From Cloeon dipterum (taxonomy: Eukaryota > Arthropoda > Insecta > Ephemeroptera > Baetidae): a DNA stretch of 64,000 nucleotides. The number at the start of each line of letters is the position of its first letter. Position 1 is the first letter of the stretch. A program made the translations under genes and the position numbers. The notes beneath the pieces are model-generated. The model made no database searches. It was not told where the DNA came from and saw only the letters and a list, made by a program, of their open reading frames with translations. Shown in pieces: positions 1 through 64,000 of this stretch. Location: NCBI RefSeq assembly GCF_949628265.1, contig NC_088787.1, positions 1,912,501 to 1,976,500 of the forward strand. Reading direction: 5' to 3'.

Positions 1-660
1 TGAACTGGTGCTTCTTTTGCTTCTCTTGCCAAATGGTTAGACGAAAACACATGTGTTTTGAAATGATGCCTCATAAAATTTGGTTATAATATCGATTTAA
101 TTGCTGAAAATTATATCGATACTTTTTTAAAATTGCATACAACGCTGGTGGATTACGGCAACGCAAACTTGAAAGAAAATGGCAACGCTGGGCATAAGGC
201 TTGCATTGTACAGTGTTTCAAAAAACATTGCCCTACCTGGCAATATTTTAAAATAATATACTCGATAAGTATCGATATTCCATAACATTTAACCATAACA
301 GAGCAGTGAGATCAGCGCCACTTCATGGATTGTTTTCGTTGCCGAAACTACTCGATTTTCGTCATGAGCAGCTGATGACAAGATTCGCTTGAAATTCAAA
401 TTTAGTTGTGACTGTCTTTTCTTCGACACCAAAATTTATATTTTCATTCCAAAATAACTAGCAATTAAACTGTAAATAAGAACAACAATTTTTTAAATTA
501 AAAACCTTTTCTCATACACGTATTTATAATGTAATGTTATTAATTTAAATTGATTCATATGGCTAGATAGTTATTGCCGGTTATTGCAAATAAAAATTAT
601 TCATATTTCATAATATCCTACCCTGCCGCAGATCATCGGAGTTATCTATAAAGAAAGCTT
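1..660. repeat. Left arm of inverted duplication: promoter flank of an off-window LRR gene
   Basis: This stretch is the reverse complement of 19490-20215 with only scattered differences. It carries the same landmarks in reverse order: the ATCGATA-rich part, the 'gcaacgcaaacttga' segment and the CAGCGCCACTTCAT box at about 313. In the other copy the block is the promoter of a plus-strand LRR gene. Here it should therefore be the promoter of a minus-strand family member lying to the left of the window. No coding exon is visible in it. Confidence 0.7.
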
Positions 661-825
661 TAATGGAAAATAAAGCAAACAGTGAACTTTTGTCTTTTGA
701 TCATATTTATTGCTACTAATTTTATCTGGTCCAGTAATCCTTATTGAATGACACATTTAATTCTAATCCCTCATTTCCATCTTCTTCTCATCGACACACT
801 TGAATGTAAATTTTCAAAATTAGTT

Positions 826-2621
826 TCATTCAAAAGATTTCAATATCTCGAAAAGATTTGTGTCCTCTTTTATGGCTTCAAACAAGCCACGGTTTTCTAA
901 AAACTTCGCAAAATATCTTGAAGGCGTTGATTCCGCAAAGCGCTTGGAACTGAAGATGCAATACTCGTAAGACAATTTTAAGTTTTCAAGCTCTGGGAGA
1001 ACCGCGGCCGCATTCTTCACTAATGCCGATATTCCCTTGTAGACTTGTTCTGATAAAGATGCTCTTATCTCCAATTGGAGAGACTTCAAGGAGCCAAGGA
1101 TCTTGTTTTGGATCATCAAATATTTCACCTGTTGCAGATCTAGGAGATTGTATTTGCAGGTGTCGATCTTCAATTTCTGCAGATTTTGAGCAGAAGCCAA
1201 AACGGTGGTAATGCACTCGTCAATACAACTGAAATGTTTTTAATTTATTTAATTAAAAACAAAACAAGTTATAATCCTACTCACCAATCTGTTTCTTTCC
1301 AAACTAATTCTTCCAAGTGGTCAAAATTGGCAGGTTGGGGGGAAATTCCTGTGACATTTACACTATACAGGCGGAGAACTTCCAACTTTGGACATAATTC
1401 AGAGACACGGTTGAGTTGAACACTTGGAAGATCAGATCCTTTAATGGAAAGGCATCGAAGGTTCGCTCCAAGTTTGAGCAAAATGTCATCAGCTGGCACT
1501 CGCATTAATTCGAGGTTCAGGGTCTCAAGTGTGATTGGCCCCTGCAGGGTCCTCTCAAACAAGTTCATCTTTTCTTCGGTACACATAAGCTGAATTTCAT
1601 AAGATTAATTCAATACAAAAAGATATTCAACAAATGATTAATTACCTCCAAGTGTCTGATGCTGGAGAAATCTGCATCCGCACAGACATATGAATTCCAA
1701 ATGTGACCTTCGAAATTGAGATATTTTCTCTGTCTTGCTTGGGGATTTTCGTCTTCAACAAAATCTTCCAAAACGATTCCGTTTCTTCTGACGTTCCGGA
1801 CAATGTCCAAATTAGGCAGAACCTTTAAAAACTGACGCTTTGTTTCCTCCTGCAAGAAACCATATTGAAACAGTGTCAAGTGTCCAAAAGAGTTTCTGAT
1901 TTTCTCGTCGGACATCCTGCATCTGTTAAAATCGACTTTCGTGCTGAGCACACGCAACTGGGGCAGTCGACTGCACAAGAGCGCAATGTCCACTTGAAGA
2001 GCAGAATGTCCAACAATCTCCAAAATTCTCAAATCCTTCAGGGAACTTAGTAAACGAATGCATGCGTCTCGGGTGGAATCGCTGCTGAAACAATCGTTCA
2101 GGTCCTTCATGTTTATTTTCAAGTGCCGAACGTTTGGAGCAGTATTTGAAACCATCTCTAGAACCTATTAGAAATGCATTTAAATAGTTTTAATCAAGGT
2201 TTTTAAGATATTTTACCTGGTAGAACTTATCCTTGGTAGTTAACTGTCTTGGATAAAAAGACATGAGGTAATCCAAATCGAGTATTTTGGTCATGGTGTT
2301 CATCAAAACACACAAAGAGCGCTTCTTGTTGTCGTAAACGTCCATGGCATTTGTTTCAACAGGGCTACTCCTCAGCAGCTGCAGCTCCTGAAGCACGACA
2401 TCCCTCAGAACTGGGGCTGAAATAGATAGCATTTGCCTTTGAATCATTTAGACTGAAAGCTTTAAATAATACTTACACAATTTATTTTGCAAGTAATTTC
2501 CTTCTTGTTTTTTAGTTAGTTCCTCCAGATTTCTCAGGATAGTTTGCATTGCAAAATTCTTCAATTTATTTAATTTCCGCAACCTGGATTTTGTTTTCTC
2601 TAAAAGATTGGCGTCTTCCAT
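826..2621 (-). CDS. LRR-family protein 1 (523 aa, five exons)
   Basis: Model: complement(826..1228, 1285..1589, 1646..2164, 2217..2416, 2477..2621), all with GT-AG introns of 52-60 bp; total 1572 nt. The first exon encodes a basic amphipathic segment starting MEDANLLEKTKSRL. Exon 2 starts SPVLRDVVLQELQ, a helical motif that recalls the short substrate-receptor boxes ahead of LRRs in F-box or BC-box proteins; this resemblance is my inference. Exons 3-5 hold irregular LRRs such as LRILEIVGHSALQVDIALL, LEVLRLYSVNV and LQKLKIDTCKYN. There is no signal peptide or membrane helix, so it is probably cytosolic. Exon sizes and phases match the other array members. Closest relative in the window is the gene at 17499-19305, roughly 87% identical by eye in the last exon. 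The role is unknown; a ubiquitin-ligase adaptor or a recognition protein are the obvious alternatives. Confidence 0.85.
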
Positions 2622-2928
2622 TCTGTGCTCGATCTGCGTGGGGAGTGATTAAATTTAATTGGTTTTATAGGTTGTATGATTGGTACGTAAATAAGATGCA
2701 AATATAGGCTTCACATGATACTATAAAAGGACGCATTTTCATGTTTAAATTTAATGTCGGGCTTTGCCACGAAATAAAAATGAGTGCACAAGAGAATGCG
2801 CTCGAAACGAAATCAATTTTAAGAAAGGATTGTCAAAGCTTGCGGGCAGATAGTAGTTGTTTCGAGACATTTCCAACATTAGTGACCCTGTATAATTCCA
2901 AAATTACGCTGAAGTCAGCTTAACTCAC

Positions 2929-3260
2929 CTTGATTTCGAGTGTTTTTGCAGAGATAAACACATGTGTTAGATTACACTCGGCATTCAGATGCGTGTTTGT
3001 TTTAGAGAGTAAACAAACACAGTGTTATTTCTTTGTAAAGGGGATAGTCAGTCGTCGCCATGTTTCTTTCTGGTTTAAACTTTCCCACTCTAAGCCACCC
3101 GTGTAAATCATACAGACTATATATGACGTCACTTGATTTATAATTTAAAACATGGCGTCGAGGCCTCCACTCTTTTGGCCTTTCATTGCACTGAGATCAG
3201 CGCCACTCCGTGGATTGTTTTCGTTGCCAAAACTACTCGATTTTCGTCATGAGCAGCTGA
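2929..3260 (-). promoter_or_regulatory. Leader exon and promoter module of LRR gene 1
   Basis: Read on the minus strand, a leader-exon remnant ends at 2929 in AAATCAAG followed by the donor GTGAGT. The same leader sequence precedes several other family members. Upstream lie a TGACGTCA site (3124-3131) and the box CAGCGCCACTCCG (about 3198). The element order is the same as in other family promoters. Function is inferred only from conservation between paralogues. Confidence 0.55.
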
Positions 3261-3854
3261 TGACAATAAGATTCGCGGGAAATTCAAATAAATAAAGAAA
3301 GTACATTGATAACTGTTTATTTATATTCTTGGATTGATTCGTTCCTGCTTTTTTGCTTGTACTTTCACTGTTTGTTCCTCTCCTTGTTTTGCTTTAGCTG
3401 ATTCTTTGGCAGTGGCGTCAGATACGGTAGCAGACAAACTCCCAAATCACCAGATTCGAGCGGCCTGAAGAACTAATACGAAATGTCAATTTCGTCCGGC
3501 GTTTAGATTTGAAAATTTTACTCAGAATGACCTGAATTATAGTAAGTAAAAATTATAAGTAAGAAGATTGTTTTTACCTTTGCACAAATAAATTCTTCTG
3601 CTGCGGATAACCGCGATTGTTTTTAAACATGATTGGTTTGCGCTCTAGCTGCTACTTTAAAGACTTAACATCAAGTATTGCTTAGACTGACTTTATTCAA
3701 AAGGCTATTATTAATTGCAATTTAGTTTACCCTATAGACAAAACGTGCAGACATATTTATTTTTTAATTAAATTCAACAATATATACAACTGATATGCCA
3801 AACACTTTTATGTGAATAATACTATGAGAATTGCTTTTGTTTTGGGAATATTTT

Positions 3855-5616
3855 TTATTCAAAAGATTTCAAAATCTCAATGAGATTTGTATCATTGACT
3901 ACGGCTTTATACAAGGAAATGTTCCAACTTAAACTGCAAAAATATCTCGAGGGCGTGGATTCTGCAAAACTCTTGGAACTGAAGATGCTACCATCGTAAG
4001 AAAATTTCAATGTTCTAAAATCTGGTAGAACTGCGGCTGCATTCTTCACAATTGTAGCAATTTCCTTGTAGGCGCGTTCAGATGAAGATACTCTTATTTC
4101 CCATTGGAGAGATCTCAAGGAGAGAAGGATCTTGTTTTCGATCATCAAATTCTTCACTTGCTCAAGATCCTTGTGGCTGTATACCCAGCCGTCGATTACT
4201 AGCTTCTGCAGATTTGGAGCAGAAGACAAAACTTTGTTAAAGCACTCATCACTCGAGCTGAAAATGTTATCAAATAAAAGTAATTATTGTATACAAACTT
4301 TAGAAAAATCTACTAACCAATTGTGTTTAAAAACTAATTCAACCAGATGGTCAAATTTGGCAGGTTGCTTCGAATTTACTGTTACATTTATTGCACTCAG
4401 GTGGAGTACTTCCAGCTTGGGACATAATTCAGAGAGACTGTTGAGCTGAACACTTGGAAAAATAGATCCTGTAATGGAAAGCCATCGCAGGTTCACTCCA
4501 AATTTGAGCAAAATGTCATCAACTGACACTAGGAGAGTCTTTATGTAGAGGTCCAGACTCTCAAGTGTGGTTGATCTTTCCAGGTTCTCCCCAAAATTAC
4601 TCCACGTTGGCTCCTTACATGTAATCTGGAATTGTGAGGATTAATGAAAAACAACCAAAACATAAAAAATATAATAATAACCTCCAAGTGCCTGATGCTG
4701 GAGGAAAATGGACAGACATTTGAATCTTGGATGTAATCTCCGAAGTCGAGACATTTTCTCTCTCTCATTTGGAATATCTCGTCTTCAATAAAATCTTCCA
4801 ACTTAAGGCCGATACTTTTGACGTCTTTCAAGATTTCCAGATTAGGCAGCACTTTCCAAATCTGGTACTTTGTTTCCCAGGTAATATAAAGATCTTGAAG
4901 AAGTGTAAGGTGTCCAAATGATTTTCTGATATCCTCCTCGGACATCTTCCTGGCGTCGAAAACGATATAATTCGAGCTAAGTACACGCAAATTGGGGAGT
5001 TCCTTGCTCAACAATGCAATTTCAACTTCTCGGGAAGAGTGACCGACGATCTCTAAGATTCTCAATTCCTTCAGGATGAGACTTAGATCACGTACATACG
5101 CGTTTTGGTTTAAATCGATTCTGAAACAATCTGCGAGGTCACTTTTATCCATTTTCAAATGCCGCACATTTGGAGCAGCAGATGAGACCTTCAATAGAAC
5201 CTATAAAATATTATTTTGATTAATTGGATAGATGTTTTATTTGATATTTAACCTCGTTAAAATCATAAAAGGAATCTAAAAAGAGTTTTTCTGTCCCTGT
5301 GTTCATCAAAGCCAACACCGACCGTTTCAAGCTGATGACCTCCTCGGTGGTATAGGTATTTCTAGGACGCATTGTCTCCTGCAGCTCCTGCAGCACGATT
5401 TCCCTCATCACTGGTGCTGAAGTGGAAAATATTTTCCTTAAAATTATTTGTTCCGATTTTGACGGACATACACAATTTTGTCTTAAGTTCGTTGCCTCCA
5501 TCTTGTTTGGTGTACGCATCCAAGTTACTTAGGACAGCTTTCATTGCCCAATCCTTCAACGTCTTTGATCGCGTCAACCGGATTTTCGTATTCCGTACAA
5601 GAGTAGCGTCATCCAT
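3855..5616 (-). CDS. LRR-family protein 2 (512 aa, five exons)
   Basis: Model: complement(3855..4257, 4318..4625, 4682..5200, 5253..5416, 5472..5616); total 1539 nt, in frame throughout. Exons 1, 3 and 5 (145, 519 and 403 nt) have exactly the lengths found in LRR gene 1. Exon 2 is 36 nt shorter, removing 12 residues after the SPVMREIVLQELQ helix. The start MDDATLVRNTKIRLTRSK lies in the same position as in the paralogues. LRR cores are clear, for example LRILEIVGHSSREVEIALL, LEVLHLSAINV and LQKLVIDGWVYS. No targeting signal is visible. The first exon and upstream region are duplicated in inverted orientation at 16260-17190, where the exon is now an orphan. The biochemical role is not known to me. 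Confidence 0.85.
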
Positions 5617-5943
5617 CTTGACTCTGACCTGTGAACGTTTGTTTTGTACTATTTTTCAGCAACAAAAATATTAATCAAATTTTCACTATTCTCAAACGTT
5701 TTAAGATGCGAAATATGACTGCTATATGGACACTTTATCATAGGCTGAAATTAGTTCGTACGATTAAAATAAAGTTAGGACAAAATCGCGTGCTATGGAA
5801 ATTCAGACAAGAAACAGTACATGTACGCGTGTGGCATAAGATCAAACCGCCACAGATTTAAAGAATTCCTACTATATCTTGGCGTTAAAACCAAACGGAA
5901 TACTATATAAATCATAATGTACGTCCGATGCAGCTTAACTAAC

Positions 5944-6380
5944 CTTAATTTCGAGGATTTTGCTGAGAGATACACTGGTCTTTTCTTTGCTTCACTCGGC
6001 TTCAATATAGTTAGAAGTAAACACGTGTTTTGAAATAATTCCTCTTAAAATACGATATTGAATATCGATTAAAATACTGACAATTCAATATAATTTTTTC
6101 ACACATTGGGGTGGATTACTGCAACGCAAACTTAAAAGAAAGTGGCTGGGCATAAGGCTTGCATTGTACAGTGTTTAAGAAAACAGTGCCATAACCCGCT
6201 GCATTAATTGGCAATATTTTTGAAATGATATACTCGATAAGTATCGATATTCCAAAACATTTAACCATAACAGAGCAGTGAGAACAGCGCCACTTCATGA
6301 ACAGTGTTAGAATAAGAAAATACGAGCAAGAACCTTTCAAAGCAGTGAGATCAGCGCCACTTCATGGAGGGTGTTCACTG
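5944..6380 (-). promoter_or_regulatory. Leader exon and promoter module of LRR gene 2
   Basis: On the minus strand a leader exon ends at 5944 (TCGAAATTAAG, then GTTAGT). Further upstream are two copies of the CAGCGCCACTTCAT box (about 6282 and 6348) and the 'gcaacgcaaactta' block. The region is nearly the mirror image of 16260-16740. Between 6380 and 6990 I see no gene, only AT-rich DNA and a short GC-richer patch (6670-6900) without recognisable coding or RNA structure. Confidence 0.5.
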
Positions 6381-6989
6381 CAGAAATTACTAAACCCTGA
6401 GCGAGGGCGGAAATTGGACCACAGATGGCGTAAATCTTAAAGTAAGAATCGCGGGAGCATATTTACTTGGCCACACATAGTTGATTTAACTTAACGTTTT
6501 CTTTCTCATTTTTTGTAATTAGGCCCATAGATCACTCACAAAACAAATGTTATTTTTGGATTTAAATAATCCCTTATTTATTTATTCGTAAATTTATCGA
6601 AACTCACGAAGGTAATTTTTAAAGCAATTTTTGTTCAGATAAGCATGCAATTTTCGTGTACTTTTTTCCTGTTCGGGATGGGAACCGGGTAGGCCGTGCA
6701 CTCTGTACTTGCACGAATCGGAAGCATTATGCTGGAAAGGTGCAATAACCAACAAGTAGAAAGTTTTCCTAGAGCTATGCTTCCAGCGGCCAGGCGGCCA
6801 CCCGGTCCATCTACAGGCTGCACGCCTAGTTGCTTAACTGGTGACCTAACGAGAATTAGTGTGTCCAACATACAACACCAGGTCCTAGCTTTAGCTACAA
6901 AGTTAAAACAAAATAAATATGTATATAATTTTCCAATTTTTAAATTCTTGCTGCCGCACTTGCTATAAGGATCAGTAGTTTCCTCAGTG

Positions 6990-7060
6990 AACACCATCAA
7001 TGAAGCCGGCGCTGATGTCATTATTCTTAAAGGATAGGCTTAGTTGCCATGTTTTTTCTA
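6990..7060 (+). promoter_or_regulatory. Degenerate promoter box upstream of LRR gene 3
   Basis: The sequence around 6995-7015 (aatgaagccggcgctgatgt) matches the plus-orientation promoter box seen before other family genes (catgaagtggcgctgatct). It lies about 260 bp upstream of the start codon of LRR gene 3. I could not find a clear leader exon or a TGACGTCA site here. Confidence 0.35.
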
Positions 7061-7273
7061 AACCATAATTATAAAGTTACCCCACATATTGTTTACTGGC
7101 AAGTAAAGGCGGGGCAAAATTATTTCATGGCGACCAGAGCCCCTCCTTTACCCTAGAGAGAAAGAAGTGTCAAGAGTTCAATTCCTTACTCCAAACCCAT
7201 CTGGAAATCGAAAGGAGCAACTCAACACGTGTATTTTACTCTGCAAAAATAAATCGCTACCCTTGGACACAGG

Positions 7274-8296
7274 ATGGAGGGAGCAACTCTTCTAGAGAAA
7301 ACCAAATGGTGGTTGAACAGATCAAAGAAGTTGAAGGAATGGGCGATGAAAGCTGTCCAGAATGATCTGCATGCATGCATGCAAATACAAGGAGCAAGTT
7401 TCATCCAATCAAAATTGTGTATGTATCAGGCATTGCGTCGAATTCCATATAGAGGCATTTTTTTCTTTTTAGCCCCACAGCTGAGGGATGAAGTGCTTCA
7501 GGAGCTGCAGAGGAGCAAACGTCCCGTAGAGATCAAAACTGAAGCGGAGTTCATCAGCATGAAGCAATCTGTGTTGCTATTCATGAGTGTCATGACCAAA
7601 AATCTTGATTTGGATTTCCTCATGTCATTTTGCCCGAAAAATTCAAAAAACGTGAAAATATTCATCGAGGTAAAATCACAAAGAAACCATGATATTTCTT
7701 TCATTAAACAAAAGAGATAATATATATATCTTTAGGTTCTGGAGACGGTGTCGATTGATGCCCCAAACGTACGGCATTTAAAAATAAACTCCTTTCACAT
7801 AAGAATCTGCTTGGAAAGCACAGAATTCCGAAATGCGTGCTTAGGATTTTTAAGCTCCCTGAAGAAACTTAGAATCCTAGAGTTTGTCGATGACTATGAC
7901 AATCAGATTGACTTGGCGCTATTATGCAGAGAACTCCCCAATTTGCTAGTTCTTAGTGCACCTTTTACTCCTTTAGAGGACGCCAATATGTCTGACGAGG
8001 TTATCAGAGAGTCATTTGGGCATCTAAGATTGCTTTGCATGCCTATTTTGTCGTGCGAGGGACTGAACAAGATTTGGAAGGTGCTGCCCAATCTGGATAT
8101 CATCCAAAACATCTTACCAAACGGTCTCACTTTGGAAGATTTCCTTGAAGACGAAAATTTGCCAAGACAGCGTAAGTATCTCAATTATGAGGCACATATT
8201 TCCGGAGATTTCTCCAGCATAAGGTACTTGGAGATATTCTTCCATTTTTCTCATGTGTATATTTCTATATTTATTTCATCTTATTCGAAATATTAA
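7274..8296 (+). CDS. LRR-family protein 3, truncated (300 aa)
   Basis: Model: join(7274..7418, 7473..7669, 7736..8296). Exons 1 and 2 are normal (145 nt; SPQLRDEVLQELQ motif) and exon 3 is an intact LRR exon. At the point where every paralogue has the donor after HLEG/HLE codons (GAG|GTAATT), this copy has GAGATATTC. The donor is gone and translation runs on for about 18 hydrophobic residues (IFFHFSHVYISIF...) to a stop at 8294-8296. The second half of the LRR domain is therefore lost. The neighbouring 8297-8497 holds the collapsed rest of the gene. It could be a decaying pseudogene or a shorter functional product with a membrane-seeking tail; codon structure up to the break is intact, so decay is recent. 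Confidence 0.6.
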
Positions 8297-8497
8297 TTGT
8301 ACTGTCATTTGGGAAAATGGAGTGAATTTGCGAAGAATCTGAAACTGCCGAATACCCTTGATGGAAAATGCGTCCGCAAATCTCACAGAATTAAGAAAAA
8401 TGAAGTTCTCTTTCGTCCGAATCGGCTCCAGTACCGAAAATCGGTTACCGTAACTTATGACACAAATTTCGTCGAGTTTCTTAATTTGTATAAATAA
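8297..8497 (+). pseudogene. Collapsed exon 4/exon 5 remnant of LRR gene 3
   Basis: The frame reads YCHLGKWSEFAKNLK, which aligns with the start of exon 4 in paralogues (MCTERSWNKFEK). It ends in DTNFVEFLNLYK before a stop, aligning with the last residues of exon 5 (DTNLFEILKSFE, RNLAEILKLYK). Everything between, about 200 codons plus an intron, is missing. The exon 4 acceptor AG is also absent. The piece is therefore an internally deleted relic and not a separate gene. Confidence 0.6.
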
Positions 8498-8962
8498 GTA
8501 GACACTTTAACTCGAGAGTAATAACGTTTTGATTTGTAATTGAACCTATATGAGGAGTTCCATATAGAAAATGAAATAAACGTGAAGGTTAATTGCCAAA
8601 CCGAAAAAAGAGCCTATTAAACTAGGCTATCAGCTAACAAAAATCTCATTGACAATATGTTATTTTTAAAACATATATTATTTTTTCAACAAAGGATTTA
8701 TTTACGAAAGAACCAGAGTATTTCAAATATTTTCTTTCGAACTGTTCAGTTTGGGAAATGAGTGGTGAGATTTGATTATAAGTTGTGTACTGATGGATTT
8801 TGAATATCCGGTTACATTTAGCTGTTCATTTTAATTGAATTAACCTGCAGGAAATGAACAATTTCCATTTTTTTTTTGTAAAACTCGAGTTTTACTTATA
8901 TATTACATAAGTATGAAAATAAACTGAAGAATTAAAAATATCTATGATTGAAGGCATTGTAT

Positions 8963-10717
8963 TTATTCGTAAGAATTTAAAATCTCCACGAGATATGCAT
9001 CATTGACAATGGCTTCAGAAAAGCCATGGTTTGAAACCAAACCAGATGGGATGTTGAGGAAATTAATGAAGTTCTGCATGAAGCATAGCTTCAAATCCAT
9101 TAAATCTGGGATAGTTGCAGACGCAATCTTCAAAATTGCCGCAATTTCCTTAAAAAAAGGTCCTGATGTGAATTCACCAATCTCCCAGTGTAAAGACTGC
9201 AACGACCCAAAGATCTTATTTTCGGCGATCAAATTTTTCATCTGTTTCAGATCATCAAGTTCGTTATGTTGGCCATCTATCTGTAGTTTCTGCAGACTTG
9301 GAGCAGAAGATAGAACGGCGGTAAGGCTCCCTTCAACTATACTATAATATTTATTTTATTTATCAATACAATGACAGAGAAATCCAAGCGGAATTTACTC
9401 ACCAAACTAATTCTTTGAGGTTGAGGAAGCTTGCCGCTTCGGTGTGGTTTTTAGAGACAGATACTGATCTCAGATGGAGTATTTCCAACTTAGGACAGCG
9501 CTCTGAAACTCGGTTCAGATCGATTTCACTTGCTCCGTAACTATCTAAGCAGAGCCTTCGAAGGCTTGCTCCGTATAGACGCAACTCATTATCAAATGGC
9601 CCTTGAAGGAAAAAAAGGCGCAGGATCAGACTCTCAAGTGTAGTCGGCACCTGCAGTGTCTGGTAATTTCTGCAAACCCCGTAGTTATATTGTACCTGAA
9701 AATCACAAAAAAATTATTGAATAAAAACAGAGAAAAGATTTCAGAATACCTCTAAGTGTCGAACGCTTGAGAAATCTCGAAAATCAGGGCAAACCAAAAA
9801 TAATGTTTCCTCGTGATTGAAGAATTTTCGCCGTCTTGGAAGTGTGTCATCCTCGAGGAATTCTTCCAGAGTGAGGCCGCGTCTTCGGACGTCAGTAACT
9901 ATGTCCAACTGCGGGAGCACCTCCCAAATGCGCCTTGTTGAATTGGTCATGTCACACTCCAGCAGCCTGAGGTGTTCAAATGAAGATCTAATTTCGGCTT
10001 CAGAAATGTATATTCGATATAAATTGATAAATTTTGCGCTAAATATGCGCAAATTGGGTAGTCCCTGACACAAGAGCGCGAAATCCACATGATAGCGAGT
10101 GTTTGCGACAACCTCTAAAAATATCAATTTCTTCAGAGACCTTAAATGGCCAATAAATTCAGTTCGGGATGACTCGCATGCGTAACAATGGATTAATTCA
10201 TGAGAGCTTATTTTCAAATATTCAATGTTTGGAGCAGCGATCGAGGCCTTTTTAAGAACCTGTAGAAAATCCATTTGAATTATCGGCAACCATGTTATAA
10301 ATGCTGTTCTACCTCTTTGAAGTCGTGTGCAGACGAATATTTATTTTTCGGGTAAAATGACATGACGACATCCATTTCGAGTTTTTTCGTGCTGGTAGTC
10401 ATCAAAACCGACACTAACCGCCTCATGCTGATAAACTCCTCCATGGATGTGGTTTTTCCAGGACGCCTTGTCCTCAGCAGCTCTTGCAGCACCATGTCTT
10501 TCGCCTCTGGAGCTTGAATGAAAAGAAATAATTGCATTTAAATTAAATTTTCTGAATTTGATTGAATTCCTATATAGTTCATACACAATTTGGATTGGAT
10601 GTTATCTTGCGTGTATGCGTCTAAGTTGTTCAGGATAGTTTTCATCGTCCAATCCTTCAACTTCTTTAATCCATTCAATCGCCACTTGGTTTTCTCTAAA
10701 AGAGTAACGTCCTCCAT
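8963..10717 (-). CDS. LRR-family protein 4 (504 aa, five exons)
   Basis: Model: complement(8963..9341, 9403..9695, 9750..10259, 10313..10512, 10585..10717); total 1515 nt. Exon 1 starts MEDVTLLEKTKWRLNGLKK and is 12 nt shorter than usual. Exon 2 starts SPEAKDMVLQELLRTRRPG, the best-conserved stretch of the family. LRRs include IFLEVVANTRYHVDFALL, LRRLCLDSYGASEIDL and LEILHLRSVSV. There is no signal or membrane helix. It is closest in the window to LRR gene 5: both share the TRRPG motif and the last-exon signature LKIASATIPDL, marking a separate subfamily from genes 1, 2 and 6. Function unknown. Confidence 0.85.
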
Positions 10718-11156
10718 CTTGCGTTCGACCTGGCAAATTGGATCAAATTGTAATGAAATGTATGTATATCAAGAAGTGTCCATGTTTGAATGTAATGAAG
10801 AGGTGAAATTATGTGATGCAGGACTACTATTGAAAAATAAAAATGTCGTTGCGTACAGTCATAATATATACTACCCGAAAGAAACTCTCAAATCAAGCAT
10901 GCACATAACACAAGTCAGTATCTGATTTAAAAGAAAATATTGACGTTTTGTTGATCAGTGAAGTTGAAAAAAAATTTCTGCCGTGGCCCTTACAAATTAT
11001 AAATTATGTTTAAATGTAATTCTATGATTTGCCTCAAGAAATGCGTGTCCTCCGTAATATCCTAAAAAATCCACGAATTTGAAGAATTGCTGCCGATGCT
11101 TCATGCAGTAGCAAGATAAAGCAATTCTCAACTTAGTTAATGTCCTTTTATAGTAC

Positions 11157-11480
11157 CTGTATATCAGTTTTAATCTCAATGATTGCGAGTATTTTCTGAC
11201 AAAAAAACACTTGTTGTGGCTTACCTTTCGACTTCTAGATGGTTCTTGCCTTCATAGAAGAAACAAATCGTAGACAAATGGCACTGCCCTCTCTATCGGG
11301 AATAAACGGGATAGGCTCTCACCGTCATTTCTTTCAGGTCATTTAGCCCCGCCCTCAACGACCAGTGCGTAACGTCACTCGTTTTTAAATTAAAAACATG
11401 ACAGCTAAGCTAGGCCTTATACTCTTGTAAACCACTAAAAGCTGTGAAATCAGCGCCACTTCATAGATTTTGATCACTGC
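11157..11480 (-). promoter_or_regulatory. Promoter module of LRR gene 4
   Basis: On the minus strand the box CAGCGCCACTTCAT (about 11449) and a CRE-like TAACGTCA (about 11370) precede a leader-exon-like sequence near 11175-11215. The usual GTGAG donor there is degenerate; a candidate donor (ACAG|GTACTA) lies at 11156. This promoter is therefore recognisable but diverged. No gene is seen between 10718 and 11150. Confidence 0.45.
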
Positions 11481-11824
11481 TGAAACTTCATAACCGCATT
11501 AATTCAGGAAGCCACCAGCAAATGGCGAGACTTTTTAATTTGAAGGGCGGGAAATAAAACATTTGCGGATACATAAAGTTGATTTTAATCTTAGAAAAGA
11601 GGAAAAATGCAATGAAATTATCACACAAATTACACAATTCTTTGGAAAAATATTATAATTAACTTCAATAAACACAATACTGATTATAGAGAAAACGACA
11701 TTCTAATTTAAAAGGTTCTGGCTTTCCATAAATTATCTTCCTGAATATAGTAACATTTATTGTTACTTCAAGGATTCCTAATAATTAAAAAATACACGAT
11801 GATAAGTTCTTTACTGTGTACAGT

Positions 11825-13592
11825 TTATTTGTATAGTTTTAAGATCTCGGCGAGATTGCGATCAACCCAACCGGACGGGCCATGAATTGATTTCGCGATT
11901 TTGACGAAACACAAGGAAACCGGCAGGAGCGACAGACTCAAGTCTTTTAAATCTGGAATAGTTGCGGACGCGATCTTCAAAATTGCCGCAATTTCCTTGA
12001 AAACCGGTTCTGATGTGGATTCACATATCTCCCAGTGTAGAGACTGCAACGATCCAAGAATCTTCTTTGCGATGATCAAATTTTTTATCACCTTTAGATA
12101 ATCAAGATGGTTATGTCGGCATTTTAGGCGTAATTTCTGCAGATTGGTAGCAGAAGCTAAAACGGTGGCCAGGCTTCCTTCAACAGAACTGCAATACGTA
12201 TTTTATTTACCAATAAAGACAAGAGAAAATCAAGTGGGATATTTTTACTCACCATACAGTATCGTCCCAAAATATTTCTGTAAGGTTGGGGAAGATTGCT
12301 TGTTCAGAGGGGGTTTCAGAGACTCCCACTGATGTCAGGAGGAGTACTTCCAACTTAGGACAGAGCTCAGAGATGCGGTGTAGATCGATTCTACTGAGAC
12401 CGTCACTATGTAGGGAGAGCCTTCGAATGTTAGCTCCGTATTGGAGCAACTCTGCATCAACTGATGCGTGAAGGTAAAAAAAGTGTAACATGAGAGTCTC
12501 AAGTGTAGTCGGCACCTGCAGTATCTGAGAATTGTTTGAAATCCTCTTGTCATAATCTATCTGCAAATCATAAAATGAATTTTAAATCAAAGAAATATAG
12601 AGAAAAGATAACAATATACCTCCAAGTGTTGGAGCATGGGGAATTCTGGAGGAGCAGGACAAAAAGAGTAGTTGTGTTCTTCGTGGTTGAAATATTTTCG
12701 TGTTCTTGGGAATTGGTCATCCTCGACGAAATCTTCCAAAGTGAGGCCCATTCTTTTGGGGTTATCAACTATGTCCAACTGTGGGAGAACCTTCCAAATG
12801 CTGCATCTTGTTTCATGCGTAAATTTTCCTACCAGTAGTCTGAGATGTCCAAATGAAGATTTGATTTGCTCCTCAGACATATTTTTGGTATAAAAATTGG
12901 TACAATTCACGCTAAAAACCTGCAGATTGGAAAGTTTTCCACACAACGGCGCATAATCCAAGTCAAAACAGAAGAATCCGACAATCTCTAAGATTCTTAA
13001 TTCCTTCAGAGAGCTTAATTGACCAATTAAATGTGTTAATGAATTAGATGTTTGAGGTATTTTCAAATGGAAAACGCTTGGAGCATCAATTGGCACCATC
13101 TTCAGAACCTGTAGAAAATCCTTTTGAATGGGAGTTAGCTATAGTTCTAAATTTTTATATTTGTTGCTCAACCTGGTTGAATATTTCTCGTGTAGGAAAG
13201 TATTTATTGTCAGGGTGAAATGTCATGAGGGCATCCAAATCAAGTTCTTTTGTTATGGTGTTCATCAAAACCAACACACACCGCTTCATGCTGTTGAATT
13301 CCTCGATGGTTATGGTTTGCCCAGGACGCCTTGTCCTCAGCAGCTCCTGCAGCACTTTGTCTCTCATATCTGGCGCTGAAATGGAAATTATTTGTCTCTC
13401 TAAATATCTCTTAAATTACTGAATTTAACGGAATTTCTATGTCATACACAATTTGGATTTGATGTAACTTCCATTTTGTTTTTGCGAGTATGCATCCAAG
13501 TTACTCATGACAGCTTCCATCGTCCAATCCTTCAACTGCTTTGATCGCCGCAACCGGAGTTTGGCTTTCCTTAAAAGGGTGGCGTTATTCAT
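11825..13592 (-). CDS. LRR-family protein 5 (502 aa, five exons)
   Basis: Model: complement(11825..12188, 12253..12560, 12620..13108, 13173..13375, 13448..13592); total 1509 nt with all phases consistent. It starts MNNATLLRKAKLRLRRSKQ, followed by SPDMRDKVLQELLRTRRPG. LRR cores: LRILEIVGFFCFDLDYAPL, IRRLSLHSDGLSRIDL, LEVLLLTSVGV, LQKLRLKCRHN. Exon 3 is 30 nt shorter than in genes 1 and 2, and the last exon is shortened near its end (ILKLYK). It shares the LKIASATIPDL stretch with gene 4. No targeting signal is visible. Function unknown; the absence of any catalytic motif argues for a binding or adaptor role. Confidence 0.85.
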
Positions 13593-13852
13593 ACTGTGTC
13601 CGACCTGCGGGGATCGATTCTGGTAAATTTATCATGAAATAAAATTTTCTTTATAGGTTTCACTATTTGAAATGTTAATGAAATTGCCAATTTATGAGAT
13701 TCTGGCCATGGCCGTTACAGATTCAATACTATAGCCAATTAATATTTGGTCTAGGAAATATTCTCAAATGTCTATGGATTGGAATAATTCAAAGCGAACC
13801 TGAGTTTAAGGCATTATCGACTGCATATTGGCTAAATACTTTCTAAACTCAC

Positions 13853-14160
13853 CTGATGTTGAGGTTTTGGCTAAGAAAAATCTTTTCTTGACTGCACCCT
13901 TCGACGTCCTAACGGTTTTTGGGTTTCGAAGAAAACAAACACTGCCTGCTTTATTGAGAAAAAACGATAAGCTCTCTCAGCCATGACTTTCAGAATTGAA
14001 TTTCCCCACCCTAAAAGCCCTGTAGAAAAATGGTATATGTGGTATCTGACGTCACTCGTTTTCGAATTAAGACATGGCTGCCAGGCCAATACTCTTGTAA
14101 CACCCCTTGAAGCAGTGCAACCAGCGCCTTCTGGTGTTCCCTGCCGAAATTACTTGACCG
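13853..14160 (-). promoter_or_regulatory. Leader exon and promoter module of LRR gene 5
   Basis: On the minus strand a leader exon ends at 13853 next to a GTGAG donor. The region upstream has TGACGTCA (14047-14054), the 'ccaggccaatactcttgtaa' segment shared with 15130-15160, and a diverged box (CAGCGCCTTCTGG, about 14123). Order and spacing follow the other family promoters. Confidence 0.5.
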
Positions 14161-14529
14161 GAGTGATTCAGGAAGCAGCGCAGGCGGGAATTTTAAATTT
14201 GAAATGCAGCAATCAGTCTAAGGACCAAAATCTTCTGCCTCTACTCCTACTCGCATCTTGTTAAATAATATAATTTTGTTTAATTATAGTCAGGACACTC
14301 AAAAATTAAAGCAATATTTATTTACTATAAAATCAATTTACAACAATTACAATTGACAACCTGAAATGATCCTAAATACCTGAATCTTTCAGGTTTTCTT
14401 AAAAACCTTCAGTTGCACACTCGTAGCCATAAATAGGAATTTAAGTGTTCGTAATTGTTTACAAATTCTCATCGAGACCATAAAATATTTCGAACTAAAC
14501 AAATTTTTAAATTTAATCGTACGTTTAAT

Positions 14530-14660
14530 AGTGTCGATGAGAAGGAGAAATAAACGATTGCTGTACCAGATAAAATTAGTGGCAATAAGTGTGTGGTCAT
14601 AAATTCACTCATTCACTGCTTTATTTGCTGTCAACGCTTTTTAAAGTGGCAGCTTTCCTT
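14530..14660 (+). other. Relic 3' flank of a lost LRR gene
   Basis: The sequence 'tgtcgatgagaaggagaaat' followed by 'accagataaaattagtggca' matches the 3' flank of LRR gene 6 (19327-19440), which has tgtcgatgagaagaagatgg and accagataaaattagtagca. No coding exon of the family precedes it, so an array member has probably been deleted here. The remaining DNA from 14270 to 15020 shows nothing else I can name. Confidence 0.45.
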
Positions 14661-15019
14661 AAAGTTGTGTTGATTTGCACGAAGAACGGTTTTAAGGAAT
14701 TAATGTTTAAAATAATTGCTTTTTTCCACTTGATTTATTAGATATACAATTCTTTTTATAACGAAATTCTTGCCATCAGCTGTGGATCAGGATTGCCAAC
14801 GTGACTTTACACTATTTTAGTTTCCAAAACTGACACCATTCACAGAGTGGCGGTAACATCACCGCTTTGAAAGATGACAAGGTGATAGGCTCCTGGTCAC
14901 TATTTGTTTTTATTTCTTTTGTTTAGACATAAAAGACGTCAGAGATGCCCTGGAGTTTTAAATCAGTCGTATTTCGTATTTGCTCTAACTATTTGGGCGT
15001 GATTTAATAAATAGAGGAT

Positions 15020-15240
15020 AAGCTCTAACCACCATGTATTTCAGGTATGTTTAGCCCCGTCCTCAACGCCCTGAGTATTCTAATTAATAGATTATCTGAC
15101 GTCAATGGATTTTAAGAATAAAGATAACATGTCAGCCAGGCCAATACACTTGTAACCTCCAAAAACTGAAGGATCAGCGCCACTTCATAGATTGTGATCA
15201 CTGCTGAACGTACTGAAATATTGAGTGCTACAACAAGCCG
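15020..15240 (-). promoter_or_regulatory. Orphan copy of the LRR-family promoter module
   Basis: This stretch has TGACGTCA (15097-15104), the 'aggccaatacacttgtaa' segment and CAGCGCCACTTCAT (about 15174), in the same order and orientation as the promoters of LRR genes 4 and 5. No minus-strand family gene follows on its left. It supports loss of a gene between 13.6 and 15 kb. Confidence 0.5.
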
Positions 15241-15413
15241 CTAGCAGATGGCGAGAATTTTTAAATCTTAAATGCGGGAAATGCAATATAAAAACATCTG
15301 GCACCTGAGATGAGACCAACGCAGTGTCTGCCAGGATATCGCATAGTTTGAACCCTGAGCTCTATAGGAGAAACCGAATCGGCAGATACCAATCATCAAA
15401 GTACAGTTTTGCA

Positions 15414-15690
15414 ATGCTGAATTCCAAAATGAATAAGTCATTTCCTAAGTCTACTTGGTACTGCACGTACTGTGATAGGAAGCTAGATGAAAAGCTCGCA
15501 GAAAAATATTTATGCGGGCAATGTCTTTCAGCCTGGTAAGTCTCTTGTTATCGCAGATATTATGCAATTAATTTTAATGTGAGTTTTATACAGGAGACAA
15601 AAACTCTCCAAGGCACGAATGGAAGGAGAGGAGAGTGCTAAAACTGACCCTGCAGCTCGGCGCCAGAAGCAGAGGTCACAGAAAATTTAA
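15414..15690 (+). CDS. Small CxxC..CxxC protein (72 aa, two exons), unknown
   Basis: Model: join(15414..15535, 15594..15690) with donor GTAAGT and acceptor ACAG. The start MLNSKMNKSF is the first ATG in frame, but the frame stays open upstream to about 15324 without an ATG, so the start may lie on an earlier exon. The protein has CTYC at residues 17-20 and CGQC at about 35-38, spaced like a small zinc ribbon, then a basic/acidic tail (KARMEGEESAKTDPAARRQK). I do not recognise a family. It could be a real small nucleic-acid-binding protein, or an exon fragment of a transposon or decayed gene. Confidence 0.4.
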
Positions 15691-16009
15691 AACATCCAAT
15701 CTAACTGGAATTCGAAGATGAGCCGCGCCGTGAAAATGCTATAGTAGTCGCCTAAAACATCTTCAAAAGAATAGTTGCAACAATTGTGAGGGGTGCGTCC
15801 GCAAATCTTCCATGAATGGCTAAATCGAAGATTTTTCTTTCATGAATAGCCCACTGAGTTTTGTGAGCATCGCGGAAATTTTCTGAGGCGTGTTCTTAAA
15901 AAACAATGGTTAGGCAGACGGCAGAAGACATAATCGAGGAACAAAGATTTTAAATTCGATTTAAAAAGGATAGTTTTCTTAATAAAACTTATAACATAGT
16001 CACGACTGA

Positions 16010-16738
16010 TGCTGAAGTAATGATGAGAAATAAAATATGTATACTTTTATTTGCAATAATTATCTAGCCATATGAAATTTAAATTATTAACATTGCATTA
16101 AAAATACGTGCTTGAGAAATAGTTTTTTAATTTTAAAAATTATTGGTTCCTGTTTACAGTTTAATTGCTAGTTATTTTGGAATTAAACAAAATAAACATA
16201 AATTTTGGTACCGAACAAAAGACAGTCTCGACTCAATTTAAATTTCCCGCGAGCTGCTCATGACGAAAATTGAGTAATTTCTGCAGTGATCACCCTCCAT
16301 GAAGTGGCGCTGATCTCACGGCTTTGAAAGGTTCTTGCTCGTAGTTTCTTATTCTAACACCGTTCACGGAGTGGCGCTATTCTCACTGCTCTGTTATGGT
16401 TGAATGTTTTTTAATATCGATAATACTTATCGACTATATCATTTCAAAATATTGCTAGCTAATGGGGCGGGTTACGGAACTGTTTTTTGGCTCGAGCTTG
16501 AAACACTGTACAATGATAGCCCTATGCCCAGCGTTGCCATTTTCTTTCAAGTTGGCGTTGCCGTAATCCACCCCAATGTGTGAAAAAAATATTGAATTGT
16601 CAGTATTTTAATCGATATTCAATACCGAATTGTAAGAGGAATTATATTTCAAAACACGTGTTTACTTCTAACTATATTGAAGTCGAGTGAAGCAAAGAAA
16701 AGACCATTGTATCTCTCAGCAAAATCCTCGAAATCAAG
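16010..16738 (+). promoter_or_regulatory. Promoter module and leader exon upstream of LRR gene 6
   Basis: It contains the boxes AGTGGCGCTGATCTCA (about 16302) and AGTGGCGCTATTCTCA (about 16371), an ATCGATA-rich segment, and a leader exon ending at 16738 (CTCGAAATCAAG, then GTGAGT). The first part (16010-16660) is also a direct repeat of 19490-20160. The part from 16260 on is the inverted copy of the LRR gene 2 promoter (5944-6380). LRR gene 6 thus carries a type-2 promoter in front of a type-1 coding sequence. Confidence 0.55.
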
Positions 16739-17089
16739 GTGAGTAAAGCAACCTACTGCGTATATTAGGAATTATTTAGTGGTCCGTTTGGTTTTAACGC
16801 CAAGAAATCGCTACTGCCGGCAAGATTCAGCAGGAATTCTTCAAATCTACCGCGATTTATTCTTATAGCACACGCATACATGTACTGTTTCTTGTCTGAA
16901 TTTCCATAGCAAGCGATTTTTCAATTCCTAACTTTATTTTAATCGTGCGAAATAATTTCAGCCTATGGTATAGTACGTGTCCTGCAGTCATATTTCGCAT
17001 CTTACAACGTTCGCGAATAGTGAAACTTTGATTAATATTTTTGTTACTGAAAAATAGTACAAAACAAACCTTCACAGGTCAGAGTCAAT

Positions 17090-17260
17090 ATGGATGACGC
17101 TACTCTTGTACGGATTACCAAAATCCGGTTGACGCGATTAAAGACGTTAAAGGATTGGGCAATGAAAGCTGTCCTAAGTAATTTCGATGTTTTCCAGAAA
17201 TGTGAAATATTTATCACAGTACAAGATTTAGGAGTTGAAAGTGTCGCAAAAATCACATAG
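17090..17260 (+). pseudogene. Orphan LRR-family first exon
   Basis: The frame starts MDDATLVRITKIRLTRLK and matches the first exon of LRR gene 2 (MDDATLVRNTKIRLTRSK) up to about 17188 (AVLSNFD). After that the sequence is unrelated and reaches a stop at 17258-17260. No exon 2 follows before the complete LRR gene 6 starts at 17499. It is the broken end of the inverted duplication of the gene 2 promoter and exon 1. If transcribed it could act as an alternative 5' exon of gene 6. Confidence 0.65.
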
Positions 17261-17498
17261 GTAAATATCGGTGATTACCGTTGATAATTGCCTCCTTGTA
17301 TGGTAAGAATATGACATATTCTGGTAAATTCCTGCACGTACGCGTATGTTTGTTTCGTGGCAAAGCCCAAAGTTTTATTTAAACAGGAAAGTGCGTTTTC
17401 GTCCTTTGACAGCAACATGCAGACTTTATTTGCACTGTATTAAAGTAAAAACCACAAAACCAATAAAATATAACCATTCCTCGCAGGTCGAGCACAGG

Positions 17499-19305
17499 AT
17501 GGAAGACGCCAATCTTGTATTGAAAACCAAATCCCGGTTGCTGGGATTAAAGAAGTTGAAGAATCTTACAATGCAAACTATCCTGAGTAACCTGGATGAA
17601 CTAATTATAAAACAAGGAGGGAATTATTTGCTAAAAAATTTGTGTATGTATTAATAGATTTCCGTTAAATTGATTAAAAGGCAAATGCTATAAATTTCAG
17701 CTCCAGAGCTGAGGGATGTCATGCTCCAGGAGCTGCAGCTGCTGAGGAGTAGCCCTGTTGAAACAAATGCCATGGACGTTTACGACAACAAGAAGCGCTC
17801 TTTGTGTGTTTTGATGAACACCAGGACCAAAATACTCGATTTGGATTACCTCATGTCTTTTTATCCAAGACAGTTAACTACCAAGGATGAGTTCTACCTG
17901 GTAAAATATCTCATAAACGCGTCAACCTCGATTGTGACTAGTCAAACGAATTTTCTATAGGTTCTCATGATGTTCTCGATTGCTGCTCCAAATGTCCAGC
18001 ACTTGAAAATAAACATAAAGAACCTCGTGGATTGTTTCAGCACGGATTTCACCCGAGAAGCGTGTATTCGTTATCTAAGTTTCCTGAAGAAATTAAGAAT
18101 CTTAGAGATCGTTGATGGCTCTCCTCAAAAAGTTGACGTTCCGCTGTTGTGCAAGAAACTTCCCGATTTGCGTGTACTTAGCGCGGGAGAGATAGATTTC
18201 GACATGAGCAAGATGTCCGAGGAAGAAATCAAAAACTCTTTTGGACACCTGGCACTGCTCGAATGTGGTTACTTGACGTGGGAAGCAGAGTTCCAGATTT
18301 GGAAGGTTCTGCCTAATTTGGACATCGTCCCGAACGTCGGAGGAAATGGACTCAATTTGGAAGATTTCGTTGAAGACGGAAATCCCCAAGCAAGACAGAG
18401 AAAATACCTCGATTTCGAGCCTTACTCTTTGAATTTTAATGTTTGTGCCGATGCAGATTTCTCCGGCATCAGACATTTGAAGGTAATTAATCATTTTTTG
18501 AATGTCTTTTTGTATTAAATTAATCTTATGAAATTCAGTTTATGTGTACCGAACGGAGCTGGAACAAGTTTGAAAAGATCCCGAAGGGGCCAATCACACT
18601 TGAGAGTCTGAGCCTTTTCTTACTGGACAATCCAAAACCAGTTGAAGACATTTTGCTCAAATTTGGAGCAAACCTTCGATGGCTTTCCATTAGCGGATCT
18701 GGTTTTCCAAGTGTTCAACTCAACCGAGTTTCTGAACTATGTCCCAAGTTGAAAGTACTCCAAATGAAATCATTGAAATTCAATGAAATCTCTCAACCAG
18801 CAAATTTCTCACATTTGGAAGAATTAGTTTGGGAAGACACATATGGGTATGTAGATTTTCAAAAGGTTTTTTTAATAAATATTTCATTGAAATTTATTAC
18901 AACAGGATCAGCCTAACCAACGTTTTGTCTGCTGCTCCAAACCTGCAGAAATTGAAGATCGACACCTGGATATACAATCTCCTAGATCTGCAACAGGTGA
19001 AATATTTGATAATCGAAAACAAGATCCTTTCCTCCTTGAGGTCTCTGCAATTGGAGATAAGTGCATCTTCATCAATACGAGTCTACAAGGAAATAACGGC
19101 ATTAGTGAAGAATGCGGCCGCGGTTCTCCCAGAGCTTGAAAACTTAAAATTGTCATACGAGTATTGCATCTTCAGTTCCAAGCTCTTTGCGGAATCAACG
19201 CCTTCAAGATATTTTGCGAAGTTTTTAGAAAACCGTGGCTTGTATGAAGCCATAAAAGAGGACACAAATCTTTTCGAGATATTGAAATCTTTTGAATTAA
19301 ACTAA
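17499..19305 (+). CDS. LRR-family protein 6 (524 aa, five exons)
   Basis: Model: join(17499..17643, 17701..17900, 17961..18482, 18539..18846, 18906..19305); total 1575 nt. It starts MEDANLVLKTKSRLLGLKK, followed by SPELRDVMLQELQLLRSSP. LRR cores: LRILEIVDGSPQKVDVPLL, LRWLSISGSGFPSVQL, LKVLQMKSLKF, LQKLKIDTWIYN. It is the inverted-duplicate partner of LRR gene 1, with near-identical stretches in exons 2 and 5 and in the 3' flank. A 12-bp 5' UTR segment follows an acceptor at 17485-17486. No signal peptide or membrane helix. Function unknown, as for its paralogues. Confidence 0.87.
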
Positions 19306-20215
19306 TTTTGAAAATTTACATTCAAGTGTGTCGATGAGAAGAAGATGGAAATGAGGGATTAGAATTAAATGTGTCATTCAATAAGGATTACTGGACCAGA
19401 TAAAATTAGTAGCAATAAATATGATCAAAAGACAAAAGTTCACTGTTTGCTTTTTTATTTTCCATCAAAGCTTTCTTTATAGATAACTCCGATGATCTGC
19501 GGCAGGGTAGGATATAAAATATGAATAATTTTTATTTGCAATAACCGGCAATAACTATCTAGCCATAAGAATCAATTTAAATTAATAACATAACATTAAA
19601 AATACGTGTATGAGAAAAGGTTTTTAATTTAAAATATTGTTGTTCCTATTTACACTTTAATTGCTAGTTATTTTGGAATGAAAACATAAATTTTGGTGTC
19701 GAACAAAAGACAGTCTCAACTAAATTTGAATTTCCCGCGAATCTTATTACATTGTCACCAGCTGCTCATGACGAAAATTGAATAAATTCTGCAGTGAACA
19801 CCCTCCATGAAGTGGCGCTGATCTCACTGCTTTGAAAGGTTCTTGCTCGTAGTTTCTTATTCTAAAACCGTTCACGGAGTGGCGCTATTCTCACTGCTCT
19901 GTTATGGTTAAATGTTTTGGAATATCGATAGTTATCGAGTATGTTATTTCAAAATATTGCCAGTTAATCAAGCGGGTTAGGGCAATATTTTTTGAAACAG
20001 TGTACAATGCAAGCCTTATGCCCAGCGTCGCCATTATCGTCCAAGTTTGCGTTGCCGTAATCCACCAGCGTTGTATGCAATTTAAAAAAAAGTATCGATA
20101 TAATTTTCAGTAACTAAATCGATATTATAACCAAATTTTATGAGGCATCATTTCAAAACACATGTGTTTTCGTCTAACCATTTGGTAGCCGAGTGAAGCA
20201 AAGAAGCACCAATTC
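19306..20215. repeat. Right arm of inverted duplication (3' flank of LRR gene 6 and next promoter)
   Basis: Together with 17499-19305, this block is the inverted copy of 1-2621. Landmarks such as 'gatgatctgcggcagggtag' at 19491 recur in reverse complement near 615-640. The 14.8 kb between the two arms holds LRR genes 2-5. The region contains no coding exon and ends in the promoter of LRR pseudogene 7. Confidence 0.7.
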
Positions 20216-20243
20216 ATCTCTCAGAAAAATCCTCGAAATCAAG
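19790..20243 (+). promoter_or_regulatory. Promoter module and leader exon of LRR pseudogene 7
   Basis: Boxes AGTGGCGCTGATCTCA (about 19808) and AGTGGCGCTATTCTCA (about 19878) are followed by an ATCGATA-rich part and a leader exon ending at 20243 (CTCGAAATCAAG, then GTGAGA). It is the best-preserved copy of the module. Confidence 0.5.
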
Positions 20244-20589
20244 GTGAGAAAAGCAACCTCCTGCGTATTTTAGGAACTATTTATTTAGTGTTCCGTTTGT
20301 TGAAATTGCCCAGAAATCGCTACTGCAGGAACAATTCAAATTTCCGGCGATTTGAGAATATCTTTTAGAACACGCACGTGGAGTGTTTGTTGTCTGCATT
20401 TTCATATCAAACAATTTCGTCAGTGAAAGCAATTTTTGAATCTTGCGAAGTGAATTCAGGCTATGATATAGTGACCTGCAGTCATATTTGGCACCTTATA
20501 ATTTGTGCGAATAATCGATCCCTTTGATAAATACATATTTCTGTTTTAGAGAAATAAAATGAAATCAATCTCCACAGGTTGGAAACGAA

Positions 20590-21796
20590 ATGGAAATCGC
20601 TGCACTAAAAAAGAAATCCAAGTTTCTGTTGCAAAAATCAAAGAAAATCAAGGATTTGGCGAGGAGAACTGTCATAAGGAACTTGTCTCGATACATTAAA
20701 GTAGAGGGAGTTAACTACATCCAATCCAAATTGTGTAAGCATACGGCATTTCGCAATATTAAGAACAAAGGAATAAAAAGAGTTTTCTGTTTCAGCCCCA
20801 GAGATGAGGGACGTCGTGCTGCAGGAGCTGCTCAGGACAAGGCGTCCTGGACAAATAGAAACAATTGAAGAGTTCATGAGCATCAAGCGGTCTGTGTTGG
20901 CTTTGATGAACACCAGGACAAAGAAACTTGATTTGGATGTCCTCATGTCTTTTTATCCTCGTGAGTGATCCTCGTGATCAAAATTCCGTGTACGAATTCA
21001 ACGAGGTAAAAAAGCAAGGAATAACACCCCGATTTCGTTTCTTGAAAAGGATTTCTTATAGGTCCTGATGATGGTCTCTATTGCTGCTCCCAACATCCGG
21101 CAATTGAAAATGAACATTACGGAGATCAAGCGAAGTTTCGCCAATAATGCTTATAAAAACGCGATTATGAGTCATCTAAAATCTCTGAAGGAATTAAGAA
21201 TCATACAGATAGACGGACACGCTTTTCGTCTGGAGGAGTTTCCCCTGTTTTGCAGAGAACTGTCCAATTTGCGGGCTCTTAGCGTGTCCTATTATGCCGA
21301 TGAGGACATGACTGAGGATGAAATCGTACAAACTTTTGGACATCTTAGTCTCCTCGAATATTGCACGTCGCGGACCACTAAAGAAAAGATTTGGAAAGTT
21401 CTACCGCATCTGGACATCGTCGGTGACGTCAGGAATTACGGTCTCACGTTGGAAGACTTTCTTGAGGACGACCAAGCTCCAAGAAAGCGAAAACTTTTTT
21501 CATATGACTGGAACTTGGACAAATCCACAAATATTGATCTCTCCAGCATCCGGCACCTAGAGGTATTTTCTCCTTCATTTAATTTCGTCAGTTTATTTCT
21601 AATAGTTTCAACTTTTAGACTAACCGATCCTCCGATTCGTGGATCAAAGATATGGAAACACTGAATGCTAGCACACTCGAGGGTCTGACCCTCAACCTGA
21701 TGGGGCCGGGAGATTCAATTGACCCTTTTTTGCTCAAGTATGGGTCAAACTTGCGAAAGCTCTTTTTGATTGGGAATTCAAATCCATCTCGGACAT
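20590..21796 (+). pseudogene. LRR-family pseudogene 7, frameshifted and 3'-truncated
   Basis: Exon 1 (20590-20734, MEIAALKKKSKFLLQKSK), exon 2 (from 20796, SPEMRDVVLQELLRTRRPG) and exon 3 (21062-21562) are recognisable with correct splice signals. In exon 2, just after MSFYPR, a 13-bp tandem duplication (gtgatcctcgtga, about 20962) shifts the frame and brings in stop codons. Removing it mentally restores the family pattern up to the donor. Exon 4 starts normally at about 21619 but breaks off at about 21796, after FLLKYGSNLRKLFLIGNS. There the sequence switches to the opposite strand of another family member. Exon 5 is missing. Confidence 0.75.
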
Positions 21797-22465
21797 TAGG
21801 TGCGCTAACGACAAGCAAGTTGGGAAGTTTTTCATAGAGCAGCGAAATATCCACAGAAGTGCCATCGCATCCAACGACCTTTAAGATTCTCAGGTCCTTC
21901 AGAGAGCTTTAATGATGTATGAACGTGTTTCGGATGAAACCATTGTTCAAACAATCTGCGAGGTCATCAAAGGCTACTATCAGCTGCCGGACGTTTGGAG
22001 CAGAAATTGTGACCACCCTGAGAACCTGTGGAAAATTCTTGTGATTAATCGGTCGTATCTTGCGGTTTATTTGTTATTCTACCTCGATGAATTCGAGTGG
22101 AGAATCAATATTGCAACGTTCAAATGACATGAGATGATGCAAATCAAGTTTTTTTGTCGCGGTGCTCATCAACACCAACGCAGTGTGCGTCATGCTGACT
22201 AAATCCTCTTCAGTTTTGACATCTTCACGACGTGTGCTCCTCTGCAGCTCCTGCAGCAGTTCATCCCTCAGCTCTGGCGCTGAAATTTAAAGCAATTATA
22301 TATACCTCTGTTTTTGGAATTCTACGCAATGCCAAATATACATACACAATTTGTTTTGGATGCATTTTCCTCTTTGAATATGCGTGAATGCATGCAAATT
22401 AGCCCGGATAGATTTCATCGCCCAGTCCTTGAACGACTTTGATCGGTTCAACCACCATGCACTTT
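21797..22465 (-). pseudogene. LRR-family pseudogene 8, fragment in opposite orientation
   Basis: On the minus strand, exon 1 is cut at its 5' end (WWLNRSKSFKDWAMKSI remains, the first ~12 codons are replaced). Exon 2 is complete (SPELRDELLQELQRSTRRE). Exon 3 begins VLRVVTISAPNVRQL and has one internal stop-like disruption (about 21910). It runs to DISLLYEKLPNLLVVSAPN and then collides with pseudogene 7 at about 21797. Exons 4 and 5 are absent. The junction lies inside exons of both copies, so it records an inversion or fold-back deletion. Confidence 0.7.
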
Positions 22466-22469
22466 GAGG

Positions 22470-23400
22470 ACGCCAAATTGTCTGAGTTGGACATCGGAAA
22501 TTCTGCTATTTGGTTATTCATGCAGCCTTGATGATCTTGAGGTTATTTGCAGTCTCTTCACTGGGAACTGAGCAGGTTTACAATATAACCTTTTTTCAAC
22601 GAAATTGCTCCAGTTGTATATATTGAGTCATTATCAAATTAAAGCCTTTATTCGCGCAAAGCTAATCGAGTTTTACGATCGAGCATCGCGAATTCAAAGC
22701 AGTACGAATTGTCAAGAAACGATTTTTTCAATGGTAGTAATTATCCAGACGGCTTAATTCAAATTGTACTCGTTTTGTGTGGCTTCTCTATTCTGGTGTA
22801 TTACTTGTAAGGGTTTATTTTGGCATGAATAAATCAAATTACTTGGAATTTCACTCAATGTTTTTATTTTCTAAGTAGCATTTTAAAAATCTTAACATTT
22901 GGAAATAAAATACTTAATCGACTTACTATAGTTATTTTGCTTTGAATGTATACGGACTTGATATTTGAATTATTTTTCGTAGTTTGGAATTGAGAAATAA
23001 ACTTTTCCAATCGTTAATAACGCTGTTTCTCTGCAAACTCCCAATCCGAATCCTAAAATTGTAGGATCAAAGTCTCTTTTCCTGGTAATTTTAAAGGTAA
23101 AAACCATAGTGATTAAATCGCGAATTAAATTTGCTTAACAATTTCGGAGTCTACAGGCATAATCATCATTTCATTTATAATTAAAACTGTATAATTCGCA
23201 AATAAAAGTCAGTTTATTTGATACAACTATCAGCTATTTTAAACAACAATAAAAGAAATTCTAATTTGATGAGAAAGATCCTTGAATTAATGGAATGTCA
23301 AAAGTCATCACAATATCCTTCCTCTTTATAAAATATTCCAGCAAACTGGCATTTGACTAATATTCAATTCACAGATGACTTAAAACAAGACTACAAAAGA
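22470..23400. other. Intergenic AT-rich stretch
   Basis: I see no exon, RNA gene or repeat with defined ends here. It separates the LRR array from the UHRF1-like gene and presumably holds the latter's 3' flank on its right side. Confidence 0.5.
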
Positions 23401-23407
23401 ACTCTGT

Positions 23408-26289
23408 TCACTGCTCCTCGGCTTCGACCAGCTTGGGCGACGCCTTCTTGGGGTTGTACCCTGGCAGAAGGGTGTTGAGGATCTGGTCCAGGAGATGATT
23501 GACCTTCACTTCCTTCTCCTCGACAGCTTCCTTGCAGCAGGGGCAGCGTGCCTTTTCCGAAGACATTTCAAAGCAAAGCTACAAAGACAATTAATACCAT
23601 CAGTTTTATTTAAAATAAATTCTCAACTCACAAGGCAAGCATTGTGGCTGCAGGACAAGGTGATTGGCTCTTTGACCACCTTCTTGCAGACGCAGCAACG
23701 AAACTTCTTGGCCAGGGCAGCGATGAAGTACTGGAAAGGATTTTATTATTTTCAAGAAGATTAATTTTTAATATATTCTCACGGGATGGCCGAGCTTGAG
23801 GCTGGCACTCAGGTCGTTCCAGTTTCTGTCGTTGGCCACGTCTTCTTTGATCAGGCCCTCGATGGACGGGGGAAGAACGTAGGGCGGCATTTCCTTCTTC
23901 GGCTTCACCTCTTCGACCGGCAACTTCCTCTTCAGTCGCTTCTCGATGACGACACCCTGGAAATCGGCATTATTCTCAAGGTCTGATACTTATTGTCAAA
24001 TAGATGGTTAAACACATATAAAGTTGATTTAATTGCCAAGAAACGCACTAAAATCGGAAAATTCTTTGTCTGAAAATTTCTCGACGCTGAATGGCTGACG
24101 CAACGTGCACGTCAACAGCTTCAACGGTTGCCTAGCAACGGCTTGCGCGCTATGTGAATTTCGCGGGAGATTCTGTCATGCGCCTGCGTCAACCAATCAG
24201 CGTCGAGAATTCTTAGAGCAAAATAGGAATTTAGTTTGCACGTTCCAGCAAAGTTAAGAACAAATTCTCCGACTTGAAAAGACTCACGTTCTTCTTGAAG
24301 ACCCAGATTTGGCCGCTGGTCACGCCAGGGACTTTTCCGCGGCGATTTTCTGGCACCACGACGCCCGCACTGCGAGGCTGGACAGTAATCTTCGGCTTTT
24401 TTGGCTTCTTCTCGGGGCAGTGGTCGGCGAACACGGCCCGCGTTTCTTCCTCCTCAATGTGGCAGCGTGTGCACAACCTAACCAATCGGAATGTAAATTC
24501 AGGCGTTTTCTACTTTAAGATGGTCTTTGACGAAGGTTCTGGGCACACCAATCGATTCCGGAGGGTCGAATTATGTGAAAGATATTTTTTCCGACCAGAA
24601 AGCCCAGCGCGACGTTCGAACTTTCTTTCCCGCCAAAACCGATGCGAGAAGTGCGCATGCGTGAGAGCTGGCTTGATCGGACAAAGAATTCATTCGTACA
24701 GGCGGTCTCTCTGCAAGTGCGCAAACCAGCTCTCACGCATGCGCACTTCTCGCACAATACGTTCATCGGCACTGTGTGCTTTTAGGAGGGAAAAAATCGA
24801 TTGGTGTGGTCAGAAAATTCGTCAATGACGGTCCTTAGAGCGAATAGAAAGGGGCGTGTCCAGAAAAACCAGTTGAAAAATTATAGCGAAGCTGTTGAAT
24901 TCAATAAAAGGGGGCGTAACCCGCGGTTATCATACCAAGATGGCGAACTGGAAAGTAGTTCAAAAGGAAGCTTAATCTGAAAAACGTCGAAAAGGGGCGA
25001 AACCAAAAAATTAAAAGGGGCGTTACCTTAAATCATGTCCAAATGGGCGTAATTAGCGAAAAGAAAAATCTTTGAGGGAAAAGGGGCGTTTCCAAGAACG
25101 CCATTGAACTTGGAAAATATTTAAAAGGGGGAGTAACCTGAAAACGCGCCCAGAAGGGGGCGTAGCCGGCAAAATCAACGAAAACGAACCATCAAGGGAA
25201 AATGAGCATTAAATAGAACCTTCGTGACCTTGGAAAAAAATAAAAAAGGGGGCGTTCCCCGATAATCTGGAGATTAAATCGTAAGAATCAGTACTCACCA
25301 TTTTTCATTGGCGCGATTTTTTGATTCTGCGTTGGCACAGGACACGTGACACTTGTTTTCGCAATCGCGGCACGTGATAAGCGGCTTTGCTCCGCCTTTG
25401 ACGCCGCAGAAAACGCAGCTGCACGCCCGGCACTTGAACCTCGGGTTCTCCACGCACCGCTCGCACTCTGAAAATAATCGATTTTTCCCTTTTCATTAAT
25501 TTCATTTGGAGAATATGCCTAAAACTGCAAGCTTAATGTAAAATATTAACTAATATATAAATTTTCAGATAGTTAGCTCACGTTTTCTGAGGGTAATCGT
25601 GATTCCCTGCCTGGTCCACTGCTCGCGCGGCGCCAAATCAGGGAATTTGAAGGTGCTGTGTAAGAAGAAGACGCGCTGCTCCGCCATTTTTTCCTCCGAA
25701 GCGAGCAACACCCTTCCGAACACCTCCGGAATCATGTTCGCCGCTTTCTGCACCCTGGTCACCAGCACCTTGTACCTGAAAAGAGCCAATTTGAACCCTT
25801 GCGACCTTGACATTTGAAGGTGTCACCAGCCCCTGTGGCAGTTTGGCATGAGCATGTAGGCCAGCAGGCACATGCCCTTTTCCAGTTCCTTGGCGGACAA
25901 CTCGACGCCCCTGCCAGGCGCCAGAAACTTCAGTTCAACCGAGTTCTCCACCAGTCCAGACCTTTTTGAGTCAGAATTTAATTATTAAATTGCGCAAATC
26001 AACAAAATTCCTCACCGTTTGTTGCGAACGTTGAATTTCATTTCCTTCTCGGAGGTTACGCCCACAATGGAGGCCTCGTGCCACTCGCCGTTCGTCCTGT
26101 CTTGGCACAAAACGGCATCCTCGACCTGCGCAAATTGCAAGGTTAGTTTCCGCAGAAAAATTTACAAAATTAAGAAGCGCCCACCTCGAAAAAGCAGTTT
26201 TTCTTGCTGTTCCTCTTGGTTTCGTCGGAGGTGCTGCAATTGCTTGCTGCTTCAAAGAACGGCAACGGCACACTCCAATTGTAATTCAT
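23408..26289 (-). CDS. UHRF1: UHRF1-like E3 ubiquitin ligase lacking SRA (448 aa, nine exons)
   Basis: Model: complement(23408..23578, 23632..23730, 23783..23956, 24288..24477, 25299..25467, 25582..25775, 25827..25961, 26016..26125, 26185..26289), 1347 nt in frame. Residues about 20-180 match the UHRF1 tandem Tudor domain. A PHD/pre-PHD cysteine cluster runs from C183 to C243 (CERC, CRAC, CVFC, CRDC, CTRC). The RING has C371-x2-C374, C386-x-H388, C391-x2-C394 and C404-x2-C407, and is followed by the typical LLDQILNTLLPGYN end. UHRF1 family proteins read modified histone H3 and hemimethylated DNA and ubiquitinate chromatin. Here the SRA is reduced to its opening motif (VPGVTSGQIWVF, residues ~284-297). 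It joins in phase to the post-SRA linker (PPYVLPPSIEGLIKEDVAND). No ubiquitin-like domain was found upstream. The first codon directly follows an acceptor (TCAG|ATG), so a 5' exon exists and could be non-coding or could add residues. Confidence 0.85.
24079..24208. mobile_element. Short inverted-repeat element (MITE-like) in the UHRF1-like intron
   Basis: Ends at 24079-24101 and 24186-24208 are inverted repeats agreeing at 21 of 23 positions (tctcgacgctgaatggctga and its mirrored partner). The element is 130 bp and has no coding capacity. It sits in the 331-bp intron between the SRA remnant exon and the post-SRA exon. I could not define a target-site duplication with confidence. Confidence 0.55.
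24644..24753. repeat. Perfect 28-bp inverted repeat
   Basis: Positions 24644-24671 and 24726-24753 are exact reverse complements (core agtgcgcatgcgtgagagct) separated by 54 bp. Each arm contains TGCGCATGCG, close to the NRF1 binding consensus. It lies in the unusually long (821 bp) intron of the UHRF1-like gene. It may be a foldback element or a paired binding site. Confidence 0.7.
24838..25262. repeat. Degenerate GGGGCGT repeat tract
   Basis: About ten copies of an aaaGGGGCGTaacc-like motif recur at irregular spacings of roughly 30-60 bp (for example at 24850, 24911, 25003, 25018, 25082, 25156 and 25249). The tract has no clear coding potential and fills most of the long UHRF1-like intron. 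It resembles a decayed minisatellite. Confidence 0.5.
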
Positions 26290-26299
26290 CTGAGGAATT

Positions 26300-27600
26300 A
26301 AATAAATTCAAGCCGAGTCAACAATTAAAAACAAAATCTGAAAATTTGAAGCTGAAATGAACAAGAAGGTGCAGGAACAAATTTTCTTGCGAGCGATCCG
26401 TGCTTTTTAGACGTATTTGCTTATCCTGAGAGTTTAATGACCTGAAAATAAGTAACCTTGCTGCTGACAGCGACTAGACAGTCCGTGTTTTCAGGTCGAT
26501 TTCTCGCTGCAGCTGTCCTGTTTTGTTTTTACAATTAGCTGAAAGCTGAAAGACAAAGGCGGAAAGGCGCGCAAACATTAGGGGTGTAAGAAAAGGAGTT
26601 AAGGATTTGAATCGTGAAAATTATTTTTCTCAATTTAAATACGATATCAGTGTTTTAATTTCATTAAATTAAACCAAAATTATATATTTTAGTTGGTTTT
26701 GAACTAGAGTTGAGGATATTATTGCTATTTTTAGGATTAATTTAAAATTTTGTGTTTTACTCCTTTAAAAAACCTTTTCTTGTGACGTCACGTTCTGCAA
26801 AAATTCTTTGAGGTTTGTCTCGATAATTTTCAATTTTCAATTAATTCGTCAAGTTTCAATCAACTCACAATTAGCAGAATGGACGTCTTGGAAAATCATA
26901 AATACACGCTGGCGCCATCTAATAGCTGGCTTGCATAAAATTAACGGGGAGATTTATTTTAAAATTTTAAAACAAATCATTGAAGCAATGTTGGTAGTTA
27001 TATGCAACGTGCGGAACTCAACAGTCACGCAAAATGCCTACATTGAAGGTCTTTCCGGCGATTTTGCTTGTTGTGCGAATTATTCGAATAATTCAACGCG
27101 ACACAGCAAATAAATTATATTCATCTCTAAGGCTAGCGAGCTTGAAAACAAAAAATGGAGGCAAAGACGTAGCAGAAAGGGACGAGCCATTCCTCCCCCA
27201 CGCCTTCAGGGTTGCAGTCTGGAACTTCGTCAGGAAAATATTGCGAAAATAAGGTACCAAACCTGCTGCTCATCTTCAATACATTAAAAACAAACTGTGA
27301 TGTATTTTTAGTTCCGTGCAGTCAGTCGTTTTCAAATCTGATGTAAATAATAATAAAAAAAAACAACACTGAAAAGCAATGAATTTTGACAAAAACTTGT
27401 CATTTTGAAATTCTTTAAGTTCAACTCTCATCATTTAGCTGCGTGCGTGTGCTGATAAAATTCTCTCGCGTCTGTCGCATCCGCGCGGATGAAAAGAGCA
27501 ATAACAATTTCAAGCGAGAAATTCGCCATTCGCGTGAAAAGTTTTTTAAATCAAAAAACTTTTCTCAGAAAAACTTTTAATTCAATTTTTGCTTCAAACC
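26300..27600. other. Intergenic region upstream of the UHRF1-like gene
   Basis: No supported coding exon is seen on either strand. A TGACGTCA site lies at 26783-26790. A short 5' non-coding exon of the UHRF1-like gene must lie somewhere on the minus strand here, but I could not place it. Confidence 0.4.
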
Positions 27601-27639
27601 GGCATAATTTCCACTTATTTACCGGGTCAAGCATAAAAA

Positions 27640-28001
27640 AATGGAAACAATTAATTTTTAAATGAAATTAACTTCCAATTATTGCCGCGAATAAAAAAAT
27701 AAAAATGTGCGGTGGGTGTAATTGAAATAATTTTGTTCCGGTGGACGAAACACGAGACTGGAAGCTGCTGGCTCAGTGCGGGCGAGAGTTGACCTTGCAG
27801 CGAGGAGAGCCGAACCGCGGTGGGCCACTGGCTACAAATAAAAATTCTAACTCGCGGGAGGCGAATCAGCCGCACCGCACGCACGACGCATGAACGAGAA
27901 GCAGCTGCCGCGAGTCGCGAGTGTTTATAGTTGCGCGCAGCGACCGGCGAGTTGCTCTCTCTGACAATTGTGACGGCACAAAAAGCTGCCTCAACTATTT
28001 G
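27640..28001 (+). promoter_or_regulatory. GC-rich candidate promoter/leader exon A
   Basis: A CpG-rich block (about 27740-27960) with ccgcgagtcgcgagt and cggcgagttgctctctct ends in a good donor after 28001 (TTTG|GTGAGTC). The same block is repeated about 730 bp downstream. The next good plus-strand acceptor before a coding exon is 29951-29952, so I infer a 5' UTR exon of the caspase-NACHT gene. Confidence 0.45.
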
Positions 28002-28394
28002 GTGAGTCAAATTTTGTTAGCCTTATTTTTTCCCGACTCCTTAATTTATTAAATTCGTGCAAATGTTGTGATTGCATGGAGGCTAAACTAAAAAGGAACG
28101 CAACTCTTTTGTATTTTTATTTCAAATAAAGGTTTTGGACTTGTCGCAGAGTGTTCAGTAGAATGAATGGAGAAAAAAGCAGCAAAAATTAATGCAATTC
28201 ATATTTTTTTTGCCATGAATATTGACACAGAGCTTTTCGAATTTAAATATTGTTTGCCATCCGCTGACTGTAATTCGATGAAAAAATTTTCAAAACGAGT
28301 TACGTTCAACCGGAATATCTATTTATTTCTTAGCTTCGACGGCCAGGTATTTAATTTTTGGGGTATACCGGTCCAAGCGTATAAAAAAGGAAAC

Positions 28395-28761
28395 AATTAT
28401 TTTTTTAAGAATTTAATTAAAGGTTGCCGCGTATAAATAGAAATTCAAAGTGTCTAATGGAATGTTATAGGCGCGAGGTGATAAAAGTTTTGTTCGCTGC
28501 ACGAGACTGGCTGCGCTACTGCCTCTGTGCGGCCAAAAGAGGAATCAATTTTTTAAAAATAAAAAGTCTTACTCTGGCGGGAGGCAAATCGCTATAACCA
28601 GCCGCTGCACTCCGCACACACCGCGACGAGAAGCCGGTGCCGCGAGTCGCGAGTTTGCTCCTCCGCGTGGCGACGGCGAGTTGCTCTCTCTTTAAATTAG
28701 GAGGGAAGCTGCCAGGAAAATATCCTTCGCTTCTCAGACTAAATGTGAGATCAACTGTAAG
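28395..28761 (+). promoter_or_regulatory. GC-rich candidate promoter/leader exon B (tandem duplicate of A)
   Basis: It shares the ordered landmarks of block A (cgagactgg, gcgggaggcaaatc, ccgcgagtcgcgagt, cggcgagttgctctctct) and likewise ends in a donor after 28761 (GTAAG|GTAAGCC). Two tandem leaders suggest alternative promoters. From 28762 to 29952 I see only probable leader intron, with no other gene. Confidence 0.45.
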
Positions 28762-29960
28762 GTAAGCCAATTGTTTTGAGGGTAGCTTTGCAATTTACTC
28801 TATTCGTCACTTGAAAAGCAATCGTAATAATTACTGCGGCAACGGGTTTTGATCGCATCGCGACATCGCGAGGCTAAATTAAATAAGAATGCAAAGAAAG
28901 AATTATTCGAAATCATATTTAATTTTTCATGCATCATCGTGAAATATATTTTTGTCTACAATCTAGCCACAGAGCTTGCCGTATATGCCGCGACTGCTGC
29001 GATAAGATAAGATTAGCCGAGCGGCCCTGAGAGCCGCTCTTAGACTTTTCGTGCGCGTGTTGCTCCAATCTTTCCCTTCCTCGTCAGCGGACCAGCTGCG
29101 TGGCTGATTGACGGATATGTTATCATACCGATTAAAATCATTAAGCTTGGGATCGAACACCCAAATTAAATGCCTTTTCACAATTTACTACCGTGTTGAG
29201 ATTCTTTTTGTGCACTTCATTATTTTCTGGGAAATATTGAAGAGTGCAGAATAGGAAATTTATGATGAGTTGATACCGCAAAATCCATCAAAGTGAGAAG
29301 AATAAACCTTGCCACTACAAGGATAAAACTTGTCAAAAGCGCGATGGCATAATTATGGTCAAAGCGTTTTTAATAAGAGCCGAAAGGTTTTATTCGTGTG
29401 GAACAAGCAAAATGGGCGATCCGCCACCCTCACACGTGATTTGCGGTGTGTTTTATTCAAGAACTTCGTGCGATACGTTGAAAAATATTTTGCATGATCC
29501 GCTTATCGTTGGTTGCATTGAGTTATATGCTATTTTAATATTAGATTCAATCGCGTGCAGAAAAATTTGGTGTTTGTTGATTTTAAAAACAGTGCTACAT
29601 TAGGCCAAAAGTCAAAATAGGTAAGAAAAAGGTAAGGCACGAAGCAAAGGTACCATGCTTTGCAAAAGGATGTGTTAGGATATGTACATATTTCAAGTAA
29701 TAATGTAATGTTGTTAAAAATAACTTCTATTTTATATATTGAATGCGTCTTGCGCATGACAGGTGAACAATCACACCCCCTCACAAGTCATGACCCAAAA
29801 GGTGCCTAATAGGCATAACACCCAAAAGGTATGCGGCTCCCATTTCCTAGAAACCATGAGGTTGAAATTTTACCCCCGTCGAGAACTGGACACAAATCAT
29901 TTATCCACGACCTTGGAGGTAACTAGTGGTTTTCACTGATTTTTTTTCACAGCGGAAAAA

Positions 29961-32900
29961 ATGCCTGAGGGGCCAGCAAATCTAGGATATTTCGTGTCAA
30001 AAGACCAACCTAGAAAAAACGCAGACAAGTATAAGCATCGTTGAAGTTTTTCAATATAATATTAATTTAAAATACATATCATCAGTGTCTGCGTGCTTGT
30101 CGTTCACTACAACTTTAAAAATGCCAAGGACGAATCCTGGATTCGGGAAGGGGATGCTCAGGACGTAGAGAATCTGGATAAAACCTTCAGAGTGAACCGG
30201 AACTGCAACTTCTGCAGTTGGTTGGCACCTGAAAAAGGGGAGTTGCTTGAACTTCTCTCCGATCATGAAAACATATTAGGAAAATTCGGCTGTACAGGTA
30301 AAATAAGGAAACACTTGTCGAAGAATGTGTTATATCGTATCGATTTTACGGATTTTACAGATGTTCCATCAGTGTTTATGCTTTACATTCTTTCTCACGG
30401 TGACAGAGATGGAAAAATCTTCACTGACCACTACCAGAAAGAAGACCCGAATGACTTTGTTTGCTTCACTACCGCGGAGATATTCGAGTCTCTGAAAATG
30501 CTGACTGGTTTTGAGGATTGTCTCAAATTAATAAACTTCGGTGTAAGTCTCTATTTAGATATCATCAAGACTCGTATTAAAATAATTTATTTATAGCCAT
30601 GCAGAGGGGAGCTGATAGACACACTTTTTTACGAAAATGACGAAGATTTCAAGAACGAAAATTCCTGCCGAATTACCTACAGCCCTATGATGAGAAACAC
30701 GGTTGTGTTCTTCTCAACAGTCGAAAGTAAGACTAATATAAATAAGAATTCGATTCTCTAGCTTAATTGCAATATATTTCCCAGCGACCAAGGCCAAACG
30801 AGACCAGAAAGGAACAACATTCGCCTTGCTTACGTGCAAGGTCTTAGATTCGCTTGAGAAGGACGAGAGTCTCATAAATGTCCTGACAACTATTCAATAT
30901 GAAAGCCACGAAATTGCGGGCAAAGAGAAAAGTGGACAAACTCCCGAAGTAAAGATATTTTCTCAGGACAGAAGTTTTGTCTTCTCAAAGTGAGTTTTCA
31001 TGATTGAACAGGCATGGCCTGGGTTTGAATAAAAATATGTGATGAATAATTGAATGTTTCAGAATTTCTACCAATGATTCATCTTCATCGACAATTGAAG
31101 CAATGAGTATTAAAAATAAAAGGGAACGCGAGTTTTACTCGTGGAAGTCAAGTTCAGGGGAAAACTTGCGCCACCGCCTTGCGTTCCTAATTTCCGCAAA
31201 GCCTAATGATCAGTTGAAAGAAATGAAATGGGCTTTGTCGCAAAACCTAGATTTTGAGACCCACGAAAGGATGCTGAGAGGAAATCCATGGGTGTCCATA
31301 AATGAAGGTTTAACGACTATTTGGAATCGATAAGCTGGAAATTATCAATTCATATTTTAGCCTCAAGGATCGACTCAGACATTGGCTGCATTTTCCTGAT
31401 ATTTTTTGGGCAAGTGAGTGAAAACAAGGTCACGAATGAGGTTTGCGTAGAAGTGGACAGTAAAGAAATTGCAGTATCTGAAATACTGCTCAAGTTTATT
31501 GGACCAAAAAACGAACAGTGGATTGGAAAACCCAAAATATTATTCCTTGTGAATCAGGAAATGAGCTCAACTGACGCCGTAAGTGCATTTTTTGTTATTT
31601 ATTCGATCTCAAAAAATTTCAAATTGGTTAAGATATCGAAATAGAATCATATAAAATTATAAAACTCACTGTACTTTGTTTCTAAAGATGGGATCAACAC
31701 AGACCAAGATGAAAATATCAGCAACAAACCACAGTGGCTGGTTAGTCCTAATTTTGCACAACAAAGGTAGATTTTGTAGATTTTCAAATAAACTGTGAAT
31801 AAATAAAAAAACTTCCATTTATGTAGAAGAACTTCAAAAGCTGATCGAAATCTTCAAAGGGCAAGAGTTGAAAAAGGAGAAAAGTCTTCAAGAAGTGCTC
31901 GCAACTCTGCTCATTTCCGACTCAATCGTAAATAGGGATATGCTTAACTCGACGCTCCAATATCTTCTCAATTTTCCCGACTGGCCAAGGTCTTTTGTTG
32001 AATTTGACTTTTCAGTTACTAGGCCTGAAAAATCTCGACTAGAGCGAGTCAGCTTTAAAAGCCTGGTGGAGGAATTAGCAACAGAAAAACAAATCTGGCT
32101 CTTGAGTTCCGTCGCAGGATCAGGAAAAACGACAATTCTCAGGGAAATGGCTTTTCAACTCGGGAAACTAAATCCAGAATTAAGAATTTTACGTATATCA
32201 CTCCCGAGAGTTTCGCTCACCTCTCTAAAGAAGAACGTGACTGAGATTGAATTTCTCGAGAATGTCACGCACAATTCACACGAGGAAATCATAAAAAGCA
32301 TAGCAAGTAAGCAATGTGTTGTGCTTCTTGATGGGTTTGATGAAATCCTACGTCCTGTAAACCAAGAAAAAATTCTGAATGTTCTCGAAGCTCTACAAAA
32401 GAAGCAGATATCAGTTTGGATCGGAACGAGACCTCACGCAGCAGAAGCAATCCAAAAGCGGATTTCAAAAGCGGTTTCAGTAGAGATTAATCCCTTGAAT
32501 AAAAAGCAACGAATCGAGTTAATGAAGCTAGAGACTGGAAAAAGTCAAGACGAATGTGAATTGTTCATTGAGAACTTTACATCAAATGACATCTTACAAA
32601 ATCCTTTGCACCTTTCTCTGGTTGCAAAGTACGAGGTCGAAGGAAACTTGTACCAAATCTACGACCAGGTTGTGCGACGGAAAGTGGAAGACTCTCTGAT
32701 CAATAAAGGATTTGATAAAAACAATGAAAACGTATTTCCCGGAAAACTAAACGAAGGTTTGGAACGTCTTCAAGAGGTAGCAAGTTGCCACATCAGAGGA
32801 GTTGAACTAATTGGTGGAAGTAGAAAAGAACTAGAAAAAATTAACTACTATGGCATTGCCACGTTTGAAAACAATGAAGTTATTTTCGTTCACCAGACTT

Positions 32901-35900
32901 TCACAGAATTTCTTGCAGCCCAGCATTTCCTATGTGAAATCGACGATGTTTGCGATTACGAATCACAGACCAGCATCGAAGATAGTGCAAGCTTATTTTA
33001 CGAGAAATCGTCAATGTGGTGCCTAACGTTTGTCGATTTATTCTATTGCACTAACGAGGAAAAGATTGAAGAGCACAAAGCATCCTATATTCCAGTCATG
33101 AAGTTGAACCCAGATAGATTTTTGGAATCGACTGTTACCGCTGGTTGTATTAATATCTTCAAAATGATTTACCAAAATATCACCTTCAGTAAAAACCAAG
33201 AGGGTAATTGTATTTCCGTTGAAAAGGATAAGATTCTTTTGTTCAAAGCAATAAATCATGCGGAAGATATTGCAATCATGATGCTCGACACAGATTTGAT
33301 CAACAGTGATGAAGATGAAGAGTTGCTAAGTATTTTACCCTCCCTGTTGGAGGCAGTAGCTAAATCAAACGCAACTCATTTGTTTGAGAAGCTGAGGGAA
33401 AAATTTCCTAGATTGGCAGAGATGATCCACTCGAGAAAATTGTTAATAGATGCTGGAGTGATTGCTGCAAGAAAGAATTGTGGAGAAATCCTTGAACTAC
33501 TTCTTCAACTTGACATAGATTTTATGGAAAGTTGCGGACGACTTGGTAAACAATTCGAAATGGATAAAGAATATGGACACGCTCTTCATTGTGCTATTAG
33601 TTTTAAAGCTAGAAAATGCGTGGAAATTTTGCTTAAGCATGGCGCGAAGACGGCCATAGATAGTGATGGTTTCATATTGGACCCTTTGATGCTGGCTGTA
33701 AGAGAAAATAACCTAGACCTGGTCAAATTCGTTACGGAGGAAAATATCAGTGGATTGCAACGCAACAAAGATGCTTTCGAAATCAATGTGAAATCAGATT
33801 TGAATTCTTTGCATTTTGCTATTCAAGAGAGGGGCAAAAAAATTGCAAAATTTTTAGTAGATTCACGTATGGGAAACGTGGAAAATGACAATGAAGAAAA
33901 TCCTCTAGAATTTTCCGCTACAAATAGATATTTTGAAATGTGTCAATGGCTTGTTGACGAAGCAGGGGTTGACGTGAACACTTTACGACCAAGTGGAGAT
34001 CCAAGAGATTGGTCCTTGGATGACAAAGTATGCATGGACCATTTCTTAATTCTGCAGAAGAGTGACATTGACATGAAGGACGCAAGAGGGAAAACTGCTC
34101 TTCATTGTGCTGCGGAACATGGACATCTTGAACGTGTCCAAGAATTGATCAATGCTAAAGCAAATGTCCGAGCTGTAGACGAAGATGGATGGAACGCTTT
34201 TCATTTTGCTTGCAAAAGTAACAGTGGCCACAAAGAAAAGGTGATTCGACTGTTGCACGGCACTGACAGTCAGCTAGCCAAGGAGAAAACCGGAAATGGT
34301 CAAACAGGGCTGCATATTCATGTGGGATTCCACTACTGCCCCGTTGTCTCAGTTGACGTAGCGCGTTTTCTGGTCGAAGAGATTGGAGTTGACGCAAGAG
34401 CAGAGGACAACAAAGGTTGCACTGCGTTGCATATTGCATTTTACAAAGGATATGATGACTTGGTTGACTATTTGATGACAAAAGATATCAACCTGGAAGT
34501 TAAAATACGACGGGGCCAAACGTGCATTCATATCGCCGCTGAATTAGGTGATTTAAATGCTCTGCAAACTTGGATAGAACTTGGAGGAAACTTGGATGTG
34601 GCAGATGAAGATGGATCGACTGCGTTGCATTATGCCGCTAAAAAAGGACACCTGCAATTTGTGAAAATGCTTTTAGCCCACATGACCGAGGAAGCAAAAA
34701 ATCCAGATATTGGTGAGGGCAGATTTATGAGATTGTTATTCTCACTTATAGGAGGTTCCTCACTGAGAGATAACCTGAAATTGAACAGGCGTGACAATAA
34801 AGGAAGGACAGCTCTGCACCTTGCTGCTAGCTCAGAAAACGTTGATTTGGTGAAATTAATGCTTGAAAACAACGCAGATTTAACTCAAACGGACCTGGAA
34901 GGAAAGAATGCATTGCATTACGCTATCAACGACAAAAAAATGTTACGATTCCTCAATGAGAAGAACGGAGATCTTGTGAAGCAGCGTACAAAAGATGGAA
35001 ACACAGCTCTACATCTGTCAGTGAAAAATTATCATTATGATGATAATGGCTTTGCAGATTGGGGTACGCAAGAGGACGAACAAATCGCTCTGTGGATTAT
35101 AGAACAAGTTGACGACAACGTTTTAAACGCGAAAAATGATATCGGCGATTCACCACTCTTAATGGCTTGCCGAAGAGGTTTCTTGGAGGTCGCCGAATTG
35201 CTGCTGACCAGAAATGTTGAGGTCAATGTCTCAGATTGGACGGGTAGAACTGCAATGCACTACGCCGCAGAAGAAGGAAACTTATGTTTAGTGAAGCTGA
35301 TGCTTGAGAAAGGTGCGGATTTGACTCTAACAGATCGCGAGGGAAAGAATACTTTGCACAGCGCAATGCGTTGCTATGAGATATTTTTATTTATTCACGA
35401 GAAAAACCATGATTTGTTTAAGCAGCGCTTGAAAAACGGAGACACAACCCTCCATTTGGCCACAAGATCTTCCATTGAAGATGACATATTTCTTTGGTTC
35501 GTTGAGCAATTCAAAAATGATTTGAATGTATTAAACAACGCGGGTGAGACACCGCTTCTGCTGGCTTGCAAGGAAAAACAATGGACCACTGCTAAAATTT
35601 TGCTGGCGAAAACCGTTGATATAGACGTGAAAGATGGAAATGGAAGAACAGCCCTGCACTACGCCGTAGAATTGTATAAATTCAATTCGCTAAGTGATAT
35701 ATTTGCTTTTGAATTGGTGCAAGAGCTGTGCAATAGAGGCGCAGATTTGGCTTTGACTGACAACGACGGCATGAATGCTTTTCACCATGCGATAACAAAC
35801 TATGACATGGCTTTACGCATTCATAAGTTAAATGGTGATTTGGTTCAACAGCGATTGAACAATGGAGATACAACTCTACATCTGGCAATCAAATCAGACG

Positions 35901-36151
35901 AACGCAAAAGGAATGATGAAATTCTTATTTGGCTTGTGGAGCAAGACGTCGTTGATTTAAACGCAAGAAATGATTTGAACGAAACCCCGCTGATTCTGGC
36001 TTGCAAGGAGAAGCTCTGGGATAAGAAATTTTTTGGAATACTATTGTCTAAAAATGTGAATGTAAACATAAGAGACATTGAGGGGAAATCTGCTCGTGAC
36101 TACATTGACGAATCACGAATCTTGTCCAACTCATCTATTAAAAAGGTTTGA
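29961..36151 (+). CDS. Caspase-pseudocaspase-NACHT-ankyrin protein (1908 aa)
   Basis: Model: join(29961..30028, 30086..30542, 30597..30726, 30785..30989, 31063..31307, 31361..31578, 31688..31766, 31827..36151), 5727 nt in frame. Residues ~8-290 form a caspase p20/p10 unit. It has Arg43 in IREGDAQD, the catalytic His127 in LSHG, the catalytic Cys177 in FGPCRG (formed across an intron), then FFSTVES and the p10 helix FALLTCKVLDSL. Residues ~300-500 are a second caspase fold lacking both catalytic residues. NACHT follows: Walker A AGSGKTT (K568), Walker B VVLLDGFDEI (~632-641) and GTRPH (~667-671). About 20 ankyrin repeats fill ~1049-1900 (cores such as GKTALHCAAEHGHL and GSTALHYAAKKGHL). No signal or membrane helix, so it should be cytosolic. 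The start is the ATG just after a strong acceptor (29951-29952). By analogy with NLRs the NACHT would drive oligomerisation, the ankyrins would bind a ligand and the caspase would be the effector; that is inference. Confidence 0.88.
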
Positions 36152-36606
36152 TATGAAGTCGAAGTAATGCGTCACCCGACAAAAAGTGCGAACAAATTTA
36201 ATTAGTAAATTTTGGTCACGCCCTTTTTGGTCCAAATTCAGGACATTTTTGCTTTTCTTGCTCCAACGCTTGATGAATTCAAGCATTGCCACCAACGCAG
36301 ATGACGAGATGACTCTTAATTTAATTTTGAAAGTACCAGATGAGCTAATATCATTGATTTCCTGGCGTTTTCTGAGATAGTGACATGCTTGTAAAATTTA
36401 ATTAAACATAAAATTGCTTTGTGTTTGTAACCATTTGATCAATTTCAAAGAATAACATTTTCGCATGGATTTGTCTATTATATAAGTAATTTGGGTATAA
36501 TAAGTGTGAAATAGGCATAGTATCGATTTGTGAGTTAATTATTACAAACAATATGTTTAGTTTCTGTTCTTTAATCGCGGAAAGGAATATGCTGAAAGCG
36601 TTATAC

Positions 36607-36612
36607 AATAAA
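36607..36612 (+). terminator. Candidate polyadenylation signal (AATAAA)
   Basis: It is the clearest AATAAA downstream of the caspase-NACHT-ankyrin stop codon (36151), giving a 3' UTR of about 0.45 kb. Confidence 0.35.
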
Positions 36613-37467
36613 ATTTTTAACACAATTAAATGATTAATAGGTTTTATTTAAAAAAAGAAGAAGATTATATGTGTGATACGGATACTTGTGAATTATATAA
36701 TCTGGCACTTGAAACTGGAATCCGGAAGGTGCAGAGATTAATTTCTGCGTCAATTTATGCTCACTTTACCACCTCTAAGAGCAATAGAAATAATTTAAAA
36801 CACAAGTATTTGTTTTAAAATTTTTTTAACTTTTTATGCATAGAAGTCAAAATAAAAAATACGGGTTGTTTTTAAGAGGTGAACAATTGAATGAAAATTG
36901 GTATTAATTACGTGCTTCTTTCTGTTGCATTTTTTAGTCATCATCTTGTTTTATTTTACTTTCGCTTATTTAATAGTTAACAAATTAATGCAAGTACTGT
37001 CTTTTATTTAAAGGCTTCTACTGATTTTCAATTAATTTCGAGAAAATTTAAATCATTTTTTCAGGTTGACAAATTATTTTAAGGCAGTTCAAATCTCATT
37101 GCATATTTTCGTATAAAAACTCATCCAAAATGTGCTATTTTATGAGGTTTTTCAATCAAACCGTTCTCCTATTTTTGTAATGATTAAATTTATTTTTATT
37201 TCAACATAATATTAAGACTTTTTCCTTGTTATTAAGGCAATAAAATTATTGAAGTTATTTTTTTTAACAAATTTTGCACTTAAATGCAACCGAGCAATTT
37301 TAACAGTATCCAGGCTCCAACAGGATTTTAAGTGGGTCTTGGACAATGGGAACGACGTTTGTTTATAAAAAAAATGCACGATGTTTATCGTAATAATATT
37401 TGTTTATTCATTGTACATATTGTGCTCTTTGGAATGTAAATATTTTCTATCAGGCGACTAATATTAC

Positions 37468-37579
37468 TATATAAGTATGAAATGAAAGCCCTCTGGAGTC
37501 AATTGAGAGTTCTCCTTTCACGCGTTAACATCGAGAACTCTACAGGACATCTTCACAATTTTGGCAGATCAATTGAGTG
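37468..37579 (+). promoter_or_regulatory. TATA promoter and non-coding leader exon of yellow-like gene A1
   Basis: TATATAAG at 37468-37475 is followed about 31 bp later by an initiator-like TCAATT. The leader exon ends at 37579 (ATTGAGTG, then donor GTGAGA). It should splice to the acceptor at 37855-37856, 18 bp ahead of the start codon. All six yellow-like genes share the leader core ACAATTTTGGCAG or close variants. Confidence 0.6.
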
Positions 37580-37874
37580 GTGAGAAACAACATTTCACTT
37601 ATCTTATTTCTTTTCTTCTCTTATAAGTATTAATTTTAAAGAATGTGAAGAAGCAGCTTCGCTTCAAATTCATATATTTTATTATAACGACGGAATTTGA
37701 AACTCATCTTAATAAAAGCAAATTAAATATTAATAATAAATCTAATTTAAATAGCTTCTTTTGAATTTTTGGTTAAGCGTTTCTTTTGTCTATTCGTACA
37801 GAGTTTTCTCAAAATATCTGTTGCCTCTTTTTTATTCTTGAGCTTTTTGTCAACAGTTCAAAGTTGCCACAAGC

Positions 37875-39709
37875 ATGTCTCCATTCTTAGTTGCCATTTT
37901 CTTGCTTGGCCTTTCATCGCTGGCCACCGCCGCCAACTTCACTCAGGTTTACGAATGGACTGAGGAATTTGACTACGAGTGGCCGTCGGAGGAAAGCAGG
38001 ACGGAAGCCTTGGAAGATGGAACTTATGATCCAAAGGCGAGAATCAAACCTCTTTACATGGCTGCGTACGGAACAAGACTCTTCCTCGGCCTGTTAAATG
38101 GTGACGGCATTCCAGTGACTCTGGGGTGTTTACCGACGAGCAGCGCGTCCTCCGCACCTCCGAAGCTCACTCCATTTCCTTCGTGGGACATGCATCATCG
38201 TGTAAGTATCATAAAAGTATAATTATATGCAATCTGCTCTAGTACATTTTAATACATAGAGAAAATTGTTCTGAATCTTCAAAAAGAAGCATTTTTAACA
38301 TTTCGCAGCTTATCAAGGTTTTGTAGTTTTGCTAAAAGCCACTGTTTGTCCACGTCGAAATTCAAAACAGTTCGTCTTTTTCAGAGAGAGGGAGACTGCA
38401 ACAAAATTAAAGAAGTAAATGGGCTGGAAGTGGATTCCGCTGGAAGGCTGTGGGTGCTCGACAGAGGAAACTACTTTTGCAAATCAAAAATTTGGATAAT
38501 CGATTTGAACAACAACAATTCCATCGAACTGATTCATCAGTTTTCTTTTCACGACTGGATGCACGACTTGGTACTCGACGAAACAAATGATGGAACCTAT
38601 GCCTACATCTCGCGGTGGAAAGAACGAAACATTGTCGTGTTTAGTTTGGAAAGAAATGAATCTTGGATTGTGAAAACGCCAGGAATTGAGGTTTTCTCCA
38701 TTGCCCTGTCCCCTAAGGATCACGAGCCGAGACAGCTCTACTTCGGCCACTACTACTCCTTTGATCTGTATTCAATTTCCGTCGCCGCACTTCGCAGTGG
38801 GACTGGAACTGCAAATCCGAAACTAATCGGAAAATGGACTGCGAAACCTTACAGGTTGATGATAGACAACCACGGGACCATGTATGCCGCATTTTTGTGG
38901 GAAAACTACATTCTCTCTTGGAACACTTCCGAGCCATTTCAGGAGAAGCGTTTTGATAAGGTAGGCCACCAATTTAAAATATCATTTGAGTCCAACGAGT
39001 TTGCAGATCCTCTCGTTGAATATATTTGCACACTTTACAATCTTTTGCGATCTGGCCGTTCAAGTGATTGTCTAAAATTGTCCTAGCACTAGCGAAATTA
39101 AAATATTCAACACCTCTTCCTAAAACTCTAGGAAATTCTTAATCATCGAGTCGGTGCTTTGCTTTGCTTGGTTTCAGGTCACAGGAATCTTTGCTAATAG
39201 ACAATTTGCTTTTTCCTTGGATCAAAATGGAACTTTTTGGATGACGGAGACAGATGCAAAAAAAGAGCCAAGATACATGCTACGGCTTTTGAAGACTGCA
39301 GTTGGAGAAAAATCCTTCGAGGCTTTGCCAGGTAAGGTTCATTTATTTAATTTTATTCTATATTAGGAAGGGTAAAACCAAACTTTTAATTAGCCCTATT
39401 AATATTTAACTCTTTGTTTATTTATAATTCCTAAAATTTGTGGTTTAATCTCTTTTTATGCTAGAATACACGACATCATGTTGATTTATTCGTGTTTCAG
39501 TTGCGCAGGCCACCTCCCAGTTGCACAAGAGAAGCATCCAGACTGAAAAATCGCCTTTCAAAGTCATTCTTATCTGCTCCGTCGTATTTAACCTGATCCT
39601 ATTGGGTTTGATCATCCTGAGAAAGAAGAGGATCACCTGCGAGAGCGATGAAATGACCGTTTTGTATGAAAACCACGGATACGTCAATTTGAGGCCCCGT
39701 TTCCCCTGA
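37875..39709 (+). CDS. Membrane-anchored yellow/MRJP-like protein A1 (421 aa)
   Basis: Model: join(37875..38201, 38385..38960, 39178..39331, 39501..39709); 1266 nt. A signal peptide (MSPFLVAIFLLGLSSLATA) is followed by family landmarks FTQVYEWTEEFDYEWPSEESR, GDGIPVTLG, PFPSWDMH, GDCNKIKEV, GRLWVLDRG, DLVLDET and LDQNGTFWMTE. Yellow/MRJP proteins are six-bladed beta-propellers, usually secreted; some act in pigmentation or dopachrome conversion. Unusually, exon 4 adds a hydrophobic helix (~373-392, VILICSVVFNLILLGLIIL) and RKKR, predicting a type I membrane protein with an extracellular propeller. The cytoplasmic tail ends early (LRPRFP) because of an extra C compared with A3 and B3; the old tail remains readable in another frame past the stop. 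Substrate unknown. Confidence 0.88.
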
Positions 39710-39880
39710 TCTTCAAGCAGCCGAAAATTCCCAGGCAGCGACCGGCGAAGAAAAAGATAGCGATGCCTGCTAGAGCTGTGGAGCTTTGGAAAATTTTGAC
39801 TGGCCTGTCTTGGTCTAAATCCAATATCCAATAATGTTGAATGATTTTAACATTCTTATATGTTTTTCATTGGCATTCGA

Positions 39881-39886
39881 AATAAA
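39881..39886 (+). terminator. Polyadenylation signal of gene A1
   Basis: AATAAA lies about 170 bp after the stop codon and is kept in the block B counterpart (about 53286). Confidence 0.45.
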
Positions 39887-40685
39887 TAGAGTATTTCATC
39901 CGAGTTATTCTATTTTAATCTAAACAATTTCACCTACTTTTCTCGTAAAAAAAGAAAGAAAAGCAGTATGTTGTATTATTCTGCATTTTGCAACAAATTT
40001 TTACAGAAAGTGATAAAAATAACAATCAGGAAAAAATAGGCAACAGCAGAATTGGAACTGCGGACACCGTTGGGTGGCTGAGTATCTTGGAAAATGCTAA
40101 CGTTTTTTAATCCCTTTTATTGGAACTAACATCACCTCTTTGCTTCAGAATATTTTTCATTGCACAAGTAGTCTTTTTGGGTAACAATTCAATTTCTAAA
40201 TTTAAAGCACTTACTTAATCCTTGACCAACTGGACTGCATTGTGAAAGGATGTTTTATTGTGAAAGTGTGGTGAAATATGGTTCACCCAATTACTCTGCA
40301 ATGTATTCCATCCGGTGGAGCAATGCCCGCTTGAAGAAATAATCCACTTGTGAGTTCGTTTTCTACACGTTAACATCGGGCAAGTGTTGAGCTCCGCTGA
40401 CTTATCTTAACAATTTTGGCAGAGTGCCTGGTGAGAATCTATAATATGTTTCACTTAGCTTATTTCTTCTCTTATAAGCTTTAGTTTTGATGAAGATGCA
40501 GTTACAACTCTTATGTACTCATTTTCTGACTCTTTTCAAAGTGTTTCAAAATTGTATTCATACAAAAATGTCTTTTCCCTTTCTGGTTGCACTTCTCTTT
40601 CGTCGCTCCGTTCAGAATTTTCTCAAAGTGACGTTTTTTTATTTTCGTGCCCTTTGAGAACAGTTGCAAGAGGCCAGAAGCATCT

Positions 40686-42242
40686 ATGTCTCCGTTTTTG
40701 TGCGCCATTTTCTTGCTGGGCCTTTCATCCCAGGCAACCGTAGCCGACATCACTCAAGTCTTTCAGTGGGACGATGAACTGGATTACGAGTGGCCGTCGG
40801 AGGAAAGCAGGACACAGGCCTCGGAGGACGGAACTTTCATACCAAAGCGAATTTATCCTGATTACATGGCTGTCTACGGTTCAAGGCTCTTCCTCAGCCT
40901 TGCGGGTTTAGATGGCATTCCGGTTACTCTGGTGTCAATGCCGACGAGCAGCGAGTCCTTTACACTTCCAAAACTCACTCCGTTTCCTTCGTGGGAGATG
41001 AATGTAAGTATAAAAAATATATGTTCTTCTTTGTACATTTAATTGTTTGTTATTCATCTGCAAAGAGAAGAATTTATACGTATAATTATTGAAATTTCTT
41101 TAATATTCCTAATTAATTTTTTCTTCGTCCATTTTCCCATGCTTGACTCGCTTCTAAAGTTTTCAAAACAACCCATTTTTTCTGGAAATTATTGCCAGGG
41201 GTTGATTGCAATCGACTATCGATGAAAATATACTGAGAGCGTCATTCGTTAAACAGGACAAGAATAAAAATTTTTCATGCAGAAATTGGCAACATAAAAA
41301 ATCTTCAGGTTGACTCTGTTTAAAAAAATCCAATCAATTAAACTTTTTGCAGGGAAAAAAAGCCTGCAAAAAAATTCAAGCAGCAGCAGGGCTCCAAGTG
41401 GATTCCGTTGGAAGACTCTGGGTGCTCGACAGCGGTAGCGACAAGTGCAAAGCAAAACTTTGGACGATCGACTTGGTCAACAACGATCAAACCAAACTTC
41501 TTCACCGGTTTTCATTTCACAAAGACATGCACGACTTGGTGCTCGACGAAACGGCCAACGGAACCTTTGCCTACATTTCACAATGGGGTAAACTACACCT
41601 TTTCGTGTTTAGTTTGGAAAGCAATGAATCTTGGAAGGTGAAAACGCTAAAAACACGTGTTGTTTCCATTGCCCTTTCCCCTAAGAAGGACCAGGAACCA
41701 AGACAGCTCTACCTTGGCAGATTGAACTCGACTGAACTGTATTCAATATCCGTTACCGATCTCCGCAATAGAACTCGAACTAAACAAAAACCAAAATTAA
41801 TTGGAAAGTGGACTACACGTCGTTCATATAGAATGCTGATTGACAACTACGGGACTCTGTATTCCGCTTTTCTCTTCAATGACAACATACTATCTTGGAA
41901 CACATCCCAGCAGCCATTTCAGGAGCAGAGTTTTCTTGAGGTAGGTCAACAATTTAAAATCACATTTCAGTAAAGACTTAATTGTTTTCGTTCCAATTTT
42001 CCTCGGGTCTTTTAAACGATTATTTGGCCTCCTCATTCCATTTTCTCACACTGCAATATATTCTGCGATTGACCAATCAAATGATTCGGTGATTTGCTTG
42101 GTTTTAGTTCGCATTTCTGGATTCAAGGTCTTTTTGGCCATTTACTTTTGCCTTGGACCAAAATGGAACTTTTTGGATGACAGTGTTTGATGACGCAAAC
42201 ATGCCAAGATTCAGGCTCTTGAAGGAAGCAGGCGGTGTGTAA
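40686..42242 (+). CDS. Secreted yellow/MRJP-like protein A2 (346 aa)
   Basis: Model: join(40686..41003, 41353..41940, 42108..42242); 1041 nt. Signal peptide MSPFLCAIFLLGLSSQATV, then DITQVFQWDDELDYEWPSEESR, GLDGIPVTLVSMP, PFPSWEMN, GRLWVLDSG, DLVLDET and LDQNGTFWMTV. In exon 3 the sequence that reads AVGEKS in A1 has gained bases and reads GGV-stop (TAA 42240-42242), just before an otherwise normal splice donor. The membrane-anchor exon is therefore cut off, and the protein should be secreted. Block B gene B2 carries the same change, so it happened before the block duplication. A leader exon ends at 40430 (GTGCCTG, then GTGAGA). There is no TATA box like that of A1. Confidence 0.82.
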
Positions 42243-42659
42243 AATCCTCCGAGGTCTCGCCAGGTAAGTTTCCTTTTGTATATTTTTTTTAATACGTATT
42301 AGGGAGGAAACAAATCAATAATCAGCCCTCTATTATTATTTACTTTGAAAGATATATATTTTTAACAAACTAGTCAGTACTTCTCTTTGGCTATGAGCTC
42401 ACTCTATGGGTCCCAGAGGTGCCAATTGCGAGCATTAGGGGTCCTTCAACGAACAAACCTTGGCAGTTGGCAGCCAAGTATTAAATCCCAGAATTGCTAA
42501 AATCTCCGCACTCTTTTGGATTTATAATCAATACGGTGGTAGCAAAATATCGTGCAGCTCTCATTTTTTTTTAAGTTTGGCGACTTAACTTCGATTAAAT
42601 GATAGTTGGAGTAGCTTTTGATGCAAGTAAAAGCAACATCATGTTGATTTATTTTGTTT

Positions 42660-43080
42660 CAGTTACGCCATATCTATTCGATCTCTAGGACTAGGATGAC
42701 TACCATATCTCTAAAGACCAAACCAAATGCCTCTTCTAGCTCAGAGCGATCCATAGCATGACTTTATTTCGACGACAACAAAATAAATCTTCGGCATCTG
42801 CTTTCAGTTAACTGCCACAACGTTAACACAAATACAAACAAAAAACTTTAATAGCTCAAAAACGAAATTCCCAAAATTGAATCACACTACGCCTGTTAGC
42901 TCGTCCGTTTTCCATCTTGAACACAACCTTTGACGCCCGCCGCTGAAGAAATTTGCTCATTCTGAGAAAGAAGAGGAACAATTCCAATCCGCAAATCTGA
43001 ACCCAACGAGTCCAAAAAATATCCGATTTACGTGACAACCACGATGACGTGAATGACGTCAGCCCCACGGATGAACTAAA
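42660..43080 (+). pseudogene. Decayed membrane-anchor exon of gene A2
   Basis: After TTTCAG at about 42656-42661 the start 'ttacgccatatctatt' resembles the exon 4 start of A3 and B3. Around 42955 the piece 'ctcattctgagaaagaagag' matches the end of the anchor and its basic stop-transfer codons. The hydrophobic codons themselves are gone, and stops interrupt the frame. It confirms that the ancestor of A2/B2 was membrane-anchored. Confidence 0.6.
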
Positions 43081-43689
43081 TATGACCAGGCCGCTGCCAC
43101 GCCCCTTTCTCTAAATCACTCTGGGAGCAGCTGAAATGTCTCAGTCCGCGATCAGTGAAGAAAGTGAATTTTTCAATGCTGCAGTATACAAAAATTCTCT
43201 TTACTTGAAATCAATAATATTTATTTTAAAAATAATATCCAATCATTCTCAAATGTATTTCTTTGTGCTGGAAATAAATATGGTGTTTCGCCCTACTAAT
43301 TCTATTTTCATTAAAACCATTTCACCTATTTTTCTTGTAAAACAGGGCATTTTGCAGAAAATATATTAATTAATCAGAAAAGTCTTCCCTTAAAGACATA
43401 GAGAGATAGAGGGACAGTTGTTCTAAAGTAAAAGAAAAGACGTAAGGACAAATTTTTCTATTATGTGCTGTAGCAAACGAGAAATTGTAGCAGCATCAGG
43501 ATTGGTATCGGGTCTTGGAAAATGGGACAAAACTGTGCATACGATGGAACTTGTAAGAATATTTATTTATCCATTAAACATACGAGTATTAGTAACAACT
43601 TAAATATGCTCTCTGGAATGTAAATATTTTCTACCAGGCGATACTTTTCACTTTATCAGCATGAACTGAGAGCCCTGGAGTCAGTTGAG

Positions 43690-43777
43690 AGTTCTTCTTT
43701 CTCGCGTTAACAACGGCTAGTGTTGAACTCCGCAGGCCGCAGACTTATCTTCACAATTTTGGCAGATAGATTGAGTG
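43690..43777 (+). promoter_or_regulatory. Leader exon and promoter region of yellow-like gene A3
   Basis: A GGAGTCAGTTGAGAG initiator-like sequence (about 43677) leads a non-coding exon ending at 43777 (ATTGAGTG, then GTGAGA). The TATA position is occupied by CTTTATCAG, a weaker match than in A1. Confidence 0.45.
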
Positions 43778-44130
43778 GTGAGAAACATATTTTACTTAGC
43801 TTTTTTCTTTTCTTCTCTTATATAAGAACTAATTTTAAATAAAAGTCTATTTAAAATCTTGAACTCAGTTCCTATAGTTATTCTTTAATTAACTGAATAG
43901 CGTTCGCTTTCACGTGAGTCAATTCATTAGTTAAAATTAGTAACATAAAATACACATATTTTTTTTTAAATTTTGAATTTAAATTATATGTTAAAATCTA
44001 GTAGAAAAAACAAACTCTTTCATTCAACCTATTTAAGGTTGCGCTTCTCTTTCGTCGCTTCGTTAAGGATTTTCTCAAAATAACTGTAGTTTTTTCGGCC
44101 TTTTTTGAACAGTTGGAAGAGGTCAAAACC

Positions 44131-45946
44131 ATGTCTCCATTCTCCGCTGCCATTCTCTTGCTCGGCCTCTCATCGCTGACCACCGCCGTAAACTTCACTC
44201 AGGTCTTCGACTGGAATGAATGGGACTACGAGTTGCTATCGTCGGGAAGCAGGATAATGGATTTATTTTTGGAACTAAAGGATATTCATTTTACCATTCA
44301 TCGTTCCATGGCTGTCTATGGAGAAAGGATCTTCCTCAGCCTTTTTACACGTCATGGCCATTTTCAGGTTAGTCTGGTGTGTTTGCCGACGAGCAGCGCG
44401 TCCTCCTCACCCCCGAAGCTCAATCCATTCCCTTCGTGGGACATGCATGTAAGTTTTAAATAATGCTATTCGTTGTACATTTAAATAAGTAAAGTTGTTC
44501 TGAATCTGGAAAGAGAGTAAAACAGGACAAGAATTTATATTTTAGTTTCGAAAGAAGCCAATTTTTCACATCGTTAATCCAAGAACACGTCCTCTTATTT
44601 TTCAGAGATGGGGAGATTGCAACAAAATTGAAGAAGCAAATGGGCTGGATGTGGACTCCGTTGGCAGGCTGTGGGTTCTCGACATCGGTAGCTACATATG
44701 CAAGTCCAAAATATGGATTATCAATCTTACCAACAACGATCAAACCAGCCTAATTCATCGATTTTCTTTTCATGACTACATGAACGACTTGGTGCTCAAC
44801 GAAACGCCAAACGGAACATTTGCTTATATCTCGCGACAGTTTGAAAAACAGATCGTCGTGTTTAATTTGGAAAAAAACCAAACATGGGTTGTGGAAACGC
44901 CAAGAATAGAGATTTATACCATAGCCCTGTCCCCCAAAGATCAGGAACCGAGACAGCTCTATCTCAGCAATATTCAAACCGACGAAATGTATCTGATCTC
45001 CGTTGCCGCTCTTCACAACAGTCAACGATCTGCAAATCTTAAACTAATCGGAAATTGGACTGCAAGCCCATATAGAATGCTGGTGGACTACCAAGGGACC
45101 ATGTATGTCGCTTTAAGTCTTCAGAATGACATATTCTCCTGGAACACTTCTCTGGAATTTGAGGAGCAGCATTTTCAACGGGTAGGTCAACAATTTAAAA
45201 TAAATTCTTCTTAGAATATCTTGACCATCGAGTCGATGCCTTGCTTGGTTTTAGGTCTCAGTAGGTCTGAATTCAAGTACTTTCTGCCCGTTTTCATTTG
45301 CCTTGGACCAAAATGGAATTTTTTGGATGACAGTGTTTGAAAGACTAAGAAAGCCAAGATACAAACTTTTCAAGGCTGCAGTAGGAGCGAAATCTTCCGA
45401 GCCCTTGCCAGGTAAGATTCCGTTGTTTAATTCTTTTTCAATATTAATAAGGAGGAAACTAAAATTGTAGTCAACCATTTTAATATTTACTTTAATAATA
45501 TTATTAAATAAATAATATTATTTATAATTGCTAAAATTTGTTGATTTCTCTTTGATTAATACCTTTTGATGCTAGAATAAATGACACCATGTTGATTTCT
45601 TCTTGTTTCAGTTACGTCCGCAATTCCAACAACCAATAACATTTCCGAGTTGCAGGAGGGAAGCACCCAGACTGAAAAATCGCCTTTCAAACTCATTCTT
45701 ATCTGCTCCGTCGTATTTATCCTGATCCTATTGGGTTTGGCCATTCTGAGAAAGAAGAGGATCAATTCCCTTTCGCAAAACACTGACGATTGTCATAAAA
45801 TTACCTTTTTCCGTGATAACCACCATGACGACAATTCGAGGTACCCTTTCCCTGATCTCTTAGCAGCCGAAAATTCCCAACCAGCGACCGGCGAAGGAAA
45901 TGAAAGTGATGCCTGTGAAGCTGCGGGGAGTTACCGAAAATTTTGA
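44131..45946 (+). CDS. Membrane-anchored yellow/MRJP-like protein A3 (461 aa)
   Basis: Model: join(44131..44448, 44606..45181, 45255..45411, 45612..45946); 1386 nt. Signal peptide MSPFSAAILLLGLSSLTTA; propeller landmarks NFTQVFDWNEWDYE, PFPSWDMH, WGDCNKIEEA, GRLWVLDIG and LDQNGIFWMTV. A short linker (TSAIPTTNNISELQEG) leads to the helix LILICSVVFILILLGLAIL (~378-396), then RKKR and a full acidic cytoplasmic tail (~65 aa, ending SYRKF). In exon 1 the normally conserved WPSEESR is altered (LLSSGSR) and followed by an irregular stretch, unlike its twin B3. This hints at relaxed constraint or local mutation in this copy. Many N-glycosylation sequons (NFT, NGT, NQT) fit an extracellular propeller. 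Confidence 0.86.
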
Positions 45947-46027
45947 CGGTCGCGTCTTGATCTAAATCTTCTATCAAATATTATGAAAATGATTTAATCA
46001 TTCTTTTATGTATTTCATTGACAAAGG

Positions 46028-47190
46028 AAATACCCCATGTGCCATTCCACCGTTTTCGACAGTTGGTATTCCACTCTACAATTCGACAGAATTCGAGTTA
46101 GCTCCAAACGCCACTGATCCGCTTCTAAACTGTTGCAGATTGTTTAGTTAATACATAATTCCATAGTACTTACTCTAATTAACCTTTTTGCCAATGAGGG
46201 GCGCGAAAAAGTAGAGTGGAAAATTCTCCGATATTCGACTCTACGAGTAAACATATCGAATATTCCACCGTTTTCGACAGGCAGAGAACTCAGTGTAAAT
46301 CTAAAGATATTGCAAAGATAGGGTCTATTATAAGTAAAATATGTGTTTTAGCCTTTAATTAGCATGCCTAATTGGTTCGGCGGCCGAAAAACTTCGGCTT
46401 ATTAAATCGGTAATCTACGGCAGTGACGGTGGCAGCACCGGTAACCGGTATCGCACTTCACAGCTGGTGTGAGTGCGAACCGCGCCCACTCGAACAAAAC
46501 ACATCGTAGCCGGCTCGCGCATCGAGAATCGAGACAGCGGTAAAAGTTAAACGAGTCTCGAGCTGCTTTCACGCGCGATCGTGTGTCACTCTTTTAAACA
46601 CAAACTCAAACTGAATCGAACATTTGGGTTAATTTGTATAAAAATAATAAGAAGCTACTAAGTGATTTATTATTTAACTATTTGGCTTGAAGATCATATT
46701 CTTGCACTGCGAGTGGCTATATTTCAATTCATGATGCACAAAGAGGGAATTTTCTGTTAAAAAGATTAAATTTTATGATTGAATAAAGGTAGGCAATCTG
46801 CACTGCAATCTAGTTTAGCCGGTAGCATAAATATATAGCTACCAGATTCAACATTTTACACGTTCTGATAATGATTTCTGATTAAGAATGATGAAAGCTT
46901 GGTCAAAAATTTGTTTAAACTGAATTTTAACAAAGAAACAGTTATTTCGCAACACTTTTTGCGTGGCCAGAGTAATTTTAAACAGAAAAGCGTTCAACCG
47001 GCCGGTTATGACTGCAGCGCAGGTTGCGTTTTCTTGTTGACAGGAGAAAATAGTTTCGTTTGAAAAGTGCCAAATGATTATGCAACCGGCGTCACTTTGT
47101 TTTAGCGCAGGTTGCATACATTTGCTCTTTAAATTCATGTTCCTGAAGGCTCTCTAACATACCGACTCCAGAAGCAACGACGTCCTGAGC
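46028..47190. other. Block-specific insertion without recognised gene
   Basis: This DNA replaces the normal downstream end of gene A3. It contains a repeated 'attccaccgttttcgacag' (about 46045 and 46259) and a CpG-rich stretch (46380-46590) that looks promoter-like. No exon could be supported. I cannot tell whether it is a transposon remnant or displaced flanking DNA. Confidence 0.4.
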
Positions 47191-47192
47191 TA

Positions 47193-48598
47193 CACTGAAA
47201 AAATTTTATGTTCTATTACAAAACGCGGTTGTGTTTTTTGGGCGCCTGACGAGCTTAAACACAATCTTGTTGTGTTTTTTATTTGGGGTGAATTTTATTG
47301 TGTGATTTTACACAACGAATAGGACTTAAGAGCGGTTTTTTAATTCTCCCGCCCTGCTTGACTACTTTTTCTTCACCACCGCATCGAGGCGTCCAGCGTT
47401 TCCGCCCCCACAGCCCACATCATGGCATCATCCCCATGTACTGTGAAATATTTACGTCCTTAAATCCTCGTTTATCGATCGCATCAATGTCTCATAAGGT
47501 GAAATAATGTGAGAATTTGTTTCATTGACTATTAATAGTGCAGTGGTTAGTGAAAATTCCGAATGATCTATTTAGTTTTCCTCTTTAAGGTCAGTTAATG
47601 CGCGGTATGCTTGCTGTTAGATGGAAACCCTCTTCATCTCGGCACAAAGAAAGGATGTTGCTATGGGAATTGAGGTAGGAATATCTAAAATATGAATAGA
47701 GTGGACAGTGTGAAATTAAAAATTAATAACTCATTAATTAGGATTCTGAAGGAAATAAAACGGATCACAGCAAAATTTGCCCTAAAACTGCCATGGATGA
47801 ACGTTTGAGAAGTACAGCTGAAATCGGTTCACCACGAGAACGGAAGCTCATATTATGAAGTCAGCCAAGCACCAGAAATACTCTACTGAGGAAGATGTGG
47901 ATTGCGAGTCTTTGCTTAAAGATTTGTAAAAAATATTCCAGTTTGAATTTCCTCATAAAGGTAAATAAAAAATAAAATTCCAAAACATACGTCATATTTT
48001 AATATATTTTCTGAATTATAGAATGAAGATCAACTCTCCAAGCTAAATAAAATCGCAGAAAGGGAAAAAGGGGATGGTCAAAACGACGAAAAAGCCTCTG
48101 TAAGTCGCTCTCAATATTTTAATCCAAATTATCTAAAAGATATTTTTCCTTATATGTACTAGTTTGTTGTGGGAGGACAGAACATCAAACTGCGAAAAGG
48201 AGATGCTAATAACTGTTTGCTGCTTGCCCCTCACCATCGTCAGAAATCGAGCGTAGAGCTTGCGTATAGGAGAAATGCTTAGCTCAAATATATTGAACTT
48301 ACAAAAGAGGTATGTGGGCTGCTTATCTGCCTCTTCACTTGTAAATTATTAATAAAATATTCTACAATTTAATTTGGCTGTGTAATTTTAAACATCACCC
48401 TGAATTGTAATTTTACACAACAAACGCGTGTTATTAGAAACACCCTATAGTGTGATTTTACACAACCAAAATGTGTTATTCTACAAAATGCAGTTATGCA
48501 CCATAAACATAGATGGTTGTGTAAAATTACGCTATTGGTTGTGGCACCGAGATTTACACAACTACGTTTCGTAATAGAACACAAAATTTTTTTCAGTG
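47193..48598. mobile_element. TA-flanked terminal-inverted-repeat transposon (about 1.4 kb)
   Basis: Both ends start CACTGAAAAAAATTTT or a close variant and are inverted repeats for about 40 bp (matching through 'gttctattac' and 'gttgtg'). Both ends are flanked by TA (47191-47192 and 48599-48600), the target duplication of Tc1/mariner-type elements. No transposase frame is visible, so the element is non-autonomous. Further tgtgtgattttacacaac-type palindromes lie inside both ends. The middle (47600-48300) holds short spliceable-looking frames of unknown origin. It sits at the left edge of duplication block B. Confidence 0.65.
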
Positions 48599-49219
48599 TA
48601 GCAAAATTAAATGATTTATTCCCAACCACGTGCTGCATGATCAGCCACTGGAAACTGGAATCCGGAAGGTGCAGAGATTACTTTCTGTCTCAATTTATGC
48701 TCACTTTCCCATCTCTCTCAGAGATATAGATAAAATTTAAAACACCATTAATTGTTTTAAAATTTTAATGATGTTTTTGCGCATGAAAGTCCAAATAAAA
48801 AATATTTTTAAGAGGTGAAATTTGGTATTAATTGCGTGCCTCTTTTTAATTATTGCTACTCTTTGTTGCTTTTTTTATTCATCGTCTTGCTTTTTTAACT
48901 GTGTCATTTTTAAATATTTTTAAGTTAATGCAGGTAGAGTCTTTTATAGGGTTGGGAAACTTAGACGATCGACTATTTTTTTCTGTGCTCTATTTCTTTC
49001 CAAAAACATGAAATCTTCACGAATCATGAAAAATGATGACGATTGACACCCACTTAAGATCGTCTAAAACCGTCTAAATTGCCAAAAATCGTCTAAACCC
49101 GCCTGAAACAGTCTAAAACCGTCTAAAATCCCCCAAAATAGGCCGTTTGCTGGGAAAACTATCATATTTTATAACATAACAGAATACAACGTTGATTTGC
49201 TGCAATTATCTAGGCTCCC

Positions 49220-49868
49220 AGAGCCATCTCTGCACGGGTGGATTTTTTTCACCTGCACCCACCCACGAAATTTTAAATTTGAACCCGCACCCACAGTGAC
49301 GTGTGTTCCAAAAACCCCGCAACCGCGGGTTTTTAAACCGGCAACTTCATATTATAAATTTTGCAATTCACCCTTAAGCGCTTAGTGTTCGAAGCCGCCA
49401 ACCGTATCCTTTCGTAATAAATTTAATTTTAAGGCACTTCCGCTGCGATTCAGACTCAATCCTGCTGCTGTGAATTCTTCACTTAATTTGCTTTCTTTTG
49501 ACGTGCTGAAAACCAAAATTAATCCAGCCATTTGCTGTAGAAACGTCGGAAAATATTTTAAATTTATAAAATTGATTTTCACGATTCTACGCCGATTAGC
49601 TTAACCGATGCAGGTTTTCAGCATGTTAAAAGAAAAAAATGTAAAGTGATGAATGCACGGTGGTAAGATTAAGTATGCAAGTGCCTTAAAATTGAAAGTT
49701 TACGGTGACGCCATCTGTTGGCAACGTCACAAAATATTTCGTGGTTTTAGTGCATAAACCCGAAACCGCCCCGCACCCACCAGAAATGACAAAAAATTAA
49801 ACCAACCCGCCACGAGGTGCAGATAACCGCGGGTTTAAACCCGCACTCTTACACCCGTGCAGGGCTCT
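49220..49868. mobile_element. Second, nested hAT-like element
   Basis: Inside the larger element, 'agagcc' + 'ctgcacgggtg' (left, with a 4-bp interruption) and 'cacccgtgcagggctct' (right) are inverted ends of a type common in hAT elements. Between them lies a hAT transposase C-terminal remnant on the minus strand. A target duplication is not clear. Confidence 0.5.
49382..49582 (-). pseudogene. hAT transposase C-terminal remnant
   Basis: The minus-strand frame contains SEEFTAAGLSLNRSGSALKL, resembling the hAT dimerisation motif (ER-FS-AGL-R-R-L-P). Only about 65 codons remain, so it is non-functional. Confidence 0.5.
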
Positions 49869-50670
49869 ATTAGATATGTCGTCGGTGGTGTCATTTGTGT
49901 GACAAAAAAATAATAAAAATTAATCGTATAAGTACATTTTCCTGCTTTTTCCAAGAAACTTTAGTAATATTTAAGTGAATTATTTGGCCCATAATTTGAA
50001 TAACTGAAAGAAAAACGGCAAAAATATTGAAAATGCATGAAATTGGCACCAGAAATCAGCCTTCTCAAAACAGTCTAAAACCGTCTAAATCGCCAAAAAA
50101 CAGTCTAAAAAACAGTCTTTTTGAGGGCAAAAAGCGTCTAAAAATAGTCGACTATTTTGTACAAAAAAACAGTCTAAGTTTCCCAACCCTAGTCTTTTAT
50201 TTAAAGGCGTCTACTGATTTTTCGTTAATTTCGCTGGAATCGAAATCAGTTTTTCATGTTGACAAAATATTTTAAGGCAGTTGCATATATTTTTGAATAG
50301 AAACTCATCCAAAATAATGCTATTTTATAAGGTTTTTCAATCCAATCATTCTCCTATTTGTTATGTTTCAATCTAATTTTCCTTACTTTATTTAAATACA
50401 ATATTTGGTATTTTGTCCTTGTTGCCCAAACAATAAAATGATTGAAGATATATTTTTTAACAAATTTTCTAATTAAATGCAGCAGCAATCGAGCAATTTT
50501 AGCAGCATCCAGGCATCAACAGGATTTGAAGTGAGACTTGGACAATGAGAACGACGTTTGTTCGTAAAAACTGTGCACGATGTTTATTTATTCATTTACA
50601 CACAAATATAGTGTTCACTCAAATGTGCTCTTTGGAATGTAAATATTTTCTATCAGGTGACTAATATTAT

Positions 50671-50803
50671 TATATAAGAATGAACGGAAAGCCGTGGAGT
50701 CAGTTGAGAGTTCTCATCTTAATTCTTTCTCGCGTTAACACCGAGAGGAAGTGTTGAACTCCACAGACTTATCTTCACAATTTTGGCAGATCAATATTGA
50801 GTG
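50671..50803 (+). promoter_or_regulatory. TATA promoter and leader exon of yellow-like gene B1
   Basis: TATATAAG (50671-50678) lies about 31 bp before the initiator-like AGTCAGTTG. The leader exon ends at 50803 with donor GTGAGA. Layout equals that of A1. Confidence 0.6.
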
Positions 50804-51302
50804 GTGAGAAACAATATCTTTTACTTAGCTTATTTCTTTTCTTCTCTTATAAGAATAAATTTTAAAGAAAAGCCAACTTCAATTCTTGTACTCTGTTCTT
50901 CGCTACTCTATAATTAATTCGATAACGTTCGCTTTTACGTAAGTCAATGCATTAGTGAAAATGAGTAACATTATTTCGTATAATTTTGATATTAAATGTT
51001 AAGAGCAAGTGGAAAAAAACAATTTCTTTCATTCAGTCTATAGTTTTTATAGAATCAATGCAACTTGCGAAGAAGCAGCTCGCTAAATGTTCATATACAG
51101 TATATGTTGTATTAAAACGATAGAATTTGAAACTCATCTTAATAAGCAAATTAAATATTGAAAACAATTCTAATCAAAATAACTTCTTTCGACATTTTGG
51201 TTTAGCGTCTCTTTTGTCTCTCCGTACAGAGTTTTCTCAAAATATCTGTTGCCTCTTTTATATTCTTTTGCCTTTTGTGAACAGTTGGAAGTTGCCAGAA
51301 GC

Positions 51303-53132
51303 ATGTCTCCATTCTTAGTCGCAATTTTCTTGCTTGGCCATTCATCGCTGGCCACCGCCGCCAACTTCACTCAGGTCTACGAATGGACTAAGGAATTTGA
51401 CTACGAGTGGCCGTCGGAGGAAAGCAGGACGGAAGCCTTGGAAGATGGAACTTATGATCCCAAGGCGAGAATCAAACCTCTTTACATGGCAGCGTACGGA
51501 ACAAGACTCTTCCTCGGCCTGTTAAATGGTGACGGCATTCCGGTGACTTTGGGGTCTTTACCGACAAACAGCGCGTCCTCCGCACCTCCGAAGCTCACTC
51601 CATTTCCTTCGTGGGACATGCATCATCGTGTAAGTATCATAAAAGTATAATTATGCAATCTGCTCTAGTACAATTTAATACATAGAGAAAATTGTTCTGA
51701 ATCTTCAAAAAGAAGCATTTTTAACATTTCGCAGCTTATCAAGGTTTTATAGTTTTGCTAAATGCCACTGTTTGTCCACGTCGAAATTCAAAACAGTTCG
51801 TCTTTTTCAGAGAGAGGGAGATTGCAGCAAAATTAAAGAAGTAAATGGGCTGGAAAAGGATTCCGCTGGAAGGCTGTGGGTGCTGGACAGAGGAAACTAC
51901 TTTTGCAAATCAAAAATTTGGATAATCGATTTGAACAACGATCGCATCGAACTGATTCATCAGTTTTCTTTTAACGACTGGATGCACGACTTGGTACTCG
52001 ACGAAACAAAAGATGGAACCTTTGCCTACATCTCGCGGTGGGAGGAACGAAACATTGTCGTGTTTAGTTTGGCAAGAAATGAATCTTGGATTGTGAAAAC
52101 GCCAGGAATTGAGGTTTTCTCCATTGCCCTGTCCCCTGAGGATCACGAGCCGAGACAGCTCTACTTCGGCCACTACTACTCCTTTGAACTGTTTTCAATT
52201 TCCGTCGCCGCACTTCGCAGTGGGACTGGAACTGCAAATCCGAAAATAATCGGAAAATGGACTGCGAAACCTTACAGGTTGATGATAGACAACCACGGGA
52301 CCATGTATGCCGCATTTTTGTGGGAAAACTACATTCTCTCTTGGAACACTTCCGAGCCATTTCAGGAGAAGCGTTTTCATAAGGTAGGTCACCAATTTAA
52401 AATATCATTTGAGTCCAACGAGTTTGCAGATCCTCTCGTTGAATAAATATTTTTGCACACTTTACAATCTTTTGCGATCTATGGCCGTCCAAGTGATTGT
52501 CTAAAACGTTCCCTAGCTCTAGCGAAACTAAAATATTCAACACTTCTTCCTAAAATTCTATAAATATAATCATCGAGTTGGTGCTTTGCTTGGTTTCAGG
52601 TCACAGGAATCTTTGCTAATAGACAATTTGCTTTTTCCTTGGATCAAAATGGAACTTTTTGGATGACGGAGACAGATGCAAAAAAAGAGCCGAGATACAT
52701 GCTAAGGCTTTTGAAGACTGCAGTCGGAGAAAAATCCTCCGAGGCTTTGCCAGGTAAGGTTCATTTATTTAATTTTATTCTATATTAGGGTGGGGTGAAA
52801 CCAAACTTTTGATCAGCCCTATTAATATTTAACTCTTTGTTTATTTATAATTCCTAAAATTTGTGGATTCATCACTTTTTATACTAAAATACACGACATC
52901 ATGTTGATTTATTCTTGTTTCAGTTGCGCAGGCCACCTCCCAGTTGCAGAAGAGAAGCATCCAGACTGAAAAATTGCCTTTCAAAGTCATTCTTATCTGC
53001 TCCGTCGTATTTAACCTGATCCTATTGGGTTTGATCATCCTGAGAAAGAAGAGGATCACCTGCGAGAGCGATGAAATGACCGTTTTGTATGAAAACCACG
53101 GATACGTCAATTTGAGGCCCCGTTTCCCCTGA
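51303..53132 (+). CDS. Membrane-anchored yellow/MRJP-like protein B1 (420 aa)
   Basis: Model: join(51303..51629, 51811..52383, 52600..52753, 52924..53132); 1263 nt. It is the block B twin of A1, differing at scattered residues (for example EWTKEFDYEW, LGSLPTNSAS, a one-residue deletion at NNDRIEL). Signal peptide, propeller landmarks and the exon 4 helix VILICSVVFNLILLGLIIL with RKKR are all present. The same extra C truncates the cytoplasmic tail at LRPRFP, so that change predates the block duplication. Exon-intron structure is identical to A1. Confidence 0.88.
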
Positions 53133-54120
53133 TCTTCAAGCAGCCGAAAATTCCCAGGCAGCGACCGGCGAAGAAAATGATAGTGATGCCTGCTAGAGCT
53201 GTGGAGCTTTGGAAAATTTTGACTGGCCTGTCTTGATCTAAATCCTGTATCAGATATTATAAATTGTATTTCATTGGCATTCGAAATAAATTGAGTATTT
53301 CTTCCGAGTTATTCTATTTTAATCTAAACCATTTCACCTACTTTCTCGTTAAGCTGCTTAACACTGCTGTAAAATAATTATAGAAATCCGGAAAGCTTGC
53401 CTAAAACAAGGAAGAGAAAGCGGTATGTTGTGTTATTCTGCATTTTGCAACAATTTTTTACAGAAAGTGATAAAAATAACAATCAGGAAAAAATAGGCAA
53501 CAGCAGAATTGGAACTGCTGAGTGTCTTGGAAAATGGTAACGTTTTTTAATCCCGTTTATTGGAACTAACATCACCTCTTTGCTTCAGAATATTTTTCAT
53601 TGCACAATTAGTCTTTTTGTGTAACAATTCAATTTCTAAATTTAAAGCACTTACTTAATCCTTGACCAACTGGACTGCATTGTGAAAGGATGTTTTATTG
53701 TGAAAGTGTGGTGAAATATGGTTCACCCAATTACTCTGCAATGTATTCCATCCGGTGAAGCAATGCCCGCTTGAAGAAATAATCCACTTGTGAGTTCGTT
53801 TTCTACACGTTAACATCGGGCAAGTGTTGAGCTCCGCTGACTTATCTTAAAAATTTTGGCAGAGTGCCTGGTGAGAATCTATAAGTTTCACTTATCTTAT
53901 TTCTTCTCTTATAAACTTTAATTTTGATGAAGATGCAGTTACAATTCTTATGTACTCATTTTCTGACTCTTTTCAAAGTGTTTCAAAATTTTATTCATAA
54001 AAAAATGTCTTTTCCCTTTCTGGTTGCACGTCTTTTTTGCCGCCCCGTTCAGAATTTTCTCAAAGTAACGTTTTTATTTTCGTGCCTTTTGAGAACAGTT
54101 GCAAGAGGCCAGAAGCATCC

Positions 54121-55666
54121 ATGTCTCCGTTTTTGTGCGCCATTTTCTTGCTCAGCATTTCATCCCAGGCAACCGTAGCCGACATCACTCAAGTCTTTCA
54201 GTGGAACGATGAACTGGATTACGAGTGGCCGTCGGAGGAAAGCAGGACAAAGGCCTTGAAGGACGGAACTTACATAGCAAAGCGAATTTATCCTGGTTAC
54301 ATGGCCGTCTACGGTTCAAGGTTCTTCCTCAGCCTTGCGGGTTTAGTTGGCATTCCGGTTACTCTGGTGTCAATGCCGACGAGCAGCGAGTCCTTTACAC
54401 TTCCAAATCTCACTCCGTTTCCTTCGTGGGAGATGAATGTAAGTATAAAAAATATATGTTCTTCTTTGTACATTGAATTGTTTGTTATTCATCTGAATAG
54501 AGAAGAATTTATGCGTAATTATAGAAATTTCATTAATATTCCTTAATTACTTTTTTCTTCGTCCATTTTCCCATGCTTGACTCGTTTCTAAAGTTTTCGA
54601 ATCATCCCATTTTTTCTGGAAATTATTTCCAGGGGTTGATTGCAATGAAAATGTACTGAGAGCGTCATTCGTTAAAGAGGAAAAAATAAAAATTTTTGTT
54701 GCAGTAAAGACGTTGGCAAAATTAAAAATCTTCAGGTTGACTCTGTTTAAAAATATCCAATCTATTAAAATTTTTGCAGGGAAAAAAAGCCTGCAAAAAA
54801 ATTGAAGCAGCAGCAGGGCTCCAAGTGGATTCCGTTGGAAGACTCTGGGTGCTGGACAGCGGTAGCTCCAAATGCAAAGCAAAACTTTGGATGATCGACT
54901 TGATCAACAACGATCAAACCAAACTTCTTCACCGGTTTTCATTTCACAAAAACATGCACGACTTGGTGCTCGAAGAAACGGCCAGCGGAACCTTTGCCTA
55001 CATTTCACAATGGGCAAAAAAACGCATTGTCGTGTATAGTTTGGAAAGCAATGAATCTTGGATTGTGAAAACAAAAAGAACAGAGGTCTTATCCATTGCC
55101 CTTTCCCCCAAGGACCAGGAACCAAGACAGCTCTACCTTGGCACATGGAACTCGACTGAACTATTTTCAATTTCCGTCACCGATCTCCGCAATAGAACTC
55201 GAACTAAACAAAATCCAAAATTAATTGGAAATTGGATTGCACGTTATTCATGTAGAATGCTGATTGACAACTACGGGACTCTGTATTCCGCTTTTCTCTA
55301 CAGTAACAACATAAAATCTTGGAACACATCCCAGCAGCCATTTCAGGAGCAGAGTTTTCTTGAGGTAGGTCAACAATTTAAAATCAAATTTCAGTAAAGA
55401 CTTAATTGTTTTCGTTCCAATTTTCCTCGGGTCTTTTAAACGATTATTTGGGCTCCTCATTCCATTTTTTCACACTGCAATATATTCTGCGATTGACCAA
55501 TCAAATGATTCGGTGATTTGCTTGGTTTTAGTTCACATTTCTGGATTCAATGTCTTTTAGGCCATTTACTTTGGCCTTGGACCAAAATGGAACTTTTTGG
55601 ATGACAGTGTTGAATGACGTAGACATGCCAAGATTCAGGCTCTTGAAGGAAGCAGTCGGTGTTTAA
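54121..55666 (+). CDS. Secreted yellow/MRJP-like protein B2 (345 aa)
   Basis: Model: join(54121..54438, 54780..55364, 55532..55666); 1038 nt. Twin of A2. Signal peptide MSPFLCAIFLLSISSQATV; landmarks DITQVFQWNDELDYEWPSEESR, GRLWVLDSG and LDQNGTFWMTV. Exon 3 ends AVGV-stop (TAA 55664-55666) just upstream of a still intact donor, as in A2. It should be secreted without an anchor. The leader exon ends at 53870. Confidence 0.82.
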
Positions 55667-56027
55667 AATCCTCCGAGGTCTCGCCAGGTAAGTTTCCTTT
55701 TGTATATTTTATTTAATATTATAGGGAGGAAACAAATCAATAATCATCCCCATTATTATTTACTTTGAAAAATATGTATTTGCCAATCGCGAGCATTAGG
55801 GGTCCTTCAACGAACAAACCTTGGCAGTTGGCAGCCAAGTATTAAATCCCAGAATTGCTAAAATCTCTACCACCGCACTCTTTTAGATTTAATCAATACG
55901 GTGGTGGCAATATATCTTGCAGCTCTCAATTTTTTTAATTTTGGCGATTTAACTTCGATTAAATGATAGTTGGAGTAGCTTTTGATGCAAGTAAAAGCCA
56001 AATCATATGTTGATTTATTTTGTTTCA

Positions 56028-56460
56028 GTTACGCCATATCTATTCGATCTAGGACTACCATATCTCTAAAGACCAAACCAATTCCTCTACACTAGCTCAG
56101 GAGCGATCCATAGCATGACTTTATTTCGACGACAACAAAATAAATCTTCGGCATCTGCTTTCAGTTAACTGCCACAACGTTAACACAAATACAAACAAAA
56201 AACTTTAATAGCTCAAAAACGAAATTCCCAAAATTGAATCACACTACGCCTGTTAGCTCGTTAGTTTTACATCTTGAACACAATCTTTGACGCCTGCTGA
56301 AGATATTTGCTCATTCTGAGAATGAAGAGGAATAATTCCAATCCGCAAATCTCCCAACGAGTCCAAAAAATATCCGATTTACGTGACAACCACGATGACG
56401 TCAGCCCCACGGATGCACTAAATATGACCAGGCTACTGCCACGCCCCTTTCTCTAAATTT
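56028..56460 (+). pseudogene. Decayed membrane-anchor exon of gene B2
   Basis: Counterpart of 42660-43080. A TTTCAG acceptor and 'ttacgccatatctattcg' begin it, and 'tgctcattctgagaatgaag' (about 56308) is the remains of the anchor end. The frame is broken by stops and small deletions that differ from A2, so decay continued after duplication. Confidence 0.55.
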
Positions 56461-57259
56461 AGGAGCAGCTGAAATGTCTCAGTCCGCGATCAGTGAAGAA
56501 AGTGAATTTTTCAATGCAGCAGTGTATAAACAAATTCATATCTTCACTTGAAATCAATAATATGTATTTTAAAAATAATATCCAATCATTCTCAATTGTA
56601 TTTCTTTTTACTGGAAATAAATATGGTGTTTCGCCCTACTAATTCTATTTTCATTAAAATCATTTCACCTATTTTTCTTGTAAAACTGGGCATTTTGCAG
56701 CAAAATATATTAAATAATCAGAAAAGTCTTCCCTAAAAGACATAGAGATATGTTCTCTATGTCTTTTCTTCTCTCTTAGAGAGAGGGAGAGTAGTTCTAA
56801 AGTAAAACGAGTAAAACATTATATTCAGGAGCCGACATGATCGAGTTTTTCAAGTTGACAATTTATTTTAAGGTAGTTCCAAATACTTGCTATGAAAATT
56901 CATCTTTATTTTTATGAGGATTTTTAATCAAATCGTTTTTTGTATTGTTATAATTCAATTTTTTAATTTAAATATAATTTTTGGACATTTCTTTGTTATT
57001 TATATGCCATATAATTATTAAAAAGACGTAAAGACAAATCTTCCTATTATGTGCTGTAGCAAGCGAGAAATTGTAGCAGCATCAGGATTGGTATCGGGTC
57101 TTGGAAAAAATTGTGCAAGGGTGGTACTTGTAAGAATATTTATTTATTCATTAAACATATAAGCATTAACTTAAATATGCTCTCTGGAATGTAAATATTT
57201 TCTATCAGGCGATACTTGTCACTTTATCAGGATGAACTGAGAGCCCTGGAGTCAGTTGA

Positions 57260-57349
57260 GAGTTCTTCTTTCTCGCGTTAACAACGGCTAGTGTTGAACT
57301 CCGCAGGCCGCAGACTTATCTTCACAATTTTGGGCAGATAGATTGAGTG
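57260..57349 (+). promoter_or_regulatory. Leader exon of yellow-like gene B3
   Basis: The GGAGTCAGTTGAGAG initiator-like sequence (about 57248) and a leader exon ending at 57349 (ATTGAGTG, then GTGAGA) mirror gene A3. Confidence 0.45.
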
Positions 57350-57699
57350 GTGAGAAACATATTTCACTTAGCTTATTTCTTTTCTTCTCTTAAAAGAATT
57401 AATTTTATCGTAAAGTCAATTTAAAATCTTGAATTCAGTTTCTATAGTTATTCTTTAATTAACTCAATAGCGTTCGCTTTTCACGTGAGTCAATTCATTA
57501 GTTAAAATTAGTAACATAAAATACACATATATTTTTTTTAAATTTTGAATTTAAATTATATGTTAAAATCTAGTAGAAAAAAACTCTCTCATTCAACCTA
57601 TTCTTGGTTGCGCTTCTCTTTCGTTGCTTCGTTAAGGATTTTCTCAAAATAACTGTAGTTTTTTTGGCCTTTTTTGAACAGTTGGAAGAGGTCAAAACC

Positions 57700-59606
57700 A
57701 TGTCTCCATTCTCCGCTGCCATTCTCTTGCTCGGCCTCTCATCGCTGACCACCGCCGTAAACTTCACTCAGGTCTTCGAATGGAATGAATGGGACTACGA
57801 GTTGCCGTCGGAGGAAAGCAGGACGAAAGATGAAACTTTCAAACTGAAGGATATTGATTTTTCCACTCGTCATTCCATGGCTGTCTACGGAGAAAGGATC
57901 TTCCTCAGCCTTTTTACACGTCATGGCCATATTCCGGTTAGTCTGGTGTCTTTGCCGACGAGCAGCGCGTCCTCCTCACCCCCGAAGCTCAATCCATTCC
58001 CTTCGTGGGACATGCATGTAAGTTTTAAATAATGCTATTCGTTGTACATTTAAATAAGTAAAGTTGTTCTGAATCTGCAAAGAGAGAGTAAAACGGAACA
58101 AGAACTTAAATTTTAGTTTTGAAAAAAGCCAACTGTTTCACGTCGTAATCCAAGAACACGTCCTCTTATTTTTCAGAGATGGGGAGATTGCAACAAACTT
58201 GAAAGTGCAAGTGGTCTGGATGTGGACTCCGTTGGCAGGCTGTGGGTGCTCGACATCGGTAGCTACGGATGCGGGTCCAAAATAATGATTATCAATCTTA
58301 CCAGCAACGATCAAACCAGCGAAATTCATCGATTAACCCATTTTCATGACTACATGCACGACTTGGTGCTCGACGAAACGGCAAACGGAACATTTGCTTA
58401 TATCCCGAGACATTATGAAAAACTCATTTTCGTGTTTAGTTTGGAAAGAAACGAAACCTGGGATGTGTTTATAACGCCAAGAATAGGGGTTTATTCCATG
58501 GCCCTGTCCCCCAAAGATCAGGAACCGAGACAGCTCTATCTCTGCAATTTTGATACCGACGAAATGTACATGATTTCCGTTGCCGCTCTTCACAGCAGCA
58601 GACAACGATCTGCAAATCTTCAACTAATCGGAAATTGGACTACAAATCCATATAAAATGCTGGTGGACTACCAAGGGACCATGTTTGTCGCTTTAAGTTT
58701 TCAGAATTACATATTCTCCTGGAACACTTCTCTGAAATTTGAGGAGCAGCATATTCATCGGGTAGGTCAACAATTTAAAATAAATTCTTCTCAGAATATC
58801 TTGACCATTGAGTCGATGCCTTGCTTGATTTTTTAGGTCGCAGTAGGTCAGCATTCATTAACGTTTTGGCCGTTTTCTTTTGTCTTGGACCAAAATGGAA
58901 TTTTTTGGATGACAGTGTTTGAAAGAGAAGGAAAGCCAAGATACAGGCTTCTCAAGGCTGCAGTCGGAGCAAAATCTTCCGAGCCCTTGCCAGGTAAGAT
59001 TCCGTTGTTTAATTCTTTTTCAATATTAATAAGGGGGAAACCAAAATTGTAGTCAACCATTTTAATAATATAGAATTATTTATAATTGCTAAAATTTGTT
59101 GATTTCTCTTTGATTAATACTGTTTGATGTTAGAATAGATGACACCATGTTGATTTCTTCTTGTTTCAGTTACGCCCGCAATTCCAACAACCAATAACAT
59201 TTCCCCAAAGAGCAAACCAACGTCTGTCACCAGCAAAGAATCCATTCTGACAACAACGAAATCTTTGACGCCTGCTGAGAAAACAACTGCCCCATCCGAG
59301 TTGCAGGAGGGAAGCATCCAGACTGAAAAATCGCCTTTCAAACTCATTCTTATCTGCTCCGCCGTATTTATCCTGATCCTATTCGGTGTCGGTGTGATCA
59401 TATTCCTCAAAAAGAAGAGGAACCATTCCCTTTCGCAAAACACTGACGATAGTCATGAAATTACCTTTTTCCGTGATAACCACCATGACGAAAATTCGAG
59501 GTCCCCTTCCCCTGATCTCTTAGCAGCCGAAAATTCCCAGAGAGCGACCGGCGAAGGAAATGATAGCGATGCCTGCGAAGCTGTGGGGAGTTACCGAAAA
59601 TTTTGA
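57700..59606 (+). CDS. Membrane-anchored yellow/MRJP-like protein B3 (498 aa)
   Basis: Model: join(57700..58017, 58177..58761, 58837..58993, 59170..59606); 1497 nt. Signal peptide MSPFSAAILLLGLSSLTTA; NFTQVFEWNEWDYELPSEESR (the conserved motif is intact, unlike A3), PFPSWDMH, GDCNKLESA, GRLWVLDIG and LDQNGIFWMTV. Exon 4 encodes an extra ~34-residue Ser/Thr/Lys-rich stalk (SPKSKPTSVTSKESILTTTK) before the helix LILICSAVFILILFGVGVII (~412-433), then KKKR and a full acidic tail ending SYRKF. A3 lacks this stalk, so one copy gained or lost about 100 bp. The stalk looks O-glycosylated, fitting a propeller held away from the cell surface. Confidence 0.88.
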
Positions 59607-60029
59607 CGGTCGCGTCTTGATCTAAATCTTCTATCAAATATTATAAAAATGATTTAATCATTCCAATATGTATTTCATTGGCAAAGGAAATAAATACAGT
59701 TTCACCTGACCTAATATATTTTATTAATCTAAACCCTTTCACCTATTTTTTTCATGTAAAGAAATCGCATAACAGATTTCCTAAAAAAGAGAGAAAGCTT
59801 TTTGTTGTGTAGTTCTGCAACAAATGTTCACCAAAAGCGAGATATATATATTACAATCAGGAGCCGACGTGAGTTTTTTATGAGGATTTTTCTATCAAAT
59901 CGTTCTCCTATTTGTAAGAATACAAAATTTTTAATTCAAATTTCTGACTTTGTCCCTTTTGATTATTAATTTAAATTATTCAAAAGATTTTACGGCAATT
60001 TTCTTCCGATGATGCGCTCAGTCTCGAAA

Positions 60030-60180
60030 AATTTAATAATATTCGAATGACTCTGGTGTCTTTGTCGACGTGGAAACATATCCCTTGGCTCTTGTTCCCG
60101 CTGGTTATCACTACATTCCCTTCGCTGAAGAAGCATGTTGGTAGGATATATAAATGCCATTCGTTGTACATAAGTGGCAG
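60030..60180 (+). pseudogene. Relic of a seventh yellow-like first exon
   Basis: The sequence 'gactctggtgtctttgtcga' followed by 'acattcccttcgctg' and 'gccattcgttgtacata' aligns with the end of exon 1 and the start of intron 1 of A3/B3 (agtctggtgtctttgccgac, ccattcccttcgtggg, gctattcgttgtacatt). No intact frame remains. From 60180 to 60660 the DNA is GC-richer but shows no supported gene. Confidence 0.5.
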
Positions 60181-60584
60181 GATTGGTTTTGGCGATTTGT
60201 GCACCAGGTGTCAAAGGTCGATTCGTTCGCAGGTGGGGACTCAACTCGTTCAGGTTCAGGTGCACAGGTCACCGAAACCAAGCCTGCCGAAGGTTCACAG
60301 CACTTAACTCCTCTGTCGCACTCGCCTCACAAAGGGGGCGTGCCGTTTGTGACGTCATTCACAACTGGGGGGCGTGCCCGACTTTCGGCGGCCGATTTAG
60401 GCCACTTCGGCTCCGAACATTTGGGTTTCATTAGTGCCAAAAAATCGGCAAAAAAATCTAGTTTATTTTGGTTTATTTATCTTGCTACCGATTTCGGCAA
60501 AAAACAAGTCCATATGCAAAAAGAAGCATGAATATTAGTGTTAGAATAAAACGAAACTCTTTCTACGTGTATGGAATCGGGATT

Positions 60585-60590
60585 TTTATT
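60585..60590 (-). terminator. Candidate polyadenylation signal of the receptor-like gene
   Basis: TTTATT on the plus strand (AATAAA on the minus strand) lies about 80 bp beyond the stop codon. Confidence 0.4.
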
Positions 60591-60671
60591 GAAAAATACA
60601 TAAAAAATAAACTCGGGGATACATATAATCATGCAAGATTTGTTTTTGTTTTTTTAATTTTTTTCCTGCAA

Positions 60672-63600
60672 TCAAGGAGAGAGGCAGCAAGAAGCCCATA
60701 ATGCCATTTTATACGAGCAGTAGTAAAGGGCGATGATAAATGCGAAAATCAGGAACATGCCTAAAGCGGCTTCTGGCGTCAGGCTAGTCCAGCGGGAAGT
60801 TGAGGGGATTTTTGCGTCTTTTTCGTAGTTGGGCAGCGAGCATGTAGCGTTCGTCTGAACGGAGTTGCCCTGCTCGTCTTGCAGCCTGAAGACGAATTCA
60901 CGGCCGTGTTCGCACGGAGAAAGGTCCCACCTGAGCGTCGGTTCAAACACCCTGATGTTTATAAGGGTCTTTTCACCCGTGGTCACCGTTATCCTCTCCC
61001 AGTGGCACAACTCCTCCAACTGATCCAGAGCATTTGGCCGCCAATTCGCCACTGCGGTTAATGGCGCCTCGAATTTCACCTCCACCGTGTTTTCATCTGT
61101 GAAAAAAGGATTTTTTACTGTTTTAAAGAATGATATTTGTTTATTAAGGTTTGGCTGGTTTAATACAGAATGGTTTCTGTATTTTTACGTGGTAAAAATT
61201 GGACACAAGTGCAAATTTAAAAACAATCAAAATATTTTTACCTATTGCGATGCAGAGGCTCGTCTGCTTCTCTATGGCTTCTCCCTGGATTGAGGGGTGG
61301 TTCGGCGAACTCCACTCAAAACGGATTAGGTAAGACGTTGCAGGCTTGAGCGAATTCACAGTGAGATATCTGCCCATAGATTTCTCGTAGGTCACGCTCT
61401 TCCACTTGCCAATGTTTTCCTAAAATATTGTTCTCAACCTACTCGTTCTATTTGCGAAATAAAATAAAATACCTTCTCAAGGAAATTGACTTGGATTTCT
61501 TCGTAACGGACGATTCCACTGAGACTCTGCTCCATATCCAGCTCGATTTTCCTGGCTCCAACTTTCCCAATGATCGGGAAAACTTGTCGAAAAGCTAAAT
61601 TGAAAGATTAAGTTAATTAACTCCAAAACACTTATCTGAAAACTCACCCCTGTGCTCGAGTGTCCAGCACGCGTGTTTGACCGTTAACTTGTTTCCTTCC
61701 TGGTCAACCAGCGTGACGTCATAGGTGGAGCCAATGTTGCAATCTCCGAAATCTACTTCGGACCCGAAAGCGTCCACTTGCTTTGTGATATGGATTTTTC
61801 TAGACGCGACGCGTGAAATTCTCATTAATTTGGGCGCGCATACTTTTATTCTGTCCGTGTCGCTAGTGTTAGTGTCGATGAACACTTTAAATGGATCCTT
61901 GATGGTGATGTTAACCAACGACTCATCTAACCAAATTCTTTAAAATAAATAACACATTTTAAACGTTCAACTTACTGATCGGTCTGCATCGGTTAGGAAC
62001 AAGGATATCTGCAAAAATAAAATAACAAAAAGATGTTTATTGTAAATTACTAACTCTGAGATTACTTGTGGGCGGTGATGAAACTTCTAAATGGTCTTCA
62101 GACGTGCAGTTGAGTCTGGCATTGACTTGGTTTTGGTTTACATCCAAGAGCGTCACGTCGTAGTAGGATCCGGATACGCAAGAATTCAATTTATGCTTGT
62201 AGTGCGTTTTGTTCACGATGGGTAACGTTTCCAGGAACTGTTCCCTTCTTATTTCAATATCAGTTTTAAGAAATATGTTTAAAGTGTCCAGCTGGCAGTA
62301 ATCCTCTTCAATTGCAGCAGAAATCAGAGCTGCACCCGAGTCGTCAATTTGGATCTCGAGATTAGAGCCATCTAGGGAAATCCAATTAATATCAGAATCA
62401 ACGCCATGTTTTGAAATTTGCAACTCACCAATCGGCCTGCAAGTTCTAACTGCGACAAATTCGCTAGGTATCAAATTTTGCAGGTACATTTCCCAATTAT
62501 ATTCATGCACAACACAAACGATCTCGTAGTCCGTGTTGGGTGTAAGATTATCAAGCGTAACAAATTCACCGTCCGTCTCTTTATAAACCTTGGTGTGCCA
62601 AAATAGTCCTCCATTAATCTACAAGAAGAGGTTTTATAAATATTCGAGCAATAGTTCCAAAAGGTTTTACTTCTTTGTACTGCACGGCGATGTGGTCATA
62701 ACCAGTGAGCTGGCTACTGTCCGGCATCCTCAATTTAATGGCTGTTCTTGAAACGCTCGCAACAACAGGGGCAGCCTTTCTAATTGCTGCATTAAGGAAG
62801 AGTTTATTACTAAGAAGAAATAAGCTAAATTATAGAAATTCTCCTACGATTGGTGCAAAGAGGAAAGATAAACATCCCAGGTCCACAAGCAACATTGCAC
62901 GATCCATCTTTTCCACTGAATTCGTCGTTGAAACATCGGCCAGCTGGGTAATTTTCAGCACAGTCCATTCCAAAACTATTTCCGGAACAGCCTGGCGAGG
63001 TAAATTGATAAAATATTGTTTTAAAAGGCGTTCATAATATTACGTCTCTCGCATTTTTCTCCTGTATAGCCTGCAAAGCAATGCCGTCCCGCTCTCAACT
63101 CTGAACAGTCTTTTTTGCCCAATCGTTCGCAAATTTTCCAACTTAGAGCAACTATAATTCAAAAATTATTTATTAGATGTAATTTGGTCCACTGACAATT
63201 TCTGAATCCATGCAACATTACAAAAAGTGAAGTTATGCATTTGGATAGAATTAATCTCCGGGATGTTTTCTTATTATGAACAAAATATTTTGTTAATACC
63301 TTTTTTAATGTCTTATCCATTCGTTTTTGGGGGTTGATCAGACAGTATCTGACAGTTAAATTGATCACTGATGTCCTTTGGAACAACCATCAAGTCTCCT
63401 GAATATAGAGAAAAATTAAAATATCGTGAGAAAAATATTAAAACAAACCTCCTGTGCAGAATTTTACTCCGCCAATTTCCAGGTCTTTCGATCCAACGCT
63501 CAACCTGATCGTCACCTTTCCCTTGAATCGGCGTTGCGGATTTTCAAACCTAGCGACTTGCCAGGTGGCAGCACCTTTCTCTGAAGCTTCGTTATGAGTG

Positions 63601-63772
63601 AAGTGCTCCGTTAGGCCGTTCTGCATCGTCAAAGTGACGTTCAAAGGGCTTTCCGGAGTGTTCAGTTGGTTTTTCATAAGGTATACAACATCAACGCAGA
63701 ATGGACTTGCTTCCTTGATGTCTATTTCTCGCTCCATCCAAGTATTGGCAATTTCAGGCACGAGCACATTGT
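60672..63772 (-). CDS. Single-pass receptor-like protein with EGF-like and beta-sandwich/FN3-like modules; 5' end open; one internal stop
   Basis: Model: complement(60672..61096, 61242..61419, 61473..61594, 61648..61926, 61976..62008, 62066..62371, 62429..62618, 62671..62786, 62848..62991, 63044..63151, 63300..63398, 63449..63772). All phases agree. N to C: a jelly-roll/MAM-like module (DNVLVPEIANTWMEREIDI ... GGVKFCTGG); cysteine-rich EGF-like segments (CSELRAGRHCFAGYTGEKCE, CSGNSFGMDCAENYPAGRC); an FN3-like module (APVVASVSRTAIKLRM, LDNLTPNTDYEIVCVV); then repeated Cys-containing beta modules (SCVSGSYYDVTLLD, NCNIGSTYDVTLVD-like, PCEHGREFVFRLQD). It ends in a transmembrane helix (ALGMFLIFAFIIALYYCSY) and a very short tail without kinase or phosphatase. 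A surface receptor or adhesion role is likely. Exon 63300-63398 has an in-frame TAA (63313-63315). The start codon and signal peptide were not resolved. Confidence 0.72.
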
Positions 63773-64000
63773 CTGGAATTAATGTTAATAAATTAATGCG
63801 AGGAACTTTATTTTTTGACAGGGTGGAAGACAATATTCCAAAGTGCCAATTCAATATGACGCGAAAAAAATTGTGGAAACGCAATTAATCGTTTTTTTAG
63901 CTGCCATGATCAGAACTTAGCAAGTATAGCGACAAGAATGCCGAGGACCAATCAGATGAAGGGAGCAGTTCTTTGATTGGCTCATTATGTTCTTTACAAA
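63773..64000 (-). other. Probable 5' region of the receptor-like gene
   Basis: A minus-strand ATG at 63907 begins MAAKKTINCVSTIFFASY, signal-peptide-like, but it reaches a stop after 18 codons and no donor in the required phase is visible. The true first exon may lie here with an unusual splice site or beyond the window. Confidence 0.3.

Follow-up and report, generated by a model that had tools for sequence, protein, structure and literature searches.

A tandem caspase–pseudocaspase joined to NACHT and ankyrin repeats in a mayfly: a probable family of NLR-like receptors with their own protease

The stretch of DNA analysed here, called the window throughout, covers 64,000 nucleotides of contig C2 of the mayfly Cloeon dipterum (Baetidae), positions 1912501-1976500. 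It holds a gene of nine coding exons on the plus strand, encoding 1887 amino acids. Coding exon 1 (29961..30028) begins with the start ATG at 29961, and the annotated protein P0002 opens like the window protein (MPEGPA.LGYFVSKDQ). The caspase p20-like part is divided between exon 2 (30086..30297) and exon 3 (30361..30542), the latter with the catalytic His106 (SHG, codon 30396-30398); exon 4 (30597..30726) carries the catalytic Cys156 (PCRG, codon 30600-30602) and the p20-p10 linker, and exon 5 (30785..30989) the p10-like part. Exon 6 (31063..31307) encodes a second linker and the start of a pseudocaspase, the core of which, with His and Cys positions not conserved, lies in exon 7 (31361..31578) and the NHSGWLV strand in exon 8 (31688..31766). 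Beyond a 60-bp intron (31767..31826), the single open frame of exon 9 (31827..36151) comprises the pseudocaspase end, a NACHT domain (32111..32524; Walker A AGSGKTT 32114-32134, Walker B VVLLDGFDE 32318-32344), a linker, an ankyrin region (33434..36067, 18 repeats in a simple consensus scan) and the stop codon.

An earlier note had joined eight coding exons into 1908 amino acids. That join does translate in phase with no internal stop; its exon count and length have to be corrected, a 63-bp in-frame GT..AG intron (30298..30360, plus strand) having been missed. The segment would encode 21 residues that are absent in relatives, and the halves in exon 2 and exon 3 lie 55-67 bp apart in all 18 paralogues with both flanks found, where a gap of 3 would mean no intron; 30298-30360 is therefore assigned as intron.

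Directly downstream of the gene, at 37842-58836, several yellow/major royal jelly protein (MRJP)-like frames stand in a row, two of which were scanned and match MRJP (E 2.2e-21 and 3.7e-21); the database models P0013 and P0017 join MRJP to caspase-ankyrin sequence. Several related frames of the V-L-x-x-V-S-x-x-A-P-N-V-R-H-L-K-I type, resembling leucine-rich repeat (LRR) proteins, occupy both strands at 1610-21664, and the one scanned gave a sub-threshold LRR_14 match (E 0.0039). An Rfam scan of the 64,000-nt window returned no match above gathering scores.

The caspase, second caspase-like domain, NACHT domain and ankyrin repeats that the earlier note saw in one reading frame are all present, and the Pfam HMM check that it proposed gives Peptidase_C14 as the sole match in the N-terminal 301 amino acids and NACHT and ankyrin in exon 9. 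Domain 1 belongs to the caspase family (C14A) by fold and sequence homology, and a family profile search finds animal caspases as its best matches; such a profile was needed, the single-sequence PDB search with domain 1 having yielded chance matches to galactose mutarotase and PCNA (best E 0.14). At least 82 database proteins, among the matches listed, match the N-terminal module. A set of 67 full modules was compared, made up of the window's and the best module of 66 of these proteins; 13 come from Neocloeon, and C. dipterum loci may count twice because there are annotations for two assemblies. Of the 67 modules, 66 keep the catalytic His and 64 the catalytic Cys, with His106 and Cys156 both there in the window protein, whereas the second domain keeps neither at the matching places in these modules. 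Domain 1 is thus caspase of the active type, and domain 2, with a caspase fold lacking the catalytic residues, is a pseudocaspase. The second caspase-like domain stands, then, as a pseudoenzyme and not as a further protease; the chain reads as an active-type caspase followed by a pseudocaspase predicted to be catalytically dead. A predicted model of the two domains together has a pTM of 0.81. Pfam gave no match above cut-off in the 236 amino acids after the N-terminal 301, and comparing the profiles of the two domains gave no match either (prob 0.3); the caspase homology of domain 2 is based on other comparisons, the family profile search among them.

The P1-Asp pocket of caspases consists of Arg, Gln and Arg, and Gln usually precedes the active-site Cys. 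The first pocket Arg is found in 63/67 modules and the second, in p10 and aligned to SWR of caspase-7, in 41/67. The window protein has GPCRG around the Cys, with no Gln directly before it. Given this and the variable p10 Arg, specificity for Asp at P1 is uncertain.

The NACHT domain of the window protein scores 39 bits in Pfam against a cut-off of 26.7 and, with its Walker A and B motifs, is a NACHT-clade STAND NTPase; equivalents of both motifs occur in 19/19 paralogues. The repeats are ankyrin only: no LRR family was found by Pfam at E 0.01 in the exon-9 frame, and no N-terminal CARD, PYD, Death, DED or BIR adaptor in the first 301 plus the next 236 amino acids. The window protein is therefore not a bona fide metazoan NLR, which has LRRs and an adaptor, but it is NLR-like under the definition in the accessible part of PMC8260672, which asks for NACHT at minimum. 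Positions on the ankyrin face are more variable than the rest (0.48 vs 0.32, P 1.6e-6, window protein and P0002-P0006); other exposed ankyrin positions vary as much, so that exposure partly explains the variability of the face. Position-wise counts in eight genes of contig C4 found only two repeats and were little informative.

The gene is one of many. A NACHT profile has 101 matches in the 190-Mb C. dipterum genome (10 contigs). For at least 64 of these a caspase module match lies no more than 6.5 kb upstream on the same strand, a count that used 150 of 184 N-terminal module matches and nine of 36 C14 matches. A second module query supplied a module for 21 of the remaining 37, and locus L026 adds one, giving a family of at least 86 loci (best candidates scored) of which the window gene is one member. 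The largest cluster, with 23 NACHT matches, lies on C4 at 35.24-36.04 Mb; others are found on C4 at 34.25-34.87 Mb (11 matches) and on C2 at 0.79-1.29 Mb (10) and 1.61-1.94 Mb (7, the window's among them). In two protein searches every listed match with both C14 and NACHT came from Cloeon dipterum or Neocloeon triangulifer, which does not show absence elsewhere, since both searches need shared 5-residue words and one scored only the 7986 candidates with the most words in common. Database entries for the relatives in these two mayflies are uncharacterized or automatically named.

Several relatives depart from the standard layout. P0093 and P0127 of N. triangulifer are divergent caspase proteins, the former with a sub-threshold NACHT match, and may represent a branch of the family that split off early or has degenerated; P0093 as query matched only itself and one more Neocloeon protein. 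The tick Ornithodoros turicata has a NACHT-ankyrin protein, P0110, with no caspase match, so within arthropods the NACHT-ankyrin combination may predate the fusion with a caspase. In C. dipterum, P0087 (LOC135942178) continues from C14-NACHT-ankyrin into two BIR stretches and a sub-threshold RING match, and another record, P0097, has C14 and two BIR stretches; unless both models are merged genes, these combine caspase and caspase-inhibitor domains in one chain. In ten relatives (P0029, P0030, P0032, P0044, P0046 to P0051) the caspase is preceded by roughly 180-285 additional residues; none of these stretches matches a caspase, and the two submitted to Pfam by themselves gave nothing above cut-off.

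Selection, estimated by a simple Nei-Gojobori count, differs along the protein. In 15 hand-chosen domain-wise pairs, two of which include the window, dN/dS is 0.17-0.75 for the caspase (14 pairs with a value), 0.11-0.47 for the pseudocaspase and 0.17-0.56 for NACHT; all three are under purifying selection. For the 25 closest pairs of fetched loci, which share members and do not include the window, dN/dS of the post-NACHT part (linker and ankyrins) is 0.53-0.99 in the 23 that were computable, against 0.21-0.51 for the NACHT part. Effector and switch are thus kept while the ankyrin part changes faster; as no dN/dS exceeds 1, positive selection is not shown. A receptor of this kind could use its caspase as a regulatory or developmental protease (in the germline, moulting or gut turnover) and have expanded for a non-immune reason, NACHT and ankyrin domains being generally known from non-immune proteins too. 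This is unlikely, because the family is large and clustered, and its combination of conserved effector domains with ankyrins that change faster has the look of a recognition repertoire.

Among loci L012-L028 of the C4 cluster, synonymous divergence is unequal between modules of one gene pair, as if gene halves had been exchanged between paralogues: for L028 and L021, dS is 0.353 in the caspase, 0.105 in NACHT and 0.124 in the post-NACHT part.

Caspase and pseudocaspase are separated by a linker of about 25 amino acids that is otherwise divergent but contains an Asp followed by a small residue (D[GAS]) in 57/67 modules; 1000 rounds of per-linker shuffling gave 24.2 on average and 36 at most. 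Glu-small pairs show the opposite trend (14 vs a shuffled mean of 27.2). The p20-p10 linker has D[GAS] in 41/67 modules (shuffled mean 16.6, maximum 30). Among modules of lower identity, the site between caspase and pseudocaspase is found in 29/37 below 70% and 19/24 below 55%, numbers reached by 0 of 2000 shuffles in either case; below 45% the enrichment is weak (6/9, reached by 41 of 2000). When the module is cut into 96 windows of 23 positions, the linker windows come top (53-57), with the next at 42 and a median of 13, although the linkers are slightly longer than 23 positions, which favours them a little. The window protein reads Asn-Asp-Ser-Ser here, its Asp-Ser codons (31076..31081, plus strand) forming the predicted self-cleavage site; the Asp-small site is absent in 3/13 Neocloeon modules. 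Enrichment of this kind is the trace that self-processing would leave. It also weighs on whether the caspase fold is kept for assembly and not for catalysis, as a protease-dead or decoy scaffold. In favour are the second domain, itself already a pseudoenzyme, and the variation of S1 pocket residues; retention of the catalytic His and Cys together with cleavage-like linker sites makes such a scaffold quite improbable.

Whether the caspase half and the NACHT-ankyrin exon belong together was judged from 20 NACHT loci fetched from the C. dipterum genome. Nineteen have NACHT and a counterpart of every caspase and pseudocaspase exon from the second onward, the short first exon being detected in 18 of them, in some weakly; locus L009 has no caspase or pseudocaspase exon equivalents. 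Frame-consistent GT..AG junctions occur in 16 to 19 of the 19 paralogues at each of six boundaries, with a search tolerance of about 10 bases either way, so that single cases may be chance, and 4 of the 109 junctions found differ in phase from the window. All 19 paralogues have the junction into the NACHT exon, always in phase 1; its donor reads AAG in 17 of them, and the intron measures 55-68 bp in 17 but 1744 and 2512 bp in the remaining two. Of the annotated proteins, P0002 to P0005 are collinear with the model from residue 1 to 1895 or beyond, and Neocloeon P0041, with Pfam order C14, NACHT, ankyrin, from residue 2 to 1850. Six-frame evidence alone cannot show a transcript, and P0013 and P0017, annotated models that include an MRJP domain, seem to be mergers with adjacent genes; that a caspase-like gene and a neighbouring NACHT-ankyrin gene were misread as one is nevertheless very improbable and is rejected on the conservation of the in-phase junction, the more so as NACHT exon frames open near the acceptor and annotated models in two species cross it. 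The earlier note's central claim, one polypeptide with protease and NLR-type switch in an insect, holds. Contamination or recent transfer from a microbe is scarcely credible: caspase-STAND combinations are known in bacteria (accessible part of PMC8195603), but introns, chromosome-scale contigs, many loci, best profile matches to animal caspases and a second mayfly genus sharing the family all speak against it.

The most probable reading is a mayfly family of NLR-like receptors that bring their own protease, built from a caspase, an Asp-small linker, a dead caspase-fold domain, a NACHT switch and an ankyrin sensor. Modelled on NLR, apoptosome and caspase-8/c-FLIP biology, and added to the anatomy, conservation and selection observed here, its action would proceed as follows: (i) the ankyrin repeats would bind a pathogen- or damage-derived protein, (ii) the NACHT domain would swap nucleotide and oligomerise, (iii) oligomerisation would bring the caspases together and activate them by proximity, while the adjacent pseudocaspase would act as an internal partner or scaffold in the way that c-FLIP does for caspase-8, (iv) the caspase would cut the Asp-small sites and free itself from the receptor, and (v) the freed caspase would start cell death or another defence output. 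Signalling of this type would need no CARD, death-domain or other adaptor. An inflammasome- or apoptosome-like role in immunity or death is suggested by the domain layout, the conservation of the active sites, the predicted self-cleavage sites and the faster evolution of the ankyrins.

Insects are generally described as lacking NLR-type receptors. In the apoptosome (APAF-1/CED-4/Dark) and the inflammasome a STAND switch activates a caspase by proximity, and the separate caspase is recruited by CARD; the mayfly caspase would follow the same STAND-switch principle but is built in. Caspase-8 and c-FLIP(L) are two proteins joined by death-effector domains, whereas the mayfly pair sits side by side in a single polypeptide that also carries a NACHT switch. 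Expansions of NACHT genes are known from corals, sponges and ctenophores, and the accessible parts of PMC4083563, PMC12909245, PMC11797021 and PMC4852459 show that these and the zebrafish expansion share with the mayfly family a central NACHT, C-terminal repeats and large lineage-specific growth; metazoan NLRs there have CARD, Death, DED or other adaptors and often LRRs, in contrast with the active-type caspase and pseudocaspase before NACHT and the ankyrin repeats of the mayfly. A figure legend on sponges (PMC12909245, seen in part) names a caspase (CASc) domain without details. Bacterial STAND/NACHT conflict systems likewise couple a caspase effector to a NACHT-clade or AP-ATPase switch, but, going by excerpts of PMC8195603, with other repeats and other adaptors; the mayfly caspase is animal-type and followed by a pseudocaspase. 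Fungal NLRs such as PNP_UDP-NACHT-ANK have the effector-NACHT-ankyrin layout and variable ankyrins, with N-terminal effectors different from the mayfly caspase (available portion of PMC4986451).

According to the accessible text of a 2012 paper (PMC3308963), NLRs had not been reported from flies, worms or other protostomes. No paper on mayfly caspase-NACHT-ankyrin genes was found among the open-licence papers listed (at most 20 per search), and the C. dipterum genome paper (PMC7250882) has NACHT, caspase and ankyrin nowhere in its main text. The species is established as a model in the laboratory (PMC6446309, accessible part). It is conceivable, at somewhat less than even chances, that the receptors of Baetidae, 86 or more by the C. 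dipterum count, form a repertoire of single-chain inflammasomes, each supplied with a caspase, a pseudocaspase partner within the molecule and mostly a self-cleavage site, turning ankyrin recognition into protease release without an adaptor, and that NLR immunity was thereby rebuilt in an insect lineage. A NACHT family with a built-in caspase would, if true, mean that insects can evolve such a repertoire, and would offer a one-protein model of a STAND switch firing a caspase and of an active caspase tied to a pseudocaspase in one chain.
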